Shown here one piece after another: positions 1 to 64,000 of a stretch of DNA of 64,000 nucleotides. A model generated the notes under the pieces. The model searched no databases. It was given only the letters and a program-made list of their open reading frames with translations, and had not been told where the DNA came from. Each line of letters opens with the position of its first letter. Within the stretch, counting starts at the first letter, position 1. Both the position numbers and the translations under genes were made by a program. Origin of the DNA: Yersinia proxima (GTDB taxonomy: Bacteria > Pseudomonadota > Gammaproteobacteria > Enterobacterales > Enterobacteriaceae); NCBI RefSeq assembly GCF_902170785.1, contig NZ_CABHYG010000016.1:62001-126000 (forward strand), in the 5' to 3' direction.

Positions 1-1578
1 AGAGGCGGATTTCGCGGTGTTAATGACAGCCTGAGGCTTGGTCGCAGCAGAAGCTGTCGTGCCGCTTGCTGCAGGAACCGGGCCACCGGCCAACACGTTA
101 CGCATTGCCGAAGCAATCAGTTCCGCACGAGTACCGACGATGACTTGCACACTTTGTTTGTTCAGACGAATAACACCAGAAGCGCCTAAGCGTTTGGCAA
201 TACCGTCATTCACCAAGGCAGAATCTTTAACGTTCAAACGCAGACGGGTGATACATGCATCAATCCCTGTCAGGTTGTCTGAGCCGCCGATGGCTCCAAT
301 GTAACGACGCGCCAGACCATTAATTTCGCTTTCGTTAACTTCTGGAGTTTTATCAACATTGACGTCATAACCATCTTCTTCACTACCTTCAACTGCCAGT
401 TCACGACCTGGAGTCAGCAAGTTGAATTTCTTGATGGTGAAACGGAATACCACGTAGTAAATCGCGAAGAACACCAGGCCTTGTGGGATCAACATGTACC
501 AGTGTGTCGCCAGCGGGTTGCGGGAAGACAGCACCATATCCACCAGACCGGCACTGAAACCAAAGCCTGCAATCCAATGCATACTGGCTGCAATGAACAC
601 AGAAATCCCGGTCAGCACTGCGTGGATAAAGTACAACACAGGGGCAACGAACATGAAGGAGAATTCAAGTGGTTCAGTGATACCGGTGAAGAAGGCTGCA
701 AATGCCCCCGCCAACATGATACCGGCCACTTTTGCTCTGTTTTCCGGACGCGCACAGTGATAAATCGCCAGCGCAGCACCAGGTAAACCAAACATCATGA
801 TTGGGAAGAAACCTGCCTGATAACGGCCGGTGATACCGACAACAGCTTTACCGCTATCGATAGACTGTTGGCCACCCAGGAAGTTAGGGATATCGTTAAT
901 GCCGGCAACGTCAAACCAGAACACTGAGTTCAAGGCGTGATGCAGGCCGACGGGGATCAGTAAGCGGTTGAAGAAGGCATAAATACCTGCACCTACAGAC
1001 CCCATATCTTTGATGTATTCGCCGAAAGTCACCAATGCGTTATAAATCAGTGGCCAAACGTACATCAGAATGAAGGCAACTACGATCATCAGGAAAGACG
1101 TCAGAATCGGAACCAGACGACGACCACTGAAGAAGGAAAGTGCTTTTGGCAATTCAACGCCGCTGAAGCGGTTGTACAACTCAGCTGAGATGATACCTAC
1201 CAGAATACCCACAAACTGGTTGTTGATTTTGCCGAAGGCAGCTGGAACCTGATCAACCGGAATCTTTTGAATCATCGAAACCGCGGCTGGCGAGCACAGC
1301 GTCGTCAACACCAGGAAGCCGACAAAGCCGGTCAGTGCAGCAGCACCGTCTTTATCTTTTGACATACCATAAGCCACACCAATGGCGAACAGCACGGACA
1401 TATTATCGATGATGGCGGCACCGGACTTGATAAACAATGCCGCTAGCGCATTATCACCACCCCAGCTGACTGGGTCTATCCAGTAGCCCACACCCATCAA
1501 TATCGCGGCTGCAGGCAGTGTGGCCACTGGGACCATCAAAGCCCGACCCACTTTTTGCAAGTAACTAAGAATATTCAC
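1..1578 (-). CDS. nagE: PTS N-acetylglucosamine transporter NagE, IIC-IIB part (3' end outside window)
   Basis: Membrane permease that imports N-acetylglucosamine and phosphorylates it to GlcNAc-6-P. The visible 526 codons begin with GTG at 1578 behind a GGGGGAAAG ribosome binding site. The protein starts MNILSYLQKVGRALMVPVA, as in enteric NagE. It has a long hydrophobic IIC domain (about residues 1-370), including the substrate-domain stretch FFTGITEPLEFSFMFVAPVL, then a linker and a IIB domain with the phospho-cysteine motif TGIDACITRLR. The frame is open to base 1. E. coli NagE has about 650 residues with a C-terminal IIA domain, so the IIA part should lie beyond the window. It is divergent from nagB and shares its control region. 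Confidence 0.95.
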   Translation of the reverse strand, partial: MNILSYLQKVGRALMVPVATLPAAAILMGVGYWIDPVSWGGDNALAALFIKSGAAIIDNMSVLFAIGVAYGMSKDKDGAAALTGFVGFLVLTTLCSPAAVSMIQKIPVDQVPAAFGKINNQFVGILVGIISAELYNRFSGVELPKALSFFSGRRLVPILTSFLMIVVAFILMYVWPLIYNALVTFGEYIKDMGSVGAGIYAFFNRLLIPVGLHHALNSVFWFDVAGINDIPNFLGGQQSIDSGKAVVGITGRYQAGFFPIMMFGLPGAALAIYHCARPENRAKVAGIMLAGAFAAFFTGITEPLEFSFMFVAPVLYFIHAVLTGISVFIAASMHWIAGFGFSAGLVDMVLSSRNPLATHWYMLIPQGLVFFAIYYVVFRFTIKKFNLLTPGRELAVEGSEEDGYDVNVDKTPEVNESEINGLARRYIGAIGGSDNLTGIDACITRLRLNVKDSALVNDGIAKRLGASGVIRLNKQSVQVIVGTRAELIASAMRNVLAGGPVPAASGTTASAATKPQAVINTAKSAS

Positions 1579-1669
1579 CTTTCCCCCTATTCGTCCGATA
1601 TCGGACCCTTTAAGTAGTTTATTTATTTGATTCACTACCTTTTAGAAAAACGCATGGCACATCTTTTAT

Positions 1670-1715
1670 TTATTCACGACACACTTATTCACGGCACGCT
1701 ATTTATTCACGATAC
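1670..1715. repeat. Three direct copies of a TTATTCACGRYAC motif upstream of nagE
   Basis: TTATTCACGACAC (1670-1682), TTATTCACGGCAC (1685-1697) and TTATTCACGATAC (1703-1715) follow each other with start-to-start spacings of 15 and 18 bases. They lie in the untranslated region between the nagE start and the NagC operator. The half-site TTATTCACG loosely resembles one arm of a NagC/Mlc site, but no second arm is present. The function is not known; it may be a regulator array or just a local duplication. Confidence 0.6.
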
Positions 1716-1741
1716 AAATGACTCATTCCGGAGTGTAAAAA

Positions 1742-1765
1742 ATTTATTTCGTAACGCAAATTAAA
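1742..1765. promoter_or_regulatory. NagC operator, nagE-proximal
   Basis: The imperfect palindrome ATTTATTTCG-TAA-CGCAAATTAA, centred near 1753, closely resembles the E. coli nagE operator for NagC as I recall it (core TTCGTATCGCAAATTAA). It faces the second operator at 1838-1860 across a CRP site, which is the layout used in E. coli for NagC looping over the divergent nagE/nagB promoters. NagC is encoded in this window and is released by GlcNAc-6-P. Confidence 0.75.
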
Positions 1766-1776
1766 ACCCCCTATTT

Positions 1777-1792
1777 TGTGATAAATGTCACC
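1777..1792. promoter_or_regulatory. CRP-cAMP binding site in the nagE-nagB region
   Basis: TGTGA (1777-1781), six bases, TCACC (1788-1792). This matches the CRP consensus TGTGA-N6-TCACA at nine of ten conserved bases. It lies between the two NagC operators, as in E. coli, and fits catabolite activation of both divergent units. Confidence 0.75.
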
Positions 1793-1837
1793 AAAAACCA
1801 GTCAAAAAGCACCAATAGACTAGCCATGACACAAAAC

Positions 1838-1860
1838 TTATTTTATCATTCGAAAAATGA
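1838..1860. promoter_or_regulatory. NagC operator, nagB-proximal
   Basis: TTATTTTATCATTCG followed by AAAAATGA is an AT-rich dyad nearly identical to the E. coli nagB operator as I recall it. It sits about 100 bases before the nagB start and about 96 bases from the nagE-side operator (centre to centre), close to nine helical turns and so compatible with a repression loop. Confidence 0.7.
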
Positions 1861-1964
1861 ACAAAGCATTGTACCAACGCATGAGTCAAAATCTGAGTTA
1901 CGCTTAGCTGAATGATTCAATCCGCGTAGAGTATAGCCACTATTAGCAATCAAAGAGGTGCAAG

Positions 1965-2765
1965 ATGAGACTTATCCCACTGAAAAACACCACAGAAGTT
2001 GGTAAATGGGCCGCACGTTATATCGTTAACCGCATCAATGCATTTAAACCGACCGCTGATCGCCCATTTGTTCTGGGGCTGCCAACTGGCGGCACACCGA
2101 TGGAAGCGTATAAGCACTTGGTTGCGCTGTATAAAGCCGGTGAAGTGAGTTTCAAAAATGTGGTCACTTTCAACATGGATGAATATGTTGGGCTGCCGCA
2201 AGAGCACCCGGAAAGCTACTACACCTTCATGCACAGCAACTTCTTTGATCATGTGGATATCCCTGCTGAAAACATCAATCTTCTAAATGGTAATGCGCCT
2301 GATATCGATGAAGAATGCCGCCGTTACGAAGAAAAGATTAAGTCTTATGGCAAAATTCACCTGTTCATGGGTGGTGTAGGCGTTGACGGCCACATTGCCT
2401 TTAATGAACCGGCGTCCTCTTTAGCTTCTCGTACTCGCATCAAAACGCTGACCGAAGAAACTCGTGAAGCAAACTCACGCTTCTTTGGTGGTGATGCAAA
2501 CCTCGTGCCGAAATATGCACTTACTGTAGGTGTGGGCACTCTGTTGGATGCTGAAGAAGTGATGATTCTGGTGACTGGCCGTGGCAAAGCACAAGCCTTG
2601 CAAGCTGCAGTTGAAGGCAGCATCAACCACATGTGGACCATCAGTTGCCTGCAACTGCATGCGAAAGCCATCATGGTGTGCGATGAACCTTCGACTATGG
2701 AATTGAAGGTTAAAACTGTAAAATATTTCAGCGAATTAGAAGCTGAAAACATCAAGAATCTGTAA
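1965..2765 (+). CDS. nagB: Glucosamine-6-phosphate deaminase NagB
   Basis: Converts glucosamine-6-P to fructose-6-P and ammonia, the last step that brings amino sugars into glycolysis; cytoplasmic enzyme. The 266 residues equal the E. coli length and start MRLIPLKNT. The catalytic residues of the family are in place: Asp72 in NMDEYVG, and Asp141, His143 and Glu148 in [10 protein letters not shown]. The ATG at 1965 follows AGAGGTG. It is the first gene of nagB-nagA-nagC-nagD, 19 bases ahead of nagA. NagC operators and a CRP site lie upstream, so induction by GlcNAc-6-P is expected. Confidence 0.97.
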
Positions 2766-2784
2766 CAGTTATTAGGGGGTTAAG

Positions 2785-3930
2785 ATGTACGCTTTAACTC
2801 ACGGCCGTATTTATACCAGCCATGAAGTACTGGATAATCACGCTGTTGTCGTGGCTAACGGATTGATCGAACGTATCTGTCCTGCCGATGAACTTCCGGC
2901 TGGCATTGAGGTACGCGACTTGGGTGGCGCCATCCTGGCCCCCGGTTTTATTGATGTTCAGCTTAATGGCTGCGGTGGTGTGCAATTCAATGATTCGCTT
3001 GAAGCCATCTCCGAAAAGACGCTAGAAATTATGCAGCGCGCGAATGAAAAGTCAGGCTGCACCAGTTTCCTGCCGACACTCATTACTTGCAGTGATGAAT
3101 ATATGAAGCACGGCATTGATGTCATGCGTTCATATCTGCAAAAAAACCAGCATCAGGCTTTGGGTCTGCATCTGGAAGGGCCTTATATCAGCCCACAGAA
3201 GAAAGGGACTCATAATCCAGCGTTTATTCGTAAACCTAGCGCTGAAATGATTGATTATCTGTGCGCCAATGCCGATGTGATCACTAAAGTGACCTTGGCA
3301 CCTGAAATGGTTGATGCCAAATATATTCGTCAACTGACAGAAGCCGGTATTTTAGTTTCCTCCGGCCATTCAAATGCGACGTATCAGCAAGCTCGTCAAG
3401 GTTTTGCCGCCGGTATCCGCTTTGCAACGCACCTATATAATGCAATGCCTTACATTTCCGGGCGCGAACCGGGCCTGATTGGGGCGATTTTTGATACGCC
3501 AGAAGTGTACACCGGTGTCATTGCCGATGGTTTGCATGTGGATTGGGCCAACATTCGCAACGCTAAGCGATTGAAAGGTGAGAAATTAGTACTGGTAACT
3601 GATGCAACTGCACCAGCAGGTGCTGAAATTGATCAATTTATTTTTGCTGGTAAAACAATATACTATCGCGATGGTTTATGTGTGGATGAAAACGGCACAT
3701 TAAGCGGTTCAGCACTGACCATGATAGAAGCGGTCCAAAATAGTGTTGAACATGTGGGCATCGCGCTGGACGAAGCATTGCGTATGGCCACACTTTATGC
3801 GGCCCGAGCGATTGGCGTGGATAAGCAGTTAGGGAGTATTGAAGCCGGCAAAGTGGCCAACCTGACTGCCTTTACCCGCGATTATAAAATCACTAAAACC
3901 ATCGTTAATGGTAACGAGGTTTTAAAATAA
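2785..3930 (+). CDS. nagA: N-acetylglucosamine-6-phosphate deacetylase NagA
   Basis: Removes the acetyl group from GlcNAc-6-P, giving glucosamine-6-P for NagB; this also removes the NagC inducer. It has 381 residues (E. coli 382) and an amidohydrolase fold. Metal and catalytic motifs are visible: Glu in [10 protein letters not shown], His in SSGHSNAT, His in ATHLYNAMP and the catalytic Asp in [10 protein letters not shown]. The ATG at 2785 has the Shine-Dalgarno sequence AGGGGGT. It is co-directional with nagB and 16 bases ahead of nagC, so it is surely in the same operon. Confidence 0.97.
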
Positions 3931-3946
3931 GCGAGTAATTTTATTG

Positions 3947-5167
3947 ATGAGCACCGGCGGACAGTCACAAATTGGTAATGTGGATCTTGTGAAACAACTC
4001 AATGGTGCCGTGGTATATCGGCTCATTGACCAGCAAGGCCCGATTTCGCGTATTCAAATTGCCGATCTCAGCCAGCTAGCTCCCGCCAGTGTCACCAAGA
4101 TTACCCGTCAACTGTTGGAGCGCGGGCTGATCAAAGAAGTCGATCAGCAAGCCTCCACCGGTGGTCGCCGCGCGATTTCTATCGTGACAGAAAACCGTCA
4201 GTTCCATACCATCGCTGTCCGCCTGGGCCGCCATGACGCCACTATTACGCTGTTTGATATGAGCGGTAAGTCGCTAGGTGAAGAGCACTATTCCCTACCA
4301 GAGCGCACGCAAGAAACTCTCGAACATGCATTATTTAATACCATCAGTCAGTTTATCGAAATTTATCAGCGCAAATTACGTGAACTGATCGCTATCGCCG
4401 TCATCCTCCCTGGCCTGGTTGAGCCTAGCAAAGGTATCGTGCGCTATATGCCACATATCAGTGTTAGCAATTGGCCATTAGTCGAAAATCTGCAAAATCG
4501 TTTCAATGTCACCAGCTTTGTCGGCCACGATATCCGCAGTCTGGCACTGGCCGAGCACTATTTTGGTGCAACCCGCGACTGCGAAGACTCTATTTTGGTT
4601 CGTCTGCATCGTGGTACAGGTGCCGGTATCATTGTTAACAGCCAAATATTTCTTGGCAGCAATGGTAACGTAGGTGAAATCGGTCATATCCAGATTGATC
4701 CATTGGGCGAGCGCTGCTATTGCGGTAATTTTGGTTGCCTGGAAACTGTTGCATCGAATGCAGCAATTGAAAACCGCGTACGCCACCTGCTCGCGCAGGG
4801 ATATCCAAGTAAATTAACATTGGATGATTGCCACATTAGTGCCATCTGCAAAGCCGCTAACAAAGGTGATTTGCTGGCAACTGAGGTGATTGAACATGTA
4901 GGCCGCTACTTGGGTAAAGCCATTTCTATCGCCATCAACTTGTTCAACCCGCAAAAAGTGGTGATTGCCGGTGAAATCATTGAAGCTGACAAAATCCTGC
5001 TCCCCGCGATTCAAGGTTGTATTAATACGCAAGTGTTAAAAAACTTCCGTCAAAATCTACCGGTGGTCACCTCACAGCTTGATCATCAATCAGCTATTGG
5101 GGCTTTTGCACTGGCAAAACGTGCCATGTTAAACGGTGTATTACTGCAACGCCTGTTGGAAAACTAA
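3947..5167 (+). CDS. nagC: NagC, ROK-family repressor of amino-sugar genes
   Basis: DNA-binding repressor of nag and related genes, inactivated by GlcNAc-6-P. It has 406 residues, as in E. coli. The order is an N-terminal winged helix-turn-helix (QLNGAVVYRLIDQQGPISR to LLERGLIKE, about residues 15-65) followed by a ROK kinase-like domain with the sugar motif VGEIGHIQIDPLGERC and the zinc motif CYCGNFGCLE. ATG 3947 is preferred over the in-frame TTG at 3944 because the product then begins MSTGGQ, in line with MTPGGQ in E. coli. It is third in the nag operon and its operators lie upstream of nagE and nagB. Confidence 0.95.
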   Translation: MSTGGQSQIGNVDLVKQLNGAVVYRLIDQQGPISRIQIADLSQLAPASVTKITRQLLERGLIKEVDQQASTGGRRAISIVTENRQFHTIAVRLGRHDATITLFDMSGKSLGEEHYSLPERTQETLEHALFNTISQFIEIYQRKLRELIAIAVILPGLVEPSKGIVRYMPHISVSNWPLVENLQNRFNVTSFVGHDIRSLALAEHYFGATRDCEDSILVRLHRGTGAGIIVNSQIFLGSNGNVGEIGHIQIDPLGERCYCGNFGCLETVASNAAIENRVRHLLAQGYPSKLTLDDCHISAICKAANKGDLLATEVIEHVGRYLGKAISIAINLFNPQKVVIAGEIIEADKILLPAIQGCINTQVLKNFRQNLPVVTSQLDHQSAIGAFALAKRAMLNGVLLQRLLEN

Positions 5168-5175
5168 TTCTTTAT

Positions 5176-5257
5176 GTGCCCAATAAGTTGATATAACTCA
5201 ATGAGCTGGGCAATTGATGGTAACCAACAACCCTGTATCTTGAAAGATGTCGGGTAT
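5176..5257 (+). repeat. Degenerate, internally shortened ERIC element between nagC and nagD
   Basis: The right part GGTAACCAACA...CTTGAAAGATGTCGGGTAT (5219-5257) matches the right end of the ERIC copy at 18598-18722 (GGTAGCCAACA...TTTGAAAGATGCAGGGTA). The left part GCCCAATAAG followed by a central AATGAGCT recalls the left end and centre of ERIC. A full ERIC has about 125 bases here; this copy has about 82, so the middle appears deleted. The right end is clear; the left boundary is an estimate. Confidence 0.6.
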
Positions 5258-5335
5258 AAGATAGCGGCAGGGTCAGTTTCGTCATCGACCATGTTATAGT
5301 GACTCGTTGCTACGGCTAAAAGAGTAATTTAAACA

Positions 5336-6088
5336 ATGACAATTAAAAGCGTTATTTGCGATATCGATGGTGTGTTGTTGCATGACAATCATCCCGTCCC
5401 CGGTGCCGATGCTTTTCTGGCCCGAATTCAAGAAGCCGGAATGCCGCTGGTTATTTTGACCAACTATCCGTCACAAACCGCTCAGGATCTGGCTAACCGC
5501 TTCCATTCAGCCGGACTGGAAGTGCCGGAAAGTGCTTTTTATACCTCGGCGATGGCGACAGCCGACTTTCTGCGCCGCCAGGATGGTAAAAAAGCCTATG
5601 TCGTGGGTGAAGGTGCATTGGTTCACGAATTGTATAAAGCGGGCTTTACTATTACCGATATAAATCCTGATTTTGTGATTGTGGGTGAAACCCGCTCATA
5701 TAACTGGGACATGATGCATAAAGCAGCTTATTTCGTCGCCAATGGTGCACGTTTTATTGCCACTAATCCCGATAGCCACGGCCACGGCTTTGCACCTGCC
5801 TGTGGAGCATTGTGTGCGCCTATTGAGAAAATCTCTGGCCGCAAACCATTTTATGTCGGTAAACCTAGCCCGTGGATTATCCGCGCTGCACTCAATAAAA
5901 TGCAGGCGCATTCGGAAAGTACCGTCATTGTCGGTGATAATCTGCGTACCGATATTTTGGCCGGTTTCCAGGCGGGTCTCGAGACTATTTTGGTTCTTTC
6001 CGGCGTATCGACATTAACAGATATTGAAGCGATGCCATTCCGCCCAAGCTACGTTTACCCATCTGTTGCAGAAATTGACATCATCTAG
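5336..6088 (+). CDS. nagD: NagD/UmpH, HAD-family nucleotide phosphatase
   Basis: HAD hydrolase, class IIA. The family member in E. coli (NagD, also called UmpH) dephosphorylates UMP and other nucleoside monophosphates, despite its place in the nag operon. It has 250 residues, the E. coli length. The nucleophile motif DIDGVLLHD is at residues 8-16, motif II is VILTNYPS (Thr), and the C-terminal motif is VGKPSPWI with GDNLRTDILAG. It starts at ATG 5336. It is 168 bases behind nagC with an ERIC remnant in between, so it may also use its own promoter. Confidence 0.95.
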   Translation: MTIKSVICDIDGVLLHDNHPVPGADAFLARIQEAGMPLVILTNYPSQTAQDLANRFHSAGLEVPESAFYTSAMATADFLRRQDGKKAYVVGEGALVHELYKAGFTITDINPDFVIVGETRSYNWDMMHKAAYFVANGARFIATNPDSHGHGFAPACGALCAPIEKISGRKPFYVGKPSPWIIRAALNKMQAHSESTVIVGDNLRTDILAGFQAGLETILVLSGVSTLTDIEAMPFRPSYVYPSVAEIDII

Positions 6089-6430
6089 TTTCTCGTTGGC
6101 GGTTCCGGCCGCCATACACCTTTTAGTGATACTCCCTTATCGTGCAACGCCCTTTTTTAGTGCGGCGCACCAAAGTTTCTTGCTAATTCTCCCCATTTTG
6201 GCGCATTTTCGTTATGTGTGCTCACCGCCATGCCAGCTATAGCGACAAATCTATCGCGCTCTAAATTGGCGTGTTTTTTGCATTACTTTCTACAAATTAT
6301 TCGGATGAATGCATCGTCATGGGGCACAGCTTGCATCAATCAAAAGCAAGTGCACGAAAAACAGTTCCAGCGATGAACGACTCAAACTCAACATCATCAC
6401 CGCCAAAGCAGAGAAGTTAGGGAGATTACT
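6089..6430. other. Gap between nagD and asnB
   Basis: No coding frame is convincing here. At 6097-6114 there is a short hairpin (TGGCGG, loop, CCGCCA) without a T-run that could end nagD transcripts. The rest should carry the asnB promoter and leader, and the bases before the asnB start include a GGGAG ribosome binding site. No operator was recognised. Confidence 0.5.
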
Positions 6431-8095
6431 ATGTGTTCTATTTTCGGGGTCCTCGACCTTAAAACTGACCCCATTGAGTTACGCAAAAAAGCGCTGGAAA
6501 TGTCACGTCTAATGCGCCACCGCGGCCCAGACTGGTCAGGTGTATGGGCAAATGATAAAGCCATACTCGCCCATGAACGCTTATCTATTGTTGACGTCAA
6601 TACTGGTGCACAGCCCCTGTTTAACGCGGCGCACACACATATTCTGGCGGTCAATGGTGAAATATATAATCATCAGGCATTACGCCAGCAATACGGCGAC
6701 CGTTATGAATTCCAGACCGGCTCTGACTGTGAAGTCATTCTGGCGCTGTATCAAGAGAAAGGGCCTGAATTCCTTGACGATCTGCAAGGTATGTTCGCTT
6801 TCGTCCTATACGATACGGAAAAAGACGCTTACCTGATTGGGCGTGACCATCTGGGTATTATCCCGCTGTACATGGGCCACGACGAACACGGTAATATGTT
6901 TGTGGCTTCAGAAATGAAAGCCTTGGTTCCGGTTTGCCGTACCATCAAAGAATTTCCGGCCGGAAGCTATCTGTGGAGTCAGGATGGCGAAATCCGCGAG
7001 TATTATCATCGCGACTGGTTTGATTTCGATAATGTCAAAAACAATGTCACCGATAAAGTTGAACTGGCAAATGCGTTAGAAGATGCAGTTAAAAGCCATT
7101 TGATGTCCGACGTTCCTTACGGCGTGCTGCTCTCCGGCGGTCTGGATTCCTCGGTTATTTCGGCTATCACCAAAAAATTTGCCGCTCGTCGTGTAGAAGA
7201 TGATGAACGCAGTGAAGCCTGGTGGCCACAACTGCACTCCTTCGCTGTCGGTTTGGTGGGTTCACCTGATTTGCGCGCCGCGCAAGAGGTCGCCAACCAT
7301 TTAGGTACTGTGCATCATGAAATTCACTTCACCGTGCAGGAAGGTCTGGATGCCATCCGTGATGTGATTTATCACATTGAAACTTATGATGTCACCACTA
7401 TCCGCGCCTCAACACCAATGTACTTGATGTCACGTAAAATCAAGGCGATGGGTATCAAAATGGTGCTATCTGGTGAAGGTTCTGACGAAGTATTTGGCGG
7501 TTACCTCTATTTCCACAAAGCGCCAAATGCCAAAGAATTGCATGAAGAAACCGTGCGCAAACTGTTAGCCCTGCATATGTATGACTGCGCTCGTGCCAAC
7601 AAAGCGATGTCTGCCTGGGGTGTGGAAGCGCGAGTACCCTTCCTGGATAAAAACTTCCTTGATGTGGCGATGCGAATTAACCCGCAGGATAAAATGTGCG
7701 GCAACGGTAAAATGGAAAAACATGTCCTGCGTGAATGTTTTGAATCCTACCTGCCACATAGCGTCGCATGGCGTCAGAAAGAACAATTCTCCGATGGTGT
7801 GGGTTACAGCTGGATTGATACATTAAAAGAGAAAGCTGCCGAGCAAGTCACTGATCAACAGATGGAAACTGCGCACTTCCGTTTCCCATACAACACGCCG
7901 TCCTCCAAAGAGGGCTACTTGTATCGAGAAATTTTTGAAGAGCTATTCCCACTGCCAAGTGCAGCGGAATGCGTGCCTGGAGGCCCTTCAGTGGCCTGTT
8001 CATCAGCTAAAGCTATTGAATGGGATGAATCATTCAAAAGCATGGATGACCCTTCTGGTCGCGCTGTAGGTGTGCATCAGGATGCTTACAAATAA
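6431..8095 (+). CDS. asnB: Asparagine synthetase B (glutamine-hydrolysing)
   Basis: Makes asparagine from aspartate, ATP and glutamine in the cytoplasm. It has 554 residues, the length of E. coli AsnB. The N-terminal glutaminase domain uses Cys2 (MCSIFGVLD) as the nucleophile and has the motifs MRHRGPDWSG and LAVNGEIYNH. The synthetase domain has the pyrophosphate loop LLSGGLDSS (about residues 232-240) and SGEGSDEVFGGY. It starts at ATG 6431 with GGGAG upstream. It is monocistronic, with a clear terminator at 8151-8180 before the tRNA cluster. Confidence 0.97.
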   Translation: MCSIFGVLDLKTDPIELRKKALEMSRLMRHRGPDWSGVWANDKAILAHERLSIVDVNTGAQPLFNAAHTHILAVNGEIYNHQALRQQYGDRYEFQTGSDCEVILALYQEKGPEFLDDLQGMFAFVLYDTEKDAYLIGRDHLGIIPLYMGHDEHGNMFVASEMKALVPVCRTIKEFPAGSYLWSQDGEIREYYHRDWFDFDNVKNNVTDKVELANALEDAVKSHLMSDVPYGVLLSGGLDSSVISAITKKFAARRVEDDERSEAWWPQLHSFAVGLVGSPDLRAAQEVANHLGTVHHEIHFTVQEGLDAIRDVIYHIETYDVTTIRASTPMYLMSRKIKAMGIKMVLSGEGSDEVFGGYLYFHKAPNAKELHEETVRKLLALHMYDCARANKAMSAWGVEARVPFLDKNFLDVAMRINPQDKMCGNGKMEKHVLRECFESYLPHSVAWRQKEQFSDGVGYSWIDTLKEKAAEQVTDQQMETAHFRFPYNTPSSKEGYLYREIFEELFPLPSAAECVPGGPSVACSSAKAIEWDESFKSMDDPSGRAVGVHQDAYK

Positions 8096-8150
8096 CTGAA
8101 CGTGATAGCTGAGGGTAAGTCCACCCTAACTGCATCAGCTATTCAGCTCT

Positions 8151-8180
8151 CAAGGCCGCCCTCGGGTGGCCTTGTTTTTT
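8151..8180 (+). terminator. Rho-independent terminator of asnB
   Basis: CAAGGCCGCC, CTCG loop, GGTGGCCTTG, then TTTTTT. The stem is G+C rich and the T-run is complete. It lies 56 bases after the asnB stop. Confidence 0.9.
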
Positions 8181-8285
8181 GTTGGCAAATTCAACAATTA
8201 ATCATCATAAGTGCTGCTTTAATCACCAGACTGTTCACAAGCCAAACAAACGAACCCTTTCAGCGCTTTTTTGGGAAAAAACTAG

Positions 8286-8314
8286 TTGACGCAAATCGGC
8301 CATATACGCATAAT
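8286..8314 (+). promoter_or_regulatory. Sigma-70 promoter of the tRNA operon with stringent-type discriminator
   Basis: The -35 box is TTGACG (8286-8291). A 17-base spacer follows, then the -10 box CATAAT (8309-8314), then GCGCCCCGC. A G+C-rich stretch between -10 and the start site is the hallmark of stable-RNA promoters repressed by ppGpp. The first tRNA begins 41 bases after the -10 box. Confidence 0.8.
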
Positions 8315-8354
8315 GCGCCCCGCAACGCCGATGAAGGTTGTGCAGAAAAAAGAT

Positions 8355-8431
8355 GGCTACGTAGCTCAGCTGGTTAGAGCACAGCACTCATAATGCTGGG
8401 GTCACAGGTTCGATTCCCGTCGTAGCCACCA
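8355..8431 (+). tRNA. metT: tRNA-Met (CAU), elongator, first copy
   Basis: 77 bases including the encoded CCA. The acceptor arms GGCTACG and CGTAGCC pair, the D-arm is AGCTCAGCTGGTTAGAGC, the anticodon loop carries CAT, and the T-arm is CAGGTTCGATTCCCG. It is close to E. coli metT. It is identical to the copy at 8835-8911. First gene of the met-leu-gln-gln-met-gln cluster. Confidence 0.97.
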
Positions 8432-8446
8432 TCTTTTTTCATGTAT

Positions 8447-8531
8447 GCGGGAGTGGCGAAATTGGTAGACGCACTAGATTTAGGTTCTAGCGCCGCAAGG
8501 TGTGCGAGTTCAAGTCTCGCCTCCCGCACCA
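8447..8531 (+). tRNA. leuW: tRNA-Leu (UAG)
   Basis: 85 bases including CCA. It is a class II tRNA with a long variable arm (CGCCGCAAGGTGTGCG). The acceptor stem is GCGGGAG/CTCCCGC and the anticodon TAG sits in the loop of ACTAGATTTAGGTTCTAG. It lies between the first Met and the first Gln tRNA, as leuW does in E. coli. Confidence 0.97.
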
Positions 8532-8554
8532 TTTTCATCGGTTGTCACAGTAGA

Positions 8555-8629
8555 TGGGATATCGCCAAGCGGTAAGGCACCAGGTTTTGATCCTGGCATT
8601 CCCAGGTTCGAATCCTGGTATCCCAGCCA
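8555..8629 (+). tRNA. glnU: tRNA-Gln (UUG), first copy
   Basis: 75 bases including CCA. Acceptor stem TGGGATA/TATCCCA, D-arm CGCCAAGCGGTAAGGC, anticodon TTG in CCAGGTTTTGATCCTGG, T-arm CCAGGTTCGAATCCTGG. It is identical to the next copy at 8729-8803. Confidence 0.97.
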
Positions 8630-8728
8630 TTTTTCTGAAATGGTTTGTTGTTAAACAAGAAGACTGTTAAACATAAAAACTGTTAGACACCAGTTGTGCT
8701 AAGTCAGTAAAAAGAATTGTATTTCAGT

Positions 8729-8803
8729 TGGGATATCGCCAAGCGGTAAGGCACCAGGTTTTGATCCTGGCATTCCCAGGTTCGAATCCTGGTATCCCAG
8801 CCA
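8729..8803 (+). tRNA. glnW: tRNA-Gln (UUG), second copy
   Basis: Base-for-base the same as the tRNA at 8555-8629, including the 3' CCA. The 99-base spacer before it is unlike the other spacers. It corresponds to glnW in the E. coli cluster. Confidence 0.97.
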
Positions 8804-8834
8804 TACAATTTCTCAAGGTTAAAGATTTTAAGAT

Positions 8835-8911
8835 GGCTACGTAGCTCAGCTGGTTAGAGCACAGCACTCATAATGCTGGGGTCACAGGTTCGATTCCCGT
8901 CGTAGCCACCA
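8835..8911 (+). tRNA. metU: tRNA-Met (CAU), elongator, second copy
   Basis: Identical to the tRNA at 8355-8431. The immediate flanks are also shared (AAGAT-like before, ATCTTTT after), which points to duplication or gene conversion. It corresponds to metU in E. coli. Confidence 0.97.
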
Positions 8912-8916
8912 TCTTT

Positions 8917-8991
8917 TGGGGTATCGCCAAGCGGTAAGGCACTGGATTCTGATTCCAGCATTCCGAGGTTCGAATCCTCGTACCCCAGCCA
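8917..8991 (+). tRNA. glnV: tRNA-Gln (CUG)
   Basis: 75 bases including CCA. Acceptor stem TGGGGTA/TACCCCA and anticodon CTG in CTGGATTCTGATTCCAG. It starts only five bases after the preceding Met tRNA. E. coli has a further CUG copy (glnX) at this point, which is absent here. Confidence 0.97.
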
Positions 8992-8998
8992 AATTTAG

Positions 8999-9023
8999 AA
9001 AAGCTCGCTTCAGCGGGCTTTTT
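8999..9023 (+). terminator. Terminator of the tRNA operon
   Basis: AAAGCTCGC, TTCA loop, GCGGGCTTTTT. The hairpin begins eight bases after the last tRNA and ends in a T-run. Confidence 0.85.
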
Positions 9024-9120
9024 GCTTTTCTGCATTTTGTTTTTTTTTGCTGTGATGTGATTTTTTCGCTGCAATAAAATTTGAATTTTGCTTTTCAACA
9101 AAAGAACAAGAAACGTGCCC

Positions 9121-9151
9121 CGTCGCCAAGAAACAACTATTTCTGGCGACG
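9121..9151 (-). terminator. Hairpin behind ubiF
   Basis: CGTCGCCA-AGAAA and TTTC-TGGCGACG flank a short loop. It lies 14 bases past the ubiF stop on the minus strand. A strong stem with no clear T-run, so it may act as an mRNA end stabiliser or weak terminator facing the tRNA operon. Confidence 0.5.
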
Positions 9152-9164
9152 AGTGATAAAATAC

Positions 9165-10355
9165 CTACAGCCCTAATGCATACTTCAATGCATGTTCCTT
9201 GAGTTTACCCGCACGTTGGGCCGCCATCAGCGCCAAATTACGCACAAATTTTACCGCAGGTAAGTCATTACTGAATGCGGTGTAAAACACATCCATTCCA
9301 CTTTGCATAATCAAATTATCAGTACGGCGGCGGCGCTGATAACGCTGCAATACCTGCTCGCTATGCCAGGATTCTGCCTGTTCACGCGCCTGGTTTAACA
9401 CCTCCAGTAACGCATCGACATCCCGATAACCCAGATTAACCCCCTGCCCCGCCAATGGATTGATGGTATGCGCCGCATCGCCCAGTAATACCAACCCCGG
9501 CTGCACATATTGCTGCGCATGGCGGCGAACCAAAGGGAAAGAACCTGCAGCAATGGCGTTGACAGTTCCCAAGCGAGATGGGAAAGCCGCAGCAACCTCT
9601 TGATTCAATTGTGCCAGCGGCAATGCCTGAAGTTGACGGATACGTTGAGGGCTGTCGTACCAAACCAATGATGCCCAGTTATCAAACAATGGCAGGAACG
9701 CTCTTGGGCCAGAAGGGAAAAACTGCTGCCAGGTGGTGTCTTGCTGAGCAGTGTCGGTCTCGACAGTAATTAACATACAGGACTGGCGATATTGCCAACC
9801 GCTGGTGCCAATCCCAGCTAAACGGCGTACCAGAGAATTAGCTCCATCCGCACCCACTACTAAATGGCTCTGTATCTCTCGCTGTGCATCTAACGTGATT
9901 TTCCAATAGTCATCTACTCTAACCATTGTTTGCAGCCGTGACGGGCACAGTAACGTCAAATTAGGGCATGTTGCCATCTGTTGCCATAGCGCCAACTGTA
10001 AAACCCGGTTCTCGACCATAAAGCCCAGTTCAGGCAATGACAGCGACGCCGCATCAAAAACAACTTGAGAACCCGGCTGTTCCCATGTTTCCAATCGACG
10101 ATAAGGTGCATAGCGCATCTGTTGCACTTGCGGCCAGGCTCCGAGCTGTTTCAGCAAGGATACCGAGGTGCATCCAATCGCGGAAACCCGTAAGTCCGGC
10201 ACACTTTCAGCCTCAAACGGCTGCGGAGCCTCATGTTCCAGTAATGCCACTGACCAGCCAGTTTGTGCCAGCCCAAGCGCGGCAGCGGCACCTACCATGC
10301 CTCCGCCCACGACCACAACATCATAATTTGGTTGCGATTTATCCATTTTGGCCAT
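9165..10355 (-). CDS. ubiF: 3-demethoxyubiquinol 3-hydroxylase UbiF
   Basis: FAD-dependent monooxygenase that adds the last ring hydroxyl in aerobic ubiquinone synthesis. It has 396 residues (E. coli 391). The FAD-binding motif VVVVGGGMVGAAAALGLAQ is at residues 14-32. The family DG motif is VVGADGANSLVRR, and the second FAD motif LLGDAAHTINPLAGQG is near residue 290. The C-terminus LKEHALKYALGL matches E. coli UbiF closely. The start at 10355 gives MAKMDKSQPNYDVVVVG; a start three codons later is equally possible. It is a single gene divergent from miaB. Confidence 0.93.
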   Translation of the reverse strand: MAKMDKSQPNYDVVVVGGGMVGAAAALGLAQTGWSVALLEHEAPQPFEAESVPDLRVSAIGCTSVSLLKQLGAWPQVQQMRYAPYRRLETWEQPGSQVVFDAASLSLPELGFMVENRVLQLALWQQMATCPNLTLLCPSRLQTMVRVDDYWKITLDAQREIQSHLVVGADGANSLVRRLAGIGTSGWQYRQSCMLITVETDTAQQDTTWQQFFPSGPRAFLPLFDNWASLVWYDSPQRIRQLQALPLAQLNQEVAAAFPSRLGTVNAIAAGSFPLVRRHAQQYVQPGLVLLGDAAHTINPLAGQGVNLGYRDVDALLEVLNQAREQAESWHSEQVLQRYQRRRRTDNLIMQSGMDVFYTAFSNDLPAVKFVRNLALMAAQRAGKLKEHALKYALGL

Positions 10356-10589
10356 TCTTAGAAGTTAAAATAACACCTGTATTTTGTCGGCAGACAGTGT
10401 ACCGGATTTTTCATTACTCCACAGGATAAGTAAGCCGTTATGCGGTGGTCATCGCAACGGCAAATGACTACAATAGCCCTATAACTACGGAGCCTTTGTG
10501 CTACCCACTATTCGATGACGGAACACTGCATAGAGCATTGCGTCACGCGATGTGACTTTTATGATGAATTTTTTGGCGGTAGATAGGCT

Positions 10590-12014
10590 ATGACTAAAAA
10601 ACTACACATCAAAACCTGGGGCTGCCAGATGAATGAATACGATTCATCTAAAATGGCTGATTTGCTGGCCAGCACCCACGGCTACCAATTGACAGAGATC
10701 CCCGAAGAGGCAGATTTACTGTTACTCAATACCTGCTCAATCCGCGAAAAAGCACAGGAAAAAGTATTCAGCCTGCTTGGGCACTGGAAACTGCTGAAAG
10801 AGAAAAATCCAGAGCTCATTATTGGTGTGGGGGGGTGTGTGGCATCTCAGGAAGGTGAGCATCTGCGCCAACGTGCTCCTTGTGTCGATGTCATTTTCGG
10901 TCCGCAAACCCTGCATCGTTTGCCGGAAATGATTAATCACGTGCAAGGCACACACAGCCCTGTGGTGGATATCAGTTTCCCAGAAATTGAAAAATTTGAC
11001 CGCCTGCCGGAACCTCGCGCTGAAGGGCCGACAGCATTTGTCTCCATTATGGAAGGTTGCAATAAATACTGCACATTCTGTGTCGTACCTTATACCCGTG
11101 GCGAGGAAGTTAGCCGGCCAAGTGACGATATCTTGTTTGAAATCGCACAGTTAGCCGCTCAAGGTGTGCGAGAAGTAAATCTGCTAGGGCAGAATGTCAA
11201 TGCATATCGTGGTGCCACTTATGATGGTGATATCTGTAGTTTTGCCGAACTATTGCGGCTAGTTGCCGCCATTGATGGTATCGATCGAGTGCGCTTTACC
11301 ACCAGCCATCCTATTGAGTTTACTGATGATATTATTGACGTTTATCGGGATACTCCCGAACTGGTGAGTTTCCTGCATTTGCCGGTGCAAAGTGGCTCTG
11401 ATCGTATTTTAACCATGATGAAGCGGGCGCATACCGCGCTGGAATACAAAGCTATCATCCGTAAACTGCGTCAGGCTCGACCTGATATCCAAATCAGCTC
11501 TGACTTTATTATCGGTTTCCCCGGTGAAACTCAGCAAGATTTTGAGCAAACCATGAAACTGGTGGCAGATGTCGGTTTTGATACCAGTTACAGCTTTATT
11601 TACTCGCCACGCCCCGGCACACCGGCGGCAGACCTGCCAGACGATGTGTCCGAAGAAGAGAAAAAGCAGCGGTTACACATCTTGCAAGAGCGCATTACTC
11701 AACAAGCTATGGAAATCAGCCGAAAAATGGTGGGTACTGTGCAACGCATTCTGGTGGAAGGCACATCTCGTAAGAATGTGATGGAATTGGCGGGGCGCAC
11801 TGAAAATAATCGGGTCGTGAACTTTGAAGGCACACCTGAAATGATCGGTAAATTCGTCGATGTTGAAATCGTTAATGTTTATGCCAGTTCACTCCGCGGC
11901 ATTGTGCTGCGCACCGAAGATCAGATGGATCTGCGTATTCATGAATCGCCGCAATCAGTGATTGCCCGCACCCGCAAAGAAAATGAGTTAGGCGTCGGCC
12001 TGTATCAACCCTGA
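10590..12014 (+). CDS. miaB: tRNA-2-methylthio-N6-isopentenyladenosine synthase MiaB
   Basis: Radical SAM methylthiotransferase that adds the 2-methylthio group to i6A37 of tRNAs reading codons starting with U. It has 474 residues, as in E. coli. The N-terminal domain carries the three cysteines of the auxiliary cluster ([28 protein letters not shown]). The radical SAM motif is [16 protein letters not shown] at about residues 156-171. A C-terminal TRAM domain follows. ATG 10590 is preceded by TGGCGGTAG. It has its own terminator, so it is separate from ybeZ. Confidence 0.97.
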
Positions 12015-12043
12015 TTGCAATTTTGCGAGCCAGTCCGCACCAG

Positions 12044-12075
12044 CAGGCGCTGCATTGTCAGTGCCTGTTTTATTT
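12044..12075 (+). terminator. Rho-independent terminator of miaB
   Basis: CAGGCGCTG (12044-12052), loop CATTGT, CAGTGCCTG (12059-12067), then TTTTATTT. Eight of nine stem positions are Watson-Crick pairs. It starts 30 bases after the miaB stop. Confidence 0.88.
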
Positions 12076-12324
12076 TAGCGGGGCGTTATGCAAATTCGTT
12101 TTTTTAAGTTGCACCATCTGCTGGCCGCTATTTCAATAGAGGCCGAAGGCACGGATTCATAAGCCGCACACTTGCGTCCACACGGTGCACCATGAATAAT
12201 TCACAAATGACATGTATGATTGACGTTATATCGGGCAACCAATACTAATGAATGATATTCCCCATAACGGGAAATTGCAGTCAGGCTTCAAACAAACCGG
12301 CCCTTAGTGACCCAGAGGAACGCA

Positions 12325-13398
12325 GTGACTCAGAGAAACAGTTTGCACGTAGTGACACAAGAAATCTTGCTGGAACCCGCCGATAATCAGCGTTTGCTGA
12401 GCTTATGCGGCCCTTTTGATGACAACATCAAGCAGTTGGAACGCAGGTTAGGCATTGAAATTAATCGCCGCGACAACCGTTTCAAGTTAGTCGGTAAGAA
12501 TATCTGCGTGGTTGCAGCGGCAGATATCCTGCGCCATCTGTATGTTGATACGGCCCCTATCCGTGGTGTCATCCCCGATATCGATCCCGAGGCTATTCAC
12601 CTCGCGGTGAAAGAAAGCCGCGTGTTAGAACAAACTGCCGAAAGTGTGCCGGATTACGGCAAAGCCGTTAACATTCGCACCAAACGCGGGATGGTCAAGC
12701 CTCGCACACCCAATCAGGCACAATACATTGCTAATATTCTCGATCATGATATTACTTTCGGGATTGGGCCAGCCGGTACGGGTAAAACCTATCTGGCCGT
12801 TGCCGCAGCAGTTGATGCTCTGGAGCGCCAAAACGTACGACGCATTTTGCTAACTCGCCCGGCGGTTGAAGCCGGGGAAAAACTGGGGTTTTTACCCGGT
12901 GACCTCAGCCAAAAAGTCGATCCTTACTTGCGCCCACTCTATGATGCTCTGTTTGAAATGCTTGGCTTTGAGCGAGTGGAGAAACTGATTGAGCGCAATG
13001 TGATTGAAGTGGCTCCGCTGGCGTATATGCGCGGTCGCACACTGAATGATGCGTTTATCATTTTAGATGAAAGCCAGAACACCACCATCGAACAGATGAA
13101 AATGTTCCTGACCCGCATGGGTTTCAATTCCAAAGCGGTAATTACCGGTGATGTTACGCAAACTGACTTGCCACGCCACCAGAAGTCCGGCTTAAGCCAT
13201 GCCATCGAAGTATTATCCGGGGTAGAAGAGCTGAGCTTTAACTTCTTCCATAGCGAAGATGTGGTGCGCCACCCCGTCGTCGCTCAAGTGGTCATTGCTT
13301 ATGAAGCCTGGGAAGCAGCCGAACAAAAACGTAAAGATGCCATCGCCGAACAACGTAAGCGGGAAACTCACACCCCGTCTGAGCAGGAGGCTCCGTGA
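12325..13398 (+). CDS. ybeZ: PhoH-like NTPase YbeZ
   Basis: Predicted ATPase of the PhoH family, a partner of the rRNA-maturing nuclease YbeY encoded next to it. It is 357 residues from this start. The Walker A motif is [11 protein letters not shown] and Walker B is [10 protein letters not shown], followed by ITGDVTQTD. All candidate starts are non-ATG: GTG 12307, GTG 12325, TTG 12343 and GTG 12352. GTG 12325 is chosen because AGAGGAA ends four bases before it. The first two lie in a tandem 18-base imperfect repeat. The leader up to 12324 shows only the miaB terminator and no other gene. The gene overlaps ybeY by four bases. Confidence 0.9.
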
Positions 13399-13868
13399 GC
13401 CAGGTTATTCTCGATCTACAAATTGCCTGCGCTGACAGCCAGGGTTTACCGACCGAAGCAGATTTTCAGCATTGGTTGGAAGCAGTATTACCTCAATTTC
13501 AAGAAGTCTCTGAAGTGACTATCCGAGTGGTTGATGAAGCAGAAAGTCATGAGCTGAATCTCACCTATCGCGGTAAAGATAAACCGACCAATGTCTTGTC
13601 TTTTCCATTTGAGGCCCCACCTGAGATTGAGCTGCCACTACTGGGTGATTTGATCATTTGTCGTCAGGTAGTTGAACAAGAAGCGTCTGAGCAAGAGAAA
13701 GCACTATTGGCTCATTGGGCGCATATGGTTGTTCACGGCAGTCTGCATCTGCTAGGGTATGACCACATCGTTGACGATGAAGCAGAAGAAATGGAGTCGA
13801 TTGAGACTGAAATAATGCAAAGTTTGGGCTACCCAGACCCGTATATTTCAGAGAAAGACCCCGAGTAA
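13395..13868 (+). CDS. ybeY: Endoribonuclease YbeY
   Basis: Zinc-dependent RNase needed for 16S rRNA 3'-end maturation and 70S quality control. It has 157 residues (E. coli 155). The zinc motif [11 protein letters not shown] has the three family histidines, and the conserved Arg motif [16 protein letters not shown] is present. The GTG start at 13395 overlaps the ybeZ stop as GTGA, with GAGGAGG upstream, so translation is coupled. The C-terminal tail is short and acidic. Confidence 0.96.
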
Positions 13869-13877
13869 CCCCGTTAT

Positions 13878-13898
13878 ACAGGGTGTATACCACCCTGT
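13878..13898 (+). other. Hairpin between ybeY and ybeX
   Basis: ACAGGGTG, loop TATAC, CACCCTGT. It is a perfect 8-bp stem nine bases after the ybeY stop. No T-run follows, so it is more likely an RNA processing or stabilising element than a full terminator. Confidence 0.5.
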
Positions 13899-13982
13899 TA
13901 ATAAGGGTAAAGCTGTCGGCGGTGTGTGTTTACCACTGCCGATAAAATATAATCTTACATGGGTAAACTTAACTAAAACGCC

Positions 13983-14861
13983 ATGAGCGACGACCACTCA
14001 CAAAACAATGATAGCCCCAGTCCCAAGAAAGGGTTCTTTACTCTCATCCTTAACCAGTTATTCCACGGCGAACCCAAGAACCGTGGCGATCTGGTAGAGC
14101 TTATCCGTGATTCTGAGCAAAACGATCTGATCGATCCCGATACCCGCGATATGCTGGAAGGCGTGATGGATATCGCCGAACAGCGTGTACGGGACATCAT
14201 GATCCCCCGCTCTCAAATGGTCACATTAAAGCGTAATCAAACGCTGGATGAGTGTTTGGATGTCATTATTGAATCTGCTCACTCCCGCTTTCCGGTGATC
14301 AGTGAAGATAAAGATCACATTGAAGGCATTCTGATGGCCAAGGATTTGCTGCCGTTTATGCGCACAGATTCTGAGCCATTCAGCATTGATAAAGTCTTAC
14401 GGACGGCGGTTGTTGTGCCAGAAAGTAAGCGCGTCGATCGGATGCTGAAAGAGTTCCGCTCACAACGCTATCACATGGCTATTGTCATTGATGAGTTTGG
14501 TGGCGTTTCCGGCCTGGTAACCATTGAAGATATTCTTGAGCTGATCGTTGGCGAAATTGAAGATGAGTATGACGATGAAGAAGACAGAGATGTTCGTCAA
14601 CTCAGTCGGCACACTTACACTATTCGTGCGCTGACACCCATTGAGGATTTCAATGATGTATTCAACACCCATTTCAGCGACGATGAAGTGGATACCATCG
14701 GTGGTTTGGTGATGCAGGCATTTGGTCATTTACCTGCTCGCGGTGAAACCATTGAAATTCAAGGTTACTTATTTAAAGTTGCCATGGCGGATAGCCGACG
14801 TATTATTCAGGTTCATGTGAAAATCCCGGATGATGCTCCGCAACCCAAACTGGAAGAATAA
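13983..14861 (+). CDS. ybeX: CorC/YbeX, CBS-domain protein
   Basis: Cytoplasmic protein of the CorC/HlyC family. It is linked to Co2+/Mg2+ efflux via CorA in older work and to ribosome metabolism together with YbeY in more recent work. It has 292 residues (E. coli 292). Two CBS domains span about residues 70-190 ([16 protein letters not shown], then [17 protein letters not shown]). A CorC/HlyC C-terminal domain follows ([19 protein letters not shown]). There is no membrane segment. It starts at ATG 13983, 114 bases after ybeY, and lnt begins seven bases after its stop. Confidence 0.95.
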
Positions 14862-14868
14862 ATCCTCG

Positions 14869-16446
14869 ATGTCTATCGCTTCATACCTTCAACGCCAGTG
14901 GGTTCGCGCCCTACTGGCGCTATTTTTTGGCGCCTGCGGTACGCTGGCTTATTCCCCATTTGATAGTTGGCCTGCGGCCATTGTTTCGCTGTTCGGCTTA
15001 CTCAGCCTGACATTGAATCGCACCACTAAACAAGCCGCTTTTATCGGCTTTTGTTGGGGTATGGGGCTGTTTGGCACTGGTATTAACTGGGTCTATGTCA
15101 GCATCTCCGAATTCGGCGGCATGCCAACGGCCATCAATATTTTCCTGGTGGTGCTACTGGCGGCATATCTCTCACTTTACACCATGCTATTTGCCGGTTT
15201 ATTAGCCCGCGTATGCCCTAAAACAACCTGGTGGCGACTGGCTATTGCGGCGCCTGTGGTATGGCAGTTAACTGAGTTCTTGCGCGGCTGGGTATTAACT
15301 GGCTTCCCATGGCTGCAATTCGGCTACAGCCAAATAAACGGCCCCCTGCGTGGTATTGCGCCTATTCTCGGTGTCGATGGCATCACCTTTATGCTGATGT
15401 CCATCAGTGGATTACTGGTTTACGCCTGCTATCAACGCCGTATCACGGCAGCAATAGTTGCAATAGCAATGTTATTGTTACCCTGGCCGCTGCGCCAGTT
15501 GCATTGGTTCACACCAGAGCCAGAACGCGCAGTTAATATCGCTATGGTGCAGGGTAACATTGCTCAGTCAATGAAATGGGACCCCAAAGTCCTGCTCAAA
15601 ACATTACAGATTTATCTTGATGAAACGCGCCCATTTATGGGCAAAGCTCCCATTATCATTTGGCCGGAATCCGCGATCCCAGATATTGAAACCGATCAAA
15701 CTACCTTCCTGACGATGGTTGATGGCCTGATGCGGGCAAACCACAGCAGCCTGATTACCGGTATTGTTGATGCACAGCGTCGCCCAGAAGGTAAGGGATA
15801 CCACTTCTTCAACAGCATTATCGTATTGGGGGATAAAGAACCATACCAATACCCGACTCGCAACCGCTACAGCAAACATCACCTGGTTCCTTTTGGTGAG
15901 TTTGTGCCGCTGGAGACACTGCTGCGCCCACTGGCACCGTTCTTTGATTTACCGATGTCATCTTTCAGTCGGGGCGACTATGTGCAACCACAGCTTAATG
16001 TGGCTGGATTTAACCTAACAGCCGCTATTTGCTATGAAATCGTCCTGGGCCAACAGGTTCGGGACAACTTCAATCCTGATACCAACTTCTTGCTGACGGT
16101 ATCCAACGATGCATGGTTTGGTCACTCTATCGGGCCATGGCAGCATTTTCAGATGGCACGTATGCGCGCGCTTGAATTGGGTCGTCCTCTGTTGCGCAGT
16201 ACCAATAATGGTATAACGGCGGCAGTTGGCCCAAGCGGTGAAGTCCTGGCGCAAATTCCACAATTTACTCAGCAAGTGCTGGAAGTTAAGGTCACACCGA
16301 CTACCGGTATTACCCCTTATGCCCGGTTTGGTTCTTGGCCAATGTGGATTATCACACTAATACTGGGAGCATTGACGCTATACCGTGCCGCCCGTTGTCG
16401 CTCTGACAAGCAATGTCGAGCTGATAAAAATAACCCCGTAACTTGA
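14869..16446 (+). CDS. lnt: Apolipoprotein N-acyltransferase Lnt
   Basis: Inner-membrane enzyme that adds the third acyl chain to lipoproteins. It has 525 residues from ATG 14869 ([20 protein letters not shown]), matching [20 protein letters not shown] of E. coli. A longer in-frame start inside ybeX is rejected. The N-terminal half has about six membrane segments. The nitrilase domain carries the catalytic Glu ([10 protein letters not shown]), Lys ([14 protein letters not shown]) and Cys ([12 protein letters not shown]). A C-terminal membrane segment ([14 protein letters not shown]) and a basic tail end the protein. Confidence 0.96.
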
Positions 16447-16454
16447 GCATCTTT

Positions 16455-17039
16455 ATGTCACTGAAACCTGAATTTATCCTCACGACTGAAGCGCAATTAA
16501 GCGAGCATTACGCCGCGCCTAATAAGAATGTGTTGAAGAAACAAATAGATCACATTGATGATTATGCCAAAAAGCTGATTGCCGCCGCGCCATTTGCGGT
16601 GTTGGGTACGTTGGGTGCTAACGGAATCGACTGCTCACCCAAAGGTGGCGAACCGGGTTTTATTCATGTGCAGGATAGTAAAACACTGATGCTGCCAGAC
16701 CGGCCAGGCAATAACCGTCTGGATGGTATCCGCAATCTGTTGCATAACCCCTTTGTCGGCATCTTGTTCCTGATCCCTGGCTGGACTGAAGGTTTTCGGG
16801 TTAATGGCCGGGCAAAAATTTCCGTCGACCCTGAACTGTGCGAACGTTTTAGCCAAAACGGTCAACCGGCCCGGAGTGTGTTAGTGATTGAAGTTGATGA
16901 GGTGTTTATACACTGTGGCCGCGCAATTACCTTTGCCGACCTGTGGAACCCAGAGAAACATGCCGGCAAAGAAAGTGTGCCAACGGCACTGGAAGTTTTT
17001 AAAGCTCATCTGGCAATTAATAATCACCAGTTAAGTTAA
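16455..17039 (+). CDS. PPOX-type FMN-dependent flavoprotein
   Basis: Member of the pyridoxamine-5'-phosphate-oxidase-like split-barrel family; 194 residues from ATG 16455. It matches the layout of the subfamily once called MSMEG_1061-like: an N-terminal helix region, then AAPFAVLGTLGANGIDCSPK, MLPDRPGNNRLDGIRN, and IPGWTEGFRVNGRA. These form the FMN site of such oxidases. The substrate is unknown. It begins eight bases after the lnt stop and may be co-transcribed. In E. coli no such gene sits between lnt and gltI. An in-frame TTG at 16443 is a less likely start. Confidence 0.8.
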   Translation: MSLKPEFILTTEAQLSEHYAAPNKNVLKKQIDHIDDYAKKLIAAAPFAVLGTLGANGIDCSPKGGEPGFIHVQDSKTLMLPDRPGNNRLDGIRNLLHNPFVGILFLIPGWTEGFRVNGRAKISVDPELCERFSQNGQPARSVLVIEVDEVFIHCGRAITFADLWNPEKHAGKESVPTALEVFKAHLAINNHQLS

Positions 17040-17131
17040 TCTGCTATAAAAATGACCAATAGTTAAACTAATCGATAGTATGCCATCTTCGGCAACTGAT
17101 TAATTAACCCTCCTCCTCCGAATACTATTTC

Positions 17132-17170
17132 ATAGCCCTGATAAACAGGGCTATTTACCCCCCTGTTTTT
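17132..17170 (+). terminator. Two mutually exclusive hairpins, the second a terminator
   Basis: Hairpin A: ATAGCCCTG (17132-17140), ATAAA, CAGGGCTAT (17146-17154), a perfect 9-bp stem. Hairpin B: AAACAGGG (17143-17150), ten bases, CCCTGTTT (17161-17168), then TT. Both use the same CAGGG. B has the shape of a rho-independent terminator, and A would block it. It lies about 95 bases downstream of the PPOX gene. Confidence 0.65.
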
Positions 17171-17626
17171 CCTCGACTGGCACAGACCTTGCATTGTTTC
17201 TAATCAAATAGTGTTAGCTATCCACCAATATCTGCTTTGTATTAAGTGATCAAAGGGAATGGCCCCGATGAATAGGCACCGTATGTTTCAAATGAGGGAA
17301 TTACCATTATTAGTATGCACATTTATGGGGCACATCACGCACCGCCATAGTGCGCTACTGTTTTATTGCCTCTCTTTGGTGCGATTTGCGTCTCAAAAAA
17401 CAAACATTTATTCATCATTTACATAACAATTAGCTATTTTTTAAAGATAATCTGATACAAGTAACAATGAAAATAGCCTGTTAACCAACAAATATCTGTG
17501 GTTACGCAAGCACAGCAAAATAAGACAGTTTTTGGCATTTCACGTTTGTCACATGACTACATTTTAAGTATCACAACATCGAGTCAGAAAACATTAGGCA
17601 AAAAACAACCGCAAAGGAGTTGGACC
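17171..17626. other. Long gap upstream of gltI
   Basis: About 455 bases without a credible gene. The part nearest gltI is AT-rich and must hold its promoter and leader. AAAGGAG at 17613-17619 is the gltI ribosome binding site. An open frame runs through 17498-17626 into gltI but encodes no signal peptide at its start, so I treat it as non-coding. Confidence 0.5.
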
Positions 17627-18541
17627 ATGCATATGCGTAAATTGGCGTTAGCGCTACTGTTAGCTGGGATGGCAAGTGGCGTAGCCCATGCAGAAGATGC
17701 AGCAAAAGCAGATGCTTCTGTTGACACTTTGAAGAAGATCAAAGATAACGGCGTTATCGTGGTCGGTCACCGTGAATCTTCCGTCCCATTCTCTTACTAC
17801 GATAACCAACAGAAAGTCGTGGGTTATTCACAAGATTATTCCAATCTGATCGTCGATGCGATCAAGAAAAAACTCAATGCCCCAGACCTCCAGGTAAAAC
17901 TGATCCCCATCACTTCGCAGAACCGTATTCCATTGCTGCAAAACGGGACCTTTGATTTCGAGTGTGGTTCTACCACCAACAACCTGGAACGTCAGCAACA
18001 AGCCGCGTTCTCTAACACCATTTTTGTTGTCGGTACGCGTCTGTTAACCAAAAAAGGCTCTGAAGTTAAAGATTTCAAAGACTTGGCAGGAAAACCAGTG
18101 GTCGTTACCTCCGGAACCACCTCTGAAGTACTGCTTAATAAATTGAATGAAAAAGACAAAATGGACATGCGTATCATCAGCGCTAAAGACCACGGCGACT
18201 CTTTCCGCACTCTGGAAAGTGGCCGCGCCGTCGCCTTTATGATGGATGATGCCTTGCTGGCAGGCGAACGTGCTAAAGCCAAGAAACCTGATCAGTGGGA
18301 TATCGTCGGTACGCCACAATCTCAGGAAGCCTACGGCTGCATGCTGCGTAAAAACGATCCAGCCTTTAAAGCTCTGTTGGATGAAACCATCGCAACTGCA
18401 CAAACCTCTGGTGTGGCTGAAAAGTCCTTTGACCGTTGGTTCAAAAACCCAATTCCACCGAAAAATCTTAACCTGAATTTCTCACTGTCTGATGAGATGA
18501 AGGTGCTGTTCAAAGCCCCTAACGATAAAGCATTGAACTAA
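17627..18541 (+). CDS. gltI: Glutamate/aspartate ABC transporter, periplasmic binding protein
   Basis: Periplasmic receptor of the GltIJKL importer for L-glutamate and L-aspartate. It has 304 residues from ATG 17627. A signal peptide (MHMRKLALALLLAGMASGVAHA, cleavage near 22) is followed by a class-3 solute-binding fold. Strongly conserved stretches include GVIVVGHRESSVPFSYYDNQ, FDFECGSTTNN and ESGRAVAFMMDDALLAGE. Starting further upstream would bury the signal peptide. The 300-base gap to gltJ holds an ERIC element and a terminator, which fits higher expression of the binding protein than of the membrane parts. Confidence 0.96.
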   Translation: MHMRKLALALLLAGMASGVAHAEDAAKADASVDTLKKIKDNGVIVVGHRESSVPFSYYDNQQKVVGYSQDYSNLIVDAIKKKLNAPDLQVKLIPITSQNRIPLLQNGTFDFECGSTTNNLERQQQAAFSNTIFVVGTRLLTKKGSEVKDFKDLAGKPVVVTSGTTSEVLLNKLNEKDKMDMRIISAKDHGDSFRTLESGRAVAFMMDDALLAGERAKAKKPDQWDIVGTPQSQEAYGCMLRKNDPAFKALLDETIATAQTSGVAEKSFDRWFKNPIPPKNLNLNFSLSDEMKVLFKAPNDKALN

Positions 18542-18597
18542 CAATAATAATCAGGGCCAGCTCTGCTAGCCCTACAGATTGATGATGAACCGATGGG

Positions 18598-18722
18598 ATA
18601 CCCAATAGATTTCAGAGTGCAGGAAGGCGGCAAGCAAGAGAATCCTGATGAGCTTATGCAAATAAGTGATTCAGGTGAACGAGGGTAGCCAACACATCTG
18701 CAATTTGAAAGATGCAGGGTAA
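18598..18722 (+). repeat. ERIC element between gltI and gltJ
   Basis: About 125 bases with imperfect terminal inverted repeats (ATACCCAATAGATTTC... and ...TTTGAAAGATGCAGGGTA). The core AATCCTGATGAGCTTATGC, AAATAAGTGATTCAGGTGA corresponds to the ERIC core (AATCCCCAGGAGCTTACAT, AAGTAAGTGACTGGGGTGA). It is transcribed as part of the gltI-gltJ spacer and would fold into a long hairpin. Confidence 0.9.
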
Positions 18723-18729
18723 AGACAGG

Positions 18730-18764
18730 ATGCGGGGTGGCCGTTCCCCACTCCGCATTTTTTT
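18730..18764 (+). terminator. Internal terminator before gltJ, possible 3' end of an SroC-like sRNA
   Basis: ATGCGGGGTGG, loop CCGTT, CCCCACTCCGCAT, then a run of seven T. In E. coli the small RNA SroC is released from this same gltI-gltJ spacer and ends at such a terminator. An equivalent RNA here is an inference, because the ERIC insertion changes the upstream part. Confidence 0.75.
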
Positions 18765-18841
18765 CTCACTCTCGGGAGGCCGCAACGCATTGAATCATCA
18801 GTCATCAGGATGGCTTATCCATCCTTTTAAGGGAGTTTTTT

Positions 18842-19582
18842 ATGTCAATAGACTGGAACTGGGGCATTTTTCTGCAACCGGCCCCTTTCGGTAATACCAC
18901 CTATCTTGGCTGGATCTGGTCCGGCTTTCAGGTCACCGTCGCATTATCATTATGCGCCTGGGTTATCGCTTTCTTCGTCGGTTCTTTATTTGGGATTTTA
19001 AGAACAGTCCCCAACCGCATTTTATCCAGTATTGGGGCCTGTTACGTAGAGCTATTCCGTAATGTGCCGCTGATTGTGCAATTCTTTACCTGGTATTTGG
19101 TGGTCCCTGAATTATTGCCAGCCGATCTTGGCATGTGGTTCAAAAGCGAATTGGATCCGAATATACAGTTCTTCCTCTCATCAATGATGTGTCTTGGCTT
19201 ATTCACCGCCGCCCGTGTTTGTGAGCAGGTTCGAGCTGGGATCCAATCCCTACCTCGAGGCCAAAAAGCGGCCGGTCTGGCGATGGGATTAACCCTGCCA
19301 CAGACTTATCGCTATGTTTTATTACCTAATGCTTATCGGGTAATTATTCCCCCGATGACTTCAGAAATGCTTAACCTGGTTAAAAACTCAGCAATTGCTT
19401 CCACCATCGGGCTGGTAGATATGGCTGCGCAGGCGGGTAAATTGCTGGATTACTCAGCTCACGCCTATGAGTCATTCACCGCCATCACCCTTGGTTATGT
19501 ACTGATCAATGCCGTGATCATGCTGTTGATGCGAATAGTTGAAAAGAAAGTGCAGTTACCCGGCAATCTGGGGAGTAAATAA
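18842..19582 (+). CDS. gltJ: Glutamate/aspartate ABC transporter permease GltJ
   Basis: Inner-membrane subunit of the GltIJKL importer. It has 246 residues (E. coli 246). Several hydrophobic segments are seen ([32 protein letters not shown]). The family EAA-like loop reads [19 protein letters not shown], which docks on the ATPase. ATG 18842 follows AAGGGAG. Its stop overlaps the gltK start by one base (TAATG). Confidence 0.96.
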
Positions 19583-20256
19583 TGTACGAATTTGATTGGA
19601 GTTCCATCGCACCCAGCTTGCCATACTTGCTGCAAGGTTTGGCGGTTACCGCCAAAATAACCCTCATCGCCATTGTGTTCGGGATAGTGTGGGGCACAGT
19701 TCTGGCGGTGATGCGCCTGTCGCCGGTTAAAGCTATCAGCTGGTTCGCTACCGCCTATGTCAACGTGTTCCGCTCTATTCCGTTGGTCATGGTGCTGTTG
19801 TGGTTTTATCTGGTCGTGCCGAGCTTATTACAAAATGTGCTGGGCTTATCACCAAAAACTGATATTCGCTTAATCTCTGCCATGGTAGCCTTTTCATTAT
19901 TTGAAGCGGCTTATTACTCAGAAATTATCCGTGCCGGTATCCAAAGCATCTCTCGTGGGCAATCCTCTGCGGCCCTGGCATTGGGCATGACCCAAGGGCA
20001 GTCAATGAGATTGGTTATCCTGCCGCAGGCTTTCCGCGCCATGGTGCCATTACTGTTAACTCAAGGGATCGTGTTATTTCAGGATACATCATTGGTGTAT
20101 GTCCTTAGTCTGGCCGATTTCTTCCGCACCGCGACCACCATTGGTGAGCGGGACGGTACTCAGGTCGAAATGGTGCTGTTTGCCGGTTTGGTGTATTTCG
20201 TTATCAGTTTCTCCGCGTCGATGCTGGTCAACTATTTGAAGAAAAGGACTGTTTGA
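19582..20256 (+). CDS. gltK: Glutamate/aspartate ABC transporter permease GltK
   Basis: Second inner-membrane subunit of the importer; 224 residues, the E. coli length. Membrane segments include [21 protein letters not shown] and the C-terminal [20 protein letters not shown]. The ATPase-contact loop is [19 protein letters not shown]. It overlaps gltJ by one base and gltL by one base, so the three are translationally coupled. Confidence 0.96.
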
Positions 20257-20981
20257 TGATTTCCCTGAAAAATGTTTCTAAGTGGTACGGCCACTTTCAG
20301 GTGCTGGCTGACTGCACTACCGAAGTTAAAAAAGGTGAGGTCGTGGTGGTCTGCGGCCCTTCCGGCTCAGGCAAATCAACCTTAATTAAAACGGTTAATG
20401 GACTGGAACCTATCCAGAAAGGCAGCATTACAGTCAATGGTATTGGTGTGAATGATAAAGGCACCAATCTGGCGCAATTACGCTCTAAAGTCGGCATGGT
20501 ATTCCAGCATTTTGAATTATTCCCACACCTGTCTATTATTGAAAACCTGACACTGGCGCAAGTCAAAGTACTCAAACGCGACAAAGCGGAAGCACGTGAG
20601 AAAGGGCTTAAACTGTTAGAACGTGTCGGTCTTTCCACCCACGCGGATAAATTTCCCTCGCAGTTATCTGGCGGCCAGCAGCAGCGTGTCGCGATTGCCC
20701 GCGCGCTTTGTATGGACCCTATCGCTATGCTGTTTGACGAACCGACTTCGGCCCTTGACCCTGAAATGATCAACGAAGTGTTGGATGTTATGGTCAAACT
20801 GGCGCTGGAAGGCATGACCATGATGGTCGTCACCCACGAAATGGGCTTCGCTCGTAAAGTGGCTAATCGCGTTATTTTTATGGATGAAGGGAAAATCGTC
20901 GAAGACAGCAACAAAGATGATTTCTTTAATAATCCTAAATCTGATCGCGCTAAAGACTTCCTGGCGAAAATCCTGCATTAA
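20256..20981 (+). CDS. gltL: Glutamate/aspartate ABC transporter ATPase GltL
   Basis: Cytoplasmic ATPase of the importer. It has 241 residues from ATG 20256 ([16 protein letters not shown]), as in E. coli; the TTG one codon earlier is not needed. Walker A is GPSGSGKST, the signature is [15 protein letters not shown], Walker B is [12 protein letters not shown] and the switch His is in VVTHEMGFA. The coding region ends just before a perfect hairpin at 20987-21016. Confidence 0.97.
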
Positions 20982-20986
20982 TGACT

Positions 20987-21016
20987 ACACCTCCCCCACA
21001 TTAGTGGGGGAGGTGT
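20987..21016. terminator. Bidirectional hairpin between gltL and ybeL
   Basis: ACACCTCCCCCAC (20987-20999), loop ATTA, GTGGGGGAGGTGT (21004-21016). It is a perfect 13-bp stem shared by two convergent genes. No full T-run follows on either strand, but the stem is very stable. Confidence 0.75.
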
Positions 21017-21033
21017 ATATATACCACCCGCTA

Positions 21034-21516
21034 TCAAGGCTGGAATGGCCGGCGCGTAAACTGGTCATGACCGCATTTTGGGCAGACTGGCAGCACTTCA
21101 GGGGTATAGAAAGCTAAATGATAGTGGCATTTTTCACAGACCAGATTACCCAACCCAACTACCTCCCCACTGTGATAAACCCCATGATGACTGACATCTT
21201 TAAACACCTCACGCCACTCTAATTGTGTTTTGTCGGTGATATCAGCCAACTCTTGCCACAAACTTTCTTTGATAACACGCATAAATACGCTATCAGTGAA
21301 TTCATCCTTACTTTCTTCATAACTACGAGCAAACTCTTCAAGATCACGCCGCACCGCCTGAATGATTTGCTCAACTTCACTACGGGACAACTCTTCTACA
21401 GCATCCAACCGCTGTTCGGCGCTGTCCACCAGCTTATCGATATCACGTTCACCATTTTTCAAGCGTTCCGTCAGTGATGCCACCAACTCACGATAATATT
21501 GAGCTACCTTGTTCAT
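21034..21516 (-). CDS. ybeL: YbeL, zinc-ribbon-containing protein of unknown function
   Basis: 160 residues from ATG 21516 (MNKVAQYYRELVASL), equal to E. coli YbeL (DUF1451 family). The N-terminal two thirds are helical and charged, suggesting a coiled coil. The C-terminus has a zinc ribbon with CEKCHYH and CPKCGHDQF. A six-codon longer start at 21534 adds MDRGDC and is not conserved. The cellular role is not established. It converges with gltL. Confidence 0.93.
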   Translation of the reverse strand: MNKVAQYYRELVASLTERLKNGERDIDKLVDSAEQRLDAVEELSRSEVEQIIQAVRRDLEEFARSYEESKDEFTDSVFMRVIKESLWQELADITDKTQLEWREVFKDVSHHGVYHSGEVVGLGNLVCEKCHYHLAFYTPEVLPVCPKCGHDQFTRRPFQP

Positions 21517-21879
21517 ACAGTCTCCTCGATCCACGGTTGTGATAAAGCAAATTGTGATAACGCCAAAGTTGTGACAAAGAAAATAGGGTTTTTCATCTTC
21601 TTGAATTACCCGTCTTTGTTATCTGCTCATACTTTCTCTGATATTAAAGCTAACGTTAATTATTTTAGTCGTAAATGACTGAAGTCACGTCATCATCAGG
21701 TTGTTCCTGCTTTGCTTTGATGATTTCTGCCATTCATCGCGCAGAAAAAGCCTCCTGTAGGATGCAGAGTGTTGTTGCTGCAGCCGCTTATCAGCTATGC
21801 TATGCGGATCTCTCTTTATGATATGAAACAGATGATGCTACAGGCGTAGCTGTTTTTCACTATAGGACCACCGGCCGCC
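21517..21879. other. Divergent control region of ybeL and leuS
   Basis: No gene is seen. The region should carry the promoters of ybeL (minus) and leuS (plus). The leuS leader ends ATAGGACCACCGGCCGCC before the ATG, so its nearest purine-rich box (AGGA) is unusually far (about 12 bases) from the start. No riboswitch or T-box-like structure was recognised by eye. Confidence 0.45.
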
Positions 21880-24462
21880 ATGCAAGAGCAATACCGCCCA
21901 GAAGATATCGAAACGCAAGTACAGCTTCACTGGCAAGAGAAGCAAACTTTTAAAGTCACTGAAGATACCAGCAAAGAAAAATATTACTGCCTATCCATGC
22001 TGCCGTATCCGTCAGGACGCCTACATATGGGGCACGTTCGTAACTACACCATTGGTGATGTTATCTCCCGTTACCAGCGCATGCTGGGCAAAAACGTGCT
22101 ACAGCCTATCGGCTGGGATGCATTTGGTCTGCCAGCTGAAGGTGCTGCGGTAAAAAACAACACCGCTCCGGCCCCCTGGACTTACGACAACATCGAATAC
22201 ATGAAGAACCAGTTAAAGTTACTGGGCTTCGGCTACGATTGGGATCGCGAGATTACCACCTGTGACCCCGATTACTATCGTTGGGAACAGTGGTTCTTCA
22301 CCAAATTGTATGAAAAAGGCATGGTCTACAAAAAGACCTCTGCGGTTAACTGGTGTCCACACGATCTGACCGTTTTGGCTAACGAGCAGGTTATCGACGG
22401 CTGCTGCTGGCGTTGTGATACCAAAGTTGAACGTAAAGAAATCCCACAGTGGTTTATTAAAATTACTGATTACGCTGATCAATTGCTTAATGACCTGGAC
22501 ACGCTGGAAAGCTGGCCAGAACAAGTCAAGACGATGCAACGTAACTGGATTGGCCGCTCTGAAGGGGTTGATATCGTTTTCAACGTCGCGGATAGCGAAG
22601 AGAAGCTCTCCGTTTACACCACGCGCCCGGATACCTTTATGGGTGTGACTTACGTAGCTGTTGCTGCTGGTCACCCGCTGTCATTACAAGCCGCAGCGAC
22701 TAACTCTGCACTGGCTGATTTTGTCGCTGAATGTCGTAACACCAAGGTTGCCGAAGCTGAAATGGCCACCATGGAGAAAAAAGGCATGGCCACCGGCCTG
22801 TACGCCATCCATCCACTGACAGGTGAAAAATTACCTATCTGGGCGGCTAACTTTGTCTTGATGGATTACGGCACCGGTGCGGTAATGGCGGTTCCGGGCC
22901 ACGATGCCCGCGACTGGGAATTTGCGACTAAATATAATTTGCCAATCAAACCGGTTATTTTGGCCGCTGATGGCAGTGAGCCAGACTTGAGTCAGGAAGC
23001 CATGACCGAGAAAGGCATACTGTTCAACTCAGGTGAGTTTGATGGTCTGAATTATGAAGATGGCTTCAATGCTGTTGCCGACAAACTGGTCGCCCTCGGC
23101 GTGGGTCAGCGCAAAGTCAACTATCGCCTGCGTGATTGGGGTGTTTCCCGTCAGCGTTATTGGGGTGCGCCAATCCCGATGGTGACCCTGGAAGACGGCA
23201 CCGTCGTACCAACACCTGAAGATCAACTGCCGGTTATTCTGCCGGAAGATGTGGTGATGGATGGTATTACCAGCCCAATAAAGGCCGACCCTGAGTGGGC
23301 AAAGACTACGGTTAATGGCGTGCCGGGCCTGCGTGAGACCGATACCTTTGATACCTTTATGGAATCATCATGGTATTACGCGCGCTACACCTGCCCACAA
23401 TTTGATAAAGGCATGCTGGATCCAGCCGCCGCCAACTATTGGCTGCCGGTCGATCAATATGTCGGTGGTATCGAACATGCCATCATGCACCTGATGTATT
23501 TCCGTTTCTTCCACAAGTTACTGCGTGACGCAGGTTTAGTTGACTCCGATGAGCCAGCCAAGCGCCTGTTGTGTCAGGGGATGGTTCTGGCAGATGCTTT
23601 CTACTACACCGGTTCCAATGGTGAACGTATCTGGGTTTCACCGGTTGATGCCATTGTTGAACGTGATGATAAAGGTCGTATTGTTAAAGCGACTGATGCC
23701 GAAGGCCATGAACTGGTTTACGCTGGCATGAGCAAGATGTCGAAATCTAAAAATAACGGTATCGACCCGCAAGTCATGGTAGAAAAGTACGGTGCAGATA
23801 CCGTGCGCCTATTTATGATGTTTGCTTCACCGGCAGAAATGACGTTGGAATGGCAGGAATCAGGTGTTGAAGGGGCTAACCGCTTCCTGAAACGCGTGTG
23901 GCGTCTGGCCTATGATCACACTGCCAAAGGGCCAACAGCGCCACTGGATGTTGCCAGCCTGACGGAAGAGCAGAAATCCTTACGCCGCGACCTGCATAAA
24001 ACTATTGCCAAAGTCACTGATGACGTGGGCCGCCGTCAAACTTTCAATACTGCGATTGCTGCGGTGATGGAGTTGATGAACAAACTGGGTCGCGCACCTC
24101 AGGAAACTGAGCAAGACCGTGCTCTGCTGCAAGAAGCATTATTGGCAGTGGTTCGTATGCTTTATCCATTCACCCCTCACGTTTGCTTTAGCTTGTGGCA
24201 AGCTCTGGGTGGCGAGGGTGATATTGATACCGCACCATGGCCAATCGCTGATGAACAAGCGATGGTTGAAGACTCTAAATTAGTGGTCGTACAGGTTAAT
24301 GGTAAAGTGCGTGGCCGCATTACTGTGCCAGCCGATGCCACTGAACAGCAAGTGCGTGAACGTGCTGGTCAGGAACACTTGGTGGCTAAATACCTGGATG
24401 GGGTTACCGTACGTAAAGTCATCTATGTCCCTGGCAAACTGCTTAACCTGGTTGTAGGTTAA
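21880..24462 (+). CDS. leuS: Leucyl-tRNA synthetase
   Basis: Class Ia aminoacyl-tRNA synthetase that charges tRNA-Leu and edits mischarged products. It has 860 residues, the E. coli length. The HIGH-type motif is [12 protein letters not shown] (about residues 41-52). The CP1 editing domain holds [20 protein letters not shown] and the [12 protein letters not shown] site. KMSKS is in [11 protein letters not shown] near residue 619. A C-terminal tRNA-binding domain ends the protein ([15 protein letters not shown]). It is first in a leuS-lptE-holA-nadD unit; lptE begins 14 bases after its stop. Confidence 0.98.
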
Positions 24463-24476
24463 GACAAGGAGGAGTT

Positions 24477-25100
24477 GTGCGACATCGTATTCTGATGCTG
24501 TTGCTGGGGTTGGCGGTGCTGGTCACCGCTGGCTGTGGCTTTAATCTGCGCGGCACCACTCAAGTACCACCTGAGCTGCAAAAACTGTTGCTGGAAAGTA
24601 GCGATCCTTATGGCCCGTTAACCCGTGCGATACGCCAACAATTGCGTTTAAGTAACGTCACTATTGTTGATGATCCGATGCGCAAAGACTTGCCAACACT
24701 GCGGATTATTGGTTCATCCCAGAGTCAGGATACCGTGTCGATCTTCCGCAACGGTGTGACAGCCGAGTATCAGTTGGTATTACACGTTCAGGCGCAAGTA
24801 TTGATTCCAGGGCATGATATTTATCCAATTCGGGTGAATGTCTTCCGTACCTTCTTCGATAACCCGTTAACCGCACTGGCGAAAGAAGCTGAAGCCGAAG
24901 TGCTGCGCCAGGAAATGCGTGACCAGGCGGCGCAACAGTTAGTGCGTAAGTTGTTGGTGGTACATGCCGCGGAAATAAAGAACGCGCAGGAAAATGGCGA
25001 TGCACTCACTGGCAGTCAGACTGCCACCGGTGCTGCTAAAATGGCTGATGTTGAAGAAATTAATATTGGCAAACCTGCCGCCAGCGCCTCTGCCCAATGA
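24477..25100 (+). CDS. lptE: LPS-assembly lipoprotein LptE
   Basis: Outer-membrane lipoprotein that plugs the LptD barrel in lipopolysaccharide export. It has 207 residues (E. coli 193). The start is GTG 24477 after AAGGAGGAG. The signal sequence ends in the lipobox VTAGC, with the lipidated Cys near residue 21, followed by [11 protein letters not shown], which is typical of LptE. The last 40 residues ([18 protein letters not shown] and on) are a low-complexity extension. It overlaps holA by four bases. Confidence 0.95.
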
Positions 25101-26131
25101 TCCGAGTTTATCCTGAACAACTTGTCGCGCAGCTCCATGAGGGGCTGCGCGCTTGTTATCTGTTGTGTGGTAACGAACCCTTATTATTACAGGAAAGCCA
25201 GGACCATATTCGCCGTGTGGCAGCAACGCATGATTTCAGCGAGCATTTCAGTTTCACACTGGATGCTCACACTGAATGGGACAATATCTTTAGCCTTTGT
25301 CAGGCACTGAGTTTATTTGCCAGCCGCCAAATATTACAGTTGAGCTTCCCTGACAGCGGGTTAACCGCCCCGATGAATGAACAATTGGTCAAATTATCCG
25401 GCCTTTTGCACCCAGATATATTGCTGATATTACGCACCAATAAGTTGACTAAAGCGCAAGAAAACAGTGCATGGTTTAAAGCTCTCAGCCCAAATGCGGT
25501 GTTCGTCAGTTGTCAGACACCAGAACAGACGCAGCTCCCTCGTTGGGTAATCGCGCGCGCCAAAAGCCTGAATTTAGATATTGATGATGCCGCCGTTCAG
25601 CTACTTTGCTACTGCTATGAGGGCAACCTGCTGGCGTTATCACAGGCATTGGAACGCCTATCATTACTCTATCCGGACGGTAAATTAACACTTCCCAGAG
25701 TAGAGCAAGCTGTTAACGATGCCGCACACTTCACTCCTTACCACTGGCTTGATGCTTTGCTGGCGGGGAAAAGTAAACGTGCCTGGCATATCCTGCAACA
25801 ATTACAGCAGGAAGACAGTGAACCGGTTATTTTGCTACGCACACTTCAGCGCGAGTTATTGCAACTGCTAACACTAAAACGCCGGATGGAGCAGGTGCCA
25901 CTGCGAACATTATTCGATCAATTTAAAGTATGGCAAAATCGCCGCCCGATGATGACTCAAGCACTACAACGCCTTTCCATGCCACAACTGCAACAAGCCG
26001 TGCGTTTACTCACACAGATGGAAGTTCGCCTGAAGCAGGATTACGGTCAGTCAATCTGGCCGGAGTTAGAAACACTATCTATGCTGATGTGTGGAAAAAT
26101 TTTACCTGAGAGTTTTTTTGATGCCCAATAA
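25097..26131 (+). CDS. holA: DNA polymerase III delta subunit HolA
   Basis: Clamp-loader subunit that opens the beta sliding clamp. It has 344 residues (E. coli 343). Recognised by its start [30 protein letters not shown], the clamp-binding region [20 protein letters not shown] and the C-terminal collar region. There is no functional Walker A, as expected for delta. It starts in an ATGA overlap with lptE and its end overlaps nadD by 11 bases. Confidence 0.96.
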
Positions 26132-26783
26132 ATCCCCGACTCGCAGCCTGTATGCCCTGTTCGGCGGTACTTTTGATCCCATTCATTATGGCCATTTAAA
26201 GCCTGTTGAAGCATTGGCTCAACAAGTGGGTTTGCAACACATTATTTTGCTACCTAATCATGTGCCACCTCATCGCCCTCAACCTGAGGCCAATGCACAG
26301 CAGCGGCTAAAAATGGTCGAACTGGCCGTGGCCGGCAACCCATTGTTCAGTGTTGATTCACGAGAGTTATTGCGTGATACCCCATCATTCACCATTGATA
26401 CCTTGGAATCACTTCGTAAAGAACGTGGTGCTGAACGCCCCTTAGCGTTTATTATTGGGCAAGATTCATTATTATCGCTGCATAAATGGCATCGCTGGCA
26501 GTCATTGTTAGATGTGTGTCATTTGTTAGTGTGCGCTCGCCCAGGCTATGCGCAAACACTGGAAACACCAGAGCTACAGCAATGGCTTGATGCTCATCGC
26601 GTTTTTGATCCACAGGCACTGAGCCTGCGCCCGCATGGTGCAATCTATCTGGCAGATACGCCTTTACTGAACATTTCTGCCACTGATATTCGCCATCGGC
26701 GTCATAACGGCGAGAGTTGCGATGACCTGCTGCCACGTGCGGTACAGCGATATATTGAGTTACAAGGTTTATATCGTGGCTGA
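26121..26783 (+). CDS. nadD: Nicotinate-mononucleotide adenylyltransferase NadD
   Basis: Makes deamido-NAD from NaMN and ATP in NAD synthesis. It has 220 residues from ATG 26121 (E. coli 213). The nucleotidyltransferase signature is [12 protein letters not shown] near residue 15, and the second motif [11 protein letters not shown] is near the C-terminus. The start overlaps the end of holA, so a longer in-frame start at 26091 is unlikely. In E. coli the cobC gene lies between nadD and rsfS; here an ERIC element occupies this space. Confidence 0.95.
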
Positions 26784-26922
26784 GGGTTTATATCGCGATG
26801 CATTGACCCATGTTATACTCCGCCGCTAAATTTCAGGTATTCGCTGAAAAACCGTTACATTCTAACTGTTCATACCGATAACTGTTCGCGGGATCTCCTG
26901 CAAACAATACGGAAGAACGTTA

Positions 26923-27047
26923 ATACCCAAAGAACTTGACGTTGCAGGTAGGCAGCCAGCGCACGAATCCCGACGAGCTTACATGAGTAAGTGATTCGGG
27001 TGAGAAAGTGCAGCTAACACCCCGGCAACTTCAAGGACGAAGGGTAT
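26923..27047 (+). repeat. ERIC element in the nadD-rsfS spacer
   Basis: About 125 bases from ATACCCAAAGAACTTG to the complementary right end CAAGGACGAAGGGTAT. The core AATCCCGACGAGCTTACATG, AGTAAGTGATTCGGGTGA is very close to the ERIC consensus. It ends 27 bases before the rsfS start, so it forms part of the rsfS leader if the promoter lies upstream. Confidence 0.92.
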
Positions 27048-27074
27048 AGACAGAAATCACCCGAGGGGGAACCT

Positions 27075-27392
27075 TTGCAAGGTAAAGCGCTCCAAGAATT
27101 TGTCATCGACAAGCTCGATGATTTGAAAGGCCAGGACATCATCACTCTGGATGTTCAGGGTAAGTCCAGCATCACTGATTACATGATTATTTGTACCGGC
27201 ACCTCCACTCGCCACGTGATGGCACTGGCAGATAACCTGGTTCAGGAATCCCGTGCGGCAGGCATGATACCTTTGGGTATCGAAGGTCAGGGTGTCTCTG
27301 ACTGGGTCGTGGTCGATTTAGGCGAAGTGATTGTGCATGTGATGCAAGAAGAAAGTCGCCGTATGTATGAATTGGAAAAACTCTGGAGTTAA
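27075..27392 (+). CDS. rsfS: Ribosomal silencing factor RsfS
   Basis: Binds ribosomal protein L14 and blocks subunit joining under starvation. It has 105 residues, as in E. coli. It starts with TTG at 27075 behind GAGGGGG; E. coli also uses TTG here as I recall. Conserved segments are [19 protein letters not shown] and [19 protein letters not shown]. Three bases separate it from rlmH, which points to coupling. Confidence 0.95.
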
Positions 27393-27395
27393 GCG

Positions 27396-27866
27396 GTGAA
27401 ACTGCAACTGGTAGCCGTCGGCACCAAAATGCCAGACTGGGTGCAGACAGGTTTTATCGATTACCTGCGCCGCTTTCCCAAAGATATGCCCTTCGAACTG
27501 GTAGAAATACCTGCAGGTAAACGGGGCAAAAATGCGGATATCAAACGCATTTTGGAAAAAGAAGGCGAGCTGATGCTGGCAGCGGTTGGCAAAAACAACC
27601 GCATTGTCACGCTGGATATCCCAGGCACTCCCTGGGAGACCCCGCAGTTAGCTCAGCAATTAGAACGCTGGAAGCAGGATGGCCGTGATGTCAGTCTGCT
27701 GATTGGCGGGCCTGAGGGGTTAGCTCCGGCCTGTAAAGCCGCCGCAGAGCAGAGCTGGTCGCTCTCTCCGTTGACGCTACCTCACCCTTTAGTGCGCGTT
27801 TTAGTGGCTGAAAGCCTCTATCGTGCCTGGAGTATTACGACCAACCACCCTTATCATCGGGAATAA
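27396..27866 (+). CDS. rlmH: 23S rRNA pseudouridine-1915 N3-methyltransferase RlmH
   Basis: SPOUT methyltransferase acting on helix 69 of 23S rRNA in the 70S ribosome. It has 156 residues (E. coli 155). The SAM-binding trefoil knot is seen in [17 protein letters not shown] and [18 protein letters not shown], and the C-terminus is NHPYHRE. It starts with GTG 27396, directly after rsfS. The gap of 74 bases to mrdA may hold a promoter, but none is obvious. Confidence 0.96.
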
Positions 27867-27940
27867 GCGGGCGATGAACCTGAGTAAAGTGATGGCTCTG
27901 AGTAAGACGCTGGTTTTGGGCAAAATGAAATAGCAGTGGG

Positions 27941-29836
27941 ATGAAAAAAGAACCTAATCCTTTTCGCGACTATTCGGCTGAGTCAGCCTTGTTTGTCCGC
28001 CGTGCCCTTGTGGCTTTCCTCGGTATCCTGCTGCTAAGCGGGATATTGGTCGCAAACATGTACAATTTGCAGATAGTCCGTTTTGAAGACTATCGCACCC
28101 GTTCCAATGAAAACCGCATTAAGCTGGTTCCTATCGCCCCTAGCCGCGGCATGATATTTGACCGTAACGGCACCCCGCTGGCAATGAACCGGACGATTTA
28201 TCAGTTAGAACTGATGCCGGAAAAAATTGAAGATCTCCCCGCGACCCTCAATGCACTACGCCCAATAGTGGATCTGACGGATGAGGATATCGCCAACTTT
28301 GAAAAAGAGCGTAAGCGCTCACGTCGTTTTACGTCTATTGCGGTTAAAACACCGCTTACCGAAGTGCAGGTCGCTCGTTTCGCGGTTAATCAATTCCGCT
28401 TCCCTGGCATTGAGGTCAAAGGCTACCAACGCCGCTTCTACCCTTATGGCTCAGCGCTGACCCACGTTATCGGTTATGTTTCCAAGATTAACGACAAAGA
28501 CGTTGAACGACTGGATAAAGAAGGCATTCTCGCGAACTATGCCGCCACCCACGATATCGGCAAGCTGGGTATTGAGCGCTATTATGAATCAGTATTACAC
28601 GGCAAAACCGGTTATGAAGAAGTTGAAGTCAATAACCGTGGCCGGGTGATCCGCCAATTACATGAGCAACCACCGCAAGCCGGTAAAGACATTTATCTGA
28701 CACTTGATTTGCACCTGCAAACCTATATTGAGCAATTGTTAAGTGGTAGCCGTGCGGCCGTGGTAGTCACTGATCCGCGCACCGGTGGCATATTGGCCTT
28801 GGTATCAAACCCAAGCTATGACCCGAACTTGTTTGTCGATGGTATCTCCAGTAAAGATTATCAAGGGTTATTGAACGACCCGAACCGCCCATTGATCAAC
28901 CGCGCCACTCAAGGGGTATATCCGCCCGCCTCGACAGTAAAACCCTATATTGCGGTTTCGGCTCTCAGCGCCGGTGTTATTACCAAAAACACCAGCCTGT
29001 TTGATCCTGGTTGGTGGCAATTGCCCGGTTCGGAAAAACGTTTTCGCGACTGGAAGAAATGGGGTCATGGCCGGTTAAATGTCACCAAAGCGTTGGAAGA
29101 GTCGGCCGACACCTTCTTCTATCAGGTGGCTTATGACATGGGGATTGACCGTTTATCCTCATGGATGAGCAAATTCGGTTACGGTGAATACACCGGTATC
29201 GACCTATCTGAAGAGCGGGCTGGCCTGATGCCAACCCGTGAATGGAAACAGAAGCGCCATAAAAAACCTTGGTATCAAGGGGATACTATCCCCGTAGGTA
29301 TCGGTCAGGGCTATTGGACTGCCACACCTATTCAGATGGCAAAAGCCCTGATGACCCTGATCAATGATGGTGCAGTTAAAACCCCTCATTTGCTGCAAAG
29401 CACTCGGATTGATGGCGTTTTAGTGCCTTATAAACAGGAAGACAATACTCAGATTGGTGATATTCATTCTGGCTACTGGGAAATTGCCAAAGATGGCATG
29501 TATGGTGTGGCCAACCGTCCGAACGGAACGGGTCGTAAGTTCTTTGAAGGCACGCCGTATAAGGCCGCAGCCAAATCGGGTACTGCGCAGGTGTATAGCT
29601 ATGAAACCTATAATGCCCACAAAGTGGCCGAACACTTACGTGACCACAAGTTAATGGTTGCGTTTGCCCCCTACGAGAATCCGACGGTATCTGTCGCTAT
29701 GATTTTAGAAAATGGCGGTGCCGGGCCTGCGGTGGGGACAATTACCCGTCAAATTCTCGACCATATCTTATTAGGCGATAACAACACTGAATTACCGGAT
29801 GCAGCTCCTCTGCCTCCGGGCGTTGAAGCAGACTAG
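27941..29836 (+). CDS. mrdA: Penicillin-binding protein 2 (elongasome transpeptidase)
   Basis: Peptidoglycan transpeptidase of the rod complex, working with RodA. It has 631 residues (E. coli 633). One N-terminal membrane anchor (residues 21-43) is followed by a pedestal domain (SRGMIFDRNGTPLAMNR) and the transpeptidase domain. The active-site motifs are PPASTVKPY (SxxK), EESADTFFY (SxN-type) and AAKSGTAQVY (KTG-type KSG). ATG 27941 is used. The 36-base gap to mrdB indicates a common operon. Confidence 0.97.
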   Translation: MKKEPNPFRDYSAESALFVRRALVAFLGILLLSGILVANMYNLQIVRFEDYRTRSNENRIKLVPIAPSRGMIFDRNGTPLAMNRTIYQLELMPEKIEDLPATLNALRPIVDLTDEDIANFEKERKRSRRFTSIAVKTPLTEVQVARFAVNQFRFPGIEVKGYQRRFYPYGSALTHVIGYVSKINDKDVERLDKEGILANYAATHDIGKLGIERYYESVLHGKTGYEEVEVNNRGRVIRQLHEQPPQAGKDIYLTLDLHLQTYIEQLLSGSRAAVVVTDPRTGGILALVSNPSYDPNLFVDGISSKDYQGLLNDPNRPLINRATQGVYPPASTVKPYIAVSALSAGVITKNTSLFDPGWWQLPGSEKRFRDWKKWGHGRLNVTKALEESADTFFYQVAYDMGIDRLSSWMSKFGYGEYTGIDLSEERAGLMPTREWKQKRHKKPWYQGDTIPVGIGQGYWTATPIQMAKALMTLINDGAVKTPHLLQSTRIDGVLVPYKQEDNTQIGDIHSGYWEIAKDGMYGVANRPNGTGRKFFEGTPYKAAAKSGTAQVYSYETYNAHKVAEHLRDHKLMVAFAPYENPTVSVAMILENGGAGPAVGTITRQILDHILLGDNNTELPDAAPLPPGVEAD

Positions 29837-29872
29837 CTAAAGCAGATTAGTTGCAGCGGATTAAGGTAACTC

Positions 29873-30985
29873 ATGACTGATAATCAACAAAAAGGCTCTT
29901 TGTGGTACAAAATGCACATTGACCTGCCGTTTCTGCTTTGCGTACTGGCGCTGCTGGCTTATAGCGCCTTCGTGATGTGGAGCGCCAGTGGGCAAGACAT
30001 GGGTATGATGGAACGCAAAGTCGGTCAAATTGCGATGGGCCTGGTTGTGATGCTGGTCATGGCGCAGATCCCGCCCCGCGTCTATGAAAGCTGGGCACCT
30101 TATCTCTATTTTGTCTGTGTCATTTTACTGGTCTTGGTTGATGCATTTGGTCAAATCAGTAAAGGGGCGCAGCGCTGGCTGGATTTGGGCTTTATTCGCT
30201 TCCAACCCTCTGAAATTGCGAAAATTGCGGTTCCCTTAATGGTCGCACGCTTTATGAACCGCGACGTCTGCCCTCCGTCATTGAAAAATACCGGTATCGC
30301 GCTGATTTTAATCTTTATGCCGACCTTATTGGTGGCCGCACAACCCGATCTGGGCACCTCTATCCTGATCGCAGCTTCCGGATTATTTGTTCTGTTCCTT
30401 TCCGGTATGAGTTGGCGTTTGATTGCCATTGCAGCCATTTTGGTCGCCGCATTTATTCCTATTCTCTGGTTCTTCCTGATGCATGGCTATCAGCGAGACC
30501 GCGTGATGATGCTGCTAGACCCCGAAAGTGATCCGCTCGGTGCGGGCTATCATATTATTCAGTCTAAAATTGCTATTGGTTCCGGTGGGTTATCAGGTAA
30601 AGGCTGGCTACACGGAACTCAGTCGCAGCTGGAATTCCTGCCAGAACGTCATACAGATTTTATCTTTGCTGTACTGGCAGAAGAGTTAGGTTTAATCGGT
30701 GTGCTGGTGCTATTAGCCCTCTATTTGTGCCTGATTATGCGGGGTTTGGTGATTGCCGCTCATGCGCAAACCACCTTCGGCCGAGTCATGGTGGGCGGGC
30801 TAATGCTGATACTCTTTGTATATGTGTTTGTTAACATAGGTATGGTAAGTGGAATTTTACCTGTGGTTGGCGTACCTTTGCCTTTGGTCAGCTACGGAGG
30901 CTCGGCGCTGATAGTATTGATGGCCGGGTTTGGTATCGTGATGTCGATACATACTCATCGAAAAATGTTATCTAAGAATTTATAG
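29873..30985 (+). CDS. mrdB: RodA, rod-shape peptidoglycan glycosyltransferase
   Basis: SEDS-family polytopic protein that polymerises lipid II with PBP2. It has 370 residues, as in E. coli, and about ten membrane segments. Conserved SEDS motifs are [26 protein letters not shown] (catalytic Asp region) and [20 protein letters not shown]. The end [20 protein letters not shown] is typical. It lies 36 bases after mrdA and 9 bases before rlpA. Confidence 0.97.
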
Positions 30986-30994
30986 AGGTGAGCA

Positions 30995-32092
30995 ATGCGT
31001 AAGGAATGGCTTTGGATCGGCATCGCAGGTGTATTGCTATCAGCATGTACCAGTCAATCTCCTGCACCCCAGCAGCAAGTGCAGCAGACATACAATGGCC
31101 CGGTGGTAGAAATAAGCGGTGCAGAGCCACGCTATGAACCTTTCAATCCTAATTTTAATCAGGATTATAAAGTGAATGGCCAGTCTTACAGCATCGTTAA
31201 AGACCCACAAAACTTCAGTCAAGTGGGTCTGGCAGCATGGTACGGTGAAGAGGCTAATGGCAACTCGACAGCAACGGGCGAAATCTTTGATCCCAATGCA
31301 TTGACGGCAGCCCACCCTACTCTGCCCATCCCAAGCTATGTGCGAGTCACTAACATTAGCAATGGTCGCCAGATTGTGGTGCGCGTCAATGACCGCGGCC
31401 CCTATACTCCAGGCCGGGTAATTGATTTATCCAAAGCTGCTGCTGACCGCCTAAATATTTCGAATAATACTAAGGTGAAGATTGATTTCATCAATGTAGC
31501 ACCTGATGGCTCATTATCTGGCCCTGGTATGGTTGGCACCACCATCGCGAAGCAAAGCTACGCATTACCAAGCCGCCCGGATCTCACTTCCAGCGGTATG
31601 GGCACCCCGATTCAGCAGGATGCTCCGACAGTCAGTGCGCCTGTGCGCCCTATCGATAACAGTCATTTGTCCGGTGCCGATGCGACCCAGCCGGTTGCAC
31701 CACAAAGCAGTGGCTTCCTGCGCGCATCTACCCCCGTGCCCGCAGGAGTGCTCGAAAGTTCAGAACCCGCGCTGAGTTCACAATCGGTACAACCACCGGT
31801 AGTCGCTAACCCCGGCCCAGTGACCTCGTCAGTGGCAGCAGCACCGGCTGCCGCCCCATCTTCATCTGGTGGCTATGTGGTTCAAGTGGGCGCACTGAGT
31901 GATGCAAGCCGTGCCCAAACCTGGCAGCAAAGTCTGAGTCAACGTTTTGGTGTACCAGGGAAAGTCGCTACCAATGGCAGTGTCCACCGTGTTCAGCTTG
32001 GGCCATTTAGTAGCCGCCAACAGGCAGTTGAACTGCAACAGCGTCTGTCGAGCGAAGCTCAACAGCAGTCATTTGTGGTTGCGGCACCTTAA
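30995..32092 (+). CDS. rlpA: RlpA, septal-ring lytic transglycosylase lipoprotein
   Basis: Lipoprotein with a double-psi beta-barrel domain and a C-terminal SPOR domain that binds denuded glycan. It has 365 residues. The lipobox LLSAC puts the lipid Cys at residue 18. The barrel shows GLAAWYGEEANGNSTATGEI and VRVNDRGPYTPGRVIDLSKAAA. A long Pro/Ser/Ala-rich linker (about residues 185-290) leads to SPOR (GGYVVQVGALSDASRAQTW). It follows the mrdAB operon by nine bases, as in E. coli. Confidence 0.95.
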   Translation: MRKEWLWIGIAGVLLSACTSQSPAPQQQVQQTYNGPVVEISGAEPRYEPFNPNFNQDYKVNGQSYSIVKDPQNFSQVGLAAWYGEEANGNSTATGEIFDPNALTAAHPTLPIPSYVRVTNISNGRQIVVRVNDRGPYTPGRVIDLSKAAADRLNISNNTKVKIDFINVAPDGSLSGPGMVGTTIAKQSYALPSRPDLTSSGMGTPIQQDAPTVSAPVRPIDNSHLSGADATQPVAPQSSGFLRASTPVPAGVLESSEPALSSQSVQPPVVANPGPVTSSVAAAPAAAPSSSGGYVVQVGALSDASRAQTWQQSLSQRFGVPGKVATNGSVHRVQLGPFSSRQQAVELQQRLSSEAQQQSFVVAAP

Positions 32093-32305
32093 ACATACAT
32101 AGCTTGTAGCAATTTAAGTCTAACCAAACAAAAATAACCGTAACTCCCTGTGCTAACAGAATGTTACGGTTGAATGCATAAGCGCCACATGAGTTTATAG
32201 CCAAATTAATTGGCGTTGTAGCAAGGCTGCAGCGTCAAGTCAGAAGGCTATGGTATGATGTGGCACGTTTTTTAACTTACACCCACGGATGTTGTTGTCC
32301 TGATC

Positions 32306-33517
32306 ATGAAATATGTAACTACTTCTCGTATTATCAAGAGCCTGGCGCTCGGCACTGTTATTGTTATGAGCGCAGCATCTGCTGCAAACGCTGATGACGT
32401 CAACTTAAAAACCATGATCCCTGGCGTACCACAGATCGACGCGGAAGCCTACGTTCTGATTGATTACAACTCCGGCAAAGTATTAGCAGAAATGAATGCC
32501 GATGCACGCCGCAATCCTGCCAGCCTGACCAAAATGATGACCAGCTACGTCATTGGGCAAGCCATCAAAGCAGGTAAAATCGGGCCAGAAGATATGGTTA
32601 CCGTAGGTAAAGATGCGTGGGCGACCGGCAATCCTGAGTTCAAGGGCTCTTCGTTGATGTTCCTGAAGCCAGGTGACCGTGTGCCAGTGTCTAAACTGAC
32701 CCGAGGTATCAACCTGCAATCGGGTAACGATGCTTGCGTTGCTATGGCAGATTACGTTGCTGGCAGCCAGGACTCATTCGTAAACCTGATGAACAACTAC
32801 GTTAAAGCGCTGGGCCTGCAAAATACCCAGTTCAAAACTGTTCACGGCTTAGATGCCGAAGGGCAGTACAGCTCTGCACGCGATATGGCGCTTATTGGTC
32901 AAGCGCTGATCCGTGATGTACCAGATGAGTATGCCATCTACAAAGAGAAAGAATTCACTTTCAACAATATTCGCCAGATGAACCGTAATGGTTTGCTGTG
33001 GGATACCAGCTTAAATGTTGATGGTATTAAAACCGGCCATACTGAAGCTGCCGGCTATAATCTGGTGGCATCAGCTACCGATGGGCAAATGCGTTTGATT
33101 TCAGCCGTTTTAGGTGGTCACACTTATAAAGGCCGTGAAACTGAAAGCAAAAAACTACTGACCTGGGGCTTCCGTTTCTTTGAAACTGTCGCACCATTGA
33201 AAGTCGGTAAAGAGTTTGCTTCAGAGCCAGTTTGGTTCGGTGACAGTGACCGAGTGCAGTTGGGTGTGGATAAAGACGTCTACCTGACTATTCCACGTGG
33301 CCGAATGAAAGACTTGAAAGCCAGCTATGTTCTGAATACTCCAGAAATTCATGCTCCACTGGCGAAAAACCAGGTTGTCGGGATGATTAACTTCCAGTTG
33401 GATGGCAAAACCATCGATCAACGCCCACTGGTTGTCATGAATGAAGTTAAAGAAGGCGGTTTCTTCAGCCGCATGGTGGACTACATCAAACTGATGTTCC
33501 ACCGCTGGTTCGGCTAA
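32306..33517 (+). CDS. dacA: D-alanyl-D-alanine carboxypeptidase DacA (PBP5)
   Basis: Periplasmic carboxypeptidase that trims pentapeptide side chains. It has 403 residues (E. coli 403). The signal peptide cleaves near residue 29 (AASAANA-DD). The serine motif is SLTKM (Ser73, Lys76), the second motif is SGN ([10 protein letters not shown]) and the third is KTG (DGIKTGHTE). A C-terminal amphipathic helix ([16 protein letters not shown]) anchors it to the inner membrane. It has its own terminator. Confidence 0.97.
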
Positions 33518-33567
33518 TCGCTGGGCTTGAAAAACAGCAGACTGCCCCCACATTATAAATAATGTAA

Positions 33568-33598
33568 AACTCCCGCCTCGGCGGGAGTTATAATTTTA
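33568..33598 (+). terminator. Rho-independent terminator of dacA
   Basis: AACTCCCGC, loop CTCG, GCGGGAGTT, then ATAATTTT. It is a perfect 9-bp stem 50 bases past the dacA stop. Confidence 0.85.
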
Positions 33599-33664
33599 GA
33601 GTCGGATGTTTTTATTCTAACACCAGTCCGACAACAATCTGTCCGTCAAACCCCAGGAGCGCAC

Positions 33665-33928
33665 ATGAAAACTAAACTGAACGAACTGCTTGAGTTCCCT
33701 TGTCCCTTTACCTACAAGGTAATGGGCATTGCTGAACCTCAACTGGTTAACCAGGTGGTTGAAGTGGTACAGCGCCATGCTCCGGGCGATTATACCCCAC
33801 AGGTAAAACCGAGCAGCAAAGGCAACTATCACTCTGTTTCCATTACCATCACTGCGACCCATATCGAGCAAGTGGAAACGCTGTATGAAGAATTAGGTAA
33901 TCTTGAATTGGTCAGAATGGTGCTGTAA
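33665..33928 (+). CDS. ybeD: YbeD (UPF0250/DUF493)
   Basis: Small ACT-like fold protein of 87 residues, as in E. coli, with the start [21 protein letters not shown] and the end [14 protein letters not shown]. The function is not firmly known. Its fixed position next to lipB and lipA suggests a link to lipoate metabolism, which is an inference from context. ATG 33665 follows CAGGAGC. Confidence 0.95.
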
Positions 33929-33989
33929 TACCGTTTAAATATTGACCACCTATAGATGGCCCACACTGCTAAATCAGCTGTCGGGCCTT

Positions 33990-34085
33990 ATGCTTTACGA
34001 CCAAATTATCGCTTTCATCCGTCAAAATAGTGCCTCGACACAGCTGGGCTGGTATACTGACGCCACCATTTCTGTAACCAGATGA
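33990..34085 (+). CDS. Possible 31-residue upstream ORF of lipB
   Basis: A frame from ATG 33990 encodes [12 protein letters not shown]... and ends with TGA at 34083-34085, which overlaps the lipB ATG at 34082 as ATGA. The stop-start overlap could couple translation. The ribosome binding site is weak and no homolog is known to me, so it may be chance. Confidence 0.25.
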
Positions 34086-34768
34086 TGCCTCGCTTGCAAC
34101 AACACAAGATCATTTTACGTCAGCTAGGGCTACAACCCTATGCCCCCGTATCTCAAGCCATGCATAATTTCACTGAGTTTCGCACCGATGCCAGCGCGGA
34201 TGAAATCTGGCTGGTTGAACATCAACACGTCTTTACTCAGGGTCAGGCAGGAAAAGCCGAACATGTTCTGATGCCCGGTGATATTCCGGTTATCCAAAGT
34301 GACCGCGGGGGCCAGGTCACTTATCATGGCCCAGGCCAACAAGTCATGTATATCATGATTGATCTCAAGCGGGCCAAATTAGGTGTGCGGCAGCTAGTCA
34401 CCGCCATTGAAAACACCGTGATTGAGACGCTAGCCCATTTAGATATTGAATCACAAGCTCGCCCGGATGCTCCCGGTGTTTATGTGGATCAAGAGAAAAT
34501 TTGTTCATTAGGTCTGCGCATTCGCAGGGGCTGTTCATTCCATGGTCTGGCATTAAATGTTGCAATGGATCTGGAACCCTTCCAGCGCATTAATCCCTGT
34601 GGCTACGCAGGCATGCAAATGACGCAAGTCAGCGCGCTGAAAGCGGGTACTACTATGGCCGATGTTCAACCGATACTGGTGCGCGAATTTACCCGTCAGC
34701 TAGGTTATCCCGATGCCGAGCAACAGTCGTGGTCATTGGCTGATTATTTATCGGTAGACGCTCAATAG
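34082..34768 (+). CDS. lipB: Octanoyl-ACP:protein octanoyltransferase LipB
   Basis: Transfers the octanoyl chain from ACP to lipoyl domains, the first step of lipoate synthesis. It has 228 residues (E. coli 213). The substrate loop is [18 protein letters not shown]. The catalytic Lys region is [22 protein letters not shown] and the catalytic Cys is in [10 protein letters not shown]. Two adjacent ATG codons (34082 and 34085) are both possible starts. The product feeds LipA, encoded next. Confidence 0.96.
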
Positions 34769-34983
34769 CCCGGCAATAAGCAATGTGAAGTATGAATAAC
34801 GCTCCCACAACAACTCAATACGGCGCTATTTACAAACGCCTACAAAATTGGGGGCTGAATGGGACAGGCTAAAGATGATATAATTTTTAAACAATTTTCA
34901 AATTTTTTTTAACGACGCCACATCCCGTTGAATTTAATTAAAAATCTCAAGTTGAGAGATTCAGAACTGGAACCTGCACGATT

Positions 34984-35949
34984 ATGAGTAAACCGATTCA
35001 GATGGAACGCGGCGTCAAATACCGCGACGCAGATAAAATGGCGCTAATCCCGATTAAAACCGTGGTTACCGAACGCCAAGAGCTGCTACGTAAACCCGAA
35101 TGGATGAAAATCAAACTTCCTGCTGACTCCAGCCGCATTCAGGGTATTAAAGCAGCAATGCGTAAAAATGGTCTGCACTCGGTTTGCGAAGAGGCCTCCT
35201 GCCCCAACCTGTCGGAGTGCTTTAACCACGGTACAGCGACCTTTATGATCCTCGGCGCAATTTGCACCCGCCGCTGCCCATTCTGCGACGTTGCCCACGG
35301 CCGCCCAGTGACACCGGATGCCAATGAGCCAGAGAAATTGGCGCAAACCATCAAAGATATGGGCTTGCGCTATGTGGTTATCACCTCGGTTGACCGTGAT
35401 GATTTACGTGATGGCGGTGCCCAGCACTTTGCAGATTGCATCTCAGCGATTCGAGCCAAAAACCCAACCATTAAAATCGAAACATTAGTGCCAGATTTCC
35501 GTGGCCGTATGGATAGAGCATTAGATATTTTGACTGTCACACCACCTGATGTCTTTAACCACAATCTGGAAAACGTTCCACGGGTATATCGCCAGGTTCG
35601 CCCAGGGGCTAACTATGAGTGGTCGCTTAAATTATTGGAGCGTTTTAAAGAAGCCCATCCAGATATTCCTACCAAATCTGGTTTGATGGTCGGTTTGGGT
35701 GAAACCAATGCTGAAATCGTGGAAGTTATGCGTGATTTACGCCGTCATGGCGTCACTATGCTGACGCTGGGGCAATATTTACAGCCTAGCCGTCACCATT
35801 TGCCTGTGCAGCGCTATGTTAGCCCAGCGGAGTTTGATGAAATGAAAGCGGAAGCCATGGCGATGGGCTTTACCCATGCGGCTTGCGGCCCATTTGTTCG
35901 CTCCTCTTACCATGCTGACCTGCAAGCAAAAGGGTTGGAAGTCAAATAA
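34984..35949 (+). CDS. lipA: Lipoyl synthase LipA
   Basis: Radical SAM enzyme that inserts two sulfurs into octanoyl groups. It has 321 residues, as in E. coli. The auxiliary cluster motif [12 protein letters not shown] and the radical SAM motif [10 protein letters not shown] are both intact, and the C-terminal RSSYHAD is conserved. The ATG at 34984 follows a long AT-rich leader of 215 bases, so lipA probably has its own promoter. A terminator follows at 36023-36051. Confidence 0.97.
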
Positions 35950-36022
35950 GCCAATCGGGCCTGAATAGTTGTTCAGGTTCGATTGAAATATTTTATTACA
36001 CCTTAAATCGCAGACAATCAAA

Positions 36023-36051
36023 AACGGATTTCCATTGGAGATCCGTTTTTT
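36023..36051. terminator. Terminator between lipA and tatE
   Basis: AACGGAT, loop, ATCCGTT, then TTTT; preceded by AA on the other side. It lies 74 bases after lipA and 37 bases from the end of tatE, so it may serve both convergent genes. Confidence 0.75.
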
Positions 36052-36087
36052 GTTTATCAGCCCGGTTTTTATTACCTGCCAATACAA

Positions 36088-36303
36088 TCAGTCTTTATGT
36101 TCGATAGGTGGCTTGACTTCGGTTGCTGATTTAGACTCTGCAGTCGTGTTGACTGAAGGAGTATCGTCGTTGCCCATCGCCTTTTTAAAGCCTTTCAGAG
36201 CCGCGCCTAAATCCGCACCCAACGTGCGCAATTTGCTAGTACCAAACAACAACACAATTAATATGCCGACTACCAGCAATTTGGTAATACTGATACCTTC
36301 CAT
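36088..36303 (-). CDS. tatE: Sec-independent translocase component TatE
   Basis: TatA-like pore component of the twin-arginine export system. It has 71 residues from ATG 36303 (MEGISITKLLVVGILIVLLF), matching MGEISITKLLVV of E. coli TatE. One membrane helix is followed by FGTSKLRTLGADLGAALKGFKKAM and a charged tail. The position next to lipA is that of tatE, not of tatABC. A longer start at 36324 adds seven residues and is not supported. Confidence 0.92.
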   Translation of the reverse strand: MEGISITKLLVVGILIVLLFGTSKLRTLGADLGAALKGFKKAMGNDDTPSVNTTAESKSATEVKPPIEHKD

Positions 36304-36506
36304 ATACACCTTCTTGATTAGCACTGTTCATTAGATCATGCGCTATTTACGAATAAATTGCCGATTAAAACAAGAGTAATATGTAACAGATTTCGTTAGT
36401 GAACTATGATTTACTCAAGAGTCTGTTCTTCTTTATTTTGACTCATTCCGGATGAGACATTGCCGTTAACATCCCCCCAAAGCATAAAAAACGAGGGAGC
36501 CGCCAA

Positions 36507-37559
36507 TTGCCTTATTCTAGTAGAATCAATACCCGTCGATCTGGGTTAAGTTTTGCTAAAAGGACTTATTTACCCCGAGTATTTGGCTTAGGTATTGGTA
36601 TGTTTTGTGTAGGCTCCGTGCTCTACACGCAAAATGCCTCATTATGGCTATGGTTCATGCTCGTCCTTAATGGACTGGCCTGGCCACATATTGCATACCT
36701 GCTGGCCTCACGCTCTGAACAACCGTTTGAGCAAGAAATCATAAACATGAAAATAGACTCGGCACTCGGGGGAGTCTGGGTTGCAATAATGTCATTTAAT
36801 GCTCTGCCATCCGTCGTTATTCTCTCAATGATGAGTATGAACAATATTGCTTCTGGTGGAAAAAACGTTTTTTGTAAAGGACTGGCATTGCAAATAGCTT
36901 GTAGTTTACTGACTGCATGGATATTTAATTTACCCTTTAAACCTGAGACCTCTCCGTTTCAAGTATATGCCTGTCTACCAATGATAATCATTTACCCTTC
37001 CCTACTTGGATTAGTCACCTATCGAACCGCAAAACGTCTGGCTGAAAATAAAGAAGAGTTATTACGCATCAGTGTCAGAGATGGATTAACAGGACTGTAT
37101 AACCGCAGGCATTGGGAGCATCAACTCCATAACCAATTTGATAGTTGTCGACGCTACCAACATGGTGCCACGTTAATTTTATTGGATATCGATAATTTTA
37201 AATCTATTAATGATACCTTTGGTCACGCTGTGGGTGATGAAGCTATTACTGTTCTCGCGGAAGAGTTACTGCTGGGGTTGCGAGCCATTGATATTGTTGG
37301 CCGCTATGGTGGAGATGAGTTTGGTGCTATTTTACCTAATACGACTGCCGAACAAACGCGGGAAGTATTAATGCGAATTCAGGAACGGTTGGCTGATTTA
37401 GTTTTTACTCAGGCACCGACATTGCAACTCAGAGTCAGTGCCGGTATCGCGGATTACCGTCATGACATGATTAACTATCAGCAATGGTTAAAAGCCGCCG
37501 ATTCAGCGCTATATTTGGCAAAAGACAATGGCCGCAACCGCATTGAACTGGCAAGTTAA
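36507..37559 (+). CDS. Diguanylate cyclase with MASE2 sensor (DgcC/AdrA type)
   Basis: Makes c-di-GMP from two GTP. It has 350 residues from TTG 36507, with GAGGGAG seven bases upstream. The N-terminal MASE2 domain has about five membrane segments (residues 20-175). The GGDEF domain includes DGLTGLYNRRHWE and the active site RYGGDEFG. The I-site RxxD is not clearly seen before GGDEF. The architecture matches E. coli DgcC (formerly AdrA/YaiC), which turns on cellulose synthesis; the target here is unknown. It stands alone, and the first gene past the conserved lipA-tatE block. Confidence 0.92.
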   Translation: MPYSSRINTRRSGLSFAKRTYLPRVFGLGIGMFCVGSVLYTQNASLWLWFMLVLNGLAWPHIAYLLASRSEQPFEQEIINMKIDSALGGVWVAIMSFNALPSVVILSMMSMNNIASGGKNVFCKGLALQIACSLLTAWIFNLPFKPETSPFQVYACLPMIIIYPSLLGLVTYRTAKRLAENKEELLRISVRDGLTGLYNRRHWEHQLHNQFDSCRRYQHGATLILLDIDNFKSINDTFGHAVGDEAITVLAEELLLGLRAIDIVGRYGGDEFGAILPNTTAEQTREVLMRIQERLADLVFTQAPTLQLRVSAGIADYRHDMINYQQWLKAADSALYLAKDNGRNRIELAS

Positions 37560-37604
37560 ATAACGGCAAAATTCCGATGTAGTGATATTTAAAGAAAGGT
37601 GTTT

Positions 37605-37988
37605 ATGTTTAATACATTGCTTGCAGTATTTATTGGTGGTGGTGTGGGCAGTGTCGCCCGTTGGTTGGTTAGTATGAAGCTAAACAATTTTTCCCCCAAT
37701 ATCCCGGTGGGAACACTTATTGTAAACCTGGTCGGTGCTTTTATTATCGGCCTGACATTAGCACTGTTCACCCGAATTGCACACATTGATCCTGTTTGGA
37801 AATTACTCATTACTACCGGCTTTTGTGGTGGGTTGACGACATTTTCAACCTTCTCCGTTGAAGTTGTCTATTTACTTCAGGATGGGAAATTAGCTTGGGC
37901 TGCTGGCACAGTTGCACTTAATCTGGCCGGTTCACTTGCCATGACAATGCTGGCTTTCATATTGGTTAATTACTTTGCTGCTCAATAA
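37605..37988 (+). CDS. crcB: Fluoride channel CrcB/FluC
   Basis: Small membrane protein forming dual-topology dimers that export fluoride. It has 127 residues from ATG 37605 (E. coli 127). Signature elements are [26 protein letters not shown] and the [12 protein letters not shown] motif with the Phe-box and Na+ site. No fluoride riboswitch was noticed in the 45-base gap after the diguanylate cyclase. In E. coli crcB also neighbours cspE. Confidence 0.96.
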
Positions 37989-38090
37989 TCGTGGATCAAA
38001 GAGCACCACTGTTTACTGCATCTTAATGTTTTCTTAATCTACGAACCGGATAATTATTTAGCAGAGAACAGTTAGCCAATGGGGTGACTG

Positions 38091-38201
38091 ATGTGCTGGA
38101 TAGATCCTATGTTTAGTTTACCCAAAACAGGAACTGAATGGCTGGCAGTTATTTTTTGCCTGGTTATCACCGTTGCCTTTTTAAGGGCATATCTCTTTTA
38201 G
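38091..38201 (+). CDS. Possible small membrane protein, 36 residues
   Basis: ATG 38091 with GGGGTGA four bases upstream. It encodes 36 residues: a polar start (MCWIDPMFSLPKTGTEW) and one hydrophobic helix (LAVIFCLVITVAFLRAYLF) to the end. It is followed by a hairpin at 38241-38270. Too short for most gene finders. No homolog is recalled. The good ribosome binding site and membrane-type composition support a real gene. Confidence 0.5.
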   Translation: MCWIDPMFSLPKTGTEWLAVIFCLVITVAFLRAYLF

Positions 38202-38236
38202 CCCACTCTCACGTCAATGCTTGTTGACACGATAAA

Positions 38237-38270
38237 TAAAAAACCCGCCTGATAACAATGAGGCGGGTTT
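38237..38270 (-). terminator. Terminator of cspE
   Basis: AAACCCGCCT (38241-38250), ten-base loop, AGGCGGGTTT (38261-38270). Read on the minus strand, the stem ends in six T. It lies 17 bases past the cspE stop and may also end the small plus-strand ORF. Confidence 0.88.
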
Positions 38271-38287
38271 TAAGAGATATGGGCTAC

Positions 38288-38497
38288 TTAGATAGCGATA
38301 ACATTAGCAGCTGATGGCCCTTTGGCACCGCTCGTGATTTCAAATTCTACACGCTGGCCTTCAGCAAGAGTTTTGAAACCGTTGCTAGCGATGGCTGAGA
38401 AATGAACGAAAACGTCTTTGCTGCCATCTTCTGGGGTAATGAAACCAAAGCCTTTAGCTTCATTGAACCACTTTACGCTACCTTTAATCTTAGACAT
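38288..38497 (-). CDS. cspE: Cold-shock-like RNA chaperone CspE
   Basis: Single cold-shock domain of 69 residues from ATG 38497 ([20 protein letters not shown]). The RNA-binding motifs RNP1 (KGFGFI) and RNP2 (VFVHF) are present. It ends [13 protein letters not shown], like E. coli CspE (...VIAL). A longer in-frame extension to 38629 encodes no conserved residue and is the 5' leader. That leader is long and AT-rich, as is usual for csp genes. Confidence 0.95.
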
Positions 38498-38760
38498 CAA
38501 ACTTACCTTTACGTGAATGTTGGACACAAAATGTGTGTCCAATACAGTACAGCAATAGAACTGTTTTTTGTCCACGGCAGAGATCACAAAAAACAGAGAA
38601 AAAGTGAAAACCCTACCTTTTATGCTCAATTTTTAGCACAGAAATCCATATTTTTATCTTTTACAACTCACCCTAACTAGCCCTAAAAAAGTGCCAGACT
38701 GTATCTGAAAGCATTTCACCTGTATTATACTTGTCCATTGGATACGCTAATACGAGATGC

Positions 38761-39243
38761 ATGATGAACGGTAGAATAACAACTTTTTTTGAAGATAAAG
38801 GTTTTGGTTTTATCACCGATGAGAACGGAGATAACCGTTATTTTCACGTTATTAAAGTTGCTAATCCCGAGATGATTAAAAAAGGTGCGGAAGTGACCTT
38901 CGAACCAACAACCAATACCAAAGGGCTGTCAGCATTTGCGGTGAAAGTGGCTATCGAGAGCAAATACATTTTTATTGCCAATGAACGAATTAAACTTACC
39001 AGCATTAAGTCCTTCAATACTTTTACTAAAGAAGTACCTGCGCAGGCTGAAGTCGATAAAGCCAATACCATCCTGTCAGTCAATTTACTGATGAATAAAA
39101 TCCGACCGCAGGAAGAGGATATCTCAGAAAAAACAGTGCCATTGAAAATGTTATCAATTACAACATTCCAAAATGTCACATATACATTCTCTGAACATGA
39201 AGTTGATATCGACAGTACGATTGCTAAATTGAAGAGTATTTAA
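38761..39243 (+). CDS. Cold-shock-domain protein with an unusual C-terminal extension
   Basis: 160 residues from ATG 38761 (or the adjacent ATG 38764). Residues 1-70 form a cold-shock domain: GRITTFFEDKGFGFITDE carries RNP1 (KGFGFI), and NRYFHV stands in for RNP2. The last 90 residues (ANERIKLTSIKSFNTFTKE and on) match no family I recognise. It is divergent from cspE and about 260 bases away. The role is probably RNA or ssDNA binding. A hairpin at 39282-39307 closes the unit. Confidence 0.75.
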   Translation: MMNGRITTFFEDKGFGFITDENGDNRYFHVIKVANPEMIKKGAEVTFEPTTNTKGLSAFAVKVAIESKYIFIANERIKLTSIKSFNTFTKEVPAQAEVDKANTILSVNLLMNKIRPQEEDISEKTVPLKMLSITTFQNVTYTFSEHEVDIDSTIAKLKSI

Positions 39244-39281
39244 TCCCAATTTGCTTTGACTAAAATAACGCGCCTCTATAA

Positions 39282-39307
39282 ACAGCCCCAAATAGCGTTG
39301 GGGCTGT
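39282..39307 (+). terminator. Hairpin behind the cold-shock-domain gene
   Basis: ACAGCCCCAA, loop ATAGCG, TTGGGGCTGT. It is a perfect 10-bp stem 38 bases past the stop. No T-run follows directly. Confidence 0.65.
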
Positions 39308-39426
39308 CCGATATTCCCAGTTTTTTGAAGCTGGCATCCCTGCCTGCTAACACTAGACAATCCCTTTGGCATTCTCTGATGTTGACGGAAAAAGCAACCA
39401 AAAATTCAGTCCATTATTTATATTAA

Positions 39427-40029
39427 CTATTTGAACATAAACATTTTAATTAACTCAACGTCAGTACGAGCCCCCAGTTTTTTCATGGCAGACCGTTTTT
39501 GTCCACTGACTGTCTTCTCACTTTTTTTCAAAATCTTGGCGATATCGCCACCGGAAAAACCCTCATTAAACAATTTCAACACGATATTTTCATTGGGTGT
39601 TAAATACTGCCGTTCAGATGACGGCAAGTTTAGAACTCTCGTGGATTTTCGCTCGGATAAATTATCTTTAAGCCCACGAAGTTTACGTTTGAAAACAGTC
39701 GTAATCTTATTAGTAACAGTATCGACGCAGTCTTCTCTGAAAATCATCGTTACATTGTTGAACCTTGGGATACCCTGCAAGAAACTATTCAAACGAGCAT
39801 CACAAATCAAAAAAACATCTGCTTCTGAAGGCGCTTTATCCAACCGTTTTAAAGCATCGAAGAAACTGAACTCATCAACCCCTATAAAAATGATATCTGC
39901 AGAATAAAATGCTTTACGATAGAATTTGATCTCTTTTTTGAATCCTAGAGATGTAAATATCTTTTTTACGATAGTTACCATACCTAGTGTTTGATATTTG
40001 TCATTATCAACGATCATACAGCTTATCAT
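39427..40029 (-). CDS. LuxR-type regulator with RcsB-like HTH and atypical receiver
   Basis: 200 residues from ATG 40029; a GTG at 40038 adds three. The C-terminal HTH (LTPNENIVLKLFNEGFSGGD, then ILKKSEKTVSGQKRSAMKKL) resembles RcsB (LFAEGFLVTEIAKKLNRSIK, SSQKKSAMMKLG). The N-terminus begins IVDNDKY like a receiver, but the usual phospho-acceptor and Lys motifs are not clear. It could act without phosphorylation, like RcsA or BglJ, possibly as an RcsB partner. No kinase is nearby. The target is unknown. Confidence 0.75.
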   Translation of the reverse strand: MISCMIVDNDKYQTLGMVTIVKKIFTSLGFKKEIKFYRKAFYSADIIFIGVDEFSFFDALKRLDKAPSEADVFLICDARLNSFLQGIPRFNNVTMIFREDCVDTVTNKITTVFKRKLRGLKDNLSERKSTRVLNLPSSERQYLTPNENIVLKLFNEGFSGGDIAKILKKSEKTVSGQKRSAMKKLGARTDVELIKMFMFK

Positions 40030-40389
40030 ATTGGCCACACCCGCTAGTGCTTCAGCACTCTATGAATTGTTAACTCACATCTGTTTGTGATGAAATAAAA
40101 GCTATTAAATATTATGAAGATAGCCCAGAAACACCGTACTTTTGAGTAAACCATAGAGCCGTTATGAGATATATAGGAAGTCAACACCGGAGGATGTAGG
40201 AAACGTCTTTTTCTCAAAAGAATATTTCTCGTTTTTTATTTCGAGTTAAATCTGCCAGACGTGACAGCATTTGGATAATATGTAAAAATAGTGAAAAATT
40301 AATAGCCTAAATAGGAAAGTTCTAATGTTAGACCTCCGCCATCAGCAGCTGGATATCTCATTTAACTCTATTTCGAGCCGAACAATTAT
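40030..40389. other. AT-rich divergent gap
   Basis: About 360 bases between the LuxR-type gene (minus) and the acyltransferase gene (plus). No frame, terminator or operator stands out. It should hold both promoters. Confidence 0.4.
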
Positions 40390-41355
40390 ATGAGAAACGT
40401 CGGTTTACATGCGCTAAAAACATTAAGCTGCTTTTCTGCCGTTACCTTTTATTCTGCCAGTAAAACCTGTACCGAACAGTGCTTTTTAGGTGGAGAAGTA
40501 ATGAGTGTCCTGTACTTTTTGTCGATCATCGCCACCCCACTATTTTTTATGATTATCGGTTATATCGACTCTAGTGATGAGATAGATCAAGCAGATATAC
40601 TCAGAAAATTAAAATCTATCATAACCATTATCATTTTCTGGAACGTGCTTTTCTACTTTATCAATGAAGATGGTTTCAAACGAGGCTACTTTCTACAAAG
40701 TTGGCTACTATTTAGTATTGCTATCATCTACCTGATTAACCCCATAATATCTAAAGTATTAAAAAGTAACAGAACAGCTATCATCACACTCTCGTGCCTG
40801 GTTATATTTTCTATTTCCATTGATTTAATAAGTGCATTCAGTGAAAGACCATATCTAATTGATTTTCCACAATATTTTAGATTATGGACATGGGTATTTT
40901 ATTATATGACCGGCAGATTTCTCTGTTCTAAAATTTGCCAAAAAATAACCAAATTGCCGAGAGTACGTCTTGCAGCAAAAGTGCTTCTTATCCCGACAGC
41001 AATTTCAATGTATTATTATGAAAGTTTTATGTCGATACATGTATATAAAACAGTGAATGCAGGCTATTTCCTAGATAATTTACACGTTTTAATACTGAGT
41101 TTATGCTTCTTTGTGATATTTGATAACTTTGACACTAAATCTGAATGGATAAAGAAAACGTTGGCCTATATCAGCCCATCCATGATCGGAGTGTATATCT
41201 TGCATGATGGGATTTTCTATTTTATTGCCAGCGCATATAACTTATCTGATGTCACATTGAGGTTCACATTACTGTTGTCAGTATTTGCGGCCTCAGTCCT
41301 GTTATCACGAATTCTATTACTTAATAAATACACGTCACGTTTTATCTCGTTTTGA
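40390..41355 (+). CDS. Acyltransferase-3 family membrane protein (WecH/OafA-like)
   Basis: 321 residues, mostly hydrophobic with about nine or ten membrane segments. Matches to the family are PLFFMIIGYI (near 50), LLFSIAIIYLINPI and the last motif ISPSMIGVYILHDGIFYFI, which parallels ISRHSLGIYGFHALIIHAL of E. coli WecH. Where the family has LRG....VV..IH, this protein reads LKTLSCFSAVTFY, so the conserved Arg and His appear replaced by Lys and Tyr. Substrate unknown, and activity in doubt. The ribosome binding site is weak. Confidence 0.7.
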   Translation: MRNVGLHALKTLSCFSAVTFYSASKTCTEQCFLGGEVMSVLYFLSIIATPLFFMIIGYIDSSDEIDQADILRKLKSIITIIIFWNVLFYFINEDGFKRGYFLQSWLLFSIAIIYLINPIISKVLKSNRTAIITLSCLVIFSISIDLISAFSERPYLIDFPQYFRLWTWVFYYMTGRFLCSKICQKITKLPRVRLAAKVLLIPTAISMYYYESFMSIHVYKTVNAGYFLDNLHVLILSLCFFVIFDNFDTKSEWIKKTLAYISPSMIGVYILHDGIFYFIASAYNLSDVTLRFTLLLSVFAASVLLSRILLLNKYTSRFISF

Positions 41356-41505
41356 TAGATATTACCCGCCTCCATACGAAGTGGTGGCGGGTCAGATATG
41401 CAGCAACAACAAAACTCACGCAAGATAAAATAGACTAGCAGAATCACCTAGATCGGAGACAACAGGCGATGGGTGGTAGCAGGCATTCCTGTTCAACACT
41501 TTTCA

Positions 41506-42150
41506 TTATTGAATCTGAATCAAGGTCAGGGTATTGCCGAATACTGCGCCAGTATCAATATAGAGCTGGTTTTTAAATAGTGATGGTTTTACCAGCGGCG
41601 TGTGACCAAAAATAAATTTATCAGCCCCGGAGATCTCATCACTTTCTCCCTTCATCGCCGCGTTAAGGCGCTTACGATTCCATAAGACTAAATGTTCATC
41701 AACAAATTTGCCGTAAACATACTCATCTGAAGGATAATCAGCATGAGCGATAACATATTTCCCGTTGTCAGTCGTAACCTCAATTACCAATGGCAGCTGT
41801 TCGGCCTGTTTAATCAACTGTTCAACTTGATATCTATTATTTCCTTCCAATAAGAAGAACCAGCGCCCGCCATTGGCTATCCAGGTATCAGCCTCATCGC
41901 CGGCCAGCACATCAATGGCCATTTGCTCATGATTGCCACGAACAGCACGAAACCAATATGCATTAAGCAGTTCATAACATTCCGTATTCTGAAAGCCGCG
42001 ATCAGCCAGATCTCCCACAGAAACAAGTAAATCAGACGAGCGATCAAAGGCAACTCGACCCAAACTATCCATCAACTTTTTATAGCAGCCATGAATATCA
42101 CCAACAACAAAGATACGCCGGTATTCACTGCCATTTATTTTTTGGTACAT
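41506..42150 (-). CDS. pphA: PphA/PrpA-type serine/threonine protein phosphatase
   Basis: Metallophosphoesterase of the PPP family; 214 residues from ATG 42150 with GAGG upstream (a GTG at 42162 adds four). The metal-site motifs are all present: GDIHGCY, SVGDLADRG, RGNHEQM and the His motifs AHADYP and FGHTPLV. The end DTGAVFGNTLTLIQIQ matches E. coli PphA more than PphB. In E. coli such enzymes report misfolded protein to the CpxRA system; the role here is inferred. It stands alone. Confidence 0.85.
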   Translation of the reverse strand: MYQKINGSEYRRIFVVGDIHGCYKKLMDSLGRVAFDRSSDLLVSVGDLADRGFQNTECYELLNAYWFRAVRGNHEQMAIDVLAGDEADTWIANGGRWFFLLEGNNRYQVEQLIKQAEQLPLVIEVTTDNGKYVIAHADYPSDEYVYGKFVDEHLVLWNRKRLNAAMKGESDEISGADKFIFGHTPLVKPSLFKNQLYIDTGAVFGNTLTLIQIQ

Positions 42151-42340
42151 AGTAGGCCTCACTGTCAGTGTATTGCCTACTTTAATTTTAGCTTAATTGC
42201 TCACTTTATGAGCATCAATGTGAGGTTTAGTTAAAAATAGAGGGGAATGTGGTGAGTTTCAACACACGGAAATTTTTTGTTGATAGATACACGTCACTCT
42301 CGTAGTGTGGGAAGTCTTTTTGAATGCTATTTCAAAAATA

Positions 42341-42369
42341 AAATAAGCCGCCCTCCAGCGGCTTATTTT
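42341..42369 (-). terminator. Terminator behind the 64-residue ORF
   Basis: AAATAAGCCGC (42341-42351), loop CCTCCA, GCGGCTTATTT (42358-42368). The stem is 11 bp and perfect. Read on the minus strand it continues into a T-rich stretch. It lies 31 bases past the stop of the gene at 42400. Confidence 0.85.
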
Positions 42370-42399
42370 ACATTGAAAGGACTACAAACCGCCTTAGGA

Positions 42400-42594
42400 T
42401 CACTGAGGCCGATATATGTCTCTGTAGTGGGCTAATCTTTCCCGGAAAAAATCGAGTTCATCGGATGAAAGTTTTGCTTCAATTTCATCAACTTTAATTT
42501 TCTTTTTTTGGTTTTCCATAAAAGCAATCGTGGATGCCACAAAGTCCAGGCTGGTATGGCAATATGCCGATACCAATTTCTCAAGTGCTGACAT
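42400..42594 (-). CDS. Small hypothetical protein, 64 residues
   Basis: ATG 42594 follows a strong AAGGAGG box and the gene ends at a good terminator, so it is very likely real. The protein is helical and charged (ENQKKKIKVDEIEAKLSSDE). Its end FFRERLAHYRDIYRP recalls the C-terminal helix of HolE/Hot (DNA polymerase III theta), for example the WFRERL..H stretch. The N-terminal half does not match HolE, so I give no function. Confidence 0.7.
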   Translation of the reverse strand: MSALEKLVSAYCHTSLDFVASTIAFMENQKKKIKVDEIEAKLSSDELDFFRERLAHYRDIYRPQ

Positions 42595-42837
42595 GTTAAC
42601 CTCCTTACTGGCCTAGCACATTGTAAAATTTAACACAAATAATTATATTAAAACCGAGAGCAAGATCAACTTACAGGAGATCGGTCACCTGTGAGAATTC
42701 CAGACCTGGTGATATTATTGATTTTGCCAGATATAAATTGGAGTAAGTATTTTGCCGTGGATCGATGATTTTTAGTGGGTTTTCCGTTATGGTTCGGATC
42801 ATCTTTCTAAAGTTCACAATTTATAACGAGAACAGAA

Positions 42838-42918
42838 TTGAAAATAAGAAAAACAACACTGATTATGATAGCGATTGCGCTGGCAGTATTCGCTTATACT
42901 TATTTTACTGGGGCCTAG
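42838..42918 (+). CDS. Possible 26-residue membrane peptide
   Basis: TTG 42838 after ACGAGAACAG. It encodes a short basic start (MKIRKTT) and one hydrophobic helix (LIMIAIALAVFAYTYF), then a stop at 42916-42918. It could be a leader for the ABM gene 13 bases downstream, or the remnant of a longer membrane-anchored protein (the start looks like an HlyD-type anchor). Confidence 0.35.
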   Translation: MKIRKTTLIMIAIALAVFAYTYFTGA

Positions 42919-42931
42919 TGCTATTAAAGTT

Positions 42932-43219
42932 ATGTTAAAAGTCATTGCACAAGATTTTATAAAACCAGATCACATCAGTGATGTCATGCCGCTTTATAGA
43001 GAATTAGTGGAAAAAACGAAACTTGAACCCCTTTGTATTTCCTATAATTTATATATAGATCATAAAAATCCTGGCGACTTCGTATTTATTGAAGAATGGC
43101 CAGACCAAGCAGCATTAGATATACATTGCGCAACAGAGCATTTCAGACGACTGGTTCCACAGATCAATCAATATCAGCGAAAAGAGTGCACATTCATCTT
43201 TATGCACCCTTTTGAATAG
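42932..43219 (+). CDS. ABM-domain monooxygenase-like protein
   Basis: 95 residues from ATG 42932 (MLKVIAQDFIKPDHISDVMP). This is a ferredoxin-like ABM fold, seen in quinol monooxygenases such as YgiN: MLKVIA at the start, then GDFVFIEEWPDQAALDIHCA with the conserved EEW...A...H motif, and a C-terminal beta strand. Substrate unknown. The ribosome binding site is poor, so translation may depend on the small ORF just upstream. It converges with the ABC transporter gene, 17 bases away. Confidence 0.8.
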   Translation: MLKVIAQDFIKPDHISDVMPLYRELVEKTKLEPLCISYNLYIDHKNPGDFVFIEEWPDQAALDIHCATEHFRRLVPQINQYQRKECTFIFMHPFE

Positions 43220-43236
43220 CATTTTAAAGCAACCGG

Positions 43237-45009
43237 TTACAACACCGGTTGTTCTTCTTCATGGTATTGATTCTGCCACATAGCTGAGTATCTACCATTT
43301 TTAAGCAATAACTCCTCATGCCGTCCGCGTTCAACTATTGCGCCCGCCTCCATCACAATAATTTCATCTGCATCAATAATGGTGGATAGACGATGAGCAA
43401 TAACCAACGTCGTGTGGTCACGACTGACTTCCCGTAGGTGGGCCTGAATCTCGCGCTCAGTATGGGTATCTAATGCACTGGTTGCTTCATCAAAAACCAA
43501 AATAGCCGGATTTTTAAGGATCGTGCGCGCAATTGCCACCCGTTGTTTCTCTCCACCAGATAACTTAAGCCCGCGCTCCCCGACCCGCGTCTCATAGCCA
43601 TCAGGTAAGCTAATAATGAAATCATGGATATGCGCGAGTTTCGCTGCACGTTCTATCTCTGCGAAACTTGATGAGGTTCTGCCATAAGCAATGTTATAAC
43701 GCAGTGTGTCATTAAATAGCACCGTATCTTGCGGTACGATACCAATGGCCTCACGTAAACTCGCTTGAGTCACATTTCGAACATCTTGACCATCAATATA
43801 AATCGCTCCATCAGTGACATCGTAAAAACGGAACAATAAACGAGATAGTGTCGATTTACCGGCTCCCGATGCACCAACAACGGCCACCGTTTTGCCCGCC
43901 GGAATAGTGAAACTCACTTGATTCAAAATAGGTCTGCGTGGGTCATAACCAAAACTCACAGAGTCAAAACGCACTTCTCCTTTTGTAAGCTGCAAAGCAG
44001 GCGCATTAGGACTATCTTTAATTTCTTTTTTTACCATCAATAAATCGAGCATATTCTCCATATCAATCAGCGCCTGTCTGATTTCGGAGTAAATAAACCC
44101 AAAGAAGTTGAGTGGCTGATACAACTGAAGAAGATAAGCATTGACCAATACAAAATCACCGATGGTCATACGGCCTTGCGTAATACCTTGCGCCGCCATT
44201 GACATCATCACAACCAACCCTACTGATATAATGGCAGTTTGACCCAGGCTTAATGCAGTAAAACTGAATTGATTCTTTATCGCAGCGTATTCATACAGTT
44301 GCCGGGAGTGGTTAAAGCGTTCGGCCTCAAACTGTTCATTACCAAAATATTTCACAGTTTCATAGTTTATCAGGCTGTCGATAGACTTGGTGTTAGCCTC
44401 CGCATTAGCTTGATTAAGCTCTCGCCGAAAGCGAGTTCGCCAACTGACAGCCATCACGGTAAATAGGATGTAGCAGGCAACGGTTACCAGAATGGCGACG
44501 GCGAACCAACCATCGAGTAGATGCCACATAATAAGAGAGACCAGTGTTATCTCAAATAAAATGGGGAATATAGAGAACAAGATGCGTGAAAGTACCGTCG
44601 CAACCGCTTGTGTACCACGCTCAATAGATAAAGATAACCCACCCGTTTGCCTGTCCAGATGAAAACGTAAGCTGAGATCATGTAATTGTTTAAATACCCG
44701 TAAACCAAGCAATCGAGTTGCATTCTGACTGACATGTACAAACATCACGTTACGCAATTCTTCAAATAGGGAAGCACTGACTCTCGCGACCCCATAAGCA
44801 ATTATCAAAGTGATGGGAATAGCCATCATCTTGGCGTTTTCACTGCTCAATGTGTCGATCATCGCCCTATAAGCAAGGGGGACCAGAGTAGTACTGACCT
44901 TAGAAACCACCATAAAGATGACAGCAGCAATCAGGTAATAGCGCAGTTTAGGATTATTTTTAGGCCATAGGTAGGGCAGCAGGAATTTCAGTATACGGGA
45001 GCGATCCAT
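43237..45009 (-). CDS. Atm1/HMT-type ABC exporter (fused membrane and ATPase domains)
   Basis: 590 residues with an N-terminal six-helix exporter domain (residues 20-310) and a C-terminal ATPase. Walker A is GASGAGKST, the signature is LSGGEKQRVAIARTIL, Walker B is ILVFDEATSALD and the switch is VIAHRLST. The membrane part holds SLINYETVKYFGNEQFEAERF, the hallmark of Atm1/HMT exporters of glutathione complexes, linked to iron-sulfur and heavy-metal homeostasis. The substrate here is inferred. It is monocistronic. Confidence 0.9.
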   Translation of the reverse strand: MDRSRILKFLLPYLWPKNNPKLRYYLIAAVIFMVVSKVSTTLVPLAYRAMIDTLSSENAKMMAIPITLIIAYGVARVSASLFEELRNVMFVHVSQNATRLLGLRVFKQLHDLSLRFHLDRQTGGLSLSIERGTQAVATVLSRILFSIFPILFEITLVSLIMWHLLDGWFAVAILVTVACYILFTVMAVSWRTRFRRELNQANAEANTKSIDSLINYETVKYFGNEQFEAERFNHSRQLYEYAAIKNQFSFTALSLGQTAIISVGLVVMMSMAAQGITQGRMTIGDFVLVNAYLLQLYQPLNFFGFIYSEIRQALIDMENMLDLLMVKKEIKDSPNAPALQLTKGEVRFDSVSFGYDPRRPILNQVSFTIPAGKTVAVVGASGAGKSTLSRLLFRFYDVTDGAIYIDGQDVRNVTQASLREAIGIVPQDTVLFNDTLRYNIAYGRTSSSFAEIERAAKLAHIHDFIISLPDGYETRVGERGLKLSGGEKQRVAIARTILKNPAILVFDEATSALDTHTEREIQAHLREVSRDHTTLVIAHRLSTIIDADEIIVMEAGAIVERGRHEELLLKNGRYSAMWQNQYHEEEQPVL

Positions 45010-45313
45010 GTTTATTTATTTGCCATCTCAAGTGGGTTAGCAATCATTGTTTTTTATATTCTGCCACGTATCAGAGTCATGGCCTAATAAACAAGGCAAT
45101 ATCAAAAATCGTTATGCACGCTCAGTTTGTTCTGCCATATACAGATGGATGCTGAATGTTCGTTAATTAAACTGTAGTGCATTGCAATTTTTCATTCATT
45201 TTTTTTGACCAACATAAGCAATTCTCTTCGATATCCAAATTATGTGATCGGAGTAACATTATTTCTATCGAAAGCAAACGGCTTTCACATCGACAAACAG
45301 AAGAGAATTTATT
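45010..45313. other. AT-rich gap with promoter of the small secreted protein
   Basis: About 300 bases between the ABC exporter (minus) and the small plus-strand gene. A short hairpin GAAAGC-AAACG-GCTTTC is seen near 45270-45286, about 28 bases before the next start. AAGAGAA at 45301-45307 is the ribosome binding site. No longer frame is convincing. Confidence 0.4.
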
Positions 45314-45469
45314 ATGAAAATGACTATCGCAGCTCTAACCCTGATCGCAGCAATCCTGGCGCCAACTGTTTCAATGGCAAATATTGGTGACCATGACAGC
45401 TATCAAGGTACCTACTCTATCAGTCAGGGGCAAAGTACAAATACAGCGGGCCAGACTGCTAAAAACTAA
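45314..45469 (+). CDS. Small exported protein, 51 residues
   Basis: ATG 45314 with AAGAGAA upstream. It has a clear signal peptide (MKMTIAALTLIAAILAPTVS, cleavage after MA-) followed by a 28-residue polar mature part rich in Gln, Ser and Thr (GTYSISQGQSTNTAGQTAKN). A rho-independent terminator follows 11 bases after the stop, so it is a complete single-gene unit. No family recognised. Confidence 0.7.
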   Translation: MKMTIAALTLIAAILAPTVSMANIGDHDSYQGTYSISQGQSTNTAGQTAKN

Positions 45470-45479
45470 AAAACCGATG

Positions 45480-45507
45480 GCCCCACTGAATATTGAGTGG
45501 GGCTTTT
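45480..45507 (+). terminator. Terminator of the small exported protein gene
   Basis: GCCCCACT (45480-45487), loop GAATATTG, AGTGGGGC (45496-45503), TTTT. It is a perfect 8-bp stem with a T-run. Confidence 0.9.
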
Positions 45508-45904
45508 AATTATCAATACTTTCATCATCACCAAAGCCTGATACCCAATGTGACTTTTATTTAATTAAGCAACTATTGGTATCATTCAACAAACATATAA
45601 ACACCCTGCATTATTACTTACTCAGGAACGTTCTCTTCTTTTTAATTCTACGATAATTAGTTAAATCTTTAACTTAGTATCATCCATCTCATTTTGGTCC
45701 ATAATTATGTACACAAATTAACTCATCTAAATACAAAAAACTCATAATATTTTAAATTCTCTATTCTATTTATCCTTATAGGAAGATATTACAATCCAGT
45801 AATTTTTAATTGACGGTCATACATTTCGGCATAAAATCAACGCATAAAAATACTCACGTGACACAGAGTATTGATGAAAAACTACCTTTTATCAGGAGAT
45901 TTTA
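45508..45904. other. Very AT-rich gap upstream of the two-gene unknown operon
   Basis: About 400 bases with no usable frame. The stretch is much richer in A and T than the core genes of the window. It should carry the operon promoter. AGGAG at 45894-45898 is a strong ribosome binding site for the gene at 45905. No operator or repeat was seen. Confidence 0.5.
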
Positions 45905-46690
45905 ATGTTACAAGCAGTGCTTCACGGGAAAGCCGGCACCTTGCAAATCGCAGGCAAAGAGCTGGCAGTAAGTTGGCGATCCCTGTTTAAATCGAAAGAA
46001 GATTTACTTACGGCAAGTCTATTTACCCGTGTTAGCTACTTCCCTGAAGAATGGATGAAAATATTTTTCACATCTCTCTTTGGGCAGGAACTAGAGTTCG
46101 GCGTGTTAAAGAAACGTCATTTCTGGCCCCGTTTCCCCCTGGAACAGCAAACTGTAGAGCCAGACCTGGTATTCAGTTTTGAAAGTAAAGATATTTTGGT
46201 TGAAGTAAAACCTCCGGAAGGAGGCAAACAAAATTATATTCAGTGGCGCAAAGAGATAGACTCTTTTCTACAACAACGTGAAACAAAAACAGAGATTGAT
46301 AGAGAACTTATCTTTGTTGCGCTAGGAAATAACGCTACACATTATCAGCAATGGTCTGAAACACTTAAACTCAACCGAAACAATTTGAGCATTTATTGCC
46401 TTGAGTGGAAACAAGTGCAAAAAGCCATTATGGCCGTACAACTAGTCACTGGCTCAGATCCCCTACTCGACGACTGCCTGGCTGCACTAGCACTTTATGG
46501 CATTCTGCAACCAGTACCTCACTGGCAGCAACTACAACAATATGTACAGAGAGCCCCATTATCCAAAAAAATATTCAGCGACCTTTGCCCTCTTTCTTTA
46601 GTCAAAGAAATACCACTTGTTCCCCCAATATCTCACTGGCAATCACTGTCTGAATTGATATCAAACCAACCTCTACCAATTGATGAATAA
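45905..46690 (+). CDS. Unknown protein with a PD-(D/E)XK nuclease signature
   Basis: 261 residues from ATG 45905 behind AGGAGA. Residues 85-102 read EPDLVFSFESKDILVEVK: Pro86-Asp87, then Glu100-Val101-Lys102, the spacing of PD-(D/E)XK nucleases. Glu32 in the helix KSKEDLLTASLF could be the extra upstream acid. Q110-rich helix NYIQWRKEIDSFLQQ follows the core. The C-terminal 100 residues are helical and without a known domain. It is followed after 12 bases by a second unknown gene. A DNA-cutting or defence role is an inference; no close relative is recalled. Confidence 0.75.
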   Translation: MLQAVLHGKAGTLQIAGKELAVSWRSLFKSKEDLLTASLFTRVSYFPEEWMKIFFTSLFGQELEFGVLKKRHFWPRFPLEQQTVEPDLVFSFESKDILVEVKPPEGGKQNYIQWRKEIDSFLQQRETKTEIDRELIFVALGNNATHYQQWSETLKLNRNNLSIYCLEWKQVQKAIMAVQLVTGSDPLLDDCLAALALYGILQPVPHWQQLQQYVQRAPLSKKIFSDLCPLSLVKEIPLVPPISHWQSLSELISNQPLPIDE

Positions 46691-46702
46691 GCAGGAAAAA
46701 TA

Positions 46703-47317
46703 ATGTCACCGGAAGAAACATTGTCGCAAGTCAGGCAGGCTCATCGTATTTGTGCTGCTTTTTATCAACGAATGATGCCGCTTATCAATAATATTTCAGA
46801 AGAATTAGAACTGAACTTTGTTAGTTGGGCACCTCGTACATTTAATCGGCCAACTCGCAAAACAACTAATCCGCTTACATACTGGTCTTGGGATTATTTG
46901 CCATTAATTAGTGCTGGTTTTATTTTCTCCTCACAAGAGCAAGATGGAGAAATAAAACAAGGAGACTATATTTTAGATATTGAACTCGTTGCTGATGCGG
47001 AACTTGATTGTGCTAATATCAACAGGCTTTATGGCAAAACCCAACCGGATGCAACAAATTTACATATCAGTAGCCGTGAGTCGCACAGTTTTCTCAAAAT
47101 ATATCTATTCCACGCCAATACACCGTTATCTGGCAATGCCTTTGATACTATGTGGAAAGAATGTAACTATCCTGAGTTAAATGAAGTTATCCAAGCGGGA
47201 AACAAAAATGTCGATACTGTTGGTTTTATTCTTCCCATTGCAGAGATCATGAATGATGATGGTGTGACTCTTGCGGTAGATAGAATTAATCAGCACTTGG
47301 AACTAATGCAGAAGTAA
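46703..47317 (+). CDS. Unknown protein, partner of the nuclease-like gene
   Basis: 204 residues from ATG 46703 with AGGAAA upstream. No membrane segment, signal or known domain is seen. Notable features are an aromatic stretch (LTYWSWDYLPLISAGFIF) near residues 57-75 and an acidic strand-rich middle (GDYILDIELVADAELD). The 12-base gap to the preceding gene and shared direction point to one operon, so it may be a partner, regulator or immunity subunit. It ends before a long hairpin at 47341-47384. Confidence 0.7.
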   Translation: MSPEETLSQVRQAHRICAAFYQRMMPLINNISEELELNFVSWAPRTFNRPTRKTTNPLTYWSWDYLPLISAGFIFSSQEQDGEIKQGDYILDIELVADAELDCANINRLYGKTQPDATNLHISSRESHSFLKIYLFHANTPLSGNAFDTMWKECNYPELNEVIQAGNKNVDTVGFILPIAEIMNDDGVTLAVDRINQHLELMQK

Positions 47318-47340
47318 ATGCATTGCAGGATATCTTATCC

Positions 47341-47384
47341 AGCGGCTTTCGAATTGCATCATCTATATGCATTCAAAAGCCGCT
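47341..47384. terminator. Long bidirectional hairpin
   Basis: Left arm AGCGGCTTTCGAATTGCAT (47341-47359), right arm ATGCATTCAAAAGCCGCT (47367-47384). Nearly all positions pair. It separates the unknown operon from the convergent roxA gene, 13 bases before the roxA stop. No strong T-run on either side. Confidence 0.65.
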
Positions 47385-47397
47385 ATTGATAGTACGA

Positions 47398-48519
47398 TTA
47401 CTCGTCAAAGAACCAATAACCCTGATTAATCAGGTCAGTTAACTCAGCGACAAATGCGGGGTTATCTAATGCCTCACCTAACTCTTTTTTACCAATCAAA
47501 GTGTATCGGCACAGTACATCAGCGGCTTTAGGGTCCACTGTATCCAGCCGTTCACTGTTGATAAAAAAGCTGTCTCCAACGTGTAAAACCCGCAACCCAC
47601 TCAGGCGAGCCAAGACTTCGCCATCCATTAGAGCCTCGACAATCTCCGCCGGTTCATAAGGTGGTTCCGCTGGAGCAATATCCAGCTCATGGCGTGGCGT
47701 CGTGGCAAAGCGACCAAACCATTGTTTAAAGTCTTCCGGCTGATTAATCATAGCGACCATCATCCCGCGCAAGCGATCGAGTTCATAATCTTCGACCCGG
47801 CCTGGATGCTCCCGACAGGTTAAATCTGGATCGCTGTAATGCTCACCACCAAGATCATTTTCCAACGCATAATCAGCAAAGCTACTGATTAAATCTCTGC
47901 CATTCGGCCCGCGAAAACCAACTGAGTAGTTGAATGCTGTTTCATGAGTAAACCCATCATGCGGGAAGCCCGGTGGGATATATAAAATATCGCCTGGAGC
48001 CAAATCTTCATCGATAATCGGTGTGAATGGCTCAACATGCAGCAGTGCTGGATGCGGGCAAAACTGTTTGAGTGGCAATTTATCGCCCACACGCCAACGA
48101 CGGCTACCCATGCCCTGAATAATAAAGACATCGTACTGATCGATATGCGGCCCAACACCACCGCCAGGGACAGAAAATGAGATCATCAGATCGTCTAAGC
48201 GCCAATCCGGTAACACCCGAAATGGGCGAACTAACTCAGCAGATGGCGCATGCCAATGGTTAACAGCTTGTGCCAACAGCGACCAGTTGGTTTCACCCAG
48301 ATTATCAAAGCTCTCAAATGGCCCATTACTCGCCTGCCACTCACCATTTATATGGCTGACCAAACGACTGTCTACTTCAGCCTCCATCGTCAAACCCGCC
48401 AATTCATCTGGCGTGATGGGATCAACAAAGTTTGGGAAAGCATTTTTTAATACAACAGGTTTTTTTTGCCAATATTTCTCTAAAAATTCGGGCCAATTAA
48501 GATTAAGTTGATAAGTCAT
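47398..48519 (-). CDS. roxA: Ribosomal protein L16 arginine hydroxylase RoxA (YcfD)
   Basis: Fe(II)/2-oxoglutarate oxygenase with a JmjC-type fold that hydroxylates Arg81 of ribosomal protein L16. It has 373 residues, as in E. coli. Start MTYQLNLNWPEFLEKYWQ at ATG 48519; an upstream in-frame start adds eight unconserved residues. Iron ligands are His and Asp in VGPHIDQYD and the distal His near PPGFPHDGF. The region NYSVGFRGPNGRDLIS is conserved. A winged-helix C-terminal domain follows. It is a core gene between the accessory block and the chemotaxis genes. Confidence 0.94.
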   Translation of the reverse strand: MTYQLNLNWPEFLEKYWQKKPVVLKNAFPNFVDPITPDELAGLTMEAEVDSRLVSHINGEWQASNGPFESFDNLGETNWSLLAQAVNHWHAPSAELVRPFRVLPDWRLDDLMISFSVPGGGVGPHIDQYDVFIIQGMGSRRWRVGDKLPLKQFCPHPALLHVEPFTPIIDEDLAPGDILYIPPGFPHDGFTHETAFNYSVGFRGPNGRDLISSFADYALENDLGGEHYSDPDLTCREHPGRVEDYELDRLRGMMVAMINQPEDFKQWFGRFATTPRHELDIAPAEPPYEPAEIVEALMDGEVLARLSGLRVLHVGDSFFINSERLDTVDPKAADVLCRYTLIGKKELGEALDNPAFVAELTDLINQGYWFFDE

Positions 48520-48614
48520 GCTTTCACACCAGTAAGAAGACAAACGGCCGTGATTATAAAGTGGCTAACACATGCCCTGCCTTGTCATTAGTCAATGACG
48601 TAGCTTGGTTAAGT

Positions 48615-48637
48615 AAAAAACCCCGCAAAATGCGGGG
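48615..48637 (-). terminator. Terminator of the chemotaxis receptor gene
   Basis: On the minus strand CCCCGC, ATTTT, GCGGGG, then TTTTTT. It begins 12 bases past the receptor stop. Confidence 0.92.
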
Positions 48638-48648
48638 CGGTTATGCTG

Positions 48649-50313
48649 TTAGAACTCAGTCCATTCATCATCAACAGAATGTGGTTGTTTGCTTAATCTC
48701 TCTTCTTTGAATATTTCACGTTTGTGATTGTTGTTTTTATTATTCCGAGTGACACTTTGCGCATTTTTATCTTTAGATACTTCAATCAGATCAACTTTGA
48801 ATACCGAAACTGTATCCACGAGTTGTCTGGCATTTTTATTCATGTTTTGAGTGATAGCAGAAGACTCTTCAACCATTGAGGCATTTTGTTGAGTCGCCAA
48901 ATCCATGTCATTTACAGCCATTGCAATTTGGTTCACACCGGTACTTTGTTCTTCAGATGCTTGCGTGATCTCCTGCATAATATTGCTGACATGAGTAACA
49001 GAGGTCACTATTTCCTGCATCGTTTTTCCAGCATCCTCAATTAATCTAGCCCCATCATCGACATTTGTTACCGATTCATTAATAAGTAAGCTAATTTCTT
49101 TGGCTGCATCCGCACTACGTTTGGCCAAATTTCTCACTTCCGTTGCCACAACGGAGAAACCTCGACCTTGTTCGCCAGCTCTGGCCGCTTCAACCGCAGC
49201 GTTCAATGCCAAAATATTAGTCTGATTAGCAATACCGTCAATCACACGGTTAATTTCAGAAATTTTGCGGGCGCTTTTCGAAATTTTATCCATGGTACTA
49301 ACAACATCGCCCATCACAATAGAACCACTGTTAGCGGCTGTTCTTGCCTGGTGAGACAGCGTGTTAGCTTGTCTCGCATTTTCTGCATTATTAGAAACGG
49401 TTGTCTTGATCTCTTCCATGCTGGCAGCAGTTTCTTGTAAAGCACTGGCCTGATCTTCCGTACGCGATGCCAATTGATGATTGCTGCTGTCAATCTCTGA
49501 CGCATCAGTTCTTATATGATCTGAAGCGCTTCTGACTGAAGTGATAATTTGGCTGATCGACGTTTTCATATTTTTTAATGATTCGAGCATCAGCCCAATT
49601 TCATTACGTGACCCAATATCAAACTCGTGATAAAGCTCTCCGGCACCAATTTTCTCAAGCATAGATGAAGCAACTTGTAGACGATTGAACACATTCCTTT
49701 TGATAATCACATAAGAAACACATGAAATAATGATTGCGATAACCAAGAACAGTGATGCGATGATGACAAATGAACGCATGTCAGACGTAAATCCATCAAC
49801 AATTTCATCTTCTATTGCCGCAACATAGTCTGCATATTTTGATATGGCCTTATCCAGAGCCGCTTCTTGTGCACCGTTGTCAAAACCACGATTAATATGA
49901 GTTTCTATAGACTTCATATTTGACGTGTAAGCAGCAACTAACGCATTAAATTGAGTATTAATATCCGTTGTAAGTTTATCCCCGGTTGCATCTAAATCGG
50001 GAATTTTATTAAAAACATCGTTATGACGCTTGGCATTATCAAGCCCTTTTCTAATAACAGCGGCTTTATTTTCCAGCTGTTCATGGCTAACGCTCTCATC
50101 ATTATAAACAAAGTTAATATCACCACGTACATTGGCGAGATAACTACTCATCCTCCTCAGTTCACTGATATTCTGCGAAAGCGAATCTATATTGTTGAAT
50201 GCAACATTGGCCTGATACATTGATTTAAATGCAAATGATGAAATGACAATTATTGTAAAACAAAGAACCATCAATATGACTTTTATTAAAGTGGATATCT
50301 TGAAAGATTTCAT
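48649..50313 (-). CDS. Methyl-accepting chemotaxis protein
   Basis: 554 residues from ATG 50313 (MKSFKISTLIKVILMV). One membrane helix (10-30), a periplasmic four-helix-bundle sensor (about 35-190), a second membrane helix (FVIIASLFLVIAIIISCVSYV), a HAMP domain and a signalling domain with the invariant tip region IANQTNILALNAAVEAARAG. Methylation helices flank the tip. The protein ends DEWTEF, a match to the xWxxF pentapeptide that docks CheR and CheB. It lies near fliR and the cheRB genes; no clear sigma-28 box was found upstream. Confidence 0.93.
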   Translation of the reverse strand: MKSFKISTLIKVILMVLCFTIIVISSFAFKSMYQANVAFNNIDSLSQNISELRRMSSYLANVRGDINFVYNDESVSHEQLENKAAVIRKGLDNAKRHNDVFNKIPDLDATGDKLTTDINTQFNALVAAYTSNMKSIETHINRGFDNGAQEAALDKAISKYADYVAAIEDEIVDGFTSDMRSFVIIASLFLVIAIIISCVSYVIIKRNVFNRLQVASSMLEKIGAGELYHEFDIGSRNEIGLMLESLKNMKTSISQIITSVRSASDHIRTDASEIDSSNHQLASRTEDQASALQETAASMEEIKTTVSNNAENARQANTLSHQARTAANSGSIVMGDVVSTMDKISKSARKISEINRVIDGIANQTNILALNAAVEAARAGEQGRGFSVVATEVRNLAKRSADAAKEISLLINESVTNVDDGARLIEDAGKTMQEIVTSVTHVSNIMQEITQASEEQSTGVNQIAMAVNDMDLATQQNASMVEESSAITQNMNKNARQLVDTVSVFKVDLIEVSKDKNAQSVTRNNKNNNHKREIFKEERLSKQPHSVDDEWTEF

Positions 50314-50562
50314 TTTAATCTCAAAATTTAATGACTGAATACACACAGACAATACTTACCGAATATTTAAATCAAGCAATCAAATCTGGTATCATAGTGG
50401 TTAAAAATATGACGTTTAATTTCGGTGAGTTAGGAAGGTTTCTAATGCTTATTTTACTCTGTAGGATATGAAGCACAATTTATTTCACTAAGAACAATAG
50501 GTTAATTAGCGCACACATATGTAACTAAAAGCATCGTATGGAGTGTTAAATTTAAATATCAC

Positions 50563-51342
50563 TCATGCCAGCAAGATAATTATCTGTGATAAATGATTAA
50601 AGATATCTTCCATCATATTTTCAAAGAATGGGGCTAATGTATACATGATCAATGACATCGCCATCATGCCTATACTTAATGTCAAAGGAAAACCTACCAC
50701 GAAGATTGATAATTGCGGTGTAAGTCGATTCAGTAATCCCAACGTAAGATTGAGGCAAAGCAGTAGGGTAATAATTGGCAACCCCAACATCAACCCACAT
50801 TTGAATATTAACCCGGCCATCTGTGGTAAATAAATAAAACCCTCTGGATTCAGAGTGTTGTTACTCACAGGTAGCAAGATAAAACTATCAGCCAGGATAC
50901 TTAGCATCCATAAATGCCCGTTAAAACTAAGGAAAAGCAGTGTCACCAAGAGATTTAATATCCTGGAAATAACCGGCATATTACCTCCAGCAGCAGGGTC
51001 AAAAAAGGTCGCAAAGGAGAGCCCCATTTGCAAACCAATAATTTCACCAGCATTACGAACGGCAACAAATATAAGTTGTACCGTTAACCCCATGGCTGCA
51101 CCAATAATAAATTGTTGCGCACCAACCCATAGTCCAGCAATTGAAAATATCTCGATATGGCTATTAGGCTGATTTTGTCCAATCAACAATGCGATAATAA
51201 TCGCCAATCCTATTTTGGTTTTTTTACCGATACCTTTTTCATTAAAAATGGGTGCAGTACTGAATAATGCTAACACTCTCAACATCGGCCAAAAGAACTG
51301 GTTGATTATCGAATATAAGCTGAAGATTGACAGGGTGAGCAT
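50563..51342 (-). CDS. fliR: Flagellar export gate protein FliR
   Basis: Inner-membrane component of the flagellar type III export gate. It has 259 residues (E. coli 261) and about six membrane segments. Typical stretches are FLSFNGHLWMLSILADSF and LGLLNRLTPQLSIFVVGFPL. It is the last gene of the fliLMNOPQR unit, two bases after fliQ. The gap of 249 bases to the receptor gene shows no clear terminator. Confidence 0.95.
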   Translation of the reverse strand: MLTLSIFSLYSIINQFFWPMLRVLALFSTAPIFNEKGIGKKTKIGLAIIIALLIGQNQPNSHIEIFSIAGLWVGAQQFIIGAAMGLTVQLIFVAVRNAGEIIGLQMGLSFATFFDPAAGGNMPVISRILNLLVTLLFLSFNGHLWMLSILADSFILLPVSNNTLNPEGFIYLPQMAGLIFKCGLMLGLPIITLLLCLNLTLGLLNRLTPQLSIFVVGFPLTLSIGMMAMSLIMYTLAPFFENMMEDIFNHLSQIIILLA

Positions 51343-51344
51343 GT

Positions 51345-51614
51345 CTATCCAATCACGTAGGGTAAATTACTATAAAGTGTACGTGTGTAATCAAGAAAGA
51401 CACTCAACATCCATGGCCCTAAAGCCATCCCTACTGCGATAATAGTCAGTATCTTAGGAATAAATGATAATGTCATCTCATTTATCTGTGTCGAAGCCTG
51501 TAATATACTGACAATAAGCCCGGTAAATAGCGCAGCAAATAATAAAGGTGCTGCGATCATTAATCCGACTTTAATGGCTTGAAAACCCATTGCCATTACG
51601 CTTTCTGGTGTCAT
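51345..51614 (-). CDS. fliQ: Flagellar export gate protein FliQ
   Basis: Two-helix membrane protein of the export gate; 89 residues, the E. coli length. The start MTPESVMAMGFQAIKVGLMIAAP and FTGLIVSILQASTQINEMTLSFIPK are characteristic. It lies 12 bases after fliP and two before fliR. Confidence 0.96.
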   Translation of the reverse strand: MTPESVMAMGFQAIKVGLMIAAPLLFAALFTGLIVSILQASTQINEMTLSFIPKILTIIAVGMALGPWMLSVFLDYTRTLYSNLPYVIG

Positions 51615-51626
51615 TTTATATCCTGT

Positions 51627-52400
51627 TTAACTAAAAAAACTTTGTGCTAAAGAACCCATTAATAATTGCCAGCCGTCAACCAGGACAAACAACATTAATT
51701 TAAAAGGTAACGATATTGTTGCAGGAGGAACCATCATCATCCCCAGAGCCATTAAAACACTGGCGACAACCAGATCAATAATCAGGAAGGGAATAAAAAC
51801 GCTAAAACCAATCTGAAAACCCGTTTTTAATTCGCTGGTCACAAATGCAGGCAGTAAAATCCGCATAGGAACATCGTCCCTACTTTGGAAATTCTCTTCT
51901 TTGGCCATTCTGGTATAAAGTGCCAGATCAGTTTCTCGTGTCTGCTCCAGCATAAAGACTCGTAATGGTTGAACTCCCCTTTCCAGGGCGGTTTCCATGG
52001 TGATTTTATCCTCCGACAGAGGCTGCCAGGCTTCTTTATATATCTCATTAAAAACTGGCGACATCACATAGAACGTCAAAAACAGAGCTAACCCTAGCAG
52101 TACTTGATTTGGCGGTGTTGATGGAGTACCCAACGCATTGCGCAATAACCCCAACACAATGATGACACGAGTAAAACCCGTCATCATCAGTAGTATTGCG
52201 GGCAAAAAAGTTAACGACGTTAGTAATACCAGTGTTTGCACCGGCAGCGACCAGTTCTCACCATCAGCAGAACGAGTGATCATCACATCACTGTTGGCCG
52301 CCCAGACATCTTGCACGGGCAGGAAGAATCCAACAATCAGCAGAATAAATATCCCAAACGGCACCCATCCACCGGTATATTGGCGTGGAAAAAGACTCAT
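51627..52400 (-). CDS. fliP: Flagellar export gate protein FliP
   Basis: Core channel subunit of the export gate; 257 residues (E. coli 245). A cleavable signal peptide of about 34 residues ([17 protein letters not shown]) is usual for FliP. The family stretch [35 protein letters not shown], and [19 protein letters not shown] are present. Its start overlaps the fliO stop by four bases. Confidence 0.96.
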
Positions 52401-52804
52401 TCTGACGGCCCTGTTTTACGTTTTTTCAACATGCCAGCAAATGTCGACTGAAAATCAACAGGAAGTGGCGAATCAGGAACAATATTATTAGTTACTGATT
52501 TATCAAATGTTGCCAGACAATTGATCTGCCCTGGTGTCACGCCGATTAATAATCTTTTATCAGCCATATCAATTACAATAACGCGCTCACGCTGCCCGAG
52601 AGAATGGCTGCAAACCACCGACAAGACTTGGTTCCCTTTAGATAAACGTGGGGCAAGCCCACTTCGACGAGCAACCCATGCGATAGCCGCGATAATCAGT
52701 AACACCAGCACCAGTGCCCCACCGATACTGACCAATATTGAACCGGGCGTCGTGGCATCAACCACCGAAGATGCGACCTGAACAGGAGTTTGGGGTTCCA
52801 TCAT
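52397..52804 (-). CDS. fliO: Flagellar export assembly factor FliO
   Basis: Small membrane protein that helps assemble the FliP ring. It has 135 residues (E. coli 121). It has one N-terminal membrane helix ([19 protein letters not shown]) and a cytoplasmic part with [22 protein letters not shown], the most conserved stretch of FliO. Two adjacent ATG codons (52804, 52801) overlap the fliN stop. Confidence 0.92.
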
Positions 52805-53190
52805 CGACTTAGGCGGTGCATTCTTTCTGAAGGCGTAATAATATCGGTAATTCGAATACCGAATTTATCAGAAACGACGACTACCTCACCTTGCGCAATT
52901 AAATAGCCATTAATCAAAATATCCAAAGGCTCGCCCGCTAATCCTTCCAGGGAAACAACAGACCCCTGACTTAGACGTAGCAACTCTTTGATAGTCATTT
53001 TGGTTCGACCTAATTCGACAGTCATTTTTACTGGGATATCGAGAATTAAATCAAGATCTTCAGAAAAATGTGAAACCAGACTATCTTTAGCGAGGGGATT
53101 GTCTGTCGCTTGTTGTTCACTCATCGCTTCACCCCAAAGATTATCGATGGATTGCTTATCAGCACCAGACGAAGGTGTGGTGTCACTCAT
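52801..53190 (-). CDS. fliN: Flagellar motor switch protein FliN
   Basis: C-ring component that controls rotation direction. It has 129 residues (E. coli 137). The N-terminal region is polar and variable, and the SpoA domain carries ILDIPVKMTVELGRTKMTIK and VVVSDKFGIRITDIITPSER. It is seven bases after fliM. Confidence 0.96.
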   Translation of the reverse strand: MSDTTPSSGADKQSIDNLWGEAMSEQQATDNPLAKDSLVSHFSEDLDLILDIPVKMTVELGRTKMTIKELLRLSQGSVVSLEGLAGEPLDILINGYLIAQGEVVVVSDKFGIRITDIITPSERMHRLSR

Positions 53191-53197
53191 GGGGTAA

Positions 53198-54196
53198 TTA
53201 CTCCTTTTTTAAAGATAACAGCGCCGGATTCATTATTTTCTCGACTTTGAGAGCGTATTGTTTATTGATACAACCGTACTTACCGGAAAATACCGGTACG
53301 CCATCGACACGGGCTTCGATAATCTCCGGCTTATCAATAGGAATAACATCTCCCTTCTTCATTTTCATGACTTGTGAAAGACGAGTTGATATATCCGCAA
53401 AATTTGCTACTAGCTCTAGCTCAGTTTCTCTGACTTGTGAAGCTAGCGTATTTCGCCATTGTTTTTCTTCTTGTCTTGAATTTTCCATTGGTGGACTAGT
53501 TAGCAGTTCACGTAATGGCTCAATAATGCTAAAAGGAATACAAATATCAAACTCGCCTCTGTGTGGGCCGATTTCCACATAAAATGGTGTTGTCACCACA
53601 ATATCGTTTGGCGATGAAGTGATATTAGTAAATTTCACCTGTATTTCAGCACGAACATATTCGGTGTGTAGTTTAAATATGGTGCTCCATGCAAAATCAT
53701 AGGCTTCCAGTGCCATCGTGAGCATACGTTTGATCACTCGTTGCTCTGTAGGCGTAAACTCACGTCCATCCGCTTTAGTCGGAAATCGGCCATCACCACC
53801 AAATAAGTTATCTACTGCCATAAAGACCAGGTTCGGCGAAAAGACAAACAGTGCCGTACCTCGCAGCGGGTTCATATGCACCAGATTAAGATTGGTTGGC
53901 ACCGGCAAATTACGTGCAAACTCATGATATGGCTGAATCTTGATATTTCCGGCAGTCACATCCGGACTGCGCCGCAGTAGGTTAAATAACCCCATGCGAA
54001 ACTGGCGTGCAAAGCGTTCGTTAATGATCTCAAGGGAATGTAAACGTTCACGCACAACACGGCGTTGAGTATTCGGATCATAGGGCTTAATGCCTTCGTC
54101 CAGTGCCGGGCTATTCGCTACATTTTCACTTTCAGTATTACTGCCGCCATTTAATAATCGGTCTATTTCGGCCTGAGATAATATGCTGTCAGACAT
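53198..54196 (-). CDS. fliM: Flagellar motor switch protein FliM
   Basis: C-ring protein that binds phospho-CheY. It has 332 residues (E. coli 334). The N-terminus SDSILSQAEIDRLLNG is the CheY-binding segment. The middle domain contains FNLLRRSPDVTAGNI and the GGDGRFP loop that contacts FliG. The C-terminal SpoA domain ends with FSGKYGCINKQYALKVEK. With CheY encoded nearby, this is a complete chemotactic output. Confidence 0.96.
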   Translation of the reverse strand: MSDSILSQAEIDRLLNGGSNTESENVANSPALDEGIKPYDPNTQRRVVRERLHSLEIINERFARQFRMGLFNLLRRSPDVTAGNIKIQPYHEFARNLPVPTNLNLVHMNPLRGTALFVFSPNLVFMAVDNLFGGDGRFPTKADGREFTPTEQRVIKRMLTMALEAYDFAWSTIFKLHTEYVRAEIQVKFTNITSSPNDIVVTTPFYVEIGPHRGEFDICIPFSIIEPLRELLTSPPMENSRQEEKQWRNTLASQVRETELELVANFADISTRLSQVMKMKKGDVIPIDKPEIIEARVDGVPVFSGKYGCINKQYALKVEKIMNPALLSLKKE

Positions 54197-54201
54197 AGAA
54201 A

Positions 54202-54702
54202 TTACCGTAAGATGAATGCGTTAAATAATACATCAGTAATCTCCACACTCTGATTCGGTGCAAGAGGTTTACTGACAACGCTTTTAATTTTTTCAATTAA
54301 TTGTTTTTTCCCTTCATCAGTCGATAAATTTTCAGCGGTTTGATGCGCTAAAAGAATAAATAATCGACTGCGTACTTCTGGTAAGAATTGATCTACCAAT
54401 AATCCCGAGTTTTCATCACTTACCCGTAAAGTTATACCAATGTGTAATACACGATCTGCATCAGTGGGTGTTGGCATCAGGCTAACAGTAAAAGTTTCCA
54501 TTGGAATATATAATGGAGCAATATGTGCCGATTTGGTTGCAGCACTATTACCTTCAACAGATACTGTTTCTTTGATGTTTTTCATTTCATACAAAGCATA
54601 ACCAGCCAAGGCACTTGCCCCAATGGCAATTAACGTTATAAATAAGAACGCCAGGGAAAACTTCTTACCTCCCCCGGTGGCTTTTGGGTTCTTTTTTGAC
54701 AT
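54202..54702 (-). CDS. fliL: Flagellar basal-body protein FliL
   Basis: Inner-membrane protein around the stator that aids torque. It has 166 residues (E. coli 154). A short basic N-terminus, one membrane helix (FSLAFLFITLIAIGASALAG) and a periplasmic stomatin-like domain with LHIGITLRVSDENSGLLVDQFLP. First gene of fliLMNOPQR; the 146-base gap to fliK must contain its promoter. Confidence 0.94.
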   Translation of the reverse strand: MSKKNPKATGGGKKFSLAFLFITLIAIGASALAGYALYEMKNIKETVSVEGNSAATKSAHIAPLYIPMETFTVSLMPTPTDADRVLHIGITLRVSDENSGLLVDQFLPEVRSRLFILLAHQTAENLSTDEGKKQLIEKIKSVVSKPLAPNQSVEITDVLFNAFILR

Positions 54703-54807
54703 TTTGCGAAAAACCTTGTTATAAAATACCTTGGAGGCCAGTAATAGAGACTCTCAAATAAGCTGAGCATTCTATTACAGCTAGCCTCCAGGACAATTCA
54801 TTGAAGA

Positions 54808-54834
54808 AATTGAATTATTGTCACTAATTCAATT
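54808..54834. other. Palindrome in the fliK-fliL gap
   Basis: AATTGAATTA (54808-54817), loop TTGTCAC, TAATTCAATT (54825-54834). It is a perfect 10-bp inverted repeat 15 bases past the fliK stop. It is AT-rich, so it is more plausible as an operator or weak terminator than as a strong one. Confidence 0.5.
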
Positions 54835-54848
54835 GATGACTTAATATG

Positions 54849-56069
54849 TCAAGCAAATGTATTTATTCCGTTGGCGTAATGAATTGTTTTGGTATTTATT
54901 TCGCTATTCTCTTCGGATATTAGTGTCAAATCATCACTCTCATCATCAAAATGATGTGGTGTTGCTGACTCCTCCGACTGAGAGAACCCCTCCCACGATG
55001 ACGATGAATCAGCGCCGACACTGCTTTGCCCCAAATTAATGCCTGATTCTGCCAATGATGTACGCAAATGTGGCATTGCTGCCTCCAGAGCCGCACGTAC
55101 CTGATGATTTTCCGTCACAAAATGTAACTGTGCCTGATCACTGTTCAAACGCAGATTGATTTGTAATGCCCCAAGTTCTTCCGGATGCAGGCGAAGTTCA
55201 GCATTATGGATACCATTACGGGAAAAATAGGATAACTGCTGGCTTAGCGCTTGTTGCCATGCGGGAGTTCCCAGCGCCTGATTGAGCACTGCGGATGAGT
55301 TAGCTGCCGTGGCGGTCGGAGATGCAGATATATCATTAGCACCAGAAAGTGTCGGACGCAGGCTGATATCGGTTATCACCGATGAGCGGTTATCTGGTGT
55401 TAGTGGAAGTTGCGCCGTGATCTCTGGCTTGACTGCCGTTACCCCAGAGTCCTGTTGGTTCGCTTCATTCGGTTTAACCAACGTAAGGAAATCATCGTGC
55501 TGTTCAGCGGCAACCTTGCCTGTCTCTTGTTTACCTTCTGCTACCCTATTCGATGTAGCCTGAGGCTGGTTTTTCAGTATGATTTGCCCGAGCAAGTTTG
55601 TGGTATCACTCGGTGACTCCCCCCCCTGAGATTTGCCAGGGTCAGAAAGTGTTGTCGTTACCCCATCGCTACTGTTTTCATCTGGTATTTCGGCATCTGA
55701 TAGTGCGGGCGGTGATAGTGGTGCCACAGCAATCCCTTGTGCGGTGTTGCTAACCAATTGCTGTAACTGTTGCCACTGTGGGTCGATAGAGAAAATAGGG
55801 TCGGTTTGCTGTTCTTGTTGCGGTATATCGGCACTAAGAGCGTCCAGCACGTTCTCAATAATCTCTTCTTTGTCTAACTCATCAATACTGTTCTCTTGAA
55901 CAAGAGAGAGTGACTCAGGGTGGGCAAGTTTATCATTCACCGCAGACTTCAATTCGGATGCAGACAGTTTTTTTTCCAGCGTTGCGGAAAAGTCCAGTGC
56001 ATCAGTTAAGGGTTGCTGGCTGCTTTTCGTTGTCATACCACTGACGGTTGGTATTGCTTTGACGATCAT
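54849..56069 (-). CDS. fliK: Flagellar hook-length control protein FliK
   Basis: Secreted ruler that sets hook length and switches export specificity. It has 406 residues (E. coli 375). The long N-terminal and central part is low-complexity. The C-terminal switch domain holds ELRLHPEELGALQINLRL and QLHFVTENHQVRAALEAAMP. ATG 56069 overlaps the fliJ stop as ATGA; an upstream in-frame start inside fliJ is rejected. Confidence 0.93.
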   Translation of the reverse strand: MIVKAIPTVSGMTTKSSQQPLTDALDFSATLEKKLSASELKSAVNDKLAHPESLSLVQENSIDELDKEEIIENVLDALSADIPQQEQQTDPIFSIDPQWQQLQQLVSNTAQGIAVAPLSPPALSDAEIPDENSSDGVTTTLSDPGKSQGGESPSDTTNLLGQIILKNQPQATSNRVAEGKQETGKVAAEQHDDFLTLVKPNEANQQDSGVTAVKPEITAQLPLTPDNRSSVITDISLRPTLSGANDISASPTATAANSSAVLNQALGTPAWQQALSQQLSYFSRNGIHNAELRLHPEELGALQINLRLNSDQAQLHFVTENHQVRAALEAAMPHLRTSLAESGINLGQSSVGADSSSSWEGFSQSEESATPHHFDDESDDLTLISEENSEINTKTIHYANGINTFA

Positions 56070-56515
56070 AAGACCTCTTTTCCCATACAAGCACGCTGCG
56101 CAAATTCATCCATCATTTTCTGTTCCTGACGATTCTCTTTGAGCGTTTTCACCGCATCAGCCCGACTTTTAAGTGTCTCAAATGCATTAAGACGTTGTTT
56201 GTCATGTCGCCATACCAACAATGTCTGGTCTACCGAATGCTGACATTTAGCCACTTGCCCGGCCTGTTGTTTGACAACGTTCCCCAGAGAATCAATAAAA
56301 GATTGACGATTTAACAACTCGGCAATAGGCAGGCCTTTCCCCACGACACTGGCACGTAACTGTTGTTGATATTCCAATTCGAAATTCTCTAATTGATCTA
56401 GTTGCGTCGCCGCGTGGGTATACGCCTGCTGTACTTTTCCTAATTCAACGGTGGTGTCGTTGAGTGTTTGCTCTGCAAGATCGCGCAGAACATCCATTGG
56501 GCTGGTAATTGCCAT
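56066..56515 (-). CDS. fliJ: Flagellar export chaperone FliJ
   Basis: Coiled-coil protein that docks in the FliI ring and escorts export chaperones. It has 149 residues (E. coli 147). Heptad-like helices run over almost the whole length (LEQTLNDTTVELGKVQQAYT, FELEYQQQLRASV). It is two bases after fliI and overlaps fliK. Confidence 0.93.
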   Translation of the reverse strand: MAITSPMDVLRDLAEQTLNDTTVELGKVQQAYTHAATQLDQLENFELEYQQQLRASVVGKGLPIAELLNRQSFIDSLGNVVKQQAGQVAKCQHSVDQTLLVWRHDKQRLNAFETLKSRADAVKTLKENRQEQKMMDEFAQRACMGKEVL

Positions 56516-56517
56516 AA

Positions 56518-57906
56518 TTAATTACTCATATTACTTTTAGGTATGTCAGAAAAGATTTGAGAAAGACGCTCGCTGGCCTCTTCATAACTACTGCTCTCAT
56601 AAATAGCTTGCTGTAAATATGCCTCCATATCGGGATATAAACGGATGGCTTTATCCAGCAGAGGGTCTGTACCAGCTGCGTATGCGCCAACACTGACGAG
56701 ATCACGATTGCGCTGATAAGTTGAAAGTAACTGTTTGAACGTCTGAACTTTCTTGTAATGGACTTGGTCAATCAACTCCGTCATAGCCCGGCTAATGGAT
56801 GCTTCAATATCAATTGCCGGATAATGTCCAGATTCTGCCAGCCGCCGCGACAGAACAATGTGTCCATCAAGAATGGCTCGGGCGGAATCAGCAATCGGGT
56901 CTTGTTGATCGTCACCTTCGGTTAGCACGGTATAAAATGCCGTGATCGATCCCCCCTCTTTAACGCCATTACCCGCACGCTCCACCAGCGCGGGCAATTT
57001 TGCAAATACCGACGGCGGATAGCCTTTGGTTGCGGGCGGCTCACCGATGGCCAGAGCGATTTCACGCTGGGCCATCGCATAACGCGTTAGTGAATCCATG
57101 ATGAGCAGCACATCCATGCCCTGATCGCGGAAATCCTCTGCAATACGGGTAGCGTATACCGCTCCCTGCATACGCAATATCGGTGAGACATCAGCGGGTG
57201 CGGCAATAACCACCGAGCGGCTACGCCCCTCTTCGCCCAAAATATTCTCGATAAAATCTTTAACTTCTCGACCACGTTCACCAATCAGCCCGACCACAAT
57301 GACATCAGCTTTGGTATAACGCGCCATCATGCCCAGCAGCACACTTTTACCCACGCCGGAGCCAGCAAACAGCCCCATACGTTGGCCCCGCCCTACCGTT
57401 AACAGGCCGTTGATGGCTCTGACACCAACATCCAATACATGCTTAATGGGGTCACGTAATAAAGGATTGACTGGCGGGGTAAACAACGGCGCATGCTTGA
57501 CGCAACCTGGCGGAGGCAACCCATCAAGTGGCCGCGCACTGGCGTCCAATACCCGACCTAAAAGCTCCAGTCCTAGCGGGAGCTGCTTACCTTTGACGAT
57601 ATCGGCCCCACTCCCCAGCGCATAAACTCGCGCTCCCGGCAAAATGCCGTCGACATTTTCGAGTGGCATCAAATAGAGAATTTCGCCATTAAAACCAACA
57701 ACTTCACTTTCAACTTTATCAACACCATGACCGGTATGTCGCTCGACAATACAGAGCGTGCCGATAGGCAGTTTTAACCCAACGGCTTCCATCACCAACC
57801 CGGTGGCACGAGTTAACTTGCCATACTGTTGAAAGGGGGGCAGCGAACTGATTAATTTCTCTTTTCTATCAATTACTTCCAACCAATTTTTCAGGCGCAT
57901 CGTCAT
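56518..57906 (-). CDS. fliI: Flagellum-specific ATPase FliI
   Basis: Hexameric ATPase of the export apparatus. It has 462 residues from ATG 57906 (E. coli 457). Walker A is [13 protein letters not shown], the catalytic region [15 protein letters not shown] is present, and Walker B is [19 protein letters not shown]. The ATG overlaps the fliH stop as ATGA, so the longer in-frame start is rejected. Confidence 0.97.
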
Positions 57907-58616
57907 GTTGGGTAATCCTCGCGCCCAAGCTCGCATAATGCTTGCCAGCGCGAGGTTATCGTGGCATCAAATTCACCTTCCGCCGAAGTTATGCGGCAAC
58001 CACCGGGTAAAATCTGTGCATCTTCGCGCAGTTCCCATCCCAATGATTCCAACGACTTACCGACATTCTGTTCAACTATTTCAATGTCAGCCGGATTGAC
58101 CCATAACTGCGCATTTTCTTTAAATAGTGTTTCTTCTTGCAGCAATTGCTGAATTTTCTCCAGCAATACCGCGTTATCACAAACAATGTTCCGGCCCAGA
58201 ATAGAACGGGCTGCGGTCAGGGATAGCTGCACTAAACGGGATGGAATCACACTGTCGAGGTTATCCAATGCGACGCTAAATTCTTCCAGCAACTGAGAGA
58301 AACGCTCACCTGTCTCGCGCTGTTGATCATTAGCTTCTGTAAGTCCCTGTTCGAAACCTTCCTTTTGCCCTTGGCTAAACCCTGCCTCATAACCCTGTTT
58401 TTTTCCTTCTTCGACGCCGCGAGTCTGACCTTGGGCGAACCCTTTTTGTTCTGCTTGCTGACGCAGGCGCGATAACTCGGCCTGTAGCAATTCATCAGAC
58501 TGATAGGCTCCTGAGGATTCGACAATCTCGTGTTCAGGCTGGGCGAAATCATCCAGTAGATTCTGAGGCTGCCAATCCTGCCAATCGAGTTTTTGGTCAC
58601 GATCAAACATAGGCAT
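57903..58616 (-). CDS. fliH: Flagellar assembly protein FliH
   Basis: Negative regulator and anchor of FliI. It has 237 residues from ATG 58616, with GGGGGAAG upstream (E. coli 228). The middle has the GxxxG-type repeats typical of FliH ([34 protein letters not shown]). The C-terminal domain ends LGREDYPT. A start at 58610 is also possible. It overlaps the end of fliG by 14 bases. Confidence 0.93.
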
Positions 58617-59589
58617 CGTCGCTTCCCCCAATAACCACTTCGCCCGACTCGGCTAAACGTCTAACAATCAACAGGATACTCTTCTGCTCAGCTTCTACCT
58701 GAGACATACGTACCGGGCCGCGAGAGCTAAGATCTTCCATCATGATATCGGCCTGACGTCGCGACATATTGCGGAAGAACTTATCGCGCAATGGTGCTTC
58801 AGCCCCTTTAAGAGCAATGATGAGTGATTCATTTTCGATTTCCTGCAGAATGCGCTGGATACTGCGGTCTTCAATTTCGACCAGATTTTCGAACAAGAAC
58901 ATTTCATCAATGATTTTCTGTGCCAGTTCCTGGTCAAACTCGCGCACTGCCTCAATTGCTGCCTCTTCCTGTTGTGTTTTCATCAGGTTGAGAATTTCTG
59001 CCGCCGGACGTACCCCACCCATTTTGCTGCGTTTCAGGTTCTGCCCGTGCAATAGAGAGCTCAGCACTTCGGTCAGCTCTTGTAGTGCTGCTGGCTGCAC
59101 CCCACCAAAGGTGGCGATACGCAGCATGATGTCATTACGTTCGCGATCATCAAATTTACTCAGGACATCAGCAGCTTGCCCACGTTTCAAGTGGACAAGG
59201 ATAGTGGCAATAATTTGCGGATGTTCGTCGCGGATAAGATCGAATGCGGCCTGAGGCTCCATAAAATTCAGTGTCTCAATACCATTCGCGCCATTTTGCG
59301 TATCCAGTAAGTCTTCCAGCAAACTTGAGGCCCGCTCTTCACCCAGCGCTTTCACCAGAACACTGCGCAGATAGTCATTGGTATTCACACTCAGCGCAGC
59401 ATATTCACTGGAGTCACGCTGGAACTCTTTAAGCACAGTGGCAAGCTGCTCATGGGTAAACCCCCCCATATTGACCATCGCGGCACTAATTTGTTTGACC
59501 TCGTGGGTATTGAGGTGTTTGAACACCTCAGCAGCCAGCCCATCACCGAGTGTCAACATGACAATCGCACTTTTCTCAGAGGCATTCAT
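58603..59589 (-). CDS. fliG: Flagellar motor switch protein FliG
   Basis: Rotor protein that takes torque from the stator. It has 328 residues (E. coli 331). The middle domain contains [20 protein letters not shown] with the EHPQ FliM-binding motif. The C-terminal torque helix holds [20 protein letters not shown] and the charged residues of [16 protein letters not shown]. Strongly similar to E. coli FliG. Two bases after fliF. Confidence 0.97.
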
Positions 59590-59591
59590 GA

Positions 59592-61289
59592 TTACTTCAG
59601 GTCCTTATTCATCCACTGGCGAATGACCAGAGCAATAACCCGTGGTTCCTGCTCCGCCAGTTCTCGCAGATTCTGCGTATTAAGTTCAGCTTCGACGCGC
59701 TGCTCAGCTTTGGCTCTTGCACCACTTTCAGCTTTACGTTTGCTGGCATCCAGTTCGGCCTGACGGGCTTCTTTCTCTAACTCCAGTCGGGCCAGAATCA
59801 GTTCCTGATTTCTCAACCAGGCAGGTTGAATCGCCTTACGCCAGAGGAACCATGCAACTATGGCCACCAACAGATAACGGCCTGCCGCCATCAGCAAATT
59901 GATGAACCCATCTTGTTTCCAGAATGGTGGTGCGGCCTCTTCTTCCACGGTACTGAAAGGAGAATTCACGATATTGAGCGTGTCACCACGAGTAGCGGAG
60001 AAGCCGATCGCTTCTTTAACCAGCGCGTTGATTTGTTCCATCTGCTCTTTAGGTAACGCAGCCGGTTGCCCCTCGGCTGCTGGCAGATAGTTGATAACTA
60101 CCGCGACGGAGAGCCGCTCGATACTGCCAGTACTGCGCTTGATATGAGTTAGCGTTCTATCCAATTCATAATTGGTGGTGTTATCTCGACGATTATTGAA
60201 CGGCGTTGGCGTTGCCGCAGTTCCGGCAGCATTTGTTCCTGTTGCTCCAGGTGTTGCCGGTGTTGCCCCGGCAGTCGCTGGCGTCGTGGCTGGAGGTTGA
60301 GTAATGGGCGCTGTCGCAGGCACTGGAGGCTGATTGCTCAATGCGCCTGGTACTCCACCTACTCCATTCTTACTGCCCTGCTCTGAATCACTGGACTGAC
60401 GGCTGCGGATCGACATTCGATCCGGTGCAGTATTAGGCTGGAATTGTTCAGCAGTTTGCTCATGGAGGGTAAAATCAAGTTGTGCCGTAACCTGTGCTTT
60501 AACGTTATTACGCCCAACAATTGGCGCAAGGATCGATTGGATTCGCTGCTGGAAATCTGCTTCAACTTCACTGGTAAACTTAAGCTGTGAGGTTTGAATA
60601 GCCTGACCACCCCGTTGGGTTAGCAGGCGGCCATTTTGATCCACAATCGTGACATCATCGGCATTTAACCCTGGTACTGCACTGGCGATAAGATATGTGA
60701 TAGCGCTGACTTGTCCGCTTTCCAGCGTACGCCCGCTATTCATGTTGACGGTAACGGATGCAGAGGGCTGCTTCTGCTCGCGGACAAACATTGAAGGCTT
60801 AGGTATCGCCAAATGCACACGCGCACTGGTCACTGGCCCCAGAGTTTCAATGGTGCGAGACAGCTCGCCTTCCAACGCGCGTTGGAAATTAACCTGTTCG
60901 CTAAATTGGCTAATGCCAAATTTTTCCTGATCTAATAATTCAAAACCAACAGCCCCCCCTTTAGGTAACCCGAGTTGAGCCAGTTTAAGGCGTGCTTCAT
61001 AAACGTTATCGGCCGGGACCATAATGGCACCACCCCGATCATCAAAACGATAAGGCACGTTCATTTGTGCCAATTGTGCAACGATGGCTCCGCCATCCTG
61101 ATCAGTTATATTGCTGTACAAGACCCGATAGTCTGGTGATTTAGCCCAAAATAATAGCGAGATAATAAGCGTTATAGCCACTGAACCGCAGATGAGTAAA
61201 ACAATTTTAGGACTAGAACGAATACGTTCTAATGCTGCCATTAAATTAGCTGTATTTTTGTTTCTGATATCGTTTGTCGTGGCATTCAT
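59592..61289 (-). CDS. fliF: Flagellar MS-ring protein FliF
   Basis: Forms the MS ring, the base of the whole flagellum. It has 565 residues from ATG 61289, with AGGA upstream (E. coli 552). Two membrane segments (near 30-50 and near 435-455), ring-building motifs ([37 protein letters not shown]) and a Pro/Ala/Thr-rich loop (about residues 310-365). The C-terminal FliG-binding helix is [20 protein letters not shown]. An upstream in-frame start at 61349 is not supported. Confidence 0.96.
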
Positions 61290-61438
61290 GCCGTAGTCCT
61301 GTAGAAAATATAAATGACGCAATGTAGGCGTATTATTGCGAATCAGCACTCCGGTTTACGGGGATGAGAAACGAAGCGGTAAATACACAGACAGAATTCC
61401 AGTCGCGTATTATCTTCTAATTGAGTTTTTTTTAAGTA

Positions 61439-61470
61439 CCGATAAGCTGAAACTTCTGTCAGCTTATCGG
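61439..61470. promoter_or_regulatory. Perfect palindrome between fliF and fliE
   Basis: CCGATAAGCTGA (61439-61450), loop AACTTCTG, TCAGCTTATCGG (61459-61470). Both arms include CCGATAA, which equals seven bases of the sigma-28 -10 consensus GCCGATAA, pointing outward in each direction. No convincing -35 (TAAAGTTT) was found at the right distance. It may be an operator, a transcript hairpin or paired promoter parts. Confidence 0.5.
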
Positions 61471-61576
61471 ATTATTTTATTTGTAAAATGTCATGTTAGG
61501 CTACAGTTATTAAATAGCGATTATTAAATATCAAGTTCGGCAAAATATTAATCATGCCGATATAAAGGAAATACTG

Positions 61577-61912
61577 ATGTCTATTCAAGCGATAAGGGGA
61601 GTCCTGGAGCAAATTGATTTTCAGGCTCAGCAAACTTCCGCCCCCCAAAGATCCCCATTAATTTCAGATCGTCAAAACGTCGAAAAGCCATTACAATTTT
61701 CTGACATATTATTTAATAGTGTTAACAGTATTAACGCTATGCAAACACAAGCTAAAACTCAATCACAAGATTATATGACAGGTGCCACCGATATTGGGCT
61801 TAATGACGTCATGGTCTCATTGCAAAAATCATCTCTGGCGTTAAATCTCGGGGTTCAGGTACGTAATAAATTAGTCAGTGCATATCAGGATGTCATGAAT
61901 ATGTCCGTATAA
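61577..61912 (+). CDS. fliE: Flagellar hook-basal body protein FliE
   Basis: Links the MS ring to the rod. It has 111 residues (E. coli 104). The C-terminus GLNDVMVSLQKSSLALNLGV followed by QVRNKLVSAYQDVMNMSV is characteristic. ATG 61577 follows AAAGGAAA. In E. coli fliE stands alone, but here cheR, cheB and cheY follow in the same direction. Confidence 0.96.
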   Translation: MSIQAIRGVLEQIDFQAQQTSAPQRSPLISDRQNVEKPLQFSDILFNSVNSINAMQTQAKTQSQDYMTGATDIGLNDVMVSLQKSSLALNLGVQVRNKLVSAYQDVMNMSV

Positions 61913-62010
61913 CTTCTTTAATACATCGTTTAATAATAAACACCTCAAGCTACAGATTGGCAAGAATTATCAATGTTACATGTCGCAAGGATAGCTTGTA
62001 TCAGTGACAT

Positions 62011-62862
62011 TTGCGAAATTCAAAATCGAGTAATCAAAAATTGCGTATTCAGGCAGAACTTTCTGATAGAGATTTACAAAAGATCAGCGAGTTAATATAT
62101 CAACGCGCGGGAATCGTATTAACTGAACAGAAACGCGACATGGTTTATAACCGCCTTTCCCGGCGATTACGAGATCTTAAGCTCACCAGTTTCACTGATT
62201 ATGTGAAGCAACTTGAGTTAAATCAAAATAGTCATGAGTGGCAGTCTTTTATTAATGCACTCACTACAAATCTGACATCATTTTTTCGGGAGTCATATCA
62301 CTTCCCGATTCTGGCTGAACATGCCAGCACCAGAACAGGAAATTACACCGTATGGTGTACTGCTGCCTCCACCGGGGAAGAGGCATGTTCTATTGCCATG
62401 ACATTGGATGAAACACTAGGTCGTAGCATTGCAGGCCCAAGAGTATGGGCAACAGATATAGACACTGAGGTTTTAGAAAAAGCTAATAATGCCGTTTACC
62501 GCTTATCTGACCTTGATAGCCTGACCCCAGAGCAAAAAAGGCAATATTTCATGCGTGGAACAGGCGCACAAGAAAATCTGGTGAAAGTCAGGAAAGAACT
62601 GCTGTCGAGTATTCGCTATCAGCAGCTCAATTTACTTGACGCAAATTGGGACGTGCCTGCCCCTTTTGACGCCATTTTCTGCCGAAATGTCATGATTTAT
62701 TTTGATCAAAAAACGCAAGAAAAACTGATGCAACGCTTTGCCAGAATGCTGAAACCGGGAGGCATTCTATTCGCCGGACATTCTGAACATTTTAGCAATA
62801 TGAATGGGCCGTTCCGTCTGCGTGGTCAATCGGTTTATCACCTGGCTCAAGAGATATTATGA
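62011..62862 (+). CDS. cheR: Chemotaxis protein methyltransferase CheR
   Basis: SAM-dependent methyltransferase that modifies receptor glutamates. It has 283 residues from TTG 62011; no in-frame ATG stands near the conserved N-terminus, so this non-ATG start is the best guess. The N-terminal helical domain ([20 protein letters not shown]) and the catalytic domain ([15 protein letters not shown] for [26 protein letters not shown]) match E. coli CheR. It overlaps cheB by four bases. Confidence 0.93.
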
Positions 62863-63905
62863 AAAAGATAAGAGTACTCTGTGTTGACGATTCTGCGCTA
62901 ATACGCAGCATCATGAGCGATATTGTTAACCATCAGCCTGATATGGAAATGGTAGCAACTGCACCCGACCCGATTATTGCCAGGGATTTGATCAAGCTAT
63001 ACAACCCTGACGTATTGACGCTGGATGTAGAAATGCCGCGTATGGATGGTCTGGATTTTCTGGAACGTCTGATGCGTCTTCGCCCTATGCCGGTCATTAT
63101 GATCTCTTCGCTGACCGGCAAAGGGTCGGAGATAACACTGAGTGCTCTGGAGTTGGGTGCGGTCGATTTTGTCACTAAACCGCAAATGGGCCTTAAAGAC
63201 GGAATGATGCAATATGTTGAAGTTATTGCAGAAAAAATCCGTATGGCTTCAAAGGTACAGGTGAAACGTGGCGATAAACTGGCTGTCGCCCCCAAAACGC
63301 TCACCAGCCCACTGGTTGGCAGTGAAAAAATCATTGCCATTGGTTCTTCTACCGGAGGAACCGAGGCTTTGCGGCAAGTTTTAATTCCAATGCCACTGAC
63401 CAGTCCGGGCATTGTCATCACGCAACATATGCCACCAGGATTTACGCGTTCTTTCGCTGATCGCCTCAACAGTCTTTGCCAAATCGCAGTCAAAGAGGCC
63501 GAAGATAATGATCGCGTATTACCTGGACATGCTTATATCGCACCCGGTGATCTGCATATGGAGCTTATCCGCAGTGGCGCGAATTATCATATAAAACTGA
63601 ATAAATCCCCCCCGGTCAACCGCCACCGTCCGGCGGTCGATGTGCTATTCAAATCTGTCGCCAAATCCGCAGGAAAGAATGCTGTCGGCGCTATTTTAAC
63701 TGGCATGGGCAGTGATGGTGCTAAAGGGCTATTAGATATGCGCAATGCAGGTGCTCATACTCTGGCCCAAAGTGAGAAAAGCTGCGTGGTATTTGGTATG
63801 CCGCGTGAAGCTATCGCGTTAGGTGCTGCTTGCGAGATTGTCGATCTGCAAGATATCAGCCAACGCATACTCAATAGCATTGTCGGTCAGGCCCGCAGAA
63901 TTTAA
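62859..63905 (+). CDS. cheB: Chemotaxis response regulator and methylesterase CheB
   Basis: Removes methyl groups from receptors and deamidates Gln. It has 348 residues (E. coli 349). The receiver domain has the acidic pair DDSALIRS and phospho-acceptor Asp56 ([11 protein letters not shown]). The methylesterase domain has the catalytic Ser in [12 protein letters not shown], His in [10 protein letters not shown] and Asp in [14 protein letters not shown]. The start lies in an ATGA overlap with cheR. Confidence 0.97.
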
Positions 63906-63972
63906 CTCAATTCCTCTTTACGTTTATTAAGCACCCTTTATTGGGTGTATTTCATTTTCACAGGATAAAAAT

Positions 63973-64000
63973 ATGGTAGATAAAAATATACGCTTCTTGG
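63973..64000 (+). CDS. cheY: Start of CheY (cut by the window end)
   Basis: ATG 63973 with AGGA upstream encodes MVDKNIRFL before the sequence stops, close to the enteric CheY start MADKNLRFLVVDD. Position after cheB supports this. Only nine codons are visible. Confidence 0.75.

What the first reader, a model, noticed from the sequence alone, without database searches (positions are those of the whole stretch)
45905..47317. Two-gene operon of unknown function led by a PD-(D/E)XK-like protein
The first protein carries EPD (85-87) and EVK (100-102) at nuclease spacing with a possible upstream Glu32. The second has no known domain. Strong ribosome binding sites, a 12-base gap, an AT-rich upstream region and closing hairpin make a self-contained unit in an accessory stretch. 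This is the shape of small defence, restriction or toxin-type modules, but no described system of this composition is known to me.
Basis: partly seen in the sequence, partly recalled or inferred. Interest (0 to 1): 0.72.

Follow-up and report, generated by a model that had tools for sequence, protein, structure and literature searches.

The report
Two-gene phage defence candidate with nuclease
A rare two-gene cassette, a probable DNA-cutting enzyme plus a partner protein that nearly always travels with it, sits in this bacterium's chromosome and belongs to a catalogued but untested anti-virus candidate called PDC-M15.

Summary
Both genes are real at the stated coordinates: A (45905-46690, 261 aa) and B (46703-47317, 204 aa), 12 bases apart. 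The pair is not undescribed: PADLOC-DB v2 holds it as phage defence candidate M15 (A 1.5e-75, B 3e-85). A search of the held papers for PDC-M15 found none. A is very probably a PD-(D/E)XK nuclease: E32-D33, E85-P86-D87 and K102 are invariant in 16 of 16 relatives, E100 in 15. A shallow model fits that fold only weakly. B has no family outside PADLOC; its weak model hints at a secretion-chaperone/YbjN fold. The genes are adjacent in 14 of 16 loci and their divergence is correlated. Six of 14 pairs lie beside or inside type I restriction operons; this genome has no HsdR match, so here the pair probably acts alone. Protein A is missing from 23 of 25 genus genomes. The 'closing hairpin' looks like the neighbour's terminator. 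Best reading: a stand-alone nuclease-plus-partner phage restriction or abortive module, untested.

The parts
45905..46690 (+). Gene A: PD-(D/E)XK-like nuclease, PDC-M15A (261 aa)
   Evidence: ORF; PDLC04459 E 1.5e-75 over residues 1-223; invariant E32 D33 / E85 P86 D87 / K102, E100 in all but a truncated copy; model with helix-strand-strand-strand-helix-strand order; nearest folds (weak)
46157..46210 (+). Predicted catalytic motif EPD (residues 85-87) to ExK (residues 100-102) of gene A
   Evidence: sequence, conservation
46703..47317 (+). Gene B: partner protein, PDC-M15B (204 aa)
   Evidence: ORF; PDLC04464 E 3e-85 over residues 1-203; model with a long helix, five strands and a final helix; weak matches to type III secretion chaperone/YbjN folds
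45510..45904 (+). AT-rich leader of the cassette, possibly holding its promoter (10/12 sigma-70-like match at 45810-45837)
   Evidence: (7 promoter-like matches found, 8.2 expected from shuffles, so no evidence by itself)
47341..47384 (.). Inverted repeat after B: most likely the terminator of the convergent JmjC-like gene, not part of the acquired cassette
   Evidence: look-alikes by eye in relatives lacking A-B

Best explanation
The pair is a horizontally acquired, stand-alone anti-phage module (PDC-M15). Protein A is a PD-(D/E)XK metal-dependent nuclease that cuts DNA (shown: motif conservation and a weak fold match; inferred: activity and substrate). Protein B is its partner, made from the same message and probably bound to it (shown: adjacency, overlapping or near-abutting genes, correlated divergence; inferred: the contact). 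B either holds A off until infection or gives A its target, by analogy with other two-protein nuclease systems. As the host has no HsdR match, A-B here probably does not need a type I restriction enzyme, although relatives often sit beside or inside one.
Confidence: 0.6

Rival explanations
1. A toxin-antitoxin pair: A is a DNase toxin, B neutralises it; maintenance of the element rather than phage defence is its main role.
For: Two small, tightly spaced genes on plasmids, chromosomes and a viral contig; B's weak model resembles partner-binding chaperone folds; divergence of the two is correlated.
Against: Position beside or inside type I restriction operons in 6 of 14 pairs is typical of defence candidates. 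B is about 200 aa, large for an antitoxin (recalled), and no DNA-binding domain was found in B.
Confidence: 0.25
2. An accessory subunit pair of type I restriction enzymes, modulating HsdR/HsdM.
For: Gene order hsdM-hsdS-...-A-B-hsdR in L013 and L063; hsdR directly after B in L022.
Against: The host genome has no HSDR_N match although the same search rings in 9 of 14 control genomes (HsdM was not searched). In the other 8 of 14 intact pairs no type I gene was recognised, by record annotation or by eye, without a profile scan except for seven window neighbours. A carries its own nuclease motif.
Confidence: 0.1
3. A DNA repair or recombination nuclease with a partner, not a defence system.
For: PD-(D/E)XK nucleases include repair enzymes (recalled); EndoMS is among the weak fold matches.
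Against: Patchy presence: 2 of 25 genus genomes, 4 of 369 in the class, 4 of 398 in the phylum. Mobile-element and restriction contexts do not fit housekeeping.
Confidence: 0.07

Closest known systems
PDC-M15 (PDC-M15A + PDC-M15B), PADLOC-DB v2.0.0 phage defence candidate
   Same: A matches over residues 1-223 of 261 and B over 1-203 of 204, adjacent genes in the same order
   Different: No structural difference seen. The library gives no mechanism; the fold readings of A and B are made here. This copy was not found next to restriction genes.
TgvAB of Vibrio cholerae (GmrSD-like, two genes embedded in a type I operon; PMC11411939, abstract and passages)
   Same: Two-gene unit found inside a type I restriction operon, both genes needed, active without HsdR
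   Different: TgvAB is GmrSD-related; A has a PD-(D/E)XK signature and neither A nor B matched a GmrSD family in Pfam
PD-(D/E)XK defence nucleases Shedu, Cap4 and Can2 (names from the titles)
   Different: A has no CARF/SAVED or DUF4263 family match and comes with B
PDC-S11 (L023) and PDC-S18 (L063), candidates found directly beside A-B
   Same: A D...ExK-like motif by eye, same operons
   Different: Single-gene candidates by their name; no significant profile similarity to A

Membership tests
PDC-M15 | First gene matches PDC-M15A | tested here: met
   five PDC-M15A models, best 1.5e-75
PDC-M15 | Second gene matches PDC-M15B and lies next to the first | tested here: met
   nine PDC-M15B models, best 3e-85; 12-base gap
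PDC-M15 | Protection against phage | not testable with these tools
   needs plating assays; no paper found by the search
PD-(D/E)XK nuclease | D ... (D/E)xK motif conserved across the family | tested here: met
   D87 and K102 in 16 of 16, E100 in 15, lost in one truncated copy
PD-(D/E)XK nuclease | helix-strand-strand-strand-helix-strand core fold | tested here: inconclusive
PD-(D/E)XK nuclease | Metal-dependent DNA cleavage | not testable with these tools
   biochemistry
Type II toxin-antitoxin | Match to a known toxin or antitoxin family | tested here: not met
   no family above cut-off in Pfam or NCBIfam; no dedicated toxin-antitoxin database was searched, and a new kind would not show
Type I restriction subunit | Host carries HsdR | tested here: not met
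   no HSDR_N match in G000 (23 contigs, completeness 100)
Type III secretion chaperone / YbjN fold (protein B) | helix, three strands, helix, two strands, helix | tested here: inconclusive

The most novel reading that the evidence does not exclude
PDC-M15 is a new mechanistic type of two-protein phage defence: a PD-(D/E)XK nuclease held by a chaperone-fold partner (B) that releases or aims it on infection. B would be a sensor-antitoxin of a fold not before linked to phage defence, as far as I recall (not searched).
Probability: 0.15. Interest if true: 0.65.

Novelty: new member of a known kind. Interest (0 to 1): 0.36.

Why it matters
It gives a catalogued but mechanistically blank candidate a likely catalytic site and a testable two-part model. 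It also shows the pair away from restriction operons, in a host without an HsdR match, so the system can be tested alone.

Tried and rejected
Pfam, NCBIfam and PHROGs on the two proteins: nothing convincing (best were baeRF_family6 at 0.17 for A, below cut-off, and a PHROG of unknown function at 0.0033 for B). PDB by sequence, single proteins and profiles: nothing below E 0.4. Phage records: no match for A or B. E. coli genomes: no DNA match, which cannot see remote relatives. GTDB contigs: one relative, Y. artesiana, from 51 candidate stretches, by patterns that reach close relatives only. Viral contigs: A and the A alignment gave none, the B alignment gave one contig, that contig's own A found only itself, two more A queries gave none. 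Profile comparison of A with known nucleases aligned D...ExK but was not significant. B against the same nucleases: nothing. The gene behind A in L027 is not a recognisable B. No repeat flanking the cassette was found. B's absence from other fold groups is not evidence, as its model is weak.

Counts and drops: 16 A loci in all (window, L003, L004/L019, L006/L020, L007/L021, L009/L022, L010/L023, L011/L024, L012/L025, L013, L014, L015, L026, L027, L063, L064); 14 have B next door. L006/L020 has a truncated A and no B recognised on its 3.9-kb contig; L027 has another gene in B's place. L006 was left out of alignment A5, and both exceptions were left out of the correlation. L064's A was missed by the profile pass over predicted ORFs and found by tblastn. 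The first homologues came partly from PADLOC's own models, so the set is not wholly independent of that library. The genes called hsdS in L023 and L026 were named by position and not scanned. In 3 of the 25 genus genomes only a distant match to the JmjC-like DNA was found (L050-L052), so their site was not compared.

Full report
Observation. The two ORFs are present as described. A is 261 aa and B is 204 aa, with a 12-base gap. The closing hairpin is real: the 83 bases from 47318 fold at -25 kcal/mol, 0 of 200 shuffles as good. By eye a similar inverted repeat stands beside the JmjC-like gene in relatives that lack the pair, so it is most likely the neighbour's terminator. Gene labels for the flanks (ABC exporter, JmjC) are by eye.

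Identity. PADLOC-DB v2 gives A as PDC-M15A (best 1.5e-75, residues 1-223 of 261) and B as PDC-M15B (best 3e-85, residues 1-203 of 204). Pfam, NCBIfam and PHROGs give nothing convincing. PDC means phage defence candidate, found by 'guilt-by-embedding' and mostly without experimental validation (PMC10855318, passages; PMC12988326, passages). The source preprint by Payne and colleagues was seen only as a reference entry. A search of the held library for 'PDC-M15' found no paper. Two other candidates of the set were tested in their native host without evidence of defence (PDC-M63AB, PDC-S04: PMC12409345, passages); some Hma-embedded candidates did show activity.

Distribution. Protein A matches 2 of 60 genomes searched around the host; both are in the genus, which contributed 25 of the 60. 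B has one match in the host genome, this one. PDC-M15A matches 4 of 369 genomes drawn from the class, PDC-M15B 5 of 295 from the order, an A profile 4 of 398 from the phylum and 2 of 293 from another order, and a B profile 2 of 289 from another class of the phylum. These draws overlap and include genomes already known to carry it. Two of 72,556 plasmid records carry both genes, and no phage record does. One viral contig carries the pair on the strand opposite to neighbouring terminase genes; the two genes on its other side had no PHROG match. This suggests prophage cargo.

Pairing. In 14 of 16 loci A is followed by B on the same strand. With the start codons chosen here the genes overlap or lie within about 20 bases in 13 of the 14; L064 has about 70. 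The exceptions are a truncated A on a short contig (L020) and L027, where an unrelated gene stands in B's place. Pairwise divergence of A and B is correlated: r 0.89 for 14 pairs, r 0.71 for 13 without Y. artesiana, 0 of 20000 permutations in each case. Shared host phylogeny contributes to that figure and was not removed.

Context. Type I restriction genes lie beside or around 6 of 14 intact pairs. Vibrio rumoiensis plasmid 2 has hsdM-hsdS-fic-A-B-hsdR (as annotated). L063 has hsdM-hsdS-PDC-S15-PDC-S18-A-B-hsdR. L022 has hsdR directly after B, L019 has a specificity gene before A, L023 has hsdR and hsdM upstream and PDC-S11 directly before A-B, and L026 has hsdM and hsdR before A. The truncated A in L020 also stands near an HsdM N-terminal fragment. 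In the other 8 intact pairs no type I gene was recognised by annotation or eye; they were not scanned by profile, except seven window neighbours. The window's own genome has no HSDR_N match, while the same search finds it in 9 of 14 control genomes. Those seven neighbours gave no convincing PADLOC defence gene (matches of the exporter to mad3, mad8 and PDC-S06, of a regulator to a CARF3 model and of a cold-shock protein to CSD_V, which I take as shared common domains). So the pair probably does not depend on a type I enzyme here.

Site. Across 20 orthologous loci of the genus without the pair, 13 show the exporter and the JmjC-like gene in the fetched stretch with no A-B between; in the other 7 no exporter match lay in that stretch. 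In 6 of the 13 the DNA of a small ORF (45314-45469 in the window, 51 aa) is retained. The acquired stretch is therefore about 45510-47330 (inference; repeated loss is possible but less simple). No flanking repeats were found. Between the window and Y. artesiana, dN/dS is 0.23 for A and 0.13 for B, so both are maintained as proteins.

Mechanism. Shown: motif conservation, near-constant pairing, patchy spread, restriction context in relatives, no HsdR match in this host. Inferred: A cuts DNA; B binds A and controls or aims it; the outcome is phage restriction or abortive infection. TgvAB, two genes embedded in a type I operon that need each other and protect without HsdR (PMC11411939, abstract and passages), is the nearest working precedent I saw; no sequence relation to it was found or tested beyond Pfam.

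Verdict. The claim of no described system is wrong: this is a new member of a listed, untested candidate family, with a probable nuclease core assigned here.

Noticed in passing
window 45314-45469: 51-aa ORF with a signal-peptide-like start (by eye) and a terminator-like site behind it; its DNA is conserved at this site in 6 genus loci lacking A-B
   Followed up: partly
L063:4703-14518: Type I operon carrying four embedded candidate genes in a row, PDC-S15, PDC-S18, PDC-M15A and PDC-M15B, between hsdS and hsdR
   Followed up: partly
L027:6082-6750: A relative of A followed by an unrelated 223-aa gene in B's position; possibly a replaced or very diverged B
   Followed up: partly
L020:1965-2327: Truncated A copy, ExK glutamate lost, next to a nucleotidyltransferase/HEPN-like gene pair (by eye) and an HsdM N-terminal fragment
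   Followed up: no
window 46511-46641: Short internal repeat in A encoding HWQQL and HWQSL in the low-confidence C-terminal tail
   Followed up: no
window 47398-48543: JmjC-like gene (by eye); a second, roughly 70% match to this DNA exists elsewhere in many genus genomes, suggesting two paralogues
   Followed up: no
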